64,000 nucleotides of DNA from Caenorhabditis elegans (Eukaryota > Nematoda > Chromadorea > Rhabditida > Rhabditidae): positions 11,532,001 through 11,596,000 of the forward strand of contig NC_003283.11 in NCBI RefSeq assembly GCF_000002985.6, written 5' to 3'. The notes below the pieces were generated by a model. It saw only the letters and a list, made by a program, of their open reading frames with translations. It was not told the origin of the DNA and ran no database searches. A program made the translations under genes and the position numbers. Shown here piece after piece: positions 1 through 64,000 of the stretch (within the stretch, counting starts at the first letter, position 1; the number at the start of each line of letters is the position of its first letter).

Positions 1-772
1 TCCGGCTGATCATACGACCAGCTGTTCTGTGCAATACGCATGTGTTAGTATGTGCTTCTTTTTTCCCTTCAACTCCTTCGGACCCATCTTCACTTCTGGG
101 TTCGGAGCTTCTCCGGGAAACAACGAGAATCTATATCCCTGACTTGCACACTATCTGGATCTATCCCAGTAACAACAGCATCATTTTCTTCAATTTTTTT
201 CTCACGCGCCTCGTGTAATTACCACACTGTATCAACTCAAGAGAGAAAAAGAGAGAGCGGGGCGGCTGGGGCGCCCGTCACGTCGTTGATGCCGCCCATG
301 TGTTTTGCGAGAATCTGTATGTCTGGTGTCTCTACGTCTACCGTATTCTTCAACTCCTTCAGGTGGCAGTGATGGTGATGACTGTGGGAGAGAGAGGGTG
401 GCAAGAGATGGAAAGAAGACAACAAAAAGCATCTGTGTGTGTCGTTTGTGTATGTTTGACTTTAACTTGAAAGTTTTCTCTATCTCTCATTCTCTTCCTC
501 CTACACACTATCTCAATTCCATTTTTTGTTCAATTTGACTCCTCCCGCGTGAGAGTGAGAGAATCAGGAGACAGGCAAAAGGCCCGCCCTTCTACTTCCT
601 ACCAATTCTTCCTTTTCTTGGGGTCTGTCAGCCAGATGCCGTGCCCTCTTCACCTCTGAACCCAAAGAAAGTAAAGGCGAACTGTACTGAAACTTCGTGT
701 GTACAGTCTCAACCTTTCTACAAACATTCTATTCTTTCTGAAACATTCTGAAACTTTTCAAACAAGCGCACA
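1..772. promoter_or_regulatory. upstream region of ccch-1, no coding gene seen
   Basis: No supportable coding exon. The stretch is rich in CT/GA tracts and in short GC-rich patches, for example around 255-300 and 540-600, which is common in nematode promoters. It precedes the start codon at 773 and should hold the 5' UTR and promoter. I could not identify a convincing TATA box or spliced-leader acceptor. Confidence 0.4.
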
Positions 773-3700
773 ATGTCAATTGAAAACTATCACCTATCAT
801 TCCTCAAGGTGGGTTTTTAGATTTTGTCAAAATAGAAAATAAGATAAATATTCAATCAAGAATACCTTAGTGCAAAATAATTCAGAACCGCTGGCTAGGA
901 AGTAATAGAATTTGTAGGGAAAGATACTTTTACAGCGGTTCCATCTAGAATTAGTAGAATTGGCTGACATTTGTTTTGTCGTTGTCTCGCCCTTATTTCC
1001 CTATGAGTCAGTCAGTCTGATGCCGTTGTGACGATGCCTTTCGATGATGATGATGATGGCACACCGAGGCTGCTGAAAGGGCCCCGGGAGACCGGTTTTC
1101 CTGGCCGTGAACGGTCGATGCGGGCGCGCAATCGTCAGGCATCGTCGTTGCGCAATCGAAAGTGAAAGAGAAAGGAGATGAAAGTTTTTGATTGGGTTTT
1201 CACCTCCACTCACTCTTTCTATGGCGCTGGCGCCAGAAACAGCAGTGACACGAGAATCGTTTCAATGCATTTCGTTCATGAAGAAGAAGACGATGGTAAT
1301 AATATTGAAACAACATAACTGGTTGGTATCCATTAAGATTGTGACCTTTCCTCGAGAGAGAAAATGAAGAAGAACTTGAATTTGATTGTGTCGAAAGGCA
1401 ATTTCAGCCAAAATGTTGACAGAAAGGGTCCATCAACAACAATTATCTTTTCCCCATCTTGACAAGAAAATGACAATGATTCGAAAAAACAAAAACATAA
1501 GACACCGAGAGATTCGATTGATCATGATCGATGTATGTACCAGTATTGATTGATCTCTATCTCTTAAACTGAAATCAAATGAATTGACAACAACTGAAAC
1601 GATTTCAATTCATAGAAGACGTTGATGAGAAAAGAACTGGAAGTGTTTGATTGGCTGTAATGAGGAAAGGTGAAATTCGATGCCTCTTCTCCTGCGGGCA
1701 ATTGGTCTGGTGCCATAGCTCGATTTCAACGAATTCAACTCCGATTCCATTGCAAAGTGCTCTTTTTTCAATGCTTTATATCTATTTTTGGTCTAGTCTG
1801 CCTTACTATGACAATCCCTTCTCAAATTTATTAGTTTTAAATGATAGGTACAAAAAAATATTTTCCATTAAGCATACATCAAAAACGTTTATTGACCAGA
1901 ATTGACCATGTTGACTCCGTTGTCATTCATTTTATTTTTCAGTACTGCTATAGATCCCTACTATTTTCAGTGATATTTATTTATATTTAGTATTCCTCTG
2001 CAATGACAACCCTTTCTTCTCAATATTTTTGTGCGTTTGTTTGTGTGTTTGTTGAAAAAGCAATGCACATCGAGAAAAAGTGTGAGTGAGTAACACTGAA
2101 AAAGGAAGAGAAAATGGAAAAAAGAAGAACAACTACACAACAAGTGAAAAAAAAACTAACAATAGTGATTGTTTGAAGATGGAGGAGCGGTCTGAAAGAA
2201 ATTGAAAGAATTCTGAAAATTTGAAACCTTTGCTAAACTCATCAGAGACCACTTATGACTTTTCCACTATAAGCCAAGGCACACGAAGAATAACAAAAGT
2301 CCCTAATCTTCGTGGGATCCTTCTTTGCCACTTTTGACTTTTGAGGAAGGCCCAATAGCTATTTCCTCGGTTTCTCCTAGAGAATAGCCTATCGGTTTCT
2401 ACCTCCTCATTGCTCGTTTCGCGCATTTTCTTTCCTCTTCTCTCTTCCAATTGTTTCAAGTTGTTTGAACAGTGCCCCCGTCCCTTCCTGACTCCTTCTC
2501 GGAACTCTTTTTGCCGCATAGCTGTTCCTACAATCATGACGTCAAAAGAAGTTACTTTGTTATCAGCGTAGTTTAGTTTTTGCGAAAACGTCCAAACTAA
2601 CCAATTCTTAAACTTTCTCTTTTCCCGCAAGAATCGTCTGATCATTATCACTGTCTCTTGTTCTCGCTGTTATCAAAGACGGATTCACCGTGTATGTTGT
2701 TCTTGAAAGTAAGAGGCAGCTGATTACGTTAACAACATTCGTTAGCGCATTTTCTTTCTATCTCTCGATCATCCCCAAAATCAGTGATGTACCGTGTCAC
2801 ATGTGAAATGAAAAATCAAAACCCATTCAAAAGTGATCAAAAAAGCGTGAAATATGTATATGAAACTTGATAGAATTGTCTGGTCCAATAATATACTGGT
2901 GAACAAGAATAACTATTGCACCTCGGGTCGGTTGAAATTTGTAAATTCTTCCCGCCGCTTCCCGCCGGCTGCTTAGGCATCTGGAGTCAGCTGTTAGCCG
3001 GAGCCAGAAGATGCTTTATCGACTCCCGGGAAAGATTCGCTGTCCTTCTGTTTCTATTTCTTTTCGTGGAACAACTTGTCTAAGAGTTTCTAGTATGCAT
3101 CACATCAACCCTTAAAATTTATTTTAAAGTTTTTAATTTAGTTGAAATAAATTTGGAAATAAAATTGCAAATTACACCTGATTAGTTTTTTGTAGATTCA
3201 ATATTTTTTAAGTTCTGTGAAAAAAGTTAGGAAAATAGAATACCATTGTTGCTATACTTGTTTTGCTCTTTTGCTCTACATTTTGGGTAATGTGATCCTC
3301 ACGTTTTAGTGGTGGTTGGATGAAATACAGATCTCTCTTGCCGCAGCTTCAAGAGCCGCCGTGCCCCCCTAAACAACAAAAACATGCTCTGCTGTTCAAA
3401 GTGTCTTGTTTTCCTTTTATTCTCTTCCCCTATCGTTCTTTTTTTCCAAAATGCCAAAACAAAACACTGAAACAAACGAACGCCTCTCAATTTTTCATTC
3501 TCACTATTTGAATCACTATCTTGTTGAATCGAATCTTTGGTTAGTGCTGTTTTGGGGAGGTTTTCCAGATTCTCAAAGATTGAATCGAAAAAGTACATCG
3601 TAAAATCTCAGCTGTGCGCCAGTTTCACAGACTTCCAAAAGCACACGGAAGGCGAAGAGACGCAGCAATCGAAATGGCAACATTTGCTTCTATCTGCCCC

Positions 3701-6700
3701 CACTCACTTCCCGCTTCCGCTGGGCCCATATTAATCAGGAATAATGGGATCGGCAAGCTCTCTCTTAACTTGCATCCAAGAAACATTTTTCTGATAATTG
3801 GGACTGCTCCTCTTGTCATGTCAGCTGGTTTTCCGTGCTCTGCTCCTTTTGTTACAGTGATGATAAGAACAGCGAAATGAAACAAAGTTTCCATGTTATC
3901 AGTAGAGACGGAGGGAAAACGAAAAATGAAAACCGAAAGATTCAACTTTTGTCTGTCTTCTCCTTTTTGCGATTTTTTAACCAAAAAATCTTTCAATTTT
4001 GGAAAAAAATACAATTTATTTTGATTATAAATCTTTCAATTAAAACACTTTTCAGAGTCTCTGCAGTGCCGATAACGGTGTTGGTGTCCCCAGTCACAGT
4101 ATTAACGGATTTGGTTCGACACCATCAACACAATCATCACCGACTTCTGCTCCAAACACTATAGAATCACTTTTGGAGCCATTCGGCCTACAGAACAGCC
4201 AAGCTGACTTCGCTGCCGCACTTGCCCAGTTGACCGGACAGTCTGTCAAACAAATGGATAGGTAAACGATTTTAAATATTACAAAATCTTCAAATTTTTT
4301 TATTCGAAACTTTGAATCAAAAATATTTATTTTTTCAAATTTCCTTTTGAAATAGTCATTAAAAATGTGATCTCCACGTTTTTCAATGTTTTGTATCCCA
4401 GAGGAATGAAATTATCAAATAAATTTCTCCTCTTTATTTTCTGACCCAAAGTCTAGTGACCAGGAAATGGCTATTACTCAAAAAAAATTAGAAACGAAGA
4501 TTTTTACACTAAAACCGGAAAAGTGTCTCTCCCACTCTACGTGTTTTGCACTTTAACAGTTCGATTGTACTCTACTCTTTTTTTCTTTGTAGACAACAAG
4601 CTTCGGCTATACAAAGACCTACGTCGTTTGCTGGGAGCTCTCTCTTCGGAGCTTCTGAGTTTGGAAACCCACTTGGAGCGCCTGGAACACCAATTGGTAT
4701 GTTATTGCTTTTTCATTAAAACAATTGCCTCATTCTTGAAAACTTGAACAAGTAGTTATCACTTATTTTGATGTTTTTCACTTTTTTTTCATTCAATCCA
4801 AGTATATCCCCTCTCTCTCTCCCACATCCTGCGTTTCTCGTCTAAAAAAAGAAGCACATACACACAATTCTAAGAGTTATCTCCCAATTCACATCCAATT
4901 TTTCAAATTCTTTCTTTTTCATATGTGCATCTCAGCTGAGCATCTCAAATTCTCGCCTCCGATGGGGGCCCCCACAGTCATATGACGCAGTTTGATAATT
5001 CGAAAACGAATTTTGGTGGGATTTGTCCCCTCTCTCTCTCTCCAAAAGCAAGCGGATTACTTCTGCCTTTGCTCCCAACCCCTAAAGCTCTTGTAACTTT
5101 AAAAATTTCAATTTAGCTGTATATTTCATAAGAGGCTGTTATGAAGGCAGGTGGTGAAATGTCAGTTAGATTTATATATGTTACTGCTGACAACTCGTTG
5201 ATTGCTTTATCTTTTATGGTCCACTTTTCGCTAATTCTTTTGTTAGTTGTATATTTGAGAAGTCAGCAACAGATGGACGTTAAGCTTATCTCTAATCTCC
5301 GAAAAGTTCAAGGTTGTCACAAAGTTGTCAGCACTGATAACATCCAGTGGTCCTCTATCCAATCTTCTCGTTTTTCCTTGTAAAGTTGATATTTTGATTT
5401 ACGATTTACAAGTATTTTTCATGGAGAGTTAGACAAATATTATCACTTAAGGAATTTCTCACAACGTTGTTATATACTTGAATCTGAATTTCATAGACTA
5501 GAAGCTTTACAGACAATTCGATAGCTGCAATCCAGTTCAAAATTACTTTTTATTTTCCTTATCTTTCATCTAATATTCTGATAAGACCACCACATGTTCA
5601 ATTAAATTCTAGTTTGAAACTTTTGACAATTTCTCCAACAATATAATAATTATATGAATTCCCTCTTCTAGTGACAGCATTCATATATACATAGATATTC
5701 TCAATATCTAATTTGTACTTGAGCTTTCAGGGCAACAGCTTCTAGACTTTTATCTACAAGAAAAAACCAATTTCTTATTTGAAAACTACAAGTCTAACTG
5801 CCCATTTAGAACTCTTAACTTCAGTAACGAACTCGATGATCTCAAATATCTTGGAATTAGTGTCTCCTAATCTAGTTGTACTTTTCATGCCCTCCAATAC
5901 ACTCTCCTTCTTTGTTTTCTATTTCATTCTTCTGAACTTTGAGTAGTAATAGACACACGCGACTTCTCTTCTCATTTCACATTGTTCACCCCGCCGACCC
6001 TATTAGCACTAAATATGCATAAGATACACATTCATGTTGATGTAGCTTTTATGCGTTTACACCGCCTTGGTCTAAGTGCAGATAACTCTGGAAGGTTCAA
6101 CAATCTTTTGAAATTGTTTTAAAAACGCGAGAATCTTCTTTTTTCGCTGTACTTTTGCTCTTTTTTCTCGACTCCCATAGCTCGCGGAGCTTCTGTGCTC
6201 TCACTTTGTTATGTATATTTTTATTAATGGTGTCACTTGTTGCCCGCCTTTTCTTCATGTATCATGATGTCTTTGGAACTAAGCACGCGTTCATAAACAA
6301 GTGGAAGATGCGGAAGATGCTGAAGAAACAACAAGAAGAAGCAGACAAAGTTTTGACTTTTTTCAGTGTTCCCACCCGTCATAAACAAAATTTATAGAAT
6401 AGAAGACGCGAGCACGGACCCCCACTTTTTCTTTTTTTGAATTTACTTTTGACCAAGATTTCTTCTGGAAGATTTTCAGAATGGGAACATTTTGTTATTA
6501 AAAATTGATGATATGAAAAAGTTAATGTGAAAATTCTAAAGTTGGAATCCCTAGAAGAAAGAAGAAAACTATTTTTGAAACATCTTTTTAAACTTTCATT
6601 GCTATTGCTTTTAGTTAGATCGTATCTTCTTCTCAACGATCACCCATGTGAGCATCTGTAGAAGGTTTTCAAATTTCCGTTGTACCATGCTCCGCCCATT

Positions 6701-8184
6701 TCTTTCTCAACATTCGATGCTCTTGGGTTTAAAAACAAATAGTTTGTTCGTCTTCTTCATCTCACCGGAAGGAACGAACCAAATCAAATTTAGGGAGCAG
6801 GAGCATCTCCTCTTTTTCATTTGTCCCCGCATTCCACTCTTCCATTTTTTCTCCGACAATTATTTTTTTTTGTTCCTATAGTCTTGTTGAAGCAAGAAAT
6901 TTATATGAATACTTTATTTTCAAAATTTCAGGATCACAACATCAAATGTCCATTGGGCAGAATCTAGTTAGCGCATCGTCGCCATACTCGACTCCACAGC
7001 TCACACCGATGGCGACTCCGAATGGACAAGCACCACCACCAAAGAATCCGAAACTCTATAAGACCGAGCTCTGTAGATCTTGGATGGATCATGGACGATG
7101 CAATTATGGCGAACGGTGTCAGTATGCACATGGAGAACTCGAAAAGCGACCAGTTCCTCGACATCCAAAGTACAAGACAGAGGCTTGTCAGTCATTCCAT
7201 CAAAGTGGATATTGTCCATATGGTCCAAGATGCCATTTCATTCACAAGTGAGTCCTACAACAGTTTTTTCCGAGATACCCAACTTGATTTGAAAACTTAC
7301 ATATCTTATTAATCGAGATTTTCATAATACTCATTAATTTTCAGTGAACCTCCAAGTGCTCAGAGTCAGTATTCAACACCGATCTCCACTCCAGTACCAC
7401 ATCAAACTACACCTTCTCTTTATGCGTCACAGTATCATAATGTCACAATGAAGCAGCAACAACCAACTCAGAATGCCAGTAATGTTCCGAATAATGTTCT
7501 TCAACGTGTCTATTCTTTGCCAAACGGAGGATACGGTAGTGCTGGAGAATCACCGCCATGTAGTTCAAATGACTCTGGAAGTGAATCGCCGAACGGAAGT
7601 TTCTCGCCTGGATTGGATCTTGAAGATAGTGGTATGTTCGTTTTTAGTTACAATATAACAATTGGCAGGCAGGCATGTACGAAATTCTACATAGATATAC
7701 CATCTGTTCAAATACACAGAATCTGCTGTTTCAGGACCATTCTCTGCTGGATTCCTTTCCGCTTCACCACACAAGTTGCAACAGCAGAAAACAAATGCGG
7801 CACCACGTGTTCCGACGAGTAGATTCCTATCGTACGATCAGTCAAATTTGTGAGTTTTTACAAACTTCAATTGATATTTGTTGAATTTCGTAAATTTTCA
7901 GAAACGACAGCCAATTCAGCAACTTGCTGAATGACATTTGTCAATGGAATATTGAAGATTCATTATCTACTCCTTTCTCAGGCAATCTTTAATTTTGCAA
8001 TCTTTAGCAATTGTGAACAAATAAACTTAAAAAAAAAACGTAAATATTTTTAATTTGTTTTATTTTAGGATTCTTGCCATCAAAATGGTCAACAACAACA
8101 GAAGAAACGTCACCAGCGACCACAACCCCAGTGTCAACACCCGGTCGTTTGCCTGTTTTTGCGCAGCTCAGTAATCCCCAATAA
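773..8184 (+). CDS. ccch-1: CCCH tandem zinc-finger protein of the tristetraprolin/TIS11 family
   Basis: Exons: 773-808, 4056-4261, 4593-4696, 6932-7247, 7345-7631, 7735-7849, 7902-7981 and 8069-8184, giving 419 aa; all phases close. Two C-x8-C-x5-C-x3-H fingers lie at about residues 163-182 and 201-220, each preceded by YKTE, the TTP signature for binding AU-rich 3' UTR elements. The flanks are Ser/Thr/Pro/Gln-rich and probably disordered. The last exon ends in RLPVFAQLS, which resembles the C-terminal NOT1-binding motif by which TTP recruits CCR4-NOT deadenylase. The last intron is GC-AG (7982-8068). Reading through it instead gives a 384-aa form ending at 7992 that lacks the motif. Introns 1 (3.2 kb) and 4 (2.2 kb) are unusually long for this genome and may hold enhancers or other promoters. 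The symbol is recalled from the locus. Confidence 0.88.
7982..8068 (+). other. ccch-1: GC-AG intron with an internal poly(A) signal (alternative 3' end)
   Basis: The donor reads CAG|GCAATC and the acceptor TTTTAG. Splicing 7981 to 8069 keeps the frame. If the intron is retained the frame stops at 7990-7992, and an AATAAA hexamer follows at 8020-8025 inside the intron before an A-run. The weak GC donor and the intronic poly(A) signal would compete, giving long and short protein isoforms. Confidence 0.7.
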
Positions 8185-9215
8185 AATTTGAACTGCTTCC
8201 TATTCCGAGAGAACCGTCCATTTTCAGGGATTTCTAGAAAGGTTCCACCAAAGTTTAGCCTAATATCTTTCCAATATCGAGTATACTAATAATTACCGTT
8301 TCTTGTTATGTTTTCAATTTTCTATGTATAGTTTAGTGCCCCCTTCCCACTTCCCCTACTTCAAAATGTATCTATGCCGCTAGTTGACACCCCCATTTTA
8401 TCAATATTTTTCAGCCCGATGTCCTTCTTTTCCCAATCAAATCTCTTCATTATTTTATTACTTCAATTTTGACGACTTCTTCATCAAAAACCGAACAATT
8501 GTACCTATGTAACTTATGCGCTTTCGAGACGTTTTGAGTGCCTTAACCCACAAAATTGTACAATAATGTTCAAATTCCGAGTAGATCTAACTTATTTGAT
8601 TTGTGAAATCTGCATGCTTTCTTTCAAATTTCATGTATTTGTACATCTACCATCCCATCCCACCGCTAGCCTTTTGTGTCGTACAGTCCAACTTTTTTTT
8701 CTCTTCTCTTCTAATTTATTCATCCGTTTTCCCAACATTCTTTCTACTCAAAAAACATTTCTTTCACACATTGTCAACTAGCTGTATACATTTTGCATTA
8801 TTTCTTTACAATTTTAAGTTTATATAAGTGCAACTAATATATCGTTTTTTATCGTCAAACTACCCTCTAATTCTTTTCTAATTTACTGCTTTTACACCGC
8901 GCATTTTTTTCTATATTTAAACTTTGTTCCTCGTTCGCTAGAATTTAATTTCAACTTGTACAACAAACATAGTTTCACTAATGTCGAGTAGTTTTTAATT
9001 TTCATACTTTTTCCGTGTCTCAATCATTTTTCCCCCATCTTCCTCGATTTGCGTCTTGTCCTTATCATGAGAAAATCCCGGTTTCTGCTGCCCCTTTCCC
9101 ATTTTATTTTCTGAAAACTGTTTTTAAAATTATATTTCCCATGTTTTTTATTTCGATTTGTCTTTTTTTTTCTTCTCCCATATTTGCATAACTTTTATAA
9201 TAAAGTTCACTTCTT
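8185..9215 (+). other. long 3' UTR of ccch-1
   Basis: No coding exon is visible. The next AATAAA after the long-isoform stop is at 9199-9204, so the 3' UTR would be about 1 kb, long for this genome. It is pyrimidine-rich and holds several ATTTA pentamers (near 8714, 8880, 8916 and 8942), the element type that TTP-family proteins bind. Autoregulation is therefore possible, but that is inference. Confidence 0.5.
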
Positions 9216-10242
9216 TTTGAATTTAATTTGATTTATTTGAAACAGAAATTTTAAGAATAATTGAAAGCAGATATCTGGGAAAAGTTTTTTCAAACAATTT
9301 AAGCCGTTCTTAGGAAAATACATTTAAAATTGTTTTTGTTTCGCAAAAAAACTCAGTAAAAAAATAATTTTGCCCAGATAATCCGAATTTTTTGAGACAG
9401 TACGGACCAACGGCTATGGAGCCCCTATTATTAGAGGGGTTTAGAAGATGTCCATTTCATTGGGGCATTTTATTGGCGTCAGCATCTCTACCGACCAGCT
9501 GGTTTGGGCATACCCAGATGTTTTAAAATTTACAGAAAAATCGCATTTTCGACGAACATCACATTTTTCTAGAGTTTCAAAAAAGCGTCCATGCCTTGAA
9601 AAATTAGCAGGCATGTAAAAACATGAGTTTTTATTAGTAACAAAAGTGTTCCATTATTTGGTTTATTCATTGATATTTTGAACTAACTATGAATCACCTT
9701 GAACTTTGAAAATGAAATTACGAACAAAGTTTTGCGACACTTCTGGTATCAACTTTGGAATGCAGTGCGCAAAGTGTCAAGATCAAACGATTCTCAAAAT
9801 GCGTATAAATGACGTCGTGTATATTTTCGATGAAATCATCATTGCCTCCTCCAAAACCCAGTGTTGATTTTTCATGTAGTGTCACTAACGAGTACAAATG
9901 GTTCAAATTACAGAATTATATTTCTACACAAGTTTTTAAAAAATTACCGCAATCGCAATAGCTAAGAAATTTGTTTATTTGCGGTTCCATTCAAAAAAAT
10001 TACAATTTTACAAATTCTTCACTTTGTGTAGTTGGCAGAATTTAAAACTAAATTTAAATTACTTTAACTTTATCTTGAATGACAGATTTTTAAATTGAAA
10101 TAAGTAAACTTCTACAAATTGTGATTGATCTCCAATAATTGTTTGCGACAGGTTAAAATTGTTAACTTATATTTTTCAGTGTAATTTGCACTAAAAACAA
10201 TGTTTTCAGAAGTGGTCACTCGGCATTTACCTGCAGCTTCTT

Positions 10243-10404
10243 GCCCAACTTTAGCTCTCAGCAGCTTCTTACCCAAGTTTAGCCAACGTTTCATCCAAGT
10301 TTAGCCCAAGTCTGACCGAAGTTTAAGTTTTCTAATGCAAACTATCCCACCAAACTTTGGCCAAACTTAGGTCCAAGTTTCGCCAAAGTCTCGCCCAACT
10401 TTGA
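10243..10404. repeat. degenerate minisatellite, CCCAAGTTTAGC orientation
   Basis: At least eight imperfect copies of CCAAGTTTAGCC/CCAACTTTAGC-like units lie here. The same unit occurs in reverse orientation at 10986-11036, so the two clusters may be arms of one inverted element. Confidence 0.6.
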
Positions 10405-10416
10405 ACACGCGGCGCG

Positions 10417-10438
10417 CCGCCGAGGGCGCCCTCGGCGG
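10417..10438. repeat. perfect 22-bp GC palindrome
   Basis: The left half is CCGCCGAGGGC and the right half is its exact reverse complement, with no spacer. It is all G/C apart from one A/T pair per half, in very AT-rich surroundings, and it sits at the end of the left minisatellite cluster. Confidence 0.9.
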
Positions 10439-10895
10439 ACAAAAAATAGGAATTTTGTGACTGGAACTGTTTAAATATCATTATTATTTTGCTAATTTAA
10501 AGTAAATCCGTGAAGAATGTTTTCTGTTGTGATTAAATTTGAGTTTAATTTTTTAAAATCAATTTTTGATAGCTAAAAGTTGTTATTCTCCGATCATTTA
10601 ATCAAAATTTTGAACTACTCGAAAAGCTTTTCTGAAATACTGACCCCTCGAGAATTTGCTTGGCACTTGATACTTGATAGAGTGTTCAGAATGTTGGGTT
10701 CTGAAGAAAAATGGTATCAATAGAAAACTGAAATTCATTCATTATGATTTAGCATTATCGAATACAGTACTGACTGAAAATTAACCTAAACCTATGAGAA
10801 TGGCTACGCGTAAGTAGAAACAACAGTTTGCAATATTAATATTGAAATTAATAAAATATTCTCGCGCGACCATCATGGCTCAACAGGTAATTATA

Positions 10896-10949
10896 AGAGA
10901 TCAGCACAACTTGTAGAGATCAGCACAACTTATAAGAGATCAGCACAAC
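10896..10949. repeat. three tandem copies of AGAGATCAGCACAAC
   Basis: The 15-mer occurs three times with 4-6 nt between copies. It lies between the two minisatellite clusters. No function is evident. Confidence 0.85.
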
Positions 10950-10985
10950 GGGAAAAACGATCGGAGTTCAACATACAGGTGAATC

Positions 10986-11164
10986 TTGGGCTAAACTTGG
11001 GTTAAACTTGGGCTAAACTTGGGCAAAACTTGGGCTGAGTGAGAGTGGGCTACACAGCGGTTGACTTTTTTCCTTTTTTGACGCATCGCCCAAGTTTGAC
11101 CCAAGTGTGGCCCAAGTTTGGCCAGCTTCTAATCCATGTTAATTTTTTTTGGGCGAAACTTGGA
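10986..11164. repeat. minisatellite of GGGCTAAACTTG units with an inverted half
   Basis: Four consecutive GGGCTAAACTTG-like units occupy 10986-11036. Reverse-oriented CCCAAGTTTG(A/G)CC units follow at 11087-11124, and a forward unit at 11150-11163. The block is therefore partly palindromic and matches the 10243-10404 cluster in reverse. Confidence 0.7.
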
Positions 11165-12017
11165 TTAAAAGCTGTGAAACATGGGCAAGAATCTGGCGGC
11201 GAATGCCGAGCAGCCTGAAATTTTTTAAAAATATGTTTATCAATTATATTCCACAAATCAATAAATATGCATATTGTTTTTTATATAGCAGATTATAATT
11301 ATCAATTATCTCTTTTTTGGTTCTTTGTCTGCCAAGGAACAAGTTTACTCTCTAAAAACAATGAAGACGTGATTTCTCTAAAAAAAAATCCTCGAAACAA
11401 GTTATCTTGCTGGTTGCACTGTTCATTTTTTTTTAAATTTTGACCGTACTATTTTCAAAATAACTTTTAAATGTGAAATTTAACATTCAATTCTGATTAA
11501 ATTTAACCTTTTTCGAAGATGAATCTATGAACCTACTATCGAATCCTTATCAACATCGCTTGATAAAATCTTGATCAACAAACCAGTCTTTCTCCGACAA
11601 GAAAATTTTCATTAGTTTAATCTCAGTGCGTACATTTAGATACCACTATTATCTGCATTTTTCAGTAATTTTTTGGTGTCCAACCTATCATGCACCCAAC
11701 CAAGAATTAAGTCTCAAGAAGGTCTTTGTTGTTTCTTATATTAGTTTTCCTGCCACTCAATTCGACCCCGAAGGCCAAAAAGTACCGGTTCTCGGTGATA
11801 TTCTCGCAAGTGACATCACTGTTTTTACCCCTTCTTTTCTTTCCTCTTAACTTTAAACTTTTCATCAATTGATTTGATGAAAAACGGTGATTTCATTAAA
11901 TAATCTTCTGTGAAGTTGTTTGATCTTGACGTCAATAAGGAAAAGAACGTTCTGGCTTCAGTGGGTGGAAAGTATCACTTGATATAGTCATTTGGATTAT
12001 ATCGTAAATCTATTTAC

Positions 12018-13119
12018 ATGCATTATACTCCCGGTTTTGTTCTATTGATGCTACCACTTGGTATTCTTGGAATTGTTAGAGAAAGACCACGAACAGTCAC
12101 GTATCATGCGTAAGTTTTTTTTTCATGTTTTCAAGCTTTCAAGTTGAAAGAAAATCAACATTTTTTATTGATTGTTCAGTTAATAAATTCCCACCATATA
12201 GGCTGGTCAATTATTACTGGCAGATTCACAAGTTTATTTCTTACTTTAAATTGTCTATAATAAAGTTGTGCTTTTGGTGAATATGAAAGAGATACAACTG
12301 TTGAAAAATGAGCCCTAAAAAACTTAAAATTGAAGAAAATTCTAGTACACAAACAATTTCCTGTTAGTCCTATGCATGTTTCCAAAATTCAGAACTTTTA
12401 TTCAAACCTTGTTCTTGAAATTAAAATTTTCAGAGACATCTCCACAAATTTCTACCCTCGATTTGTCAAAACCGTCTTCGCAGAGGAATCACATAACTTT
12501 GATGTGATAGAAAATAAGACTGGCAAATTTTATTTCATTCATCCCGATACGCCAATCGAATTCGAAAAATATAAATATTACTGGAATGAGTCACACGCTG
12601 ATTTGAAAGGAGTGAAAAATCTTTGCGAATATCGTATAAATTGGATGATTGATTCAAAAGAAATGTATGAGGTGAGAAATTTCATTTTTGATTAAGCACT
12701 GGAATTGAAGTTTTTCAGACATTTTCCCCTGAAAATACACAAATGAAATCATTATTTTATCGTTGCCATTTTGCGCAAACGTGCATGGGATTGGAATGCA
12801 AAATTGACAGCCGACTTTTTGTACCACCAATGTAAGATTTATTTTTTGAATTTCCGGCCAATAATGAGATTTCAGATTTCTTCTAATTTTCATTTCAATC
12901 TTTTGGTGTTTCAAGAGAATGTTACGAAGAGATATGAAACGTGTTGAGCGTCAGACATCATTCCACATAATGGACCCAACAAATCCAGCACATCGATCTC
13001 CACCACCACCATACAATGCACAAAACTCTGCTATACCGCCGCCATACCATAATGCTCGACATGGAAGAGTATCTCGATCAAATTCTCATTCTCGGTCAAG
13101 ATCAAATTCACGTTCTTAA
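12018..13119 (+). CDS. single-pass membrane protein, CX/Shisa-like, copy 1
   Basis: Exons: 12018-12109, 12434-12671, 12719-12831 and 12876-13119, giving 228 aa. The N-terminus has a hydrophobic signal peptide (FVLLMLPLGILGIV). The ectodomain keeps LCEY and then YRC-x5-C-x4-C, matching the two paralogues downstream and, from memory, the nematode CX module, which belongs to the Shisa/WBP1-like single-TM adaptor superfamily. A transmembrane helix (IFLLIFISIFWCF) starts the last exon. The cytosolic tail is basic, carries PPPPY and PPPY about ten residues apart, and ends in a Ser/Arg run. Paired PPxY motifs normally bind WW domains such as those of NEDD4-type ligases. A poly(A) signal lies at 13272-13277. 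It is the first of three tandem copies. The family assignment is from pattern, and the function is unknown. Confidence 0.75.
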
Positions 13120-13535
13120 TCAGTGCTTCAAGTATTTACCAGTTTAAAGACGTGCTTCTGTACAACACGTGCACGAGGTCAAATACTTTCCATAGAGCAT
13201 GTTTTAAACAAAATAACGTTTTTGTGCTAACGGGTTGTTTTATAATCAGGATTTGTTTAGTTTAGTTTAAAAATAAATAATTGAATTTGGAGTTCGTCAG
13301 TTTGGGAAAAATTGAATACACTCAAAATTATAATTTTTCAAAATTTCATAATAAAGCTAAATTTAAAAACTACAAAATCACTTCAATCCATTGAATAGTT
13401 AAAACGTTTTTTTTTTCAAATAATTTACGACGATGATTTACTGAAATCGTTTGACGTAATCAATGCAGTGTGAAATTCAAATAGGTAAGAGAGCAGTGGT
13501 AACTAAGGCAACACTCCTGCTTTCTTTTTGTGGGC
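13120..13535. other. intergenic between CX copies 1 and 2
   Basis: The 3' UTR of the first CX gene ends near 13290. The remainder, AT-rich, is the presumptive promoter of the second copy. Nothing else was seen. Confidence 0.5.
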
Positions 13536-14376
13536 ATGCGAATGAGCTCTGTTTACTTACAAATCTGCATGTTGATTTTGATTTTGGCATTACTCATTCA
13601 AAAATATAATTTAATCAATTTAAGATATAAAAATGAAAACAACTATTACCGTTTTGTTCGTAGTGCGTACGCAACGAACATAAATCATCTGGATTTTGTT
13701 GAATACAACGGAAATGAAATTTTCATAAATCATCCAGAAAAGGCATTTTATTTTGATCAATATATGTATTATTGGGATGATAATCATGATGACTTGAAAG
13801 GTTTCGATAGTATTTGTGAATACGCACTTTTTGGTTTTCTAGATGCCCCTCAATTGTCAAAGGTTCTAGATTTCTTTCTGAAGTAATAGTTTTTAACGTT
13901 GTTTTTTTAAAGACATACTTTCCCAATATGACTCGGTCAACAAGTATTTTCTTTCATTGTTCTTCTTCTTTCACTACCTGTTCGGGATTAGAATGTGAAT
14001 TGAAACAATCTTGTTGGAATATAATGTAAGTGACTTTCAACATTTTTAAGATTGAAATATATTGCAATTCTATTTTAGATTGATTTTAATAGCTGTTTTC
14101 ATTCTAATTTATCCCATTAAACTTTTATGGGATTTTTTGATAAAAAGACAAAAACAAATAGCCCATCAACGAAGAATGTCATTATCCAATCACGAAACAA
14201 ATAATCCCGCCGCTCCAGTGTTTGAGTGCTCTCCGCCGTCTCCTCCGCTAATGCTTCACGATGTCGATCTGCCTCCGTCCTATAATTCAGCATGCTTGAA
14301 TTCACCTCCATCCTACGAGGCAGTTATTCAAGGAAAAGTATTGTTTACAGTGTCATCCTATTCCCCAGTTGTGTAA
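13536..14376 (+). CDS. single-pass membrane protein, CX/Shisa-like, copy 2
   Basis: Exons: 13536-13862, 13913-14025 and 14079-14376, giving 245 aa. The first intron of the sister genes is absent, so signal peptide (SVYLQICMLILILALLI) and ectodomain share one exon. An ATG six bases downstream (13542) is an equally possible start. Shared features are ICEY, then C-x6-C-x4-C, and a 113-nt exon identical in length to that of copy 1. The TM segment is LILIAVFILIYPIKLLW. The tail holds LPPSY and PPSY about 13 residues apart, a double WW-domain ligand. The acceptor of intron 1 is TTTTTTTAAAG, not CAG. A poly(A) signal lies at 14445-14450. Membrane adaptor function is inferred only from architecture. 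Confidence 0.72.
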
Positions 14377-15012
14377 CATTTAAGCAGGGCTAATGAAACT
14401 CGTTTAGTAATATTGTGAACTTTTGGTTTGTTGAATTCATATGCAATAAACACTTTTTATGAATGATTTAATTGGCAGACGCCTATAGATGTATGTATAT
14501 AAATTGTTCATAAAGTAATTTCTGCTACCAATTTTCATGATCAAAATAAACAAAAAACACTTGCAATTTTGTTCAACTTCGTTGAAAAAATGAAGTTGCG
14601 ACCGAAGTCCGTGATTTTGGAGCCCGAGCCAACATTTTTTCAGAATCATCTTAGTATCTTATTCAAAAGATTTTTACTAGTTGTCAACCGCTCAACTCAA
14701 TGAGGGAACTATGCTATATTGATTTGTTTTCTTATTTTAATTATTAGCGGTGTGATTATTCCATGCGAAAAGATCATAAGCAAGAAAAAACCGAAGTGCA
14801 AATGTTTTTCACATTCATGTATATGCTTTCTAACATCACTTCAGCTATCTCTGACTTTCAGAAGATCTGAAATATTCGATTTACGAAAAGACAACTTGAC
14901 GTAATCGCTTTCAGAAAATGCGTATGCAGTGTTGGTATCTAAGGCAACTATCGCACATCCAACTTTCTTTTTAAATCAGGTGAAATAGCGTGGCTCTTTT
15001 CATTTCCTTTTC
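14377..15012. other. intergenic between CX copies 2 and 3
   Basis: No coding exon could be supported; short reading frames here lack splice context or similarity to the neighbours. The first part is the 3' UTR of copy 2. Confidence 0.45.
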
Positions 15013-16156
15013 ATGATCTTTTTTCCCATGTTTAAATTATTTTTGCTTAGTTTAATACAATTATCCGAAGCAATTACAACTAAAAGAGCGTATTATGAGT
15101 AAGTAGTATTTAAAAAAAAACAATATTTTACCTAAAAGTGTGATTTCAGGCCGTATTTTCTCGAAAAATATGACTTTTTTTCATTCTGAGACTCGTTTCG
15201 GAACTCCCTATCACATAATTAATGAGAACAAAACGTTCATTTTTGACGGAACAAGATATTATTTGGATCCAAAACTCAAAGAAACATTCCAAGATATTTG
15301 TGAATACAGTATTCATCCACTCCTTGATGCCACTGAACTTCAAACGGTGACTTTGATTTTATGATATCCACTAAAATGATGGAAATTTATTTCAGACGTA
15401 CCTTCCAAATATGACACATGTCGATTCTATTTATTATGAATGCTCGTGTTTTGAACTATGTTACGGGCTGAGGTGCAGAATTAACCCGTTTTATTTGATA
15501 ATAGTGTGAGTTGGAAACATTATGTAGGTTATATGAAAGCACATAGGTTATATGAAAGTAAAAAAGTCCGGCGATTTTCCCCGGGAGTTGGCAAAACTGT
15601 CGATTGCATAATTGGCAAAATTAACAGTATTTTTAGGTTTCATGGTGGATCAATTTTTGTTTGTTGAAAGTAAGATCAATCTGTAAATTGTAGAAAATTT
15701 CCAAAACCGAGAATTACTAATCACTTCCTTCTATATTAAACGTCTATTACACTAACAATAAAATACGAATGAGATTTGTTTTTGTCTTTAAAAACTTATT
15801 TTAAATTTATAGCTAACATAGGAGTAACACTCAACTACAAGACTGTGTTGCTATCTTGATCTATTGAAAACATGAATGATTTTTCTTCAAACCCCCGTTT
15901 TCTTAAAATATGTTATTTCAGTTGCCTCACCGTTGGTATCTTCTTTGTTTGGACTACTTCAATAGTCTATATTAAAATCAGAAAAAATCAGAAAATAAAA
16001 CAAAGACCATCATCTTCATCAAACTCCGAATCAATCGCACTCCCTCCATCCTATAAAGTAGCTTGCTCACATTTGTCAGAAATACCACCATCATATGCAT
16101 CTATTATGGCAGGGAACGTTATCCTTGCAGAACCTTTAAACTCTTCTATTATTTAA
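15013..16156 (+). CDS. single-pass membrane protein, CX/Shisa-like, copy 3
   Basis: Exons: 15013-15098, 15139-15346, 15396-15505 and 15922-16156, giving 212 aa. It has a signal peptide (MFKLFLLSLIQLSEA), ectodomain Cys in ICEY followed by ECSC-x3-C-x4-C, a TM helix (CLTVGIFFVWTTSIVYI), and a tail with LPPSY and IPPSY about 13 residues apart. Joining exon 1 to the canonical acceptor TTTCAG at 15149 breaks the frame. The only in-frame join I find uses CTAAAAG at 15138, an atypical acceptor, so exon 2's 5' edge is uncertain and the gene could be damaged. Otherwise phases match the paralogues. The poly(A) signal is at 16210-16215. Confidence 0.62.
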
Positions 16157-17320
16157 CTGAAAATGTGCCTGATGAATAATTGAGTTTGATATGAATTTTA
16201 TATGATAATAATAAAGCATAATCTGGTAGTCATGGAAATCGAAACGCTTCTTCGTGTTTCTCACGTTTCTCTTTAGTTCCTTTTGTGAAGTGCAAGAACA
16301 CCTGAAAAATTCAATTCATTGCTATTCTCTTTTCTGTTCTGTATATGTATATGCAGTTTAGTTAGCACAATCAAAAAATCTCCTGAATTATTGCAAATTT
16401 GAGAATAGCCAGTTTAAAAAATAAATTTATTTTTGTATTCTCTGTTTTAAAATGTTCAGTAAAAAATTTTATTATATTTAAATGTGGTTCAGAAAATGGG
16501 GACTGCAACTCTCAGCAATCTCCTTGTTCGAATTTCCTCCAAAATCAGAACTGCAAGACCGAATTGGAACTTTTCCCACTTCATCTTATTGGTTCAAAAG
16601 TGGTCGCCGTGAGTTGATGATTGGTCGTGCAGTTCTCATTCCGGAGGAAGTTCAAAATTAGCGAGTTGAAAAATCACCGTTTGAAGAATTGATTTTTCAA
16701 ATTTTGCACTTTTTTGTTGTTCATTTGTGGTATTTCAGTATATTGCATTATGCCGAGTTTATTTTAGAATAAAATTCCCCATTTCCTTAACTTTAAATTG
16801 TAACACTGATGAAAGATTTGGTACGGTAACTTTGTTTTTTTTTAAATTCAAGTAACACTTTTTGGAATTTTTTCTTTTATATTTTTTAACAATTGAAACT
16901 TTAAATTGGGCACGAAACTAACTGTCAGAAACAAACGATGACTCATTCCCATATTCTTGTTCATTACGAACCGAGATTTTCGCAATGTCAGCTAGTTCTA
17001 TAAGGGACCACTAGTGTGACGTGTTCTGACAACTAGAGACCCAGAGAAGCAAAGATATCATATGTCACCTTTCCATTTCTAGAAATTTCGCATTTCACCC
17101 TAACCCATATGTATATCCTTGACATAGAGTGTCCTAGCAACACTTTCACACACTATTTATTTCTGCCTGTTGTCTCGTGGTTGTGTGCTCCCTTGTTTCT
17201 CTGCACACTCTATATCCTACACACTATCTAATTGCCATCTGCTACCCTATTTCTCGTGTCTCACAAACACCCTTACTCTGCCATCCAACCTCTGTCAGTT
17301 CTCTCAGTTTTTTAGATTAT
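16157..17320. other. intergenic, contains a stem-loop element
   Basis: No gene was found. It holds the inverted repeat at 16527-16654, listed separately. The last few hundred bases are CT-rich and resemble a promoter of the PH-domain gene. Confidence 0.5.
16527..16654. repeat. imperfect inverted repeat, arms of about 33 nt
   Basis: The left arm (16527-16560), with CCTCC and AGAACTGCA, pairs with the right arm (16623-16654), which carries TGCAGTTCT and GGAGG. About five mismatches separate the arms and the loop is about 62 nt. It may be a small MITE remnant. Confidence 0.6.
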
Positions 17321-19402
17321 ATGTTCTGCACCTCTGAGGCTGCTGTCGATATGGGTGAGTTATGGCTTTTATCTTAAAATTTCTGGAAAGTTATCGAGTG
17401 CTAAAGATACCGTATCTTTTTGGATAATGTACAACATAATATTTTTACGAATAGTAAGGCCTGTAGATAATAAATATTTGCGGAGTTTCTTTTGTTTTCA
17501 ATCCAGCTAACAATTAAGGCTCAGACAGTATGCAAACAGTAATTTTCGCTTAAAGTTTGTTTTTGATAAATTTGATTTTTTCTGCGAAACACATTATCGA
17601 CAATTATTGTTTTCGTTATGAACAATTATGAACTGTTATTTCACTACAAATTCCATAGTTTTGTATAATTCGTTAACTTTGACTGATGGTTATTTTTTGG
17701 GCCAGAAAAGAGTATTTTCAATTATTGCATAAAATTCAGCATTTGATAAACTTTATCTATAAGTCAAATGGCATAGCTGAAAATGACGAAAACTTTACAG
17801 TTATGTTTTCAGATAGTGGAAGAGGAGACATTCGTCGTCTGAAAGACGGAGAAATTCTGAAATACACATCAGGAATCTTCAGTTCAAAATGGAAGAAAAT
17901 GTATGCGGTGTTGTTCAGCGATTCGCGTCTTGTTTGGTTTGAAAATAGAGTGAGTTTCATTGAAAATTGATAAGAACTGCAAATAAAATTATTGTTCAGG
18001 GTGATAGAAAACCAAAAGGAAGTGTTCTTCTGAAAGATGTGATACCATATATTTGTGTGGGACTAATGACTGACAGAATGCCTGTGAAAAGACCAAATGT
18101 ACCAGAAGGAAATTCAGTTCATCATCTCGTTGGAATTGGAATGAATCCAAAAGCTGATCCATGTCATTGGATTTTGTTTTCCTCAGATTCAGATATTGAG
18201 TGAGTATTGAGTTATGGCTCTTTTTTGAAAACTGGCTTGTTTTCAAAAAATTGTAGCTCATTTTGGTGAAACTTGACAAAAAATGTTGAATATGATTTAA
18301 TAAAACCAACAGTTTTTTCTTTTCAATTCCATGAATGTCTCCCTAGTTTTCATTCACCTGAAGACGTAGATAAATTCAATAGTTTTTCAGAAATTACTTG
18401 AAAACTTGAAAAGAACTCTGGTAAAAAAAAAGAAAAAAACAACAAAACATTTTCAGATCTTGGTTCACAGAAATCACAAAAACATTACCGAAGCCTGCTA
18501 ATCCTCCACCAAATGCACCACAACAAGGGCCTGGAGCCCAACCACCACAGCAACAAAACAATGGAGGATATGGTTAGCCTTTTCATCGAATTTTAAATTT
18601 ATTTTTATTTTATTTTTCAGTTCCCCCAACAGTATATCCAAGTGCTCCTCCTCCAGTTCAGCCAGGCTACAATCCTCGTCCTGCCAGCGGACAGTCTTAT
18701 CCATCTGGACCACAAGTCCCACCAGCTTATGGACAATACCCTCAACCTGGTTATCCACAACCGGCTGGAGTTCCAACTTCTTCTCACACAACTGTAATCG
18801 TCAGAGATGGAGGTTACGGTGGTGGCGGATACGGTGGATATGGAGGAGGTGGTGGAGGATTCGGAAGCACTGGGCTTGGATTCGGCTCTGGCATCTTGGC
18901 TGGAAGTCTCCTTGGCTACGGATTGGGATCCATGTGGGGAGGACATCACAGCTACGGTGGATGGGGTGGCGGTTACGGTGGAGGTGGTTATGGAATGGCT
19001 GGTGGATATTACTCCGATAATGATACAACTGTTACCAACAACTATTACAATTATGGAGATAATGACAACAATGGAGGAAACAATCATAGTAGTAGCTCGA
19101 ATGCTATTACAGATGCTCCTGGAGTAAGTTTTAAATTCTATTGAACTTTTTGAATTGTTAATTTTTAGAATGCCGGTGATCAATCTCAACAGCAGTCGGA
19201 TAATAATTACGGAAATGCTAACCAAGACTCATATGATCAAGGAAATGATTATGGGAATGACTATGGAAATGCTGGTTATGACTCTGGAGACTTTGGTGGC
19301 GGAGACTACGGAGGTGGTGGATATGATTCGGGAGACTTCGGAGGTGGTGACTTTGGTGGTGGTGATTTCGGAGGTGGAGATTTCGGAGGAGGCGACTATT
19401 AA
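17321..19402 (+). CDS. PH-domain protein with evectin-like anchor and Gly/Tyr/Asp repeat tail
   Basis: Exons: 17321-17354, 17813-17949, 18000-18199, 18457-18572, 18621-19123 and 19169-19402, giving 407 aa. Residues 20-136 form a PH domain: GEILKYTSG, KWKKMYAVLF, SRLVWFE, then HWILF and the C-terminal helix Trp in SWFTEI. A Pro/Gln/Tyr-rich linker follows. Next comes VIVRD and a small hydrophobic Gly-rich segment (FGSGILAGSLLGYGLGSMW, about 248-268), resembling from memory the end of mammalian PLEKHB/evectin, a PH protein of recycling endosomes. Unlike evectin, about 130 further residues follow: GGY repeats, an Asn/Tyr/Asp stretch and GDFGGGD repeats ending in GGGDY, a low-complexity, prion-like tail. 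A poly(A) signal lies at 19537-19542. The PH call is firm; the evectin link is inferred. Confidence 0.8.
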
Positions 19403-20678
19403 ACTCGTGGATCAAGCTCTTCCTGTTTTTCATTCTATTTTCCCTCAGTTCTCTATTGCTTTGCTTTACAATGTTTATAACTCAACTATTTGTGCCATTC
19501 TCAGTTTTGCAATTGTTTAGAGAATTTATCTGTGATAATAAATGTTCATAATGACCCTCATCAGATAGCCTTTAAAATTTCTCAACTTTTTGAAATGCAC
19601 TTCTTAAAATTAATTTCAATTCTACAATGTTGAAAATTTGGAGAGCTGAGCAAATTTGAATTTTGAAGTTTTCAACATTAAAAAATTGCAATGAAATATT
19701 CGTTTTTTTTTCACAAGTTACATACTTGCACCGGGTTAACTTTTCGGATACAATATACCTAGAGCAAATTTTTAAAATTTTTTAATTGAATACTGAAGCG
19801 TCTCACCAACTCACAAGTGTAAAGAGATCATATTTTACATAATTTATTATTTTTCAATAGTAATTTTCCACTGCAAAACTGAATTATGACATCACACAAA
19901 CAGTGTTGTTTTCAAAAGTGAGAAAGTTGGATCACATTTGGAATTTTGGATTATTTCTCGAAGATAAAGTTTTTGAAAAAGTTCTGTGCCTACAAAACTC
20001 CTAACACATTTTTTCTACGTCTAACTGAAAGATCAAAAAACTTCTCCTTGAGAAAAAATATTTTTGTTCCTAAATTGAATATATTTGATTTTCAGATGAT
20101 CATAATCCACGGTTCACTGAACTGTGCAAAATCACCTGGCCCATGTTTTTCTATTCTGGTTGGACCGAGGTGAAAACATTCTGGGTACGTAAAAATAATT
20201 TTTTGTCATTAAAGTTATGTGAATTCAAGTATGAACGTGTGATGTAGCCATGAGGAAAGTTCGCACAATCTTTATGAAAAAGTGAGTTCCATATAATTCC
20301 CAGACAAACTCTGCAGCTGAAAATATCATCTCTTTTCATTTTTCAGTTCCCTGATATTTATTCCTCCATAATTTTTTGTTCCCACTACGGTAGCATATAG
20401 GAGTAATCTTTGAAGCTATCAATTAGAAAATATGCGTCAACGCAAGAAAAACACATCCCTAGACACAACTTTTACAAATCTTTCCTTTTTATCCCATTTT
20501 TTGGAAAATGCTCTCTAAATCAGTCTAGTTGAAGAGGATTTGTTCAAATGCTCAACTCAAATCCATTGTGACCTAATTAATGCTCCAGACATGACGTCTG
20601 GATGATGAGAACTCAAATATATTCAAACTTCAAATTTAATTTCAATTTGAAGTATTTCAGAAATTCTAGTCTACGACA
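19403..20678. other. intergenic, 3' UTR of the PH gene then AT-rich DNA
   Basis: The PH gene ends at a poly(A) signal at 19537-19542. The rest shows no exon that joins its neighbours and no clear repeat. It is presumed to hold the promoter of the following receptor gene. Confidence 0.45.
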
Positions 20679-22222
20679 ATGGCGAGTAACTCTTCAAATG
20701 AGGATGTTCCAATCATCTACAATTATCAAGATCCTTCTTCATTTATTGCTTCAATTCTCATGATCGTTGTATGTTTTTCTGAAGTTTGTGATATTGTAAT
20801 TTTTCTAAGTAGAATTTTAGAATTGCTCTCAAATTCCAAGTAAAAACTAATATCTTTCCTTATTTTGAAACTATGACTGATAGTGAGTTTTTCTTAACAA
20901 GCAGGTTGCTTTTAGGCTATTCAATTTTGTTGGCAAATAGAATGGAAGAGACGATCTCAATCTAAGTAACAGGTCCTACATTCTACAGATTTGTTCATCA
21001 AAAACTAAATTGATTAAATTTCAATTTCTATAATAAAATTATCGGAAAACTCCAGGCGTCATACAGCATGTAGAATCTATGTTTTGTGGTATCTTGGCAT
21101 TTACGTCTAGCGCGTACTTTAAAGTCAAAACTCATTGACGTTACTCCACCTTTTAAACTTTTGATATTCAGAATGGCTCATTTGGAGTTGTTTGCAACAG
21201 TCTCATAATTTACATTTTTTGCAAAGAAACCAAAGAAAGAACAGCTTTCAATGTAATATGTATGGTACGAGCATTTGTCAACTTATACATTCTGATTACA
21301 AATCACTTGGGACTTTTTGTTCCGATGACTTTATCGTAAGTTAAATCTTGTGAAAAACAAAAGTGATGCGGCAGTAATTATAGTGGAAAAGCAATAGTGA
21401 GTAAGACTCTAGAGACTTGGGCAATATCAATGTCAAACTCTTTGTATATGGCAAATGAATATCTGACAGTGGTTATATCAGTTAATCGATTTATTTCTTT
21501 ATTCTTTCCATTGTATTATGTTAAACTTTGTGGAATGAAACCAACTGTTGTAATTTTGATAGTGATGTATGCATATCGAATTGGTGCAGTCGCCAAAGAA
21601 ACTATAAGTTTTACAGGTAAGATAAATCTAGATAATAAATCAGAATTTTGGAGTATGCTAAACTAGTGAAAAAACGTTTAACCAATTCAGCAATCAATTG
21701 CTACATCCTCTACTACGTCGAATATTTATCTTGGCTCCCAGATTTTTCCCCGCAATGCTCTGGTAACAGCGGAATTCTACTTTTCATGGCTGTCAATTTC
21801 GCTATCGTGTCAGTGATCAACGTGGCAACTTTTGCCAAAATATTCAAGTTTTACAAAGTGAGTAATATTACAAATGGTTTTTTAAATAAAGCTTTTAGAA
21901 TCAAAATAAAACTGACAAGGAATCACGAAAGCGAATAAAAAAGAATATTTATCTTTTCATTCAAACAGTGCTCCAAGATTCTCTCTACCTCATTGACATT
22001 TCGTTCACTTTTTACTTTAATTCGTTCTACGACTATCGGTTTTGGACGTTTTTCTGTGGAACCTTTGTATGGCAATCGTTACACTCACTGGATGGATTTA
22101 TCATGATAATGTTCAATGAGCGACTATCCTTTCTCAAAAAACAGCTCTTTCAACCACTGGCGTCGAAAGTTTCTTTCGTTCGAGTTTCTCAAGTGCCATC
22201 CAGAGTTCATTCCAATGCATAA
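20679..22222 (+). CDS. srx-family chemoreceptor GPCR (copy A)
   Basis: Exons: 20679-20768, 21172-21335, 21384-21616, 21691-21857 and 21899-22222, giving 325 aa. The family signature is present throughout: an N-glycosylatable N-terminus, FGVVCNSLIIYIF (TM1), ERTAFNVIC (loop 1), NEYLTVVISVNRF then LFFPLYY at the TM3 cytosolic end, a Cys-containing loop 2 ending in SWLPDF, the TM6 segment LFIQTVLQDSLYLID, and the C-terminal HSLDGFIMIMFNER. These match the nematode Srx class. Such receptors usually act in chemosensory neuron cilia. The final exon carries no introns where the B, C, F, G, H and K copies have two. It is isolated from the main array, upstream of duo-1. The gene appears intact. Confidence 0.8.
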
Positions 22223-22636
22223 TAAATTTGCAAAAATGATGTTTTACTCAAAAGAACAGTCTCATTGCCACATTTTTTTTAATTTCGAAGGAATTTATTT
22301 TACAATATATTGTATAGTAAAATGTTTTATTAAATTACTTATTTTGCACAGAGCGATTTTCACTACACTACGCTTCAATTGAATTCAATTGAAACAACAG
22401 TTTGCAACAAATAAAATCTGCGTTACCGTAGTCATCCGCAAGTTTACGTGAGAGTGTTTGCGTATCTCTCATCTCGCGCCGGCGCTCGATTTTTAAACAT
22501 ATCTTTAAACAGTTATTTTTCTAAAAACATCGGTGTGATGCATCATTATTGCTATTCTCCTTTATATTTCATTTTGAGCTTTTCAATTATTTCTTAAAAA
22601 CTATAAATTAAGCATATAATTCAAAAGGATTTTTAG
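22223..22636. promoter_or_regulatory. intergenic, presumptive duo-1 promoter
   Basis: No coding sequence. A GC-richer patch at about 22474-22490 (CGCGCCGGCGC) lies upstream of the duo-1 start. Nothing else was seen. Confidence 0.35.
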
Positions 22637-25600
22637 ATGACCGAAGAATTTATGGTTGATGTCTCAATTGTCGGTTCGGATATCCATACTCTAAAAAATC
22701 GGAGACTAAAATTCGATGGATCTTCACTTCATATATTAGGCCCGAAGGCAGCGGAAACTCGAATTTTTTCATGTGAAAAAATTCTATACAAACGAATGAA
22801 AATGACGAAGGAGGGAAAAATGCTCACGATCCCATTGGTTGAGGAAAATGGCAAACGCGATGTGTAAGTTTTTATTTATATTCTATCCTTTTCTAAACAT
22901 CAAGATTTTATTTTCAGAATGATTAAATTGATTTTCACTCCGCCACATGATGCATTCAGGACATGGGTTGTTAATGAGTTCAACAAGTTTATCGAAGAAA
23001 ACAAAAATTGTAAGATACGTGGTTAATTTTGATTAAAAAACAGTTTTTTTTAGCGATGCAGGCCACACAATCCAAGCGTCCCCCGTCTGCGGCATCCGGA
23101 AGTAGCAGCCGCACGGAAAAATCCTCAGTTCGTCCAATTTTCAATGAACAAATCTTGAGAGAAGACCACGAGAAAGCTCGACAGCTCTCACGACCATCAT
23201 CACAGGCCACAAAATCTTCTGAAGTTGCTTCACGCCTCTCAAGTGATCAAGGTCGAGAGTCTTCGATTGGGTTGATGGATCAAATGGTTGCATCCAGTGA
23301 TGCGTTTGACTCATTGAAGAAGGATAGAAAAAGGTACTAAAATTTGCCTTTTCTATATTTTCTCAAAGATTAAATTCCTAATTAAATATGTTTCCCAATT
23401 TTCCGATTTTATTTGTAGAGTTATCTGAACGGTATTTCGAGTTCAATATGGGCATTTTTGAATGTTTCCTTGTTTTTAAAGACTCAGTTTAAGCCGTGTT
23501 CCTATTTATGAATTATATATTTTTTTCAGAAGTCCCGTCGACGCTCTTCAAACAAGTGCTCCGAAAACAATGAAGCCAAAGAGATCAGAAGACATCAAAG
23601 ACGAAAAACAGCGTGATGAGAAACCACAAGCAGAAACAGTTTTCAGTGAAATCTTGGAACCTGCTCAGTCATCTAAACGGTCAGAATCACCTCTCCTGTC
23701 TTCAGATGTTTTTTTGAGAAAGTTGCATGAAAATAGACAGTAAGTTCAACTTGAGAAATTCAAAATAAGTATTGTTAATTAAATTTTCAGATTAGTAAAC
23801 ACTGGGAACTCGTGTTACTATAATTCAACAATGCAAGCTGTTTCATCATGCAATCCGCTGGTTATTCGTTGTGAACAACTTTATCGTATGGTTCGAGACA
23901 ATATCGAATTGTTTGATGACTCAATGAACAACGATCAGGCCGATATCAAGAGAAAATACATCGTTCTTCAGAACTTCTTAAAAGTCGTTATCTGCTTAGG
24001 ATGGCACTTCAATAAGCGGAACGAGGGAAAGTCTATCGAATTGCGTAGATATGTGAGTTTTTTTTTCAAAATTGTTCTTTCAAATCAATTCTCTTTCAAG
24101 GATTTGCTTCAATATCGTCAGAATGTTGGGAAGATCAATGAAGAATTCAATAATGACGACCAACAAGATGCTCACGAGTTTTTACTAACTCTTATCGGAG
24201 CTGTTGACGACGCAATGGGAGTCATGTCGAAAAATGTAAAGACAATCGATAATGTTGGAATAACACTCAATCCAGCAAGGGCTTTCAAGATTGATGTGGA
24301 GACAATGTATGTATGCCAAGGATGTAGCAATGAGGAACTGAAGGTCGATTCACGAAATGATTTGGGAGTTTCTGTGATGTTAGTTCAGTTTTGCCCAATT
24401 TCTCACCAACAAATATTTTAATTCTGGAATAGTTTTGGAAATTCAGATTTTAAAAAAGTATCTAGATATGTATTGTGGAATTAGACGACACATTTATGAT
24501 TCACAGGGATGGATGTTCGGTGCAAAAACTGGTTTCGTCGTTTGTTAAATGGTCTCCGATTGAGAAAGAATGCTCGTCATGCAAGCACAAAATATCTTCA
24601 TCATGCGAAAGGATATCAACATTTCCAGAGTAGGAGCTTACTTTTTTGCTTTATTTTGATATAAAAATTGAATTTTGCAGATGTCTCATTATCAATTTGA
24701 AGAGATATGAGCTGGAAGGACAAGGACCTCCTTTTTCGATGAAAAAGAAAAGTTGCCGGGTCGAACCATCATTCAAGCTCGACGTCTCTTCATTGGGGAA
24801 CTTTCCGCCAGTGGAGCATCCTGAGATGTTTGAAAACAAGGAGTATTCTACTACGGAACCGGTTAATTCAGAAGACTCTAGACTTGCCGAAATTACGACG
24901 GACGATGCTCATTTTAACGATTCTCGTGTATCAGGCAGGCTGCTTGGTGGAGCCGATGAAGAAATGTCGCAATGCTCTGTTATCGTAGAAGATGTGAAAA
25001 AGCGGAAAGAGTTATATTTCAATATATTTTCAAATGAGAAGGATTTTGATGATATTCTTGATGAAATGGGCATCAACAATGGTGAAAACCAGAAAAGGTT
25101 CGTATAAAAGAAACCTTATTTTCATTAAATTTATTTATTTTATTTCAGATTTCATTTCGAGAGACACATAACTGGGCCTCCATCAAAAATGTATCAATTT
25201 CAACTCCCTGGAGCCACACGAGGAATTACACCAGACGGAAATTGCTTTTATCGTGCGATTTCGTGGTGGATTACCGGAGTTCAATCGCATCATATGATCT
25301 TTCGCGAAGCAGTCGGCAAGCATCTCAAGAAGAACGAATTAATGTTCAAAAAGTACTGTCATAATGAGATATACGAGAAGTACGTTGAGAATGCAATGCG
25401 TGATGGAGTTTGGGCGACAACTTGTGAAATTTTCGCTATGGCCAATATGCTCAACGTTGAGATTATAACGTATCTTGGAGATAGTGGATGGGTACCTCAT
25501 TCCCCACAAAATAATTATCCACCAAGAAAAGGAGCTATATATTTGAAGAATACAAATATGCATTATGAGCCTACAACTTCATTGAGAAAGAATTCACCAG

Positions 25601-25938
25601 AAAGGTCGCCAATGAAAAAAGAAAACACTAATGGGAGTTCAATGCATGATGAGCTGGATGAAAATGATTATTTGGTACGACTGAAGGTGCTTAATGTAAA
25701 TTACAATTTTTCTTTTCAGAAAAGCGATATTCATCCTGGAACATATTCATTGGTTGCTGTCGTGTGTCATCTCGGAGATTCGCCAAATAAAGGACATTAT
25801 GTAGCTTATACAAAAGAATTGTATAAGAACTCAAGTTGGCTCCGCTGCTCTGATGATAATATATATGCTGTTTCAAAGAACGATGTCTCCGAAGCTATCC
25901 GATCGTCCGGATATCTTATGTTTTATGAACTCCAGTAG
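22637..25938 (+). CDS. duo-1: dual deubiquitinase: USP domain with an inserted OTU protease
   Basis: Exons: 22637-22863, 22918-23009, 23054-23333, 23530-23739, 23791-24052, 24101-24378, 24507-24629, 24681-25097, 25149-25674 and 25720-25938, giving 877 aa. Residues 1-105 look like the PH-like N-terminus of USP37-type enzymes (inference). A Ser-rich linker follows. The USP Cys box (TGNSCYYNSTMQ, Cys about 278) is followed by QQDAHEFL (378-385), a Zn ribbon made of VCQGC and ECSSC, and the INLKRYE strand. An OTU domain then starts: TPDGNCFYRAI with Cys about 662, and YLKNTNMHYEP with His about 768. After it the USP resumes: SLVAVVCHLGD, GHYVAY (His about 831), WLRCSDDN and a final YLMFYEL. Both catalytic sets look complete. 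It should cleave ubiquitin or ubiquitin-like conjugates. The symbol is recalled. Confidence 0.88.
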
Positions 25939-26318
25939 AAATTATTTTTCCATGTTTCTTTTCTCTTTTTCTATGGTTAGAATGATTTCATACACTTCTC
26001 TGCGTGTCATAATTCGTCAAATAATGGTTTGTAAAATGTTAAATGTTCCCCCGTGTTAAATCCCCATTCCCGTATTAACTTAATTTTTCTTTGATCTATA
26101 GAATTTTATATAAAATTTTTCAGTTTATTTTTTCAACCAGAGATTAGAAAGTCGATTCATTCAATGAGGAAAATTAGGTACAGCTTACTTACTTGTCAAG
26201 ACTATGGGGATCAAGGCATGTAAAGCATAAAAATTTGTTGCAAAAGAGAGTTCAACTGGAAAATGTTTTCTCGAGAGCTCACGTACATCAGAATGTTCAG
26301 TCTTCTTCAAAAAACGGA
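25939..26318. other. intergenic between duo-1 and srx B
   Basis: This holds the duo-1 3' UTR (no clear AATAAA seen) and the presumptive srx B promoter. No other structure was seen. Confidence 0.4.
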
Positions 26319-27881
26319 ATGTCACTTCTCAACGAATCTAGTTATAATTTTCGTGATCCGTATAACCTTATCGCTGCATTATCAATGGGAATTGTAAAAT
26401 TACAATGAATTTTATTGAAAAAGAACGAATGTTTAGGTTGGGCTAGCTGGAATTACATGTAATATCATTTTTATCTACGTCTTTTTTAAAAATGTATCCG
26501 AGAAGACTTCATTTAATGTTTTAGGCATTACAAGAGCATTTGCAAATCTTTTTGTTCTTGTAATTCTTTATTACTTTGTTTTCATTCCAACAACTGTTTT
26601 GTGAGTTAAAACGTTTTTGACTACCTATTTTTGTAACCAATTTCTTAACATTTTTTATCAAAAAGGCATACTTTAAAGGCGCATGGGAATTTCCAGTATG
26701 ATGGGTTATACTACAGTAACCCGTCAGTATCCATCAGAGCTGAATCCGATTTTTAACTGGGAGTGCAGTTTTCCAGCAATAAACCCAGTAATAATGGTTC
26801 AAAACAATTTCTCATAGTCTCGAACGATACCGTGGTCTACCCTATTACCAACTTAGGTAGATTACGATCGTCTCGATATTTTTGATATTTCAGAGGTTAC
26901 ACACCTTTCTTCTCAACTTATGGTGTTTCATTTGTCCTAGCAATTAGCATTGCTCTATACGCAACAAATGAAAATCAAACTCTTCTGACTGCAATCAATA
27001 GATTTTGTGCACTATACTTTCCATTTCAATATTCAAAGTTTTGTGGTATAAAACCCACTGTGGTAAGGCTTTGATCAGCTTATACGGTATAGGATTTTTT
27101 CAGTTTTTCATATTTTTAATCAATGCCTACCGATTCGGCGAAGTTATAGTTCCAATGCTTAATCCTAAATTTTCTGAAACAGCTTGTTGGGGGTCATATC
27201 AACCACAACCGGTGACAATTGTCCTATAGTTGACAATGCAATTTTGGTGGCACTGCTCATTTTTGCATTGACCACGATTTTCAATATTGCAACGTTTGCA
27301 AAAGTTGTATATTTCTTTCGAGTAACTTTTTTTTCCTATTTCACATATGTGACTATAGTCAAAAGCCAAAAATTTTTGATTACATAATTCAATTACAAAA
27401 TTTTGATGTTTTAAAATCTGCTATACCTTTCTGTAAAATGAAATCATGTTTTAGACAAAATCTCAAAGTGACGAAGCATCAAAACGCAGGGAAAGGAAGA
27501 ATGCCATTTTATTTTTTCAAACTGTTCTTCAAGATTTTCTTCACGTCATAGATTTTTCGTTCACTTTCTATTTCGGGTAATTTCTATTTCAAATCTCACA
27601 AATTCTTATGCTACTTCAGTGGATTGATTCAACATAGGCGATGGACATTTCTTTCCGGAGCCCTAATTTGGCAATTAATTCATGCAATTGATGGGTAGAA
27701 TTAAATACCGTTTGATAATCCAATTTTATATTTCAGTGTAACAATGGTTATTTTTAACGAAAAAGTTGTATTCGTCGAGTGTTGTTTCTTCAAAATATCC
27801 ACACTACCAGAAACCCATTCTCTTCCAATTATCGGAGGAAAACGGCAGTCTGTTTCTGCAGCAATAGCCACTGTTGACTGA
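26319..27881 (+). pseudogene. srx-family receptor with a frameshift (copy B)
   Basis: Exons recognised: 26319-26393, 26437-26600, 26894-27062, 27104-27321, 27455-27576, 27620-27694 and 27737-27881. The frame is open from MSLLNESSYNF to PQPVTIVL, then stops at 27226-27228. The correct frame resumes at once with NCPIVDNAILVALLIF (TM5) and stays open to the end. The broken exon is 218 nt against 237 nt in copy C, a net loss of 19 nt that removes the LSW stretch of extracellular loop 2. All splice sites look normal, so the lesion is recent. Copies B and C share NENQT where others have NEYQI, which marks a subclade. It may be intact in other strains. Confidence 0.72.
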
Positions 27882-28024
27882 TTCAAATAACTTTCGAAAC
27901 TTCAAACTTTCGATATACTATATAAATAGCTTTATCAAACTCTACATGTCCACCACACAAACGCAAATCAACCGGTACAAAACGCGATCCGCGTCATCAG
28001 AAATTTCTAGTTTTTTTCATTTCA

Positions 28025-28084
28025 TATTTTGAAGAATTCCAGCTCAGTTTTTTTTTTTGTTTTTTTTTTTTTTTTTAATTTTAG
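28025..28084. repeat. poly-T tract
   Basis: Two T-runs (12 or more and about 19 nt) flank one G just upstream of the surviving part of srx C exon 2. They replace the position where its TM1 coding sequence should be. Confidence 0.8.
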
Positions 28085-28092
28085 TTATTTTC

Positions 28093-29650
28093 ATGTTTTT
28101 TGACAAATTTCCTGATAAGAATTCTTTCAACGCTTTGGGTGTTTTAAGAAGTTTTGCCAATTTGCATATTCTCATAATTGTGTATTGCTTTATTTTCATT
28201 CCAACTACTATATTGTAAGTTATCAATTAAAATACAATTATTTTACCCTCTAGAATGAGGTACAAAAATGAATGTTTCGAATCATATTTTGTCATTTGAG
28301 CTTGCTCGTAACTTAAAAAATTTACTCAACTAAATTTCAGAGGTTATACACCACTACTATCCGTATACTTAGTTTCTTTTCTAGTAAATACTGCAAATGC
28401 TTTATATTCGGGAAATGAAAATCAAACTTTAATAATTGCATTGAACAGATTTTGTGCATTATATTTTCCTTTCCAATATTCAAAAATTTTCGGAATGAAG
28501 CAAACATTGGTATTGATGGTTCTACGCCTTAGTTAACAACTATTCTGATTTCAGATTTTGAGTTTTTTACTCTATGCGTATAGAATCGGGGAAGTGATAT
28601 TACCAATACTTTCTGCTACATACTCAGAAAATGACTGCGTTTTATACTTTTCTCCCAGATATTTATCATGGACCACATTTGGCGAACGTTGTGATTTATT
28701 CGGAAATGCAATTGTTCTTTCTTTAATTGTTTTTGGAATGACAACATTTGTTAACATCGTCACTTTTGCAAAAGTTGCATATTTCTTTCGGGTATGAACA
28801 ACTTTAATTTCATTACATTAATTTTGAACCATCACGGCAAGAAAAATATATCTAAAAATGATCGAAATATTCTTATCTCTCACTAAGCCATCAAACCAAT
28901 TTCAGTTTCAATGAGTGTAATAAATTGGTGAACGTTTAACCAGACTACTGCAGTCCTGACAACGGCATCAATTTAGAACATAATGATTTTTGCAAGCAAG
29001 CTTCAGTTTTAGAAAGCGTCCCCAAAATCTGCCCTCAAAAGAGTGGGTGGTGGCCACTCCCGAGTAATTTATGTTCCATTTGTATTCACAAGTTTGCATT
29101 ATAAATATGTCAAATAAAGTTGCGAAATGCCACTGAACAGTTTGTTGAGAAGATGCGAGTAATTATCGAATAATACTTCTAATTACCTTTGGTTTAAAGA
29201 AAAACAGAACTTATTCAGAGCAAGTTTCATCACGATGAAGCATCTAGACGCCGTGAGAAGAAAAACATTAATTTGTTTTTTCAAACTGTTCTTCAAGACT
29301 TCTTGTACGTTTTCGACCTTTCCTTTACTTTTTATTTCAAGTGAGTGTAAATTTTTAACATATTTAACTTTCCATTTTTAATGTTTCAGTGGAATGATTC
29401 AGCATAGACTCTGGACATTCTTATCTGGAAGTCTTATATGGCAGTTACTGCATGCAATTGATGGGTAAGAATCATTCAAAGGTCCTGTTGAAGTATTTTT
29501 TTCAGGTTAATTATGGTAGTTTTTAATGAAAAATTCTCATTGTTCAACAAATGTTTCTGCTCAAACCGGAGAGAAGTCGAAGGGAATACACCCCAAGTCG
29601 TTGAATTCAAAAGAAGATCGATTTCTGCCGCTCTAGTAACCATAAATTGA
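28093..29650 (+). pseudogene. srx-family receptor missing its 5' end (copy C)
   Basis: Segments: 28093-28214 (3' part of exon 2), 28341-28509, 28555-28791, 29219-29340, 29390-29464 and 29506-29650. From MFFDKFPDKNSFN onward the frame is open to the stop, with intact TM2-TM7, NRFCALYFPFQY and HAIDGLIMVVFNE. Exon 1 and the first part of exon 2 (N-terminus plus TM1) are missing; a poly-T tract sits there instead. The in-frame ATG at 28093 could start a six-TM product, but loss of TM1 suggests a dead gene. It is closest to copy B. Confidence 0.65.
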
Positions 29651-30406
29651 ATCAAATTTTCAGACATTAGTTAGTCGTGTAAATATTTTAAAAATAAATA
29701 ATAACGGACCATGAAATCTCTCGAACGCCACATTTGAAAGTTAAAATTAAAAAAAAACTGTGTTCACGTCTCATTCAGCAACAGGCAGTCACATGATAAG
29801 CTTTAACTTAAAGTCATTCCAGTAATGCACTTCAACCGATCAGTTATAACTAAATGCTTCGGTGGGATCGTGATTGTAGTATGGCGCCAAACATTACACC
29901 CACTTCAGTTTTAAAACTTTCGAATAACACCGTATCGGTTCGATTCAAAGTATGGTGTATCATCGTCAAAAAATATAGCAGCAAAAGAAAATGAGACAAA
30001 TATTCTTGTAGACAACATTTATGTCTCCACCTTTTTTCATCAATACAGCTACAAAATTGAAAACATATATTTGTTAATGAAGACATCTGATTGCTTCATT
30101 CTTTCTGCATTGATGATGATGGTGCTATTACAGAGTAAACAATTACCGGGCCAAAAATCATAACTTTTTCTCATATCATATGAATTGCATCGAAATTGTG
30201 GGAATATTTGCAACATTTAAAAGTAACGTACAATGAAAGATAATGATTGACTACCTTAATTGCCTCAATTATAATTTCATCAATATTCTATGAGAAAAGA
30301 TATGGTTTTTGACCCCTAATAGATTCATTAAAAGAGTTGAAAAATCATAAGTCACAGGATTTGAAATATAATGGAATATTTTCATTTCAGTTATTGACTT
30401 CCTGCA
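29651..30406. other. intergenic; upstream half of a segmental duplication
   Basis: No gene up to the alternative first exon at 30407. From about 29990 it matches 30710-31025 in direct orientation (see the duplication entry), interrupted by a small TA-flanked inverted-repeat insertion at 30146-30316. Confidence 0.55.
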
Positions 30407-31025
30407 ATGGATAATTCAACTGGTGATGTTACACTCGAGTATCGTAATATTCTTAGCCTAACTGTATCTTGTCTACTTTTAGTTGTATGTATTTCAATGA
30501 TCAAAAAGATGTGACGCTTCAAATTGACTATTAGCTTTTACATAGTTTTTCACGAACATTTTGAATTGTTCTGAGTTACTCTTTTTTTTTTATGTTCTCG
30601 GCAAAAATTAAAAACAAGGTACACAAACTATGAGTCCAATAATTTCTGATTATCAATTTTTATGGCAACCTATAATTTATGATGATATGCCATTCATTCT
30701 TGAGAATGCCAGCTAAAAGAAGTGAGACAAGCATGCTCAGTAGACAGCGTTTATGTTGCCACTTTTACATCAATTGAGCTTTAAAAATAAAAAACTATAC
30801 TTTCTAATGAGGTCTCCTGACTTTGTTATTCATTCTGTATTGTTGCATGTGCATCAAGCTTAATTAAAAGAGTCGAAAAATCATAAGTCACACGATTTGA
30901 AATATCACGGAATATTTTCATTCGAGTTTTTCACTTCCTGCAATGAATAACCCAACTGGTTATGTTACACTCGATTATCGTGATGCTCTTAACCTGACTG
31001 TATCATTTCTGCTTTTTGTGGTATG
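29990..31025 (+). repeat. tandem duplication of an srx promoter and first exon
   Basis: Copy 1 is about 29990-30490 and copy 2 about 30710-31025. Shared blocks include GAGTTGAAAAATCATAAGTC/GAGTCGAAAAATCATAAGTC, GGAATATTTTCATT, CACTTCCTGCAATG/GACTTCCTGCAATG, and the whole 78-nt exon 1. Each copy has a start codon and a GTATGT donor (30407-30484 and 30943-31020). Confidence 0.8.
30146..30316. mobile_element. 171-bp MITE flanked by TA
   Basis: The left end (GGGCCAAAAATCATAAC...) and right end (...ATATGGTTTTTGACCCC) are imperfect inverted repeats of about 29 nt sharing TTTTCTCATA. TA dinucleotides flank both sides (30144-30145 and 30317-30318), as for Tc1/mariner-type insertions. It is absent from the second copy of the duplication. 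Confidence 0.65.
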
Positions 31026-32518
31026 TTTTACTAAAATTATAAAGATACTGCAAACTATCTGATGTTTATTGACAAGCTTTTGGAATTTATATTCCAGGAA
31101 TTTTATTTTCAGATTGGCATTTTTGGAATTGTTTGTAATAGCTCAATTGTGTATATATTCTTCAATGAAAAATCCGAACGAACTTCTTTCAATCTAATTT
31201 GTGTATACAGAAGCCTTTCAAACATCTACATTCTTGCCACAACATTCATTGGACTTTTCTTGCCAAAAACTATTATGTAAGTTCTTGAAAATGTGTGGAA
31301 TCCAGTTAAATTTGCTTCAATTTGTTTCAGAGGATGTTCTCCATATCATCCTTTCATTGAAAGCACATTAATTCAAGTTTCAAACAGCTTGTACCTTGGT
31401 AACGAATATCAAATTATTCTGGTTGCGATCAATCGATTTGTTGCAATGTTTTTACCCACTTACTATAATAAAATATGCGGAATCAAAACTACTTTGGTCT
31501 GTAAATTTCTATTGTGTGAACTTTTCATCCTTTCGTTTTTGATTTTAGGTTATTCTAACAGCCATCTATGCATTTCGAATTATCATTTTAATCATGGAGT
31601 CGGTAGATAAATTTGGTCGGTTTCGTGAATGTCAAAATATTGGAAAAATTTGAACAATTTACAGCAATCCCATGCAACTCGTTTTTCGACTTAGAAACTC
31701 TTGCATGGTCGTACGACAAAAAGGAAAAATGTCAATTCGTTGATAATATTTTAACAGTTATATCAATTACTTTTCTCATAATGACTGCCATAAACGGTGC
31801 AACCTTAATCAAAATAATATCATTCTATAAAGTGAGTATCTATCATGATTAATTTGTTTCTAAAACTGAATGCATTAATCGTCGTAACTTTTATTTCAGT
31901 CGAATCAAAGTAAAAGTCGTGAAACTAAAAAGCGTATCCGACGTAATGTCTTTTTGTTTCTACAAACTGGACTTCAAGATTCCTTGTATCTGATTGATCT
32001 CTTTTTTATGATTAAACTAAGTGGGCTCAGTACTTCTCGTGTATGGACCTACATTAGTGGAACATTTGTTTGGCAATGCCTTCATTCAATAGACGGGTGA
32101 GGTTTATTTAATTGTTTCCTGCATTTTTGAAACATCACACATCAATGATCTTTTTCCTAAAAAATTTTGTTCTTGACAATTAGATTTTAAACAAAAGAAG
32201 AATAATGTAGTTTAGCCGAGTAACATTTTAAATTCATTTCCTTGTTTGAAATATCCCCAGATATTCAAGAGTTCAAAGCGATTTAGAAGTGCTTAATGGT
32301 CTTTTATATGAGTCATAAATTCATAGCGAGATCAATCTAGACCGAAATAGCAAGAGCACCTGCAAAAACAATATTTTGTTTCAGATTCATAATGATCATG
32401 TTCAATGAAAGACTATCGTTCCTCCGTAGAAAGTTGTTCCAGACTCCGTCATCCACACAACATCCCAACCAGAAATTCACAGTTTCTGCAGTTCAGTCGA
32501 TGCGGTGAATCTTCAATT
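30943..32518 (+). CDS. srx-family chemoreceptor GPCR with alternative first exon (copy D)
   Basis: Exons: 30943-31020, 31113-31276, 31331-31496, 31549-31615, 31665-31831, 31900-32096 and 32395-32518, giving 320 aa, all in phase. An upstream exon at 30407-30484 encodes a similar N-terminus (MDNSTGDVTLEY against MNNPTGYVTLDY), has a good donor in the same phase, and could be spliced to exon 2 as an alternative start. Markers: IVCNSSIVYIFF, ERTSFNLIC, LGNEYQIILVAINRF, LAWSYDKKEKC in loop 2, FLQTGLQDSLYLID and HSIDGFIMIMFNER. Intact. It pairs with copy E in both sequence and intron layout. Confidence 0.8.
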
Positions 32519-32872
32519 GAAATGTGTTTGTATGTGTCTTTTTATTTGCCAATTATGAATTATTTTATTTTTATTTTCTTGGAATACATTTTTTGTGTAA
32601 AATGTAAATTTTAACGAACCACCTTGAAACCACCTCGATGAGAGGGTAATGTTTGAAAAAAAGTATTTGTTAGATTCTTTATTATTTTGAATAAATATCA
32701 AATTCAATCTCAAAACTAGTTATATTTTGCATTCGAAAGTATATAATTTGAAACTTGCTTAATCATACATCTTGTTGAATGTCAAGGGGATGTTTGGTTC
32801 TTTCAAAATGAAATCACACATATAATGGTAGCAGTCACTTTTATAAATTAAAAATCCCAACAGCTCAATTAG
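32519..32872. other. intergenic between srx D and E
   Basis: A short AT-rich spacer with 3' UTR and promoter. No coding exon or obvious repeat. Confidence 0.45.
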
Positions 32873-34771
32873 ATGTCCAACTCAACCGCCCTCGACTATC
32901 AAGATTCTCTGAATTTGACTGTCGGCTGCCTGCTTCTAGTGGTACGCCTTACTTAAAATTCTGTCCAGTTACGATTTTCTTCATTTCTTACCATCAAAAT
33001 ATGATACCTGATCTCGCCACAAATATAATAATAACTGCGTGAAAAAGTGTGCGCCTTTAAGTTGCACAGTAACCCACTCCTCGTCGTATTGACTTTTCAA
33101 CGCACTTTCTCTCGAAGTTTGCTCTATTATATTCATTTTTTAAATGTTTCAAACTTCAAACTTTCAATTCAGTTTTTCAACAAAATAATTTTCCTCATGA
33201 AACGTGGAAAAAACGAAGAAAATTGCAGAAATACCTGGCAGTGGGCTACTGTACTTCTGTACACACACTTTTTATGTGACATCAATTTGAAACAAATTTG
33301 CTCGTGGCGAGGTCGGATACCGTACTTTTGCGGTAAAAATTCCAAAACGTCGTACCTGAGTAATATGATTTCAACCATCTCATTTTAGATTGGTACTTTC
33401 GGCATTGTTTGCAATAGTTTAATTTTGTATATATTTTTCAATGAGAAAACCGAAAGAACTTCTTTTAATTTGATTTGTGTGCTCAGGAGCTTTTCAAATA
33501 TATATATTCTTCTAACAACTTTCATTGGAATATTCTTTCCTAAAACTATTCTGTGAGTTCTGAAGATAAATTAAGTTATATGAATTGTCTTTATTTTAGA
33601 GGATATTTACCAATTCCTCCATTTCTTGAAAGTACTATAATTCACATATCACTTACACTCTATCTTGGAAACGAATATCAAATTATTCTTGTGGCAATAA
33701 ATCGTTTCATTGCACTATTTTTCCCAAGATACTATAACATGATTTGCGGAATTAAAACAACATTGGTAATTTATTTAAAATCATTTTTCAACTCCACTTT
33801 CAACTTTAGGGTCTCCTTACATCTATTTATACTTTTCGAATCATTGTTGTTATCTTTGAAACAATAGATAAATTCGGTTTGTAAACATGCTAGATTTGCA
33901 AATTTAGGACAGGAAATTTTTACAGAAAAGCAGTGTAATACGTTTTTCTCGTTAGAAATGCTTGCTTTTAAGTACGACGAAAAACATAAATGCCAATTTA
34001 AAGACAATATTCTGACCGTGGTGACGATTACATTTTTGATGATGACGATTATAAATGGAACAACTCTCATCAAGATTATAACATTTTACAGGGTAGGTTG
34101 TCGTCAAGTTATAGATTCTTAAATCGTAGAAAGCGTTCATTTAAATTACAAACAGCTTATCCCCAGACGCGACAATTTTCGATTTATATACATATATAAG
34201 TAACTTCAAAAATACTACATGAAGTTAAGATGAATTGGGAGAAAAACTATAGAAAATTCCTCAGCAACGAGTGTTCGAACCTCCAGTAAACATAACATTG
34301 CTCGCAAATGTATCGTGCCGAGACCTGGTACAGTATTCCTAGAGCAAAACCGAAAAGTTTCGCATCTTGATAATAAACTTATTTTCAGTCAAATCAAAGC
34401 GAAACTCTAGAATCTAAATCTCGTATTCGTCGAAACGTGTTGCTGTTTCTGCAAACAGGACTACAGGACTCACTTTATCTTATTGATCTCCTGTTTATGA
34501 TGAAGTTAAGCCAACTTAGTGATACTCGTGTCTGGTCCTTTATCAGTGGAACTTTTGTCTGGCAGTGTCTACATTCTATAGATGGGTATGTTGGTTTTCT
34601 TTTCATATTATTGAAAACGCAAATTTTTTTTTCAGATTTATCATGATTATGTTTAATGAGAGGCTGACACTGCTCAAGAAAAAGTTGTTTCAGAGCACAT
34701 TATCCACACATCACGTTACTCACAAATTAACTGTTTCAGTTGTACAATCAATGCCAGATGTCGGTAGCTAG
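32873..34771 (+). CDS. srx-family chemoreceptor GPCR (copy E)
   Basis: Exons: 32873-32941, 33389-33552, 33600-33765, 33810-33876, 33926-34092, 34389-34585 and 34636-34771, giving 321 aa, no lesion. The N-terminus MSNSTALDYQD carries an N-glycosylation sequon. TM3 has LGNEYQIILVAINRF, TM6 FLQTGLQDSLYLID, and the tail FIMIMFNERLTLLKKK. Exon lengths after exon 1 equal those of copy D up to exon 6, so D and E are a recent tandem pair. Intron 1 carries a MITE (33003-33321). The gene ends 118 nt from the stop codon of pms-2 on the other strand, so the two converge. Confidence 0.8.
33003..33321. mobile_element. MITE with imperfect terminal inverted repeats in srx E intron 1
   Basis: The left end GATACCTGATCTCGCCAC pairs with the reverse complement of the right end (GTGGCGAGGTCGGATACC). 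An inner block with AAGTGTG and ACAGTAACCCACT also recurs inverted at 33239-33272. No coding capacity. Confidence 0.65.
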
Positions 34772-34888
34772 AACATTTTTGAATTATCACTTGCAAAGCG
34801 TTTAAAAGTGCTGAAAAGTTTTTATTTAAACCGGGATAATTTTTGTGTGAAATGAGATTTAAAAATGTAAATAGCATGATACAGCAAG

Positions 34889-37845
34889 TTATTCAAATTC
34901 GGCTCGATCAGGTAAAGATGCCAAGTGACGAATTGTGGGTCTTCCATGCGGACAGTTCTAAATAAAATGCAGTTTTTAGACTGTGAAAAATATAAAATAA
35001 TATTACCCATGGTTGATCTAGCTTCGCCAGATGACGAATAATTTGTGTCATTTCACGTTGATTCAATGGTTTTCCAATCATTACGGATTTTCTGCATGCT
35101 TTGGACGCAAAAATTTTACGAATACGAACTGGACGGTACATCTGATTAGGATATTGTGATACCACTGCCAGAATTTCTTCGAGATCTGTAAACAGGCGGA
35201 AATTTGAAAATTTTTTATTGATTTAAAACTACCACTATTCGTGAGTTGTTGATTTAGAAGCTCGGGCCTTGCAGTCAAAAATGTTTTAATGCATCCATCA
35301 TTTTCGCTGAATTCGAAATCGAAACCATTTGCGTGGAAAATGGGCAAATTCTCACGAATGATCAACTCTTGTACAGCTCCAAAACCAAGCGCAGTTGGCC
35401 TGAAATAATTTAAATTGAACAAATTTCACCAGGGCTTTAAGCTTTACATGAAAAGTGGCTGTTTAGTGAGTTTAGCACTGCTCTGAAGACGTTCAAAATT
35501 ATATTTTTCGTCGCTGGCATGCTGATCAACGATGAATAGATGACCACGTAGGCGGCAAATGATGAATCCGTGGTTGAATTGACCAATGATTTTCATTTTT
35601 GAAAAATCGTCTTTTCTTAAAAATATAATTCAAAACCAGAAAAATTTTTAAATCAATTACGTCAATGATCTGGATAATTGTCTCTCGGCATCATCATTCT
35701 CTTCTTTATTGATTTTTGTTGTTATTTCATTCAATACATCCTTTTCAGCAGATACTTCAGCTTCTTCTGTGTTATCGTCTGTTTCATCAGTTTTCGGCGA
35801 GTATGCTTCACGGAGCAACTTCATAGAGAATTTTATCTAAACAAGATATGGCTTTAAATCCGGTGGATCTTTTTTCGAGCAGAATCAGGAACTTACTTTC
35901 TGTTGAGGTCGCAGCGTAAAATATGATACTCTAGAATTTTGAGAAGTTTGAGAATCCTGTGAACATTGTGATTCATTTACATCTTGTGATTCTTGTGATT
36001 GCTCAAGAATTTCAATGTCATCGATCTCTCCAGCTTTTTTCAGTGGATTTTCTTCAATCACAGCACTTCTCAATTCTTCATCAGTGAGCTTCTTGTCTGA
36101 TTTCGAAGGGATCTTTTTGGAAACTTCTACTCTTTTTGGTTCCATCGTAAATGAGAAATTTTCCAGGCGCTGTGTTCTCGAGTTTGAAGTGGAAGGAACA
36201 CTATGAAATGGTTCAGTCCTTCTGATCATCGGACATGACTTTTTCGCTGGTGGTGATCTGTTTTCTTTCCGTTGTTTCAGAAGATCAGAAGTATTGAGTA
36301 GGGAATCTTCAGGATACGTGGAATTCAGAGTCGTGTTATTAAAATCATCTGGAGTCGACGATTTTGAAGACATGAAACTAAAATATGTTTTTTTTGTTAA
36401 ATGAAAACATATTCCTCTTCATACCTTGCATTGGAAAAACTTTGTTGAGAAAGATTCATAATTCTTCGATCTTCTACACTACTTCTCACTGTCGAGTGTG
36501 ATCCAACAATTTTCAAATAAGTCTTCATCATTGATGCTCGAACCACTGCAAGCAAATGCCGTTCTTTCTCCAACATAACTGTTTTCTTATCGGGTGTTAC
36601 ATTAACGTCGATTTTTTCTAAAAAATTAGTAAAATTCAAATTTAAATATTCCTAGATTCTTCGAACCGGGTGGAACATCGATGAAGAGAACAATGATCGG
36701 GTATTGTTTTTTGTTGAATTGCTTATAAACATCGTTGATAACACTGCAGACCTAAATTTTTAAATAAATTAAAATATTCGAATACTCTAAAAATCATACT
36801 CTTGAATATTCCACAGGCCTATTGTTGATATAAACAAATTGACGATCAGATGTTCCACGACCGCATCCATGTTCACAGCTACTAACAAAACCACGAATCC
36901 TGAAAATGAGAGTAAATCTCAAAAAAATCACCAAAAATGAACAAAAATACTTGAAAAGGTCGAAAAAATGCATTTCCTCCATTGGAACCGAGTGGATTGT
37001 CATAATCTCTACATCTGGCTGGTTTTGTTGAATAGGAATCAGTCCTGACCCTATTTTCGAATTTTCAATCTTGCGGGCGATACCAAACAAATTTGCAACG
37101 ACGTCTTGAATTGATGTAGTTCCTCCTGGAGTGCAAATTAGATTGGTTTTCTTTCCATTGATATTATTTGTGCAAAGTATTTTAATGTGAGGGCAGAGGA
37201 GAGCAAACGATTGAACAGTGCTTAATAATTTAACGAATTCTCTTTTTTGACTTCTTTCCAGCTCTTTTCGACGCACAGGAAGAGTCTCAAAAAGTTTATT
37301 CACAATAATCGTAGTTCCAAGTTCTCTAGCAGCAGATTGACGGCAAATGATATTTCCAGAATGATCGTAAGTGAGTCGAGTGCCAATTTCAGTGTCTGAT
37401 GCACGTGTGAAGATACTGACTGAGCTGAAAATAACGATATAATCTTGTTCAAATGTCAGCTCTTACCTTACAGTACAGAGAGCATTTAAAGCTTCTCCTC
37501 TGAATCCCAATGTAGCTAATTTATCAAAATCGGAAAATTGTGTGAGTTTCGATGTAGAATGTGGTTTACAGAGTGCGTCAAAGTTTCTTGCTTCAATTCC
37601 GGAGCCGTTATCCTGAACTTCTATACTTTCAAAACCATTATTCTTTACGCGGATATCGATAATTGTCGAACCAGCATCGATTGAATTGTCGATTAACTGC
37701 CGAATTGCACTTGACAAGCTGACAACAACCTAGAAAACGTGAAGTTTTAAATAAAAATGTTACGAATTGGCTGAAAAAGTACCTGGGCGGTTGTCAATCG
37801 TTCTGCTACTTCCTTTGATATTCGTTCAATTTTATTTTGCGACAT
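34889..37845 (-). CDS. pms-2: MutL-family mismatch repair endonuclease subunit PMS2
   Basis: Minus-strand exons, high to low: 37783-37845, 37467-37729, 36951-37424, 36800-36899, 36667-36751, 36425-36617, 35897-36377, 35661-35836, 35448-35615, 35233-35399, 35007-35185 and 34889-34957, giving 805 aa. The N-terminal GHKL ATPase has [16 protein letters not shown] and [14 protein letters not shown] Ser/Gln-rich disordered linker follows. The C-terminal domain has [12 protein letters not shown] (residues 642-653), the PMS2-type endonuclease motif, then [12 protein letters not shown] and [12 protein letters not shown], which bind the active-site metal. It is expected to pair with MLH-1 and nick DNA during mismatch repair. 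Oddity: ATPase motif I reads [11 protein letters not shown], with Gln at residue 32 where the family has the catalytic Glu. Confidence 0.92.
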
Positions 37846-38475
37846 TTTAGCAAAATAACTAAGAGAAACTGAATAATTCAAAAAGAAAATAGAAAGTTAT
37901 AAAAACTTTTTGTGGAAAAAATGCGTTTAAATTTGCCTCATTCGACATGTTCTCAACTGAGCGCGATTGCTTTTCTGAAGGACACTACAGTTTCGGAGAA
38001 CCAAATCTGTTGCAAATCATGAGAAAGATAAATACACAATTTCCAATAAATAACTGAGAACTTACATATTCTTCCGTGGATTAGTTCTGGAAGCATGATC
38101 ATAGAACAAATTCCGATCAATGAACAATTTCCAACATGCTTCGCTTGTATGTTCTATTCGGAACATTTGAATGTGATAGGTATTCATTTTATCAAACTAT
38201 GATAAGATTTACACATAGTTGAATATTATTTTTCCCATGTCTTACTGAAGTAAAATATTCTGATCATTTTTTCAATGTAGATGTCTCATCCAAAAATAAT
38301 GAATAAAAATGATGATTAAACGAAAAACATATGACTTTGTTTTATTGCAAATAGTTTTGAGAGATAGTTTCCCTGAACCCGATGATCTGATATTTCTCCC
38401 GAGACACTTGCTTCTATCTCTCTCTTACCACTTGTGACACTCGCACACGTTTTCTTTCAAAAATTGATTTTCAAA
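37846..38475. promoter_or_regulatory. divergent promoter region between pms-2 and nhr
   Basis: A 630-nt gap between two divergently transcribed genes, without coding sequence. It must hold both 5' UTRs and promoters. CT-rich stretches at 38400-38450 lie upstream of the nhr start. No motif could be named with confidence. Confidence 0.45.
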
Positions 38476-40322
38476 ATGCAGTTCGAGGAGCTATGCCTGG
38501 TATGTAATGATCTATCAAGTGGATATCATTATGGAGTTCCATCTTGTAATGGATGGTAAGTTTTTTATATTGGAATTTGTTTTTTTTAAAGAACAGTTAG
38601 AAGTTATCTTTACTATCACAATAAAGTGTATTATTTGTGTTTCAATGGTCTTGTGCTTTCAAACTCTGCAAAAACCAAACGATGAAAAATAGTGAGCAAA
38701 TTTTATTGAAATATTATGGAATATGGAATATGGAACATGGAATATTATTCTTTAAGATTTTTTTTCAAAATTTCCTTTCTCTTTAAGTATTCTAAAGAGC
38801 TTGTGGCTATGTGCTAGGATATGTGCCTAGAACTTAACTTGAATTTTGTTTTTTTTCAACATTTTTCAGCAAAACGTTCTTCCGCCGAACAATAATGAAA
38901 AAACAGCTCTTCGTCTGTCAACACGAGAAAAATTGTCCAGTTGACAAAAGTATCCGATGTGCGTGCCGTTTTTGTCGATTCGAAAAATGTATTCAAGTTG
39001 GAATGGATAAATCTGCACTACAAGCATCAAGAGATCGGATTGGATACACAAAAAGAACGAGAAAACCTAAAACGAAAGATGTATCATTTAGTAGTTCAAG
39101 TGAAATGTCTCCAGGAAGTTATTTTGCTGAATCTCCTGGATATGCTCAAAAAGCATTTGAAACATATTGGAGCTATGTAGTCAGTAGAGAAAAAGCGTGA
39201 GTAATAGTAATACATATCGAAAAGTGAAGTCTCGGCATTGCAGATCTAATGAAATGCGTCTGTCAGATTATCTACCAAAGAGAAGTTTGAAAGAAGCCCT
39301 GTGCTCAAAAAGTTTATTAAATGATCCGATATTTTTAAGCAAGTATGCTCTTCCAGTGAGATATTATTGAATTCAAATAGACAATCAGTATAGAATATTT
39401 CAGAGCTCCAAACATACTTATACATCATTGAGGTTTATTACACAAACTGACTATCATTATTGGCACGAGAGAGACTGGTTTGTGCTGACGGAATATGCAA
39501 AAACGTTTAAAATTTTTGAAGCCCTTTCGTATGCTGACAAGGTAAAACTTTTTTTGGTATTGAAATAGTTATAATTATTATTAAATGAAGTGAGCATGCA
39601 ACTTTAAAACGTATTCTCTGGAGATGTTCGAAACTCGATACAATTTCATTTTTCAGGCTGAATTAGTACGGCACTCTGCAATCACTTTACCAGCTTTAAA
39701 CCAAGTTTACAACTCTCCAGACCATGGGCTGGATACTGTTGTATTTCCAGATGGAACATATTATGATAGAACACATGAACCAACCAGGTATAATATTCAA
39801 TCTTAAAACCATAAAAATTTTTGCTCCAATTTCAGACCTTCTGGATTGAACAGGAAAAAATATCAGGTTCTTGATTTAGTTTTGAAACCATTCAGAGAAA
39901 TTGATATAAATTTCAATGAATTTGCTGCGTTCAAAGCAATCACGTTTTTGAATCCAGGTTAGTTCGAAGTTTCTGTTAAATTTAAATTTATTTTGATAGA
40001 TTCCAGACGCTGATGTTTCTCTCCAAGCAAAGTTGGCAATAAATGAGGAACGAATATCTGTAACTAAACAACTTTATGACTATATGGTGAGAAACGATGG
40101 AATTGAAAAAGCTATAAAAAGGTACTAAAATTATTATCAAGCTAAATTTGTTAAGTTCTAAAGATTTACAGATTTAGCCGTCTAATTCTCATTGGAACTT
40201 CGATGTCGAAAATGGCTTGTGAATCGAAAGAAGCTGTTTGGATCGCTGATTTCTTTGAAAATATTGGATATACTAGTTTTGCAAAAGAACTTTTCTTTGG
40301 CGATTATGATTCAGATGTATAA
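38476..40322 (+). CDS. nhr-68: nuclear hormone receptor (nematode-expanded type), copy 1
   Basis: Exons: 38476-38555, 38870-39196, 39244-39355, 39404-39541, 39657-39787, 39836-39957, 40007-40121 and 40172-40322, giving 391 aa. The DNA-binding domain starts at residue 7: CLVC, GYHYGVPSCNGC, P-box CNGCKTFFRRT, then C-x5-C-x9-C-x2-C ending CRFCRFEKC and VGMDKSALQASRDRIGYTKR. A Ser-rich hinge leads to a helical ligand-binding domain of about 270 residues. It is a presumed transcription factor acting in the nucleus. All introns align with the next gene, which is a tandem duplicate. The symbol is from memory of the locus next to pms-2; nhr-68 is reported to act in propionate metabolism. The assignment of symbols between the two copies could be swapped. 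Confidence 0.85.
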
Positions 40323-41459
40323 ATTACTTGTGTGAAGTTAATATTTATGAATTATTTGAACAAAAAACATGAAGCGTATCATTTTCAGGACACGCCGCAC
40401 CCAAAAAGCTACTTCGTATTAATATACAATTTTCGAATACTAGAAAATACGATTCGGGAGGGATTAAAAATTCAATATTTTAACGAGAAAATATTAATAA
40501 TGGAATTTATTACTCTAAAATATTTATTCTTAAAGTTTCTATCAAGATTTTGATTATATGTTCAGAGGAGCTAAATTTTCAAATAATACGTGCAACGGCA
40601 ATAACAGTTTTTGTTATTTCTTTTCAGAGCTATACCAAAGAAAACATGTTTCATATTTTAACTTTTCGAGGCCCGCTATTTACTGCAGTATCCATATATT
40701 CTCCAAAACGATACAGTTTTTAAGCTATGAGAATAAATATTGAACGGTAATTTTAAGAAATTCTTAAATACATACCAGTACTATTGAAATACAGTTTTAG
40801 AAGTTCCGGTGTTAAAACAGAAGAAAAAAGAAGTGAACATTGCCTCCTGTGAAATGATAACACACGTGTGTTTTGATCGTATTGATTCTTTGAAATGACC
40901 CTGCAATTAGGAACAGATAAGATCAAAAGAAACACGGACTCACAATGTACCTCCATCTATTTCTCATATCGATGTTTGGTTCACTGAACGATAAGAAACA
41001 CGTGTAAACTGCATTTCTGTAAGAGACAGGAGAACATGATCACAGTTCACTTTGTGGACACTGATTATCATCTCTCCGTTTTGTTTTCTCTTTTTCAACT
41101 GCACCATGTGTTTTATTTGTTGCAGTAGACGAATTGAATGTCTTTATTTCGGGTACATATTTATGGAGTGTTGAGTATCTTTTGATTTGTGTACTTATCT
41201 CTAAAATTATAACATGTGTACATTTTAAGATGTTGACTTTTATCGCCTGCTGGAATTAATGCATCATTTGTTTCATTCTATCTTTGTACCCAGTTCATTT
41301 TCATCTTTCTTTCTTTCCTGCATTTTCTTTGCACACAGAATTCTGAAATTTAAACTAATAAAAATATGTAGTTTAAATTAAATTGTTTACCTTTTTTCAA
41401 ATTTGAGCTCCGTTTTTTGAATAAATGTTTTATTGACAGCCGGTTCTAATCCTCCGTCA
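40323..41459. other. intergenic between the two nhr genes
   Basis: No coding exon consistent with either neighbour. The last 400 nt are T/C-rich. The 1.1-kb spacing and lack of a nearby downstream acceptor argue against an operon and for separate promoters. Confidence 0.5.
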
Positions 41460-43554
41460 ATGGAGAACAAAGAGGTTTGCCTTGTTTGCCAAGATTTTTC
41501 AAGCGGATATCATTATGGAATACCTTCATGTAATGGATGGTAAGAATTTATATCATGTTTAGCCCACAAATATTCTAATTTAGCAAGACCTTCTTCCGTC
41601 GTACAGTGATGAAAAAACAAAAGTTTGTATGCCAATTCGATCAAAACTGCCCTGTTGATAAAAGCATCCGATGTGCATGCAGATTTTGCCGTTTCGAAAA
41701 ATGCTTGAAGGTAGGAATGGACAAGACTTCTCTTCAAGCATCAAGAGATCCAATTGGTTATACTAAAAGAAACAAGAAGACTTTACGGCACCCAATGAAT
41801 GAATTGAGCGGTGATGAATCGAATAGTTGTACACCAGACAGACAGTTATCTCCTCTTCGGTCGTTTGAGAACAGTTTGAATTTTCTTGCCGTGAGGGAGA
41901 GATCGTAAGTTATATTTGTGATTTTATAATTAAAATCGCGTTGAAAAAGTTTCTGAAAAATTGTTAAAACAAACTAAAATTTACAAAATTTAACCGATTT
42001 CAAAAATTATAACACAAACTCTGACTCTAAATTTTTTCATGAAAAAGAAGTTACAAGATTCTCAGTTTTTACAATTGTCTTAACTTGCAGAGCAAATGAA
42101 CTTCGAATGTCTTCATATCTTCCAAAACGAAGTCTGAAGCAAGCACTTTGCTCAAAACCTCTCATTAATGATCCTATTTTCATGAGTAAACATGCAACAG
42201 TGGTAATTAATTTTCGAATTGATCAATTAAAATTGCAAGAGATATTCTTTCAGTCACCTCGTCATACTTTTGAAAAACTGAGATTTATCACTCAAGATGA
42301 TTATCATTACTGGCACGAGAGAGATTGGTTCGTTCTCACTGAATATGCAAAAACGTTCAAGGTTTTTAAGAATATGCCATATCATGATAAAGTGAGGTTT
42401 TAATTGAATCTGTCTTCAAATATATAAGTTTAATGCAGTATGGTTTTGATATAACAATTTTATTTTTGAAAGTCGACCCTGGAGTAATTTCAAAAGTTAT
42501 TAGCAACTTGGAAAAATTAGAGAAAAAATGCAGCTTTAGTTTAGCTGTTAAAAATTATTAAATTATACACTTCCGTAAAAATATGTTGTGAATTTTTAGG
42601 AAGTCTTATTATAAAACTCAATTTTTGGAGATATGCTGATTTCAAGCAATACTATTAAACGATAGTTTAATTGTTTTTTTTTTCAAATTAAATTTATTGA
42701 ATTATCATTTCCATTTCGAATACTGTATAGATCACATATTGAACTCTATCGTATTCTGGGCGGTACTTTCCAATAAAAAATATTATTTCAGACGGAATTA
42801 GTTTGCCATGCAGCTATTGTCATTCCTGTTCTCAATCAAGTTTATAATTCCCCAGATTATGGGCTTGATACCGTAGTATTTCCGGATGGAACATATTATG
42901 ATAGAACTCATGAACCTACAAGGTACCCCATTCATAACTTAGAAAATTTAACTTTTAGATTATTTCAGACCAGCTGGACTTAACCGCAAGAAGTACCAAG
43001 TGCTAGATCTTGTTTTGAAACCGTTTAGAGAAATGGAAATTAATTTCAATGAATTTGCAGCATTTAAAGCAATCACATTTTTAAATCCAGGTAAACATTG
43101 AATTATTTCTGAGAGACTCACTTTATAATTTTTTAAGATGCGGATATTTCCCTTGAATCAAAACATGCAATTAATGAGGAACGTGTTTTAATCACAAAAC
43201 AATTGTATGCGTATATGGTACAGAAGGACGGGTTGGAGAAAGCAATTTACAGGTGCGCTTTGATAGATTTTGTAAAATAAATACTTGATTAGAAATGTGC
43301 TATAAAGAATCTGTTGGTCATGACTAATAACTTTTTTATGTAGGCATTCATGCAGACATTTTAATGGCTGTGATTGATTTACCTGACAATTGTCCATAAT
43401 ATAAAGAATTTTCAGATTTGGGCGATTAATTCTTATGGGTACTTCAATGTCAAAAATGGCTTGTGAATCAAAGGAAGCTGTTTGGATTGCTGATTTCTTT
43501 GAAAATATTGGTTTCACGTCTTTTGCAAAGGAGCTAATTTTTGGAGATCACTAA
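41460..43554 (+). CDS. nhr-101: nuclear hormone receptor (nematode-expanded type), copy 2
   Basis: Exons: 41460-41539, 41584-41904, 42091-42202, 42254-42391, 42792-42922, 42969-43090, 43138-43252 and 43416-43554, giving 385 aa. The DNA-binding domain has CLVC, GYHYGIPSCNGCKTFFRRT and CRFCRFEKC; the P-box equals that of copy 1, so both may bind similar half-sites. The ligand domain shares long blocks such as HYWHERDW, VVFPDGTYYDRTHEPTR and SMSKMACESKEAVWIADFF. The hinge (residues about 90-130) and the extreme C-terminus differ most. Six of the eight exons have the same length in both copies; only exon 2 and the last exon differ. One acceptor is TTTTTTAAG. The symbol is from memory and may be swapped with copy 1. 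Confidence 0.83.
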
Positions 43555-44630
43555 TTCTGCTCCCAAGTTTTATGATCTCATAATTTATGTTCAGTTATTT
43601 TTTTCAGTTTAAGGAATCGTTTTAAATATGCGATTTCAGTTTATCGTTAATGATGTTTCAAATGTTCTATAAAACCACAAAATTCTAATAAAATTAATTT
43701 TCACTCCTATTTTTGTTAAGAAATCAATTCTAAATTTCAATTCTAATCACAACAGTGATCTTTAGTTTTATTTTAATGTAAATCGATTTTCATTTATTCT
43801 GTGAACCAAACATTTTTAACTAGTATTAAACTTGGCATTTGATGGTAATTTGTAGCATCCTTTGAAAAACGATCGTGAATATGTAGCTAAATTCTCGAAA
43901 AAGTAATACCAACATTTTTCTAGTATAACTTGGAATTCCGTTTGCAATTTCCCCATTTTTATTTGAAATAGTAAGTTATCATCTTTACAAAACCGCAACA
44001 TCGCTGACAAAAACTTGGTAATTTTATGAGGTTTTTCAAATATTTCACATAAATCTGCTTCTGAATACCGAGCCTATCGAACACCATATCATTCATATTA
44101 GGAGTCGGCGTGTTTTGGCCAGACACAATTGTGTGTTCAGTTCCTTGTAGACGTTTATTAATCTATTGAGGTGATATTGTTAACAGTATTTGGAATAAAA
44201 ATCCGTTTAACAATTTGTAATCAAATCAAAACATATAAATATATGATTTTTTATGACCCTGATAATTTTTCTCTAACTTTTTTTCGAATATTTTTTTACT
44301 CTTTAAATTTGCAAAGGAAATTTTTTTTAGCTATTAGTTGTATTATTCTCACTTTGTTGTTTTCAAATAGATTCAAAAATCAAAATTTGCAACAAACTAG
44401 CTTTTTTGAAAAACATTTTTGCTTATTACGTTACATGCATGCCCATCTCTTTTGCCTTTTATTCACTTTTTTAGGAAATTTTTTCTGATCTCAGTCAGCT
44501 TTGAATTTTTTAAATGTGTTTATAACTTTAGAGCAATACAGTGAAAATGCTGTCGTAAAAACAATTGAAATGAGGAAATATTTGTGGTGTATTCTTTTAC
44601 TTTGCTAAAAAGTTTAGGAATTTGCAGAAA
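43555..44630. other. AT-rich intergenic region
   Basis: The 3' UTR of the second nhr gene, then about 900 nt of very AT-rich sequence with only random open frames. No repeat was recognised. Confidence 0.45.
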
Positions 44631-45911
44631 ATGACAGAAGCCTTCAATTATACAAATGTGTTTTCGGAGTCATTTGCAATTTTTCAATAGTCTACGTATT
44701 TTTGAAGAAAAGCCCTGAGAAGACTGCATTCAATACAATTGGATTCTTCCGTTCAGTATCTAATATAATTATTCTTACAATTTCTTTCCTAATTAATTTT
44801 CTCCCAACAACTCTACTGTAAGTTAATTTTTGTTTAGTTGCAACTTGTTGGAAACAAAATTACTGTTTGCAGAGGAAATTCTCTTTATTCGCCAGTTGTT
44901 GAGTCTTGGCTCATAAATATTTCTAACACATTGTATTTGGGAAATGAATATCAAATTGTGTTAATAGCACTAAATCGATTTTGTGCAGTATTCTTCCCAT
45001 TTAAATATTCCCAAATATTTTCCGTTTCAAATACAACAGTAGTATTGTTTTTTATTTACATTTATCGAATTCTGAGAAGAATATGCGAACTATTGCCACT
45101 TTCAGGTAACTTATAGTTTCAAAAAAAAAAACTTTTTTTGCTATAAAATTAGTCATTTGGTTGATCCTGGACGGTAGCCAAATTTGTGATTTCATGATAT
45201 AGAGATAATTACCTACAAAACCGAATTTCGGTTATTTAATTTTTATATTTACACTAAATCGAGAATAAAGTCAAAAATAGAACATTTCAGCTGTCGGTTG
45301 TTATGCACTGTATTCCCCAAAAGATCTTGCATGGAATTTCGATCCATCTTCACATTGTGAATGGTTTGGCGGAGCTTTGGAAGAGATAACATATACGTTT
45401 ATTGTTACATCAGTATTGAACATTATCACTTTGGCCAAAATAATATATTTTTACGGAGTACGATTTGAATTTCAAAATATAAAACCTACACAAATTTCAG
45501 AGAAGAACATCAAATGCAGACAAGGATTTAAAAAAGAGAATGCGGAAAAATACAATTAACTTTTTGCAAACAATTTTTCCAGATTCTCTATATCTTATTG
45601 ACATGTCATTCACTTTTAAAATAAGGTTATTGATATATTCTCTGAAAGAAAAATGCGAATATTTTTCAGTTCCTGGAGTACTCATCGTATATGGACTTAT
45701 ATCAGTGGAGCACTTATTTGGGAATGCTTACACGCTTTCGATGGGTGGGAGCATACATCATTCACACTAATTATTTTTTAATTTCAGATTTGTGATGGTA
45801 ATGTTTCATGATCAAGTGTCAATTTTCAAACGAGAGAAGATAAATGTTTCTGGTAATGCAATATTCCAGTCATCGCGGCAGAAAATTAAAATATCTGTGC
45901 CATTAAACTGA
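44631..45911 (+). pseudogene. srx-family receptor with exon 1 fused out of frame to exon 2 (copy F)
   Basis: Segments: 44631-44654 (start of exon 1), 44654-44817 (exon 2), 44873-45105, 45291-45457, 45501-45625, 45670-45744 and 45788-45911. MTEAFNYT matches the first codons of sister copies (EYNYT), but the remaining exon-1 codons and intron 1 are gone. Exon 2 (KCVFGVICNFSIVYVF) starts immediately, one frame out. Exons 3-7 are open and normally spliced, with LGNEYQIVLIALNRF, MRKNTINFLQTIFPDSLYLID and HAFDGFVMVMFHD. The last motif has His for Asn. A simple deletion at 44654 explains the state. Confidence 0.72.
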
Positions 45912-46145
45912 ATTCATCGAAATAAAGATTACATGTATACTTTTATTTTAAAAATTGACCCATTTCTAAATACGTTTTAAAGAGTTTCAGAAATTAGCAC
46001 AGCGTCGAAAATATAAAGAGTTTCACATCTGTTTCTGAAAAATCTGAAATATATGTCAGCAACTGTTTGGCTACTGTCAGAAATTAGAGTGAAAATTTTA
46101 TGTACATTATTGTTTTCATAATTTAAAATGTTTCAAAATTATTTA
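45912..46145. other. intergenic, AT-rich
   Basis: 3' flank of srx F up to the palindromic element. Nothing seen. Confidence 0.4.
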
Positions 46146-47072
46146 TTAGGTCTCCAAATAAGTTCCGGGTCTAAATTGATAACTTTGTTCGCTGCGTATC
46201 GATTTTTATGAAACTTTGAGAATTTATGTTATCAACCATGATCTTTCATTTGAACAACATTTGAACAACATTTACGAACAACACAACATTTTTTGACCAC
46301 CCCAAGTGCCCAAACTCGGAGCCAATTTTTTCAGGCATTTTCTGATCTCGCTTCTTTTCAGCTTTCAATTGAGCTTTGTGTGCGGCTTTTGCTTTGTTTA
46401 AAATACATTATTAGGAAACAACAAAAGTTTGGAAAAAAATCAGTCCAAAAAAAATTTTTTTTGGTTGGTAGTCAAAAAATCTTCAAAAAAATGTTTGTCG
46501 AAAAGTCTAGATTTTTCCTACAAAAATGATGTAACCAAATGTAAACTATTTTTACACATACAAAACATATCAATTTAGATCGATACACTAAAATGATAGT
46601 AGAAAATATAATTTTATCGGATAATTTTTGAGTTTTTTAAATATTTCTTGAGATTCAAATGTTTAACTCATATGATTTATATGTGTAAAATAGATTACAC
46701 TTGGTTACATCATTTTTGTAGGAAAAATATAGAATTTTCGACAAAAATTTTGTTGAAGATTTTTTGACGACCAACCAAAAGCATTTTTTTTTGACGGATT
46801 TTTTTCCAAACTTTTGTTGTTTTTTAATAATGTATTTTAAACAAAGCAAAATCCGCACACAAAGCTCAATTGAAAGTTGAAAAGAAGCGAGATCAGAAAA
46901 GTGCCTGAAAAAATTGGCTCCGAGTTAGGGCTCTTGGGGTGGTCAAAAAATTTTGTGACTAATGTCAAATGAAAGATCATGGTTGATAACATAAATTTCC
47001 AAAGTTTCATAAAAATCGATACGCAGCGAACAAAGTTATCAATTTTGACCCGGAACTTATTTGGAGACCTAA
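46146..47072. mobile_element. mariner-like foldback element with arms of about 420 nt
   Basis: The left arm from 46146 (TTAGGTCTCCAAATAAG...) is repeated in inverse at the right end (...CTTATTTGGAGACCTAA). TA dinucleotides flank both sides (46144-46145 and 47073-47074). The arms stay complementary inward to about 46565 and 46678, with a loop of about 110 nt. No transposase is encoded. The TTAGGTY... terminus and TA target fit a Tc1/mariner-type non-autonomous element. Confidence 0.8.
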
Positions 47073-49125
47073 TAGAAAATTATGAAGTTATTTGTTGACG
47101 CTATATCGCACGCAAAAATATATTATTGTTAGTGTTCTTTCGTGATGGTAAATATCTTTAAGAAGAAAAAACGCGGAATTACTTAGATTTTGTCATTACG
47201 TGCAAAGACTTTTCATAGTTTTCCAGTTTTTCACCGATAGTTCATACCGCTTTTGAAAAGCAGAATACTTTTAGGTTCAGTTACTTTCCAATTAATTTAA
47301 GGAAAACTGTCGTTAAACATTTTGAGCTGGAAATACATTAGTTACTTTTTGAAAATTTTGAATATCATGAAATGTTATGTCAGAAATCTGAAAACATAAT
47401 TTATTTGTATCTCAAGGTGTTCAATCACATTGCCTTTTTTTCAAAGAATTAAATTATTTTTAACGTCCTCGAATTTATTGATTCTCATAGACAGCTTGCA
47501 TGCTTCAACAAGCATGATTTCGGATAGTTGTCATTTTTGAAAATATAGATTACATAATAAATAATTCTTTAATTTTCTTGTTGCTTAATGTTGATCATTC
47601 ATTACATTGAACACAGTTACGAAATGTTATTAGAGTTGTAAAAAATTATTTTGTTTTAATGTTTGAACACCATTCTTGCAATAAGGAAACACTGTCGCGT
47701 TCTCAAGAAATTAAAATGTGAAAAAGTTAATCAAAAATGTTCAATTGTGCCAGTAAAAACATATTAGTTTTTTTCTCAACTAAAACGTATACTTATGATG
47801 TTAAGTAAGAAGAAATTCAGAACAACTATTTGTGGCAGGATTTAGATCTTATGACGACTTTATGACTTTTAGAAAGTTGAAAATTAATTTTTGATGTCTT
47901 AACGTTATATTCATCTGTCCTATTTAAAACAAAATGTAATTGTCAATTCGCTAAAAGTTATAATTGCGTCAACTGTGTTACACATATCAACTTAGAAACT
48001 CTGTTTCTCTCTGTTTTAAACGTTTAGTCGTGGTTAATTTTTTCAAATCTTTTAATAACATATTGCACTCTTCAAAATGCAATTAAAATACATAGAAATT
48101 ACATAACGAGTTTAGAAGTTTACAAAAAATCAGAAAACAAAAACAAAATGATTTTTTTTTCGTTTTTTCTTTTCTGTTTTCTAGTCTCGTCGACGTAACT
48201 TCCATATTAACTCGTAATAAAATTCATTATATTCACAAGGAAGTTTTGAGATCACTTTTATGCTTCGATACTTAATCTATGCAAATACTTTCATGTACCT
48301 GCATTTACGCAGAAAAAGCACAGTGCCTAGAAAGCAGCACAATACCCGGCGCCCTGGATGCTAGATATGGTCCATGTGGTCAATTCATGTGTTTGATTAT
48401 TTGGATTGCTGATTTTTTTCTAATTCCAGACAGTAAAAATCTTTTAAAACGCGGTTCTCTGTTTAGAAGCATACAACATATTTTTCACATATTTGAAGAG
48501 TGACAAGTTCCCAACAGTAACAACCATTCGAGCAATTTTAATGAGCCAAGGTTACCCCCAGAAGACATACTTTTCTAGCCATTGATTTGTGATAAGCATA
48601 TATTTCGATTTGAGTACTCGCCAGCCAGAAAACAACATACAGAAAAATCCTGTTAGATCACTAGTAAGTAAGGAAAACTGTTTTACTTCTGGATTTTCGC
48701 ATAATCAACTTTTTAAACAAATAAAAAAACAATTTTGAGCTGAGAATGTTTTTTTTAATATTTTCAAGAATGTTCATGTGTCAAGTTCAAAATGATATTT
48801 TCTGAAAACTTTATTGTAATTTAATTTGAAAGTCATTCATTCAATTATATTTTTGTACTTTTAAACAACATTAATGTTTTCTATTTACTATTAGTCTGCC
48901 GATAGGTTGCTTCAATGATCAGAATTAATTAAGTTCATGAATCATATTTGGAAAACTTGATTTTTTCAACGTTACTTGATAGGCATCCTTCGGGAATCCG
49001 ACTCATATGTAGCAGCCGCTCGTGATTAAGAGCAGTTTTCGTTTACTTTCCTATTTTAAATATATTTTCGCCTTTCCATTGTTAGCATCAATCGTAATAC
49101 TTTGTTCTTCAATTTATAGAAAAAT
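47073..49125. other. gene-poor AT-rich stretch
   Basis: About 2 kb with no receptor exon and no clear repeat. Short frames here (for example 48279-48503) have no splice context and no family likeness. The final 100 nt precede srx G. Confidence 0.5.
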
Positions 49126-50458
49126 ATGTCTCAAGAGTACAACTATACTGATCCCCTAAATTTGGTAGTAGCAGTCTTAATGGGAACGGTAAGTGAATGG
49201 CTGAGACTTTTCTGAGAACAACATTATTTTACAGATTGGAATGTTTGGCGTTTTCTGTAATTCTGTAATAATTTACATTTTTCTGAAAGAGAAATCTGAG
49301 AAAACCGCGTTCAACGTAATTTGTTTCTTTCGGGCTATTTCCAATGTCATTATTCTAACAAATGTTTTTCTAATCAATTTTTTGCCCAAAACATTACTGT
49401 GAGTCACTATTTTTAGACACATATCAAGAAATTTAAATTTCAGAGGATTTTCTCCCTATCCACCAGTAATTGAATCTTGGCTCATTAATACATCAAACAC
49501 TCTGTATCTCGGAAATGAATATCAAATAGTTTTAGTGGCTGTAAATAGATTTTGTGCATTGTTTTTTCCAACAAAATATTCGAAAATATTTTCTGTATCT
49601 CATACTACAATAATTCTTATTCTTATTTACTTCTATAGAATTGCAAAGAAAATATATGAACTCTTACCCGAGTCAGGTAAGTAAAAGTTAACTGGTATTT
49701 GCAAAAGCTACAAAAATATTACTTTCAGCAAAAGGGTGTCATGCACTTTACTCGACTGAAGCTCTTGCTTGGTATTACAGCACTGCACCAGAATGTACTT
49801 GGGTTGATAACGCTCTAGAAGTGATAAAATATACTTTCATGTCGATGGCTTTTTTGAATTGTATCACTTTTCTTAAGATCTTACATTTTTACAGAGTAAG
49901 TTAGTATTGAAATCAACACTTCACGTTTAAAAATATACATTTCCTGGAACTTGTCAAGCTGTGAAGTTGTAGAAATGTCGTCCATTGTTGTAATACACTG
50001 ACACTTTTTAGAAATCCAGAAAGACACAAGAAGCCGTTGAAGTGAAGAAGAGATGGCGAAAAAATATCGCGTTATTTTTACAAACAATTCTTCAAGATTC
50101 CCTTTACTTTATTGATATGACTTTTACATTTGAATTAAGGTTTGTAAAATTGATAACTATCTGCTTTTTCAAAACTTGAAAAGATTTCAGTTCCTTGAGC
50201 ACTAATCGCGTATGGACGTATTTCAGTGGAACTTTTATTTGGGAATGCCTACATTCTTTTGATGGGTAAGCTCAATTAGCGTTAAATTTTAATTTTCCAC
50301 GCCAAAACATTTATTTCAGTTTCATTATGGTATTGTTCAACGAGAAAGTGTCATTTTTCAAAAGTAAATCAAAAAATACAACTGTACATCCAACAATTGT
50401 CGGTGAACGGACACGGCATGGACCTGTCTCTGTAACAACATGTTCTTCAGCAAAGTAA
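49126..50458 (+). CDS. srx-family chemoreceptor GPCR (copy G)
   Basis: Exons: 49126-49188, 49235-49398, 49444-49676, 49729-49895, 50012-50139, 50191-50265 and 50320-50458, giving 322 aa, fully in phase. MSQEYNYTDPLNL starts the protein. TM1 is FGVFCNSVIIYIF, loop 1 has KTAFNVICFFR, TM3 LGNEYQIVLVAVNRF, loop 2 CHALYSTEALAWYY with ECTW, TM6 FLQTILQDSLYFID, and the tail HSFDGFIMVLFNEK. The exon 3 of 233 nt (no intron after TM3) is shared with A, F, H and I. It is the best-preserved reference for reading the damaged copies F and H. Confidence 0.82.
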
Positions 50459-51511
50459 TTGGCGGAAACCCAAATTTATCTTACTTTTTTTTCAACTAAT
50501 GCTTTTGTAATTTTTAATACCATCTGAAAATGAAACCGATTTCTTTTTAGTACCAACTAGAAAAGTGCCTCTATTTTTTTGGTATTTTGTTATTCCTAAT
50601 AACTTTAGCGCACACAAAGAAAGTGTTTTTATGCAATTTTCTCTTTATTTCAACTTAATTTATAAGTGGAACCTTAACTAATAATAATTTAACAACACTG
50701 GCGGTGCATAACAATATTATAAAGTTAAAAAAATTGTAAAAACCCTATATCAACATTGTTATTTTTATTGCTACCAAAATTTGAGTTTTTCAAGATTTTT
50801 TTTTGAAAGTAATTGTAATAAATATCAAAAAGTAAGAAATTCTTCCTTAAATCAAAAAATGTAATTTTTCTGTACTTTTTCTATTAGTCTTGCATCTCAT
50901 TTTTCAATTTTGGAATCTCATACCTTGCTTGTCTTTGGTGTGATTTCAAAAAAAAAATTGCAAAAACGAAATTCTTATGACTAAACCTTTAATCGATTTC
51001 TTCTCATTTTGTTTTTGGTTAGCTATGAAGCAACGATCAGTATACATATTTTTGTTGTAAAAATAAAGTCACGCCTGTCAATGACTGCTCCAACCACACT
51101 AGGATCTGTTCCCAAACCATTGCTTCTACTGGAAAAACCGCATCGTGGTTGACTAGTTTTATTTTGTCTTCCTGGGCAGCAAATATTTTCAAAAGTTCAC
51201 CAACAACATCGAACCAAAGAATAATTCCTATCTTTTACATGAAAAACAAGCTTTTGGAAATTTTAATTCCAATGATTTTTGAATATTTTGCAGTTCATAA
51301 TTAAACTTCATTGAAAATTTCCATATATGTAGGTGATTACCCTACATTGTTCATATCCAGTTTGAGATACTTTTGAGAAAATCGTAATTCCATTTTTCGC
51401 ACACTTTGACACAAAATTATTTTGAAATGTCATGAGAGAATAATGATTTCAGGAGAAGTTTTTCAAAATATTTATTTCATTCTTCACGTAATTTATGCTT
51501 TCATCGGAAAA
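50459..51511. other. AT-rich intergenic region
   Basis: No gene could be supported. Several T- and A-runs occur, with no evident inverted repeat. The last part is the presumptive promoter of srx H. Confidence 0.45.
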
Positions 51512-53115
51512 ATGTCAGATGAATACAATTACACCGATCCATTGAATTTATCTGTTGCCATCTTAATTTTGATAGTGAGTTGGCTGAGTGTTAGAGATTG
51601 TAATAGTTAATGAGACAAAACTAAATTTCGGTGAAAAATTAAACTAACAATTAAAACCAAGTCTATTATGGCATTGGCAGTTTAAAGTGAATATTTTCAT
51701 AGAATGACAGGAAACAAACCTTCCTTTTTTTTTTGAAATAAATACAATTTTCAGATTGGAATATTTGGAATTACTTGTAATTCTGCTATTGTCTACATTT
51801 TTTTGAAAGAAAATTCCGAGAAAACTGCACTGAATATAATTTGTTTCTTCCGTGCAGTATCTAATATTATCATATTGATAAATGCATTCATGATTACATT
51901 TTTACCAAAAATTATACTGTGCGTAATTGTAAACTATTAAAAAAAAGTGAAATCTAACTTAAATTTATAGCGGATTTTCTATTTTCCCTTTAATGATAGA
52001 GTCATGGCTTATCAATACATCAACAACATTATATCTTGGAAATGAATATCAGATAGTTTTGATTGCTCTCAATAGATTCTGTGCTCTCTTTTTTCCTATG
52101 AAGTATTCCAAAATTTTCTCAGTTTTCAATACAACGGCTGTATTGGCTTCGATATACATTTATAGAATTGCAAAAAAAGTATATGACGTGATACCTCAAC
52201 AGGGTGAGTTTATAGACAAAAATTCCATTTTACTAAAGCTCATTATTCACTAAAAAATGGATATTCTTTGACCTGCAGCATAGATATATCAGAAGTTTAA
52301 GGCTGCGTGTGACATCAAACTTAAAATAAACTAATTTTGGAAATTGTGATTTGTTCTTATTTGATAGTTAAACGTCACAAAGGAGTATTTACAAAAATTA
52401 CACTACAATATATTGTTTAGAAAAACAATTTTGTTTTTCGGGTTTTATAATCGAAACAATTCCAGCAAAAAACTGTCATGCACTCTTTTCCCCTGAAACT
52501 CTTTCCTGGTATTACGAAGATCCACCTCGTTGTAATTGGGTCGATGATGCTCTTGAAGTGATTATTTATACTTTTATAGTTATATTAATTTTAAACTCAA
52601 TTACTCTCATTAAGATATTACACTTTTATAAGGTACGCGAATCTTAGAAAAGAAATTCACATCAAAATCATAATCATATATTTAAAAACGTGGCAATGTT
52701 CAAGAGGATTCAGAAACAAAAAAGCGAATGCGAAAAAATACTATTTATTTTATGCAAACGATGCTCCAGGATTCATTATATTTGATTGATTTAACATTTA
52801 CTTTCAAATTAAGGTAAAATTATTTTATGTGAATAATAAAACAATTCAAATCTTTGTAGCTCTTGGAGTGACCATAGAGTTTGGACATACATAAGTGGAA
52901 CATTGATATGGGAGTGTTTGCATTCTGTTGATGGGTTTGTCAGACTAATTTTCGTTTTCACTGCTTCGAAGTTCAGATTCATCATGGTAATATTCAACGA
53001 CCGACTATCATTTTTAAAAAAGAAACTAATAAGCTCATCAGCAGTTCCAATCATGACAGCCCCACAACTTCGAAGAGGAACTATCTCTGTTGCAACGAAT
53101 ATTTCTTTAAAATAA
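51512..53115 (+). CDS. srx-family chemoreceptor GPCR (copy H)
   Basis: Exons: 51512-51574, 51755-51918, 51971-52203, 52466-52632, 52707-52813, 52860-52934 and 52977-53115, giving 315 aa. MSDEYNYTDPLNLSV is nearly the same start as in G. TM3 is LGNEYQIVLIALNRF, TM6 FMQTMLQDSLYLID, and the tail HSVDGFIMVIFNDR (Asp for Glu). Exon 5 is 107 nt against 125-128 nt in F and G. The only in-frame acceptor is TTCAAGAG|GAT, weak for this species, so about six or seven residues of cytosolic loop 3 are lost or the boundary is wrong. Otherwise open throughout. It may be functional or newly impaired. Confidence 0.7.
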
Positions 53116-54258
53116 AGAATACTTGAAACGAATTAACTTTGGAAGTGTCATTCACATGTTTCAATTTATGCCACTGCAAATAAATTATTATCCGCTCAGA
53201 AGAGCAAGCCACTACGGCTCCAAAATTCATCGGCTCCGTGCGGTCATCAAGTTCCGAAGAACTGTTTCACGCTCGCGGCTCGCCCGTCTCCCACTCATTG
53301 CGGATGGAATCTCTACCAATTTGATGGGAATTACGAAATACATACTGCAGAAATGATTCTGTATAGTATGGTCTCAATGAAAGCGGTGTGCTGAAGGGGT
53401 TAGTGTGTACACAACCGCCGACACCTAGCGAGTTCCGCCGGTCACTGCCTAGTGTGTAAGTGTGTTGAGTGCGCCTGTTGCAAACTACAGAGATATTATG
53501 AAATTTGGTCACTTGCAAGATAGAGGTTCCTAAATGTATGTTTGTTAAATGTGAAATGAGAAAAAAAATAGAACAGCGGTTACTATTAGTCAGAAAGTTA
53601 TACATGATTTCATGTTAAAAGTTTTATTTAAAATGAAAACAATTAATTAATTTTTTTAACTACTCAATTGAACACTTTCATTGCATCTTATGAACCATTC
53701 ACAATCATTTCATGCATGAAACAAAGGTTTTGAGTTTCAGGATCGGATTCCGTAAGTAACTTTATTCTAAAATTGTATAGCTTATTTAGCCTACAAACGC
53801 AATTGTGCCTAATGAAACACATCGATAAATTGTTTAAAACGTAAAAACAGTGAAACACGTTTTTCGTAAATAGACAAATGTCAGCGGCCGAGATTCATAT
53901 GCTTTGACGGCCATCTCTTCCATTTTCAAAAATGTGTACAAATCTCCAGACACCAAGATGGGGCTTGGATGTCTGGAGATTCGTACACTTCTATCGAAAA
54001 GCATGCAAATTTTTAAATCAAAATATCGGGTTGTCAATTTTCTTTCGAAAACTTTTCAGGCATTTGAAACTACCTATTTTGCAGAAAAACTGTCTAGTTT
54101 AGACTGCAAGTTCCTCTATCACGAGAAATCCATTTTCATATCCGTTTTCCTTTTTTTTCACGGCATGAGTTACGACATAGTTTGCTCTATAATTTGATAA
54201 CGATACACATATATAAAGTAAATAAATTCAGCATATTCTCCAGTTTCTGCTCACAAAA
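53116..54258. other. intergenic with a GC-richer block and a hairpin
   Basis: 53206-53500 is clearly richer in G and C than its neighbours and has open frames on both strands with no recognisable protein, probably a fossil repeat. A strong hairpin lies at 53934-53988 (separate entry). The remainder is AT-rich. Confidence 0.45.
53934..53988. repeat. hairpin, about 19-bp stem
   Basis: The left arm GTGTACAAATCTCCAGACA and right arm TGTCTGGAGATTCGTACAC are complementary with one mismatch, around a 17-nt loop containing GATGGGGC. It is intergenic; its role is unknown. Confidence 0.8.
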
Positions 54259-56133
54259 ATGAGCTCCAACTTCACCGTGATCTACAACTACCAAAACAGC
54301 GTAAATGTGATTTCTGCAGTATTCAATTTTGTGGTAATTTTTTTTTGACTTTTTGTATCAGAAAATAATTAAAACCGTTTTTGAAATGTTTAGTTTGGAA
54401 TATTTGGTGTTATATGTAACTTCAATATCATCAGTATATTTCTTACAAGTACTGAAAGAACATCTTTCAATTTAATCTGCTTCTCTCGAGCTTTTGTTAA
54501 TTTCTACATATTGCTCTCATCTTTCTTATTTTATTCCTACCATCCACTATTTTGTAAGTCGGGTTTAAAAAAGTTTCACTTTTAGCTCAAAATATTTCAG
54601 AGGATATTCAATTTTCTCACAAGCATTAGAATCTTGGAATATTAATTTAAGTATGTCACTGTATCTTGGAAATGAATATCAAATTATTCTTGTTGCACTG
54701 AATAGGTTTTTTGCTTTGTTTTTTCCGCAATTCTACTCAAAAATATTTGCAATCAAGCCGTCTTTGATTGTAATTTGTTTATTTTATGTATATAGACTTA
54801 CAATTGTAATCTACATGACTGCAAAGGATGTTGGTAAGAGAGTCAAATTTGTTCTTAATAAAAAACTAAACTTTGTCTCATAAGGATACGAGATGTGTTT
54901 TCAATATTAATTTTGATTGTTTCGGCGTTCTTAATCGGAAATTCATATAAAAATGTAAAGAAATAGCTTTATTTTCTGAAAAATTTCAATAGCATGCCAC
55001 TCGGCAATGTTAAACAATACTGAATATCTAAAAAAAAATAAAGACGATATCTTAAAATTGTTTCCTGATCATGATTTTATATACGGAAACAAAATTTTTT
55101 TTTAATATACGGAAACAAAATTAGACACATATGTCATATACTTCGGCCATAAAACAACTTAATGTTAAACGAATTGTTTGATCACATTATTACCTTTTCA
55201 GCTCGCGACTGTTTTTATTCCTTTTTTCCGATTACCTTTGCGTGGCAGTATCCACCAAATGAAGAATGTTTATTCGAAGATAATATTATATTGATAATCT
55301 TGATCACATTCTTTTGCACTACCATTCTTAATATAGTGACATTTTTGAAGATAATTCAATTTTACATGGTGACTGCTCAGAGAATTGTTTAATCTTTTGA
55401 CTGACTTTTTGTTTCAGTCAATGAGAATTCATGATAGAGAAACTCAACGAAGAATTAAAAATAAAGCAGTGCTTTTCCTTCAAACAATTCTTCAAGACTC
55501 TTTGTACATAATTGATTTGTCTTTTACTTTCAAGCTCAATGAGTTAAGCCAACACAGAATGTGGACATCCTTTAGTGGAACTCTTGTTTGGGAGACTCTT
55601 CATGCTCTCGACGGGTAAGTTTGAAAATTTGAAAACATAGCTGCCTACCTATAGGTCTATGGACCTACGCGCCTGTCTACCTACGAGCCTGCATGGCAAT
55701 ATGCCTAATGCCTGCCTACGTTTTATCAAAATATTTATAAAAACAGTCACATCAAATTTGACTGTAGCGACACGAGCGGAATATTCGCTCTCGATTCCGC
55801 ATGCCGAAAAAACAGCTGGAACCACGGCCCCGCGGGCGATGACAGAAATGGGAGACGAGAAAATGCGAAGATACAACGCAAAAACCGTTGTTGTGACAGT
55901 TTTTATATTTTATAGTACATACGCTATTGTTTATTCGCCTATATGACTTCCTGCCTACTGCCTGCAATTGAACTCGAACTTTTTTTCAGAAAATGTGTAA
56001 TTTTTTCAGTTTCATAATGCTAATGTTCAACGATGGATTTTCATTGTCATGTCGATTTCGTGACTCTCCAGAAACAAGTACGACGGCTGTTCCACGAAGA
56101 ACACCAATTTATCCATTAGGTTCCGTAGGATAG
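54259..56133 (+). pseudogene. srx-family receptor with a 2-nt insertion in exon 2 (copy I)
   Basis: Exons: 54259-54333, 54394-54553, 54601-54833, 55202-55368, 55418-55614 and 56010-56133. Exon 2 begins in frame (FGIFGVICNFNIISIF, ERTSFNLICFSRAFVNFYIL). The expected LPSTIL end of TM2 lies in another frame, and an extra CT in the run TTGCTCTCATC explains it. All other exons are open and in phase: LGNEYQIILVALNRF, FLQTILQDSLYIID, HALDGFIMLMFND. An extra terminal exon is possible (56211-56343, separate entry). The intron before the last exon carries a CCTGCCTAC-type repeat and a MITE. A single small lesion suggests a recent loss. Confidence 0.68.
55641..55967. repeat. CCTGCCTAC-type short repeats enclosing a small MITE, in an srx I intron
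   Basis: Multiple GCCTRCCTAC/CCTACG-like words lie at 55641-55720 and 55951-55967. Between them, 55722-55914 begins and ends with an inverted AAAATATNNATAAAAACWGTCACA-type arm, and its interior (GACACGAGCGGAATATTCGC and on) is GC-richer than its surroundings. Confidence 0.6.
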
Positions 56134-56210
56134 TTGATGGAAACGTTTCATTTTTGTTGTGTTTGATGGCACCAGTTGGTTTTTTTTTCAAATTTTCATT
56201 ATTTTTTCAG

Positions 56211-56343
56211 CATATCAGGTGGATGAAATTGATTCCTCAAACATACGTACTTCTTCAATTCCTATGGGACTAATTAATGTGAATGAGAATCAACATCGAA
56301 GAAAAATCAATCCAAAAGTGCACAACTTCAATTGTACTTGAAT
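56211..56343 (+). CDS. possible alternative last exon of srx I
   Basis: After a TTTTTTCAG acceptor a frame of 43 complete codons runs to a TGA at 56341-56343, starting AYQVDEIDSSNIRTSS and ending NCT. A donor inside the preceding exon (CATTAG|GTTCCG, 56120/56121) would join it in frame and replace the stop at 56131. It gives a longer cytosolic tail than other srx copies. Supported only by splice signals. Confidence 0.35.
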
Positions 56344-57732
56344 TGAAATGAAAATTGAAACAACTGACATTTCCTAAATTTGAACTTTAAAATGACTACA
56401 TTTTCACTAATAAAAAATTTTGAGCAGCTTAAATTTTACTTCAATTAAATTAGATAAATCTCATCTAGGATATTCAGACAAACATCGCAAAGCTAGCCGG
56501 TTGTTCTTTGTAGATTTTCAGCCAATTTCAGCAGCTATAGTTTGCGCAAACCATATTCGGCAATTTAGTTTTCTGTAATTTGCAATTGCCGACGTGTCGA
56601 ACGCTAAAATTTCCAACAAGTGTCAACGAGAAAACTTATATTTTCTAACCCATAAAACATTTCGAGTAAAAATTTTTTTGGCTTTTTTAAAGCAAGTTGA
56701 TCGAAAATTTGCGTGACTAATAATATTCAAAACAATTTCCAATGTTTTTCAAAAAATAGATAATGAATTAGAGGTTACATTAACTACAAAAAGTCAGAAT
56801 TTCGCTCTTTAATCACTGAATCATTAAGCCAAATTTCCCTAGTCACGCTTTGTTATTATCATTCAATTAGATAGAAATGCATTTATGATTTTTATTCAAA
56901 AATAAAATAATTTATAGTTCTTATTTTTTTCCTGTTTACCACATCCAATATTTCGATTGAACTATTCATGAATGATCTGTGCTCTCCTTTACGACATCTA
57001 CTTTTTACTTCTCTCTTTTTTAACAGCAATTACCGGCGGAGTTCATGTGATTACAGATGATTGAGGTGTTCGATTAGACTTTCAGACTTGTCTTTGACTC
57101 ATTTTTATGTTCGAACATCGTCAGAGGTTTTCTTAATATTTTGTAATTTTATAGATAAATTTATCTTAAAAGAAAATCAGTTCTTTGTGTTCGCCAAACA
57201 ATTATACTGGAAAAATACATAGTTTTGAGTTAATATTCATTTTTGATTTACAAAGATTCACAATAGTTTCCTATGTTGAAAGCCGGGCCCCTTGCTGACT
57301 GAATTGGAAGAAATATCCGAGTCGTTCACCTTTTCCATAATAATTTAAATGTTCTACAAGATATGCAAGAAATACTGACTTTATGAATGGGGCCGGAATG
57401 AATTATTTTGAAAGAGAAAAAACGGATTAATAAACTTTTTTTTTAAAAACATACTTATGTAGGGATACAGTACTTCAACCTAAATTTCATGGTAACTTGT
57501 AAAACTTTTTTATATTCATGCTACTTTTTCCTACTTTTTTCCTTTTCGAAGATGTAATATTTGGACTTTTTCTCACTATTCTAATATTAGGTTGCGTAGT
57601 TTTTTGGAATCACTGAACTCGCTGTAAAAATATGTAAGTAGTCAAAAAGAAAACTATCCGTTAGATATCTTCTTTCTATTCTAATGGCATGGTTTACAGC
57701 GGCAAGAACGGAAAACTTTGAAATTTGAAAAA
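56344..57732. other. AT-rich intergenic region with a short hairpin
   Basis: No gene. CGGCAATT (56558-56565) and AATTGCCG (56584-56591) form a hairpin of the kind found at ends of nematode MITEs. The last 100 nt precede srx J. Confidence 0.45.
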
Positions 57733-60700
57733 ATGGAAGGAAGTATGTCATCCAGCTCAGTAACGTACAACTATAAAGATCCGTTAAACTTGTTGGCTTC
57801 GATTATTATGATTGTGGTATTTCACCGTTTTTAATACAACTTTTTGAGTAATTAAATTCAGAATGGAATCTTTGGTAGTGTCTGCAATCTTTCAATAGTC
57901 TACATCTTCATGTATGTCCCAAAAGAAAAAACTTCTTTTAATTTGATTTGTGTCTTTCGTAGTCTTGGAAACACTATCATACTACTATGGGGATTTATTG
58001 CAACGTTTGTGCCAATTACTTTGACGTAAGTAAGATAAGAAATTGGCACATAAACTTTGTGACCAAGTCTTGTGATGCTGTTTGGGGAATTTTGATATCT
58101 GTAAGATCTTGGCCAAATTCTCAATTATAATTTTTGATGATCGTCGCCACATGAAGAATTGTGGCGTATGACGAGCGTTGACAAATAATTTGAAAAAAAA
58201 ACAGACCTGATTGAAAATTGCTAGTTTGAAAAGAATGTATATTACGAAAATGTTATTTACGTTTTTCATGAGATACAGATATAAGTTGTCGAATGGAGCT
58301 GAAAAGCATGATGAGAAACTCGGGTAATACTAGAGAGCGGCTGGGAACGATCAGAAATTTTTGAAGCTCATTCAATCATCGATTTGAACCATGATTGAAT
58401 GAGCATCTATTAGGTTGGCGGGAAAGTCCTGTCCTAATTTTTTGTTTTGTCTTTATGGGCTGAATATCAATTTTGGTGTTTATTGGCTCCTAGTGTTTGA
58501 TAAGCAGAAAAAAAGTATTTGCAGTAATTAACCTCCCATCCCTCTCCCTCTCTCTCGGTTCAAGTTCACTTGCGATGAGTGTACCTACCTCAATTCTTGT
58601 TCGGCATGTTTTGTTGTACATGCTCATTGCGCACACTACAATGAAGGATTCAAAAACTCTTCTGATGAAAGTTTATAATGGACCTGCTCCCTCGTATAAA
58701 ACTATACAGAAGTGGTTTGATCGTTTCGAAAAAAGCGACTTTTCTTAGATTAAAAAGGTATGCTCAAAAGACCACATGAGTTGGATTTGAATGCACTAAA
58801 AGCTAGTATTGCATCGGATCCATTTCAAATTATCCGTGAACTTGCAAGCACTTTGGGGTCTCTCATAACTCCATACCAAATAACATGACATTGCTCGGCA
58901 TGAGGAAAATTTTTCGTCGATTCCTATTTGATCCGTTTCAACCTTTTTCACCAAGTTGATGTTTCATAAATTTTTCTCACTCTCCAGCCGACGACCGGCT
59001 TATTATTGTTGGGCCGGCTTATTATTGAAAACGAGAAGTGGGTGTTGTACGCTAATCACCACAGACAAGCTCAGTGGATTGGAGAAGGACAAACCGCACA
59101 GGATGTTCCGAAACTCGGCCTTCACCCGAAAAAAAGTATGCACTCTGTTTGGTCGGGAGTGGATGGCCCCTCTACTGGGAGCAGTTACCTGAGGGTGAAA
59201 CTATAACCGTAGAGACTAACTCTAGACAACTACGAAATTTGAGCGAAGCAGTCGATCGTTCAGCCTTACAGGATAAGAAAGTATATTTCCAACATAATAA
59301 CGCTCACCCACATGTTGCAAGACATGTGAAGGAGGAACTGGCAAATTGTGGATCGCCGATTCTCCCTCAACCACCGTATTCTCCTGACATTTCTTCAAGT
59401 GATTATTGGCTTCTCTCCGATCTGACTTGTGCAATCCGAGGTAAAACCTTCACAACACGAGAAAATCTCCAAACTGATATCGGGCTATACTTTGAATCCC
59501 TGCCAGCTGGATTCTACAGGAAGGGAATCCACAAGTTAACTGAATGTTGACAGGACATTGTTAAACATGATGGGGCATATAACTGATTTCTAGTGTGAGT
59601 TTGCTTCGAGAAATAAATTATGAAAAAAATAGGACAGGACTTTCCCGCCAACCCAATAGAAATATTTTTCTCCCGGAGAATTTTCCAGTCGTTCCCTGTC
59701 CATGCTCCTGAAACGAGTATGTGCGCCTGGCGCGAGTGTTCTAACGAAATTTAAAAATGCATGCCTAATGTTTAGCGCATAAAGAGCCCATATTGTTCGC
59801 ACATAGCGTGGAAGGAACACGAATAGAACGCGTAACTGTAGCCGCACGAGTAATCTTGACAGGCCCATTTCGTGCTCAAATAGTATAGTTTTACCGAAGA
59901 GTGAATCGTTTTCAAACTTGAAAAATAATTAGAACGTTCCGAAAAAGTCACGTAACCGACTCAAAGCGCCCAAATCACAATACAAATCACTAATCGCCAG
60001 CTCTCTAGGAGCGACAACTTATAGATAAATTAATTGATAGTGGTGACAACCGAAATTCATAATATTTCAGAGGCCAATCGCAATTCTGGAAACCTTATGA
60101 AACGGTTGTGATCATCTCATGTAACAACATCTACATGGTCATTCAATACAGTGGAGTTTTTATTGCAGTAAATAGGTTTTGTGCTTTGTTTTTACCAATA
60201 GTTTACAAAAAACTATTTCACATCAAAACCACTTTTGTGAGTTATTTTTGAAAACATCTGTAACTAAAATTACCAACTTTATAGATACTTACAATGATAA
60301 TAATTGCTTTGAAGCTTATTGATAACTTGAATTACCTCATTACTTTTTTGCGTAGGTTTAACTTTTTTATATTGTTGGTAAGAAAACCTGTTTTTAGCAA
60401 TTGAATGCTTTACATTTTATTCTTCCAACAATCTTGCATGGGTACCAAATATTCAATCACATTGCCACATTGATGATAATGTTCCGAATCCATTCAACTC
60501 AACTGCATTTGTCCTTATTGTTATCATCTTCATAAATGTTGCCAATTTCATCAGGATCCGCATGTTTTACAAATCAACTGAAACTGAAGTGGCAGAAAAG
60601 AAACGAAAAATGAAGAAGAACACTGTATTGTTTGGTCAAACATTATTTCAAGATTGCATTATGTTGTTTGATATGCTTTTCACATTCAAACTAGCAGGCA

Positions 60701-60931
60701 TCAGTAAGGAAAGATATTGGACATTTTTCAGTGGAACACTTGTATGGGAATTAGTTCACTCTCTTGATGGGTTTGTAAATTGGGAGAAATATTAATTTTA
60801 AACATCAGAAATTCAGATTTGTAATGGTTATGTTCAATGAAAGACTATCGTTCCTTAAAAATAAAATGTTTCATCCGAGTAATGATGTCAGCCACACTCA
60901 AGTGATTAAAGTGGTTTCTGCTCGTTACTGA
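57733..60931 (+). CDS. srx-family chemoreceptor GPCR interrupted by a mariner in intron 2 (copy J)
   Basis: Exons: 57733-57816, 57862-58025, 60071-60236, 60285-60351, 60398-60770 and 60817-60931, giving 322 aa, all in phase. MEGSMSSSSVTYNYKDPLNL starts it. TM1 is FGSVCNLSIVYIF. The usual LGNEYQI motif is replaced by VIQYSGVFIAVNRF, a divergence shared with K (LQYCGFLIAINRF). TM6 is FGQTLFQDCIMLFD and the tail HSLDGFVMVMFNER. Exon 5 (373 nt) joins what are three or two exons elsewhere. Intron 2 (2,045 nt) contains a dead mariner, yet the splice sites on both sides are canonical. The gene looks functional. Confidence 0.78.
58366..58404. repeat. perfect 14-bp hairpin beside the mariner insertion site
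   Basis: GCTCATTCAATCAT and its exact reverse complement are separated by an 11-nt loop. The hairpin ends three bases before the TA target site of the mariner. Confidence 0.9.
58410..59656 (+). mobile_element. mariner-family transposon, about 1.25 kb, degenerate
   Basis: Terminal inverted repeats of about 28 bp: the left end reads TTAGGTTGGCGGGAAAGTCC and the right end is the reverse complement of TTGGGTTGGCGGGAAAGTCC. TA duplications lie at 58408-58409 and 59657-59658. Length, ends and target site are those of Tc1/mariner elements of the mariner clade. It sits in intron 2 of srx J in the same orientation as the gene. Confidence 0.92.
58575..59550 (+). pseudogene. mariner transposase remnant
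   Basis: The N-terminal DNA-binding part starts at ATG 58575 (MSVPTSILVRHVLLYML) with the helix-turn-helix segment YNGPAPSYKTIQKWFDRF, then stops at 58746-58748. The catalytic part reappears from about 59006 in two frames: ENEKWVLYANHHRQAQW, then PEGETITVE, FQHNNAHPHVARHV and PPYSPDISSSDYWL. Two of the three catalytic Asp are Asn: NEKW for DEKW, and HNNA for HDNA. The third (SSDYWL) remains. Frameshifts, stops and active-site losses make it inactive. Other family copies would be needed to move the ends. Confidence 0.85.
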
Positions 60932-61726
60932 ACCTTCAGAGCGATTAACTTTTAAAATTTATAATTTAAAGCTATTTTAGCTAGCAACAAGAAAATACGC
61001 ATGTAGTCAACTTTTGATAAAGTTTTTATCCCATCAATCTTAATGCAATCTTCCTCAATGGTTGGTTTTGCTGAAACTGTTGACACGGAGTTAAAAATTG
61101 TTATTTTTCTGTTTAATAATGGTCAACTGTCATATTTAATCAGTTTACTGGCAGATCCCCTCGGGGATGGGTGACCCTAAGGGATGTACTAGAAAAATAC
61201 CAAACAAAGTATGCTAGCTTGTACGTAAGATAATTTTTAAAAATTCAAAAAATGCATCAAAAGCCGTTTTTTTTTCAAAAATTCAAAAGTACTGAAAAAT
61301 CATATGAAGTGCTTCTTTTTTCTTTTATAAAACTGTTCAGTATAGTCAAATGTACCAGAAAATACCAAACAAAGTATGCTAGCTTGTACGGAAGATTATT
61401 TTTAAAAGTTCAAAAAAAAATTTTCTAGAAAAAAGAAGCACTTTATATGATTTTCCCGTACTTTTGAATCGGGGATAGGGGCCCCTCGGGGATGGGTAGT
61501 CTTTTACACGCGAACACTTGCGGATTACTTAATGTGCAAGGATTTTTTTAACTCAAAGGAATTTGTACTGGTATAAGGTGGAGGATATCCTATTTCATGG
61601 GTTGGTCAATGGATGTATCTGAAATGTTGTAGACACACGAAACCCCTGTAATTAGTAGTATAAGAAAGGCGGACTTCGTAAATAACAACATACACCAGTG
61701 TCACATTCTCTTCCAATTGTTTCAAA
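60932..61726. repeat. intergenic repeat block of interleaved direct and inverted repeats
   Basis: CCCCTCGGGGATGGGT occurs at 61157-61172 and 61482-61497. A direct repeat with AATACCAAACAAAGTATGCT occurs near 61195 and 61358. AAGTGCTTCTTTTTT near 61308 recurs inverted near 61433. No coding exon. The block lies between srx J and K and looks like a small composite element. Confidence 0.6.
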
Positions 61727-62971
61727 ATGAGTTTTTCACCTGATGCGGACCCTTTAAATTGGTTTGCTGCTAGTGTAATGACGATTGTTAGTTCTTCTTA
61801 AATATCTAATTCAAATTTAAACACATTTTTTTAGAATGGAGTTTTTGGAATTACTTGCAATACACTCATAATTGCAAGTTTTATAAGGTCCCCAACAGAG
61901 CGAACATCGTTTAACCTAATATGTTCGTATCGAGCAGTTGGTAATTGTATTATTCTTCTATGGGGATTTTTAGGCACATTCGTTCCAATAACTTTATTGT
62001 AAGTCATTATTTGACAAACAGATTTTATCCCTAATTTTAGTGGAGACACGTTGTTTCCCCCAATATATCAGTTCATTGTTTTGACTTGTGTTAATAGTCT
62101 TTATGCTGGGCTTCAATATTGTGGATTTTTGATAGCTATTAATCGATTTTGTGCAATGTATATTCCAATGTTCTACTCTACATTATTTGGAGTGAAGATA
62201 ACATTTGTAAGTTTGAAAGTTAGTTTTACGTGCAATATCAATTGTTTACAGATACTAACAACATTAATTTTTGTGTACAGGATTGTAAAAATTATAATGG
62301 AACTGATCCACTATATTCGTAAGTTTTTGTTCAGTCTTTTATTAGCCTTCGTAAAATTTCAAGCACTTCAATGTTTTTCTTCATTTTCTTCATATGATAT
62401 TTCCTGGGCACCTGCAATGGATGAAAGATGCCGAAAGTATGGTGGAGTTGTTGATGAATCTCTTTTGATCCTCGGAACATTAGTTGCAATAAACTGTGCA
62501 ACTTTTGTGAAAATCTATTTGTTTTACAAAGCAACTGAATTGGATTCAAGAGAAGTTAAGGAAAAAATGAAGAAGAATAGAATACTATTCATTCAGACAA
62601 TTATTCAAGACTTGACCTATATCATTGATTTGATTTTTACTTTTCAATTAAGGTTAGGTTCTTGATATTCCAAAATTTGTTTTTTTTTTAATTTTAGCGG
62701 ACTAATTTCTGCAAGATATTGGACATTTATCAGTGGAAGTTTTATTTGGCAATGTGTTCATTCTTTTGATGGGTTAGTCTAAAATGATTGAATCCTTTCA
62801 GAACTAATCTATGTATTTAGTTTGATCATGATAATGTTCAACGAAAAGCTCACCCTCTTCAAAAGGAGTTTTTTCTCTTCATCATCTGATGTTCAGTCAG
62901 TGGCTCCGGCAACAAAATTGTTCGATACCGTGGCAACAAATAGAAATTACAATGTTTCTCCAATTGGATGA
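61727..62971 (+). CDS. srx-family chemoreceptor GPCR (copy K)
   Basis: Exons: 61727-61786, 61835-61998, 62041-62206, 62252-62318, 62364-62652, 62698-62772 and 62821-62971, giving 323 aa, all in phase. MSFSPDADPLNWFAASV starts it and, unlike most copies, has no N-terminal sequon. TM1 is FGITCNTLIIASFI, loop 1 ERTSFNLICSYR, TM3 LQYCGFLIAINRF with MYIPMFY, TM6 FIQTIIQDLTYIID, and the tail HSFDGLIMIMFNEK. Exon 5 (289 nt) merges the loop-2 and TM6 exons. The intron-4 acceptor is TTTCAAG. It pairs with copy J in the LLWGF(L/I) TM2 sequence and the altered TM3, so J and K form a subclade. Confidence 0.8.
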
Positions 62972-63918
62972 TAATTTTGGAATTTGAAAATTATGAATAA
63001 GACACTGTTTATTTTTAGAATTCATGTAGGTTACTTTTATTTATTGTTGTGTATTAGATTGTAAAAACTTACTATGGATTTATTTTTTGTTACAAAACGC
63101 TACAAAAATAAACATATAAAAAACATACAATATTCTAAGAAAATTGATCTTCCCTCAACCGGTTCTTGAATTTTCTTATGTTTTCCAAGAAAGTATTATT
63201 ATACTTTGCGTTGTGTCCTAATACCATTTGTACCATTTGTTAGTGAGGATGATACGAAAATGAAGACAAGAGGACCACTGAGAGCAAACGGGAAGAATGT
63301 AGGTCATTCTATACCGACAGAGACCGAGAGATCTAACTAATGATAAGACATCTTGTGTGCACAAGAACACACAACACTGATATTTTTCAAAGAGATATTT
63401 GGAATTAGAGACACGTTTTGGAGGTTCTTTCTGCCAAATAATTACGTCCCTTCTTATCCCAATTCAAAATCACTTGGTTAACATGTTTTCGAAAAATTTC
63501 TACCACTCGCAATGTTACTAGAAAAAGTGCGAATGTGGGAGGGGAAATAACACGCCATAAACTTTGCCAGCGAAGTGTCGAATACCTGGTAATTACGTTT
63601 ACCACCTTATTCGATATTTGCGTGATATCTATTTAATTTAGTAAAACAAAAACATGACCAATCTGATTTTATGAAGGTTTGAACTACCATAATTTATGTA
63701 GAAAACACAACTTAAAATTCAAGCTAAATCTTTTTCCGGGTATATCACCAATCGGTGAATGTTCCTGGTTTTTTTGTGGTTCCCGTACACACGAACAACT
63801 CCAAGAACTAATAAAATATATATTTAACTTTGTCACGCAAGACTAAAAATCATGCGGTATAATATTTAAACTATGTACAAGTGACAACATTTTTTCCATT
63901 GTTCATACAAAATATATT
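62972..63918. other. intergenic, no gene seen
   Basis: 3' UTR of srx K followed by AT-rich sequence. Short frames on both strands lack splice context. The end is the presumptive promoter of the next receptor. Confidence 0.45.
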
Positions 63919-63984
63919 ATGAACGACACAGTTCCCAACTACACCAATGCTCTCAACATTTTAGCTTCTTTGATAATTTGTGTG
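63919..63984 (+). CDS. first exon of another srx-family receptor, cut by the window edge (copy L)
   Basis: MNDTVPNYTNALNILASLI is followed by a GTAAGT donor after a phase-0 codon at 63984, exactly as in exon 1 of the other copies. Two Asn sequons (NDT, NYT) are present. The rest lies beyond 64000. Confidence 0.65.
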
Positions 63985-64000
63985 GTAAGTTTAAAAAGCA

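Follow-up and report, generated by a model that had tools for sequence, protein, structure and literature searches.

The window analysed here, 64,000 nt of the Caenorhabditis elegans genome (contig NC_003283.11, positions 11,532,001 to 11,596,000 of the forward strand), contains ccch-1, the C. elegans orthologue of TTP/ZFP36, which we take to be the gene F38B7.1. From the open frame and the splice sites, we placed a frame of 419 residues that runs from an ATG at position 773 to a TAA at 8182-8184 across eight coding exons. Nine exons were counted for the worm zfp36 gene, named ccch-1, in PMC3546996; the ninth perhaps lies outside the eight placed here, as an untranslated or alternative exon. 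In window coordinates, the features are:

773..808, plus strand: exon 1, coding part (open frame and splice sites)
4056..4261, plus strand: exon 2, 206 nt (gene model)
4593..4696, plus strand: exon 3, 104 nt (gene model)
6932..7247, plus strand: exon 4, 316 nt, holding both CCCH zinc fingers (Pfam zf-CCCH twice; closest structures TIS11d 1rgo and TTP 1m9o)
7345..7631, plus strand: exon 5, 287 nt (gene model)
7735..7849, plus strand: exon 6, 115 nt (gene model)
7902..7981, plus strand: exon 7, 80 nt, encoding W370; a candidate to be the published cassette (skip test)
7982..8068, plus strand: intron 7, GC-AG, 87 nt, 18% GC (gene model)
7982..7983, plus strand: GC donor CAG/GCAATC (U1 duplex -4.5 kcal/mol)
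7990..7992, plus strand: stop codon TAA upon intron 7 retention, 384 aa (translation)
8020..8025, plus strand: intronic AATAAA, possible poly(A) signal (sequence; within chance)
8029..8038, plus strand: A10 run of the genome, a risk for internal priming and the likely area of cleavage (hexamer 19 nt before cleavage, PMC7050520)
8069..8184, plus strand: exon 8, last coding exon, with a CNOT1-interacting-like motif and W388 (gene model, motif)
8144..8170, plus strand: RLPVFAQLS codons (translation)
8180..8185, plus strand: AATAAA overlapping the long-form stop codon (sequence)
9199..9204, plus strand: distal AATAAA, where most long-form transcripts probably end (the only other AATAAA or ATTAAA between 8185 and 9400)

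The protein carries TTP-type tandem CCCH zinc fingers by sequence: Pfam zf-CCCH matched two stretches of it (7.6e-21), and the fingers matched the structures of TIS11d (1rgo, 6.7e-29) and TTP (1m9o, 6.2e-26). Tryptophan occurs at residue 166, within a finger, at 370 in the part encoded by exon 7 and at 388 in that encoded by exon 8.

The peptide of human TTP that binds CNOT1 is APRRLPIFNRISVSE (PMC11939966). An earlier note on this DNA had likened the ccch-1 tail to the NOT1-binding motif of TTP, and alignment bore out this resemblance, with 6 of 15 positions identical, including the core R, L, P, F and S (RLPVFAQLS in the worm, RLPIFNRIS in human). From the composition of ccch-1 itself, the pattern R-L-P-[IV]-F-x-x-[LI]-S is expected at any one position with a probability of about 7e-9. 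Chance does not account for the tail motif, and its assignment as a putative TTP-type CNOT1-interacting motif is well supported. On the receptor side, Pfam CNOT1_TTP_bind had one match in the genome (contig C3, 4.0e-42), and the worm NOT1 protein aligned to 4j8s_A, a fragment of human CNOT1 solved with a TTP peptide (2.2e-38). The CNOT1 residues described as key for TTP binding are F847, Y851, E893, F896 and Y900 (PMC11939966); with the numbering of that paper taken as 8fy3_A minus five, anchored by peptide 901-909, worm NOT1 was identical at all five. Ligand motif and receptor pocket are both present in the worm; their contact is putative. Within the worm NOT1 gene, a short intron (approximately L010:1922-1975) splits the TTP-binding domain (L010:1501-2060).

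The searched genome comprised 100,286,401 bases in seven contigs, and protein searches of it with the tail returned only ccch-1 among the matches listed. Furthermore, when nine zinc-finger loci were inspected (about 3 kb each, some overlapping; 42 CCCH hits genome-wide), the motif was found in the two covering ccch-1 only. No Pfam family covered the tail. A search of PDB sequences with the tail alone retrieved lectins and a fimbrial protein, which were judged to be noise, TTP peptides being too short for the PDB sequence file. A DNA-pattern search for the motif was likewise uninformative, with at least 152 matches versus at least 39 for a backwards control and ccch-1 not among the matches listed. 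A scan of bacterial and archaeal contigs for nematode contamination yielded no relatives.

The tail is joined to the rest of the protein through intron 7. The earlier note had described a GC donor, an intron, a stop on retention and an AATAAA at this junction, and each was recovered at the same position. The exon 7/intron 7 junction reads TCAG/GCAATC, with the exon ending at 7981; the acceptor is GTTTTATTTTAG, and in the gene model the GC-AG junction joins an open frame. Splicing of intron 7 yields a protein of 419 aa and retention one of 384 aa. The 38 residues previously said to be added by splicing are reached only by counting glycine 382, which both forms share; 37 residues (383-419) are new and replace the NL of the retained form. 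Pairing of CAG/GCAATC with U1 was estimated at -4.5 kcal/mol, the weakest among the seven ccch-1 donors; the other six ranged from -5.3 to -9.9 kcal/mol, and CAG/GCAAGT gave -7.4 kcal/mol. In GC donors, the C is usually offset by closer agreement with the consensus at the remaining positions (PMC2490688), which is a tendency rather than a strict requirement; a close fit to the consensus at the other positions was not seen in the intron 7 donor, which has T at +5. The same paper reports a GC-AG counterpart in C. briggsae for just 5 of 26 worm GC-AG introns (PMC2490688), and therefore a non-conserved GC in intron 7 would mean little. A 10-nt direct repeat, GCAATCTTTA, at 7982-7991 and 7997-8006, begins at the GC donor; a repeat of this length arose in 48 of 2000 shuffles, and it may represent a small tandem duplication.

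In the retained intron, the stop is followed by the AATAAA (8020-8025), the A10 run (8029-8038) and a T-rich stretch, which doubles as the acceptor tract. Read from the sequence, intron 7 has the layout expected of an intronic polyadenylation isoform, with an in-frame stop and a hexamer past a donor that would be bypassed. The hexamer is set 19 nt before the cleavage site in PMC7050520, and this spacing predicts cleavage at about 8039, beside the A10 run. Because that genomic run adjoins the AATAAA, oligo-dT methods could report a false poly(A) end at intron 7. Pseudo-introns, defined by a strong GT donor and a TTT(N)CAG acceptor, were collected from both strands of 264 kb of the C. elegans genome, and 11 of 98 contained the hexamer. 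It was also present in 285 of 1046 segments of 87 nt with similar GC content, and dinucleotide shuffling of intron 7 produced it in 1922 of 5000 sequences. At a chance rate of 11-38%, the hexamer alone is therefore no evidence of function, and it is nothing unusual for an in-frame stop to follow shortly after a retained donor. In a comparison of 51 presumed true sites with 734 other AATAAA, a context model for poly(A) signals had no power (cross-validated AUC 0.45); the probable cause is that many of its long ORFs terminate in introns.

A second way of changing the tail is suggested by published data. In a 2008 microarray study (PMC2265522), F38B7.1 is among the 62 of 352 cassette exons that change more than four-fold during development. 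Its AS ratio for embryo versus L1 is given as -3.26, negative values denoting more inclusion in the later stage; the exon is scored '+' by RT-PCR, and its length is not a multiple of three (PMC2265522). For N2 versus sym-2 embryos, the ratio is -2.03, interpreted by its authors to mean that SYM-2 determines the embryonic pattern, and the ratios for smg-1 and smg-2 embryos, -0.49 and 0.78, lie below the four-fold line (PMC2265522). The earlier interpretation is borne out by sequence for the tail motif, whose receptor pocket is conserved, and for the GC donor, the weakest in ccch-1; transcript ends within the intron are putative. It had not considered a frame-shifting cassette exon, another way in which the tail could be lost.

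None of the internal exons 2-7 has a length that is a multiple of three, so the motif would be lost on skipping any one of them. In silico, skipping of exon 2, 3 or 4 left 33, 93 or 150 residues, and these exons were set aside as tail switches, since the fingers are lost too or the stop comes very early. Skipping of exon 5 or 6 gave 249 or 325 residues, with the fingers kept and an early stop. Omission of exon 7 produced 389 aa with a frame-shifted tail and a stop at 8172-8174, the only skip to leave the rest of the protein whole and to end in the last exon. Because of this stop in the last exon, and because the smg embryos of PMC2265522 show no effect of NMD, exon 7 is the best candidate for the cassette. 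Splicing is at least as likely a tail switch as intronic polyadenylation. Speaking against exon 7, neither it nor introns 6 and 7 contain GGG runs; the long introns 809-4055 and 4697-6931 (introns 1 and 3) hold most of those in ccch-1. Proteins of the hnRNP F/H kind, to which SYM-2 belongs, are known for binding G-runs, and the runs of introns 1 and 3 are possible sites of control by SYM-2 or HRPF-1.

The earlier note had described the shorter protein as one without the deadenylase contact. This wording is too strong, as mammalian TTP minus the motif keeps activity (PMC9476947): deletion of the motif from full-length TTP impaired decay only marginally in cells, conserved tryptophans that bind CNOT9 cooperate with the motif, and mice with motif-less TTP are reported to be far less ill than TTP-null mice. 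In ccch-1, W370 is kept in the 384-residue form; the exon-7-skipped form is without W370, W388 and the motif. A motif-less ccch-1 form is more likely to be weaker than inert.

Several known systems resemble parts of this arrangement. TTP, ZFP36L1 and ZFP36L2 share with ccch-1 the tandem CCCH fingers, the C-terminal CNOT1-interacting motif and the NOT1 receptor pocket; in the mammalian proteins, control of the motif is attributed to phosphorylation, whereas ccch-1 encodes it in a separate final exon that follows a weak GC donor. In C. elegans, daf-2b likewise has a divergent or weak donor, an intronic stop soon after it and an intronic AAUAAA (PMC7041946). That isoform is backed by EST and RT-PCR evidence, whereas the ccch-1 isoform is a prediction from sequence, and the 87-nt ccch-1 intron is short, unlike that of daf-2b. 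Intron 10 of let-2 is a further GC donor in a developmentally spliced C. elegans gene, and there the GC donor is needed for regulation (PMC2490688); it governs use of the internal exon 10, whereas the choice in ccch-1 would concern the C-terminus or the 3′ end. In a narrow literature search, mostly at the level of abstracts, we found no TTP-family isoform that loses the motif through splicing or intronic polyadenylation; the worm motif or intron 7 may already have been described.

From the separate last exon, the weak donor and the frame-shifting exons, we infer that the motif is an optional module. The motif has its own last exon, joined through the weakest ccch-1 donor, a GC site; in the proposed explanation, a failure at the 3′ end would drop it yet spare the zinc fingers. 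By one route, exon 7 would be skipped, giving the frame-shifted tail of the 389-aa form; by the other, intron 7 would be kept, giving the 384-aa form, whose mRNA may receive its poly(A) tail after 8020. In our judgement, there is an even chance that one or more motif-less forms are made naturally and vary in development, most likely with more in embryos. Weighing against this are the activity that mammalian TTP largely keeps when the motif is removed (PMC9476947) and the chance that the published cassette is the ninth exon. Skipping of exon 7 as the route, possibly alongside intronic polyadenylation, is a tentative and somewhat unlikely part of this proposal. We further infer, rather than observe, the identity of the cassette exon, the accumulation of motif-less protein and its weaker action as an mRNA destabiliser. 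A further version, a SYM-2-controlled embryonic TTP that lacks the CNOT1 motif through exon 7 skipping or intronic polyadenylation, is unlikely. Here the motif-less form would keep target mRNAs bound with no fast deadenylation, in competition with the full-length form, and RNA processing would play the part in the worm that in mammals falls to phosphorylation of the motif. If this holds, RNA processing and developmental stage, and not kinases alone, would determine how TTP is linked to CCR4-NOT, and the contribution of the CNOT1 contact could be tested by simple genetics in a whole animal.

Against such an optional motif, it can be argued that intron 7 is removed constitutively, that the AATAAA is incidental and that practically all ccch-1 protein keeps its tail. 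The acceptor is good, the hexamer falls within the 11-38% chance rate, and GC-AG makes up 0.6% of the junctions of C. elegans protein-coding genes (PMC7242645), so that most such introns need no special reason. However, no other ccch-1 donor is as weak, the usual compensation is missing (PMC2490688), and a developmentally regulated, frame-shifting cassette exon has been published for ccch-1 (PMC2265522); we give constitutive removal a little less than an even chance. A strict poly(A) switch, in which the GC donor is bypassed, cleavage occurs near 8039 and a stable 384-residue protein is made, can draw on the workable order of stop, AATAAA, A-rich and T-rich stretches and on the same layout in daf-2b (PMC7041946). 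The chance-level hexamer, the powerless context model (AUC 0.45) and the doubt that the A10 run casts on any oligo-dT evidence weigh against it, and in this strict form we regard it as improbable.

The published cassette may also be a different exon: one in the 5′ untranslated region, or else exon 5 or exon 6, for which the early stop may bring decay. All six internal exons have lengths that are not multiples of three, nine exons are counted in PMC3546996 versus the eight placed here, and introns 1 and 3 contain the G-runs. The less than four-fold change in smg-1 and smg-2 embryos (PMC2265522) is nevertheless more readily explained by an isoform that lacks an early stop, and another cassette exon seems to us rather doubtful.

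Downstream of the coding region, 8185-9230 is a probable 3′ UTR of 1 kb, rich in pyrimidines. AU-rich elements, a possible sign of autoregulation, were not enriched in this segment (five ATTTA against a shuffle mean of 4.47, and no TATTTAT). An mRNA ending in intron 7 would miss the entire 8185-9230 segment. The long-form stop codon (8182-8184) lies inside the second AATAAA, use of which would leave a 3′ UTR of approximately 15-20 nt.
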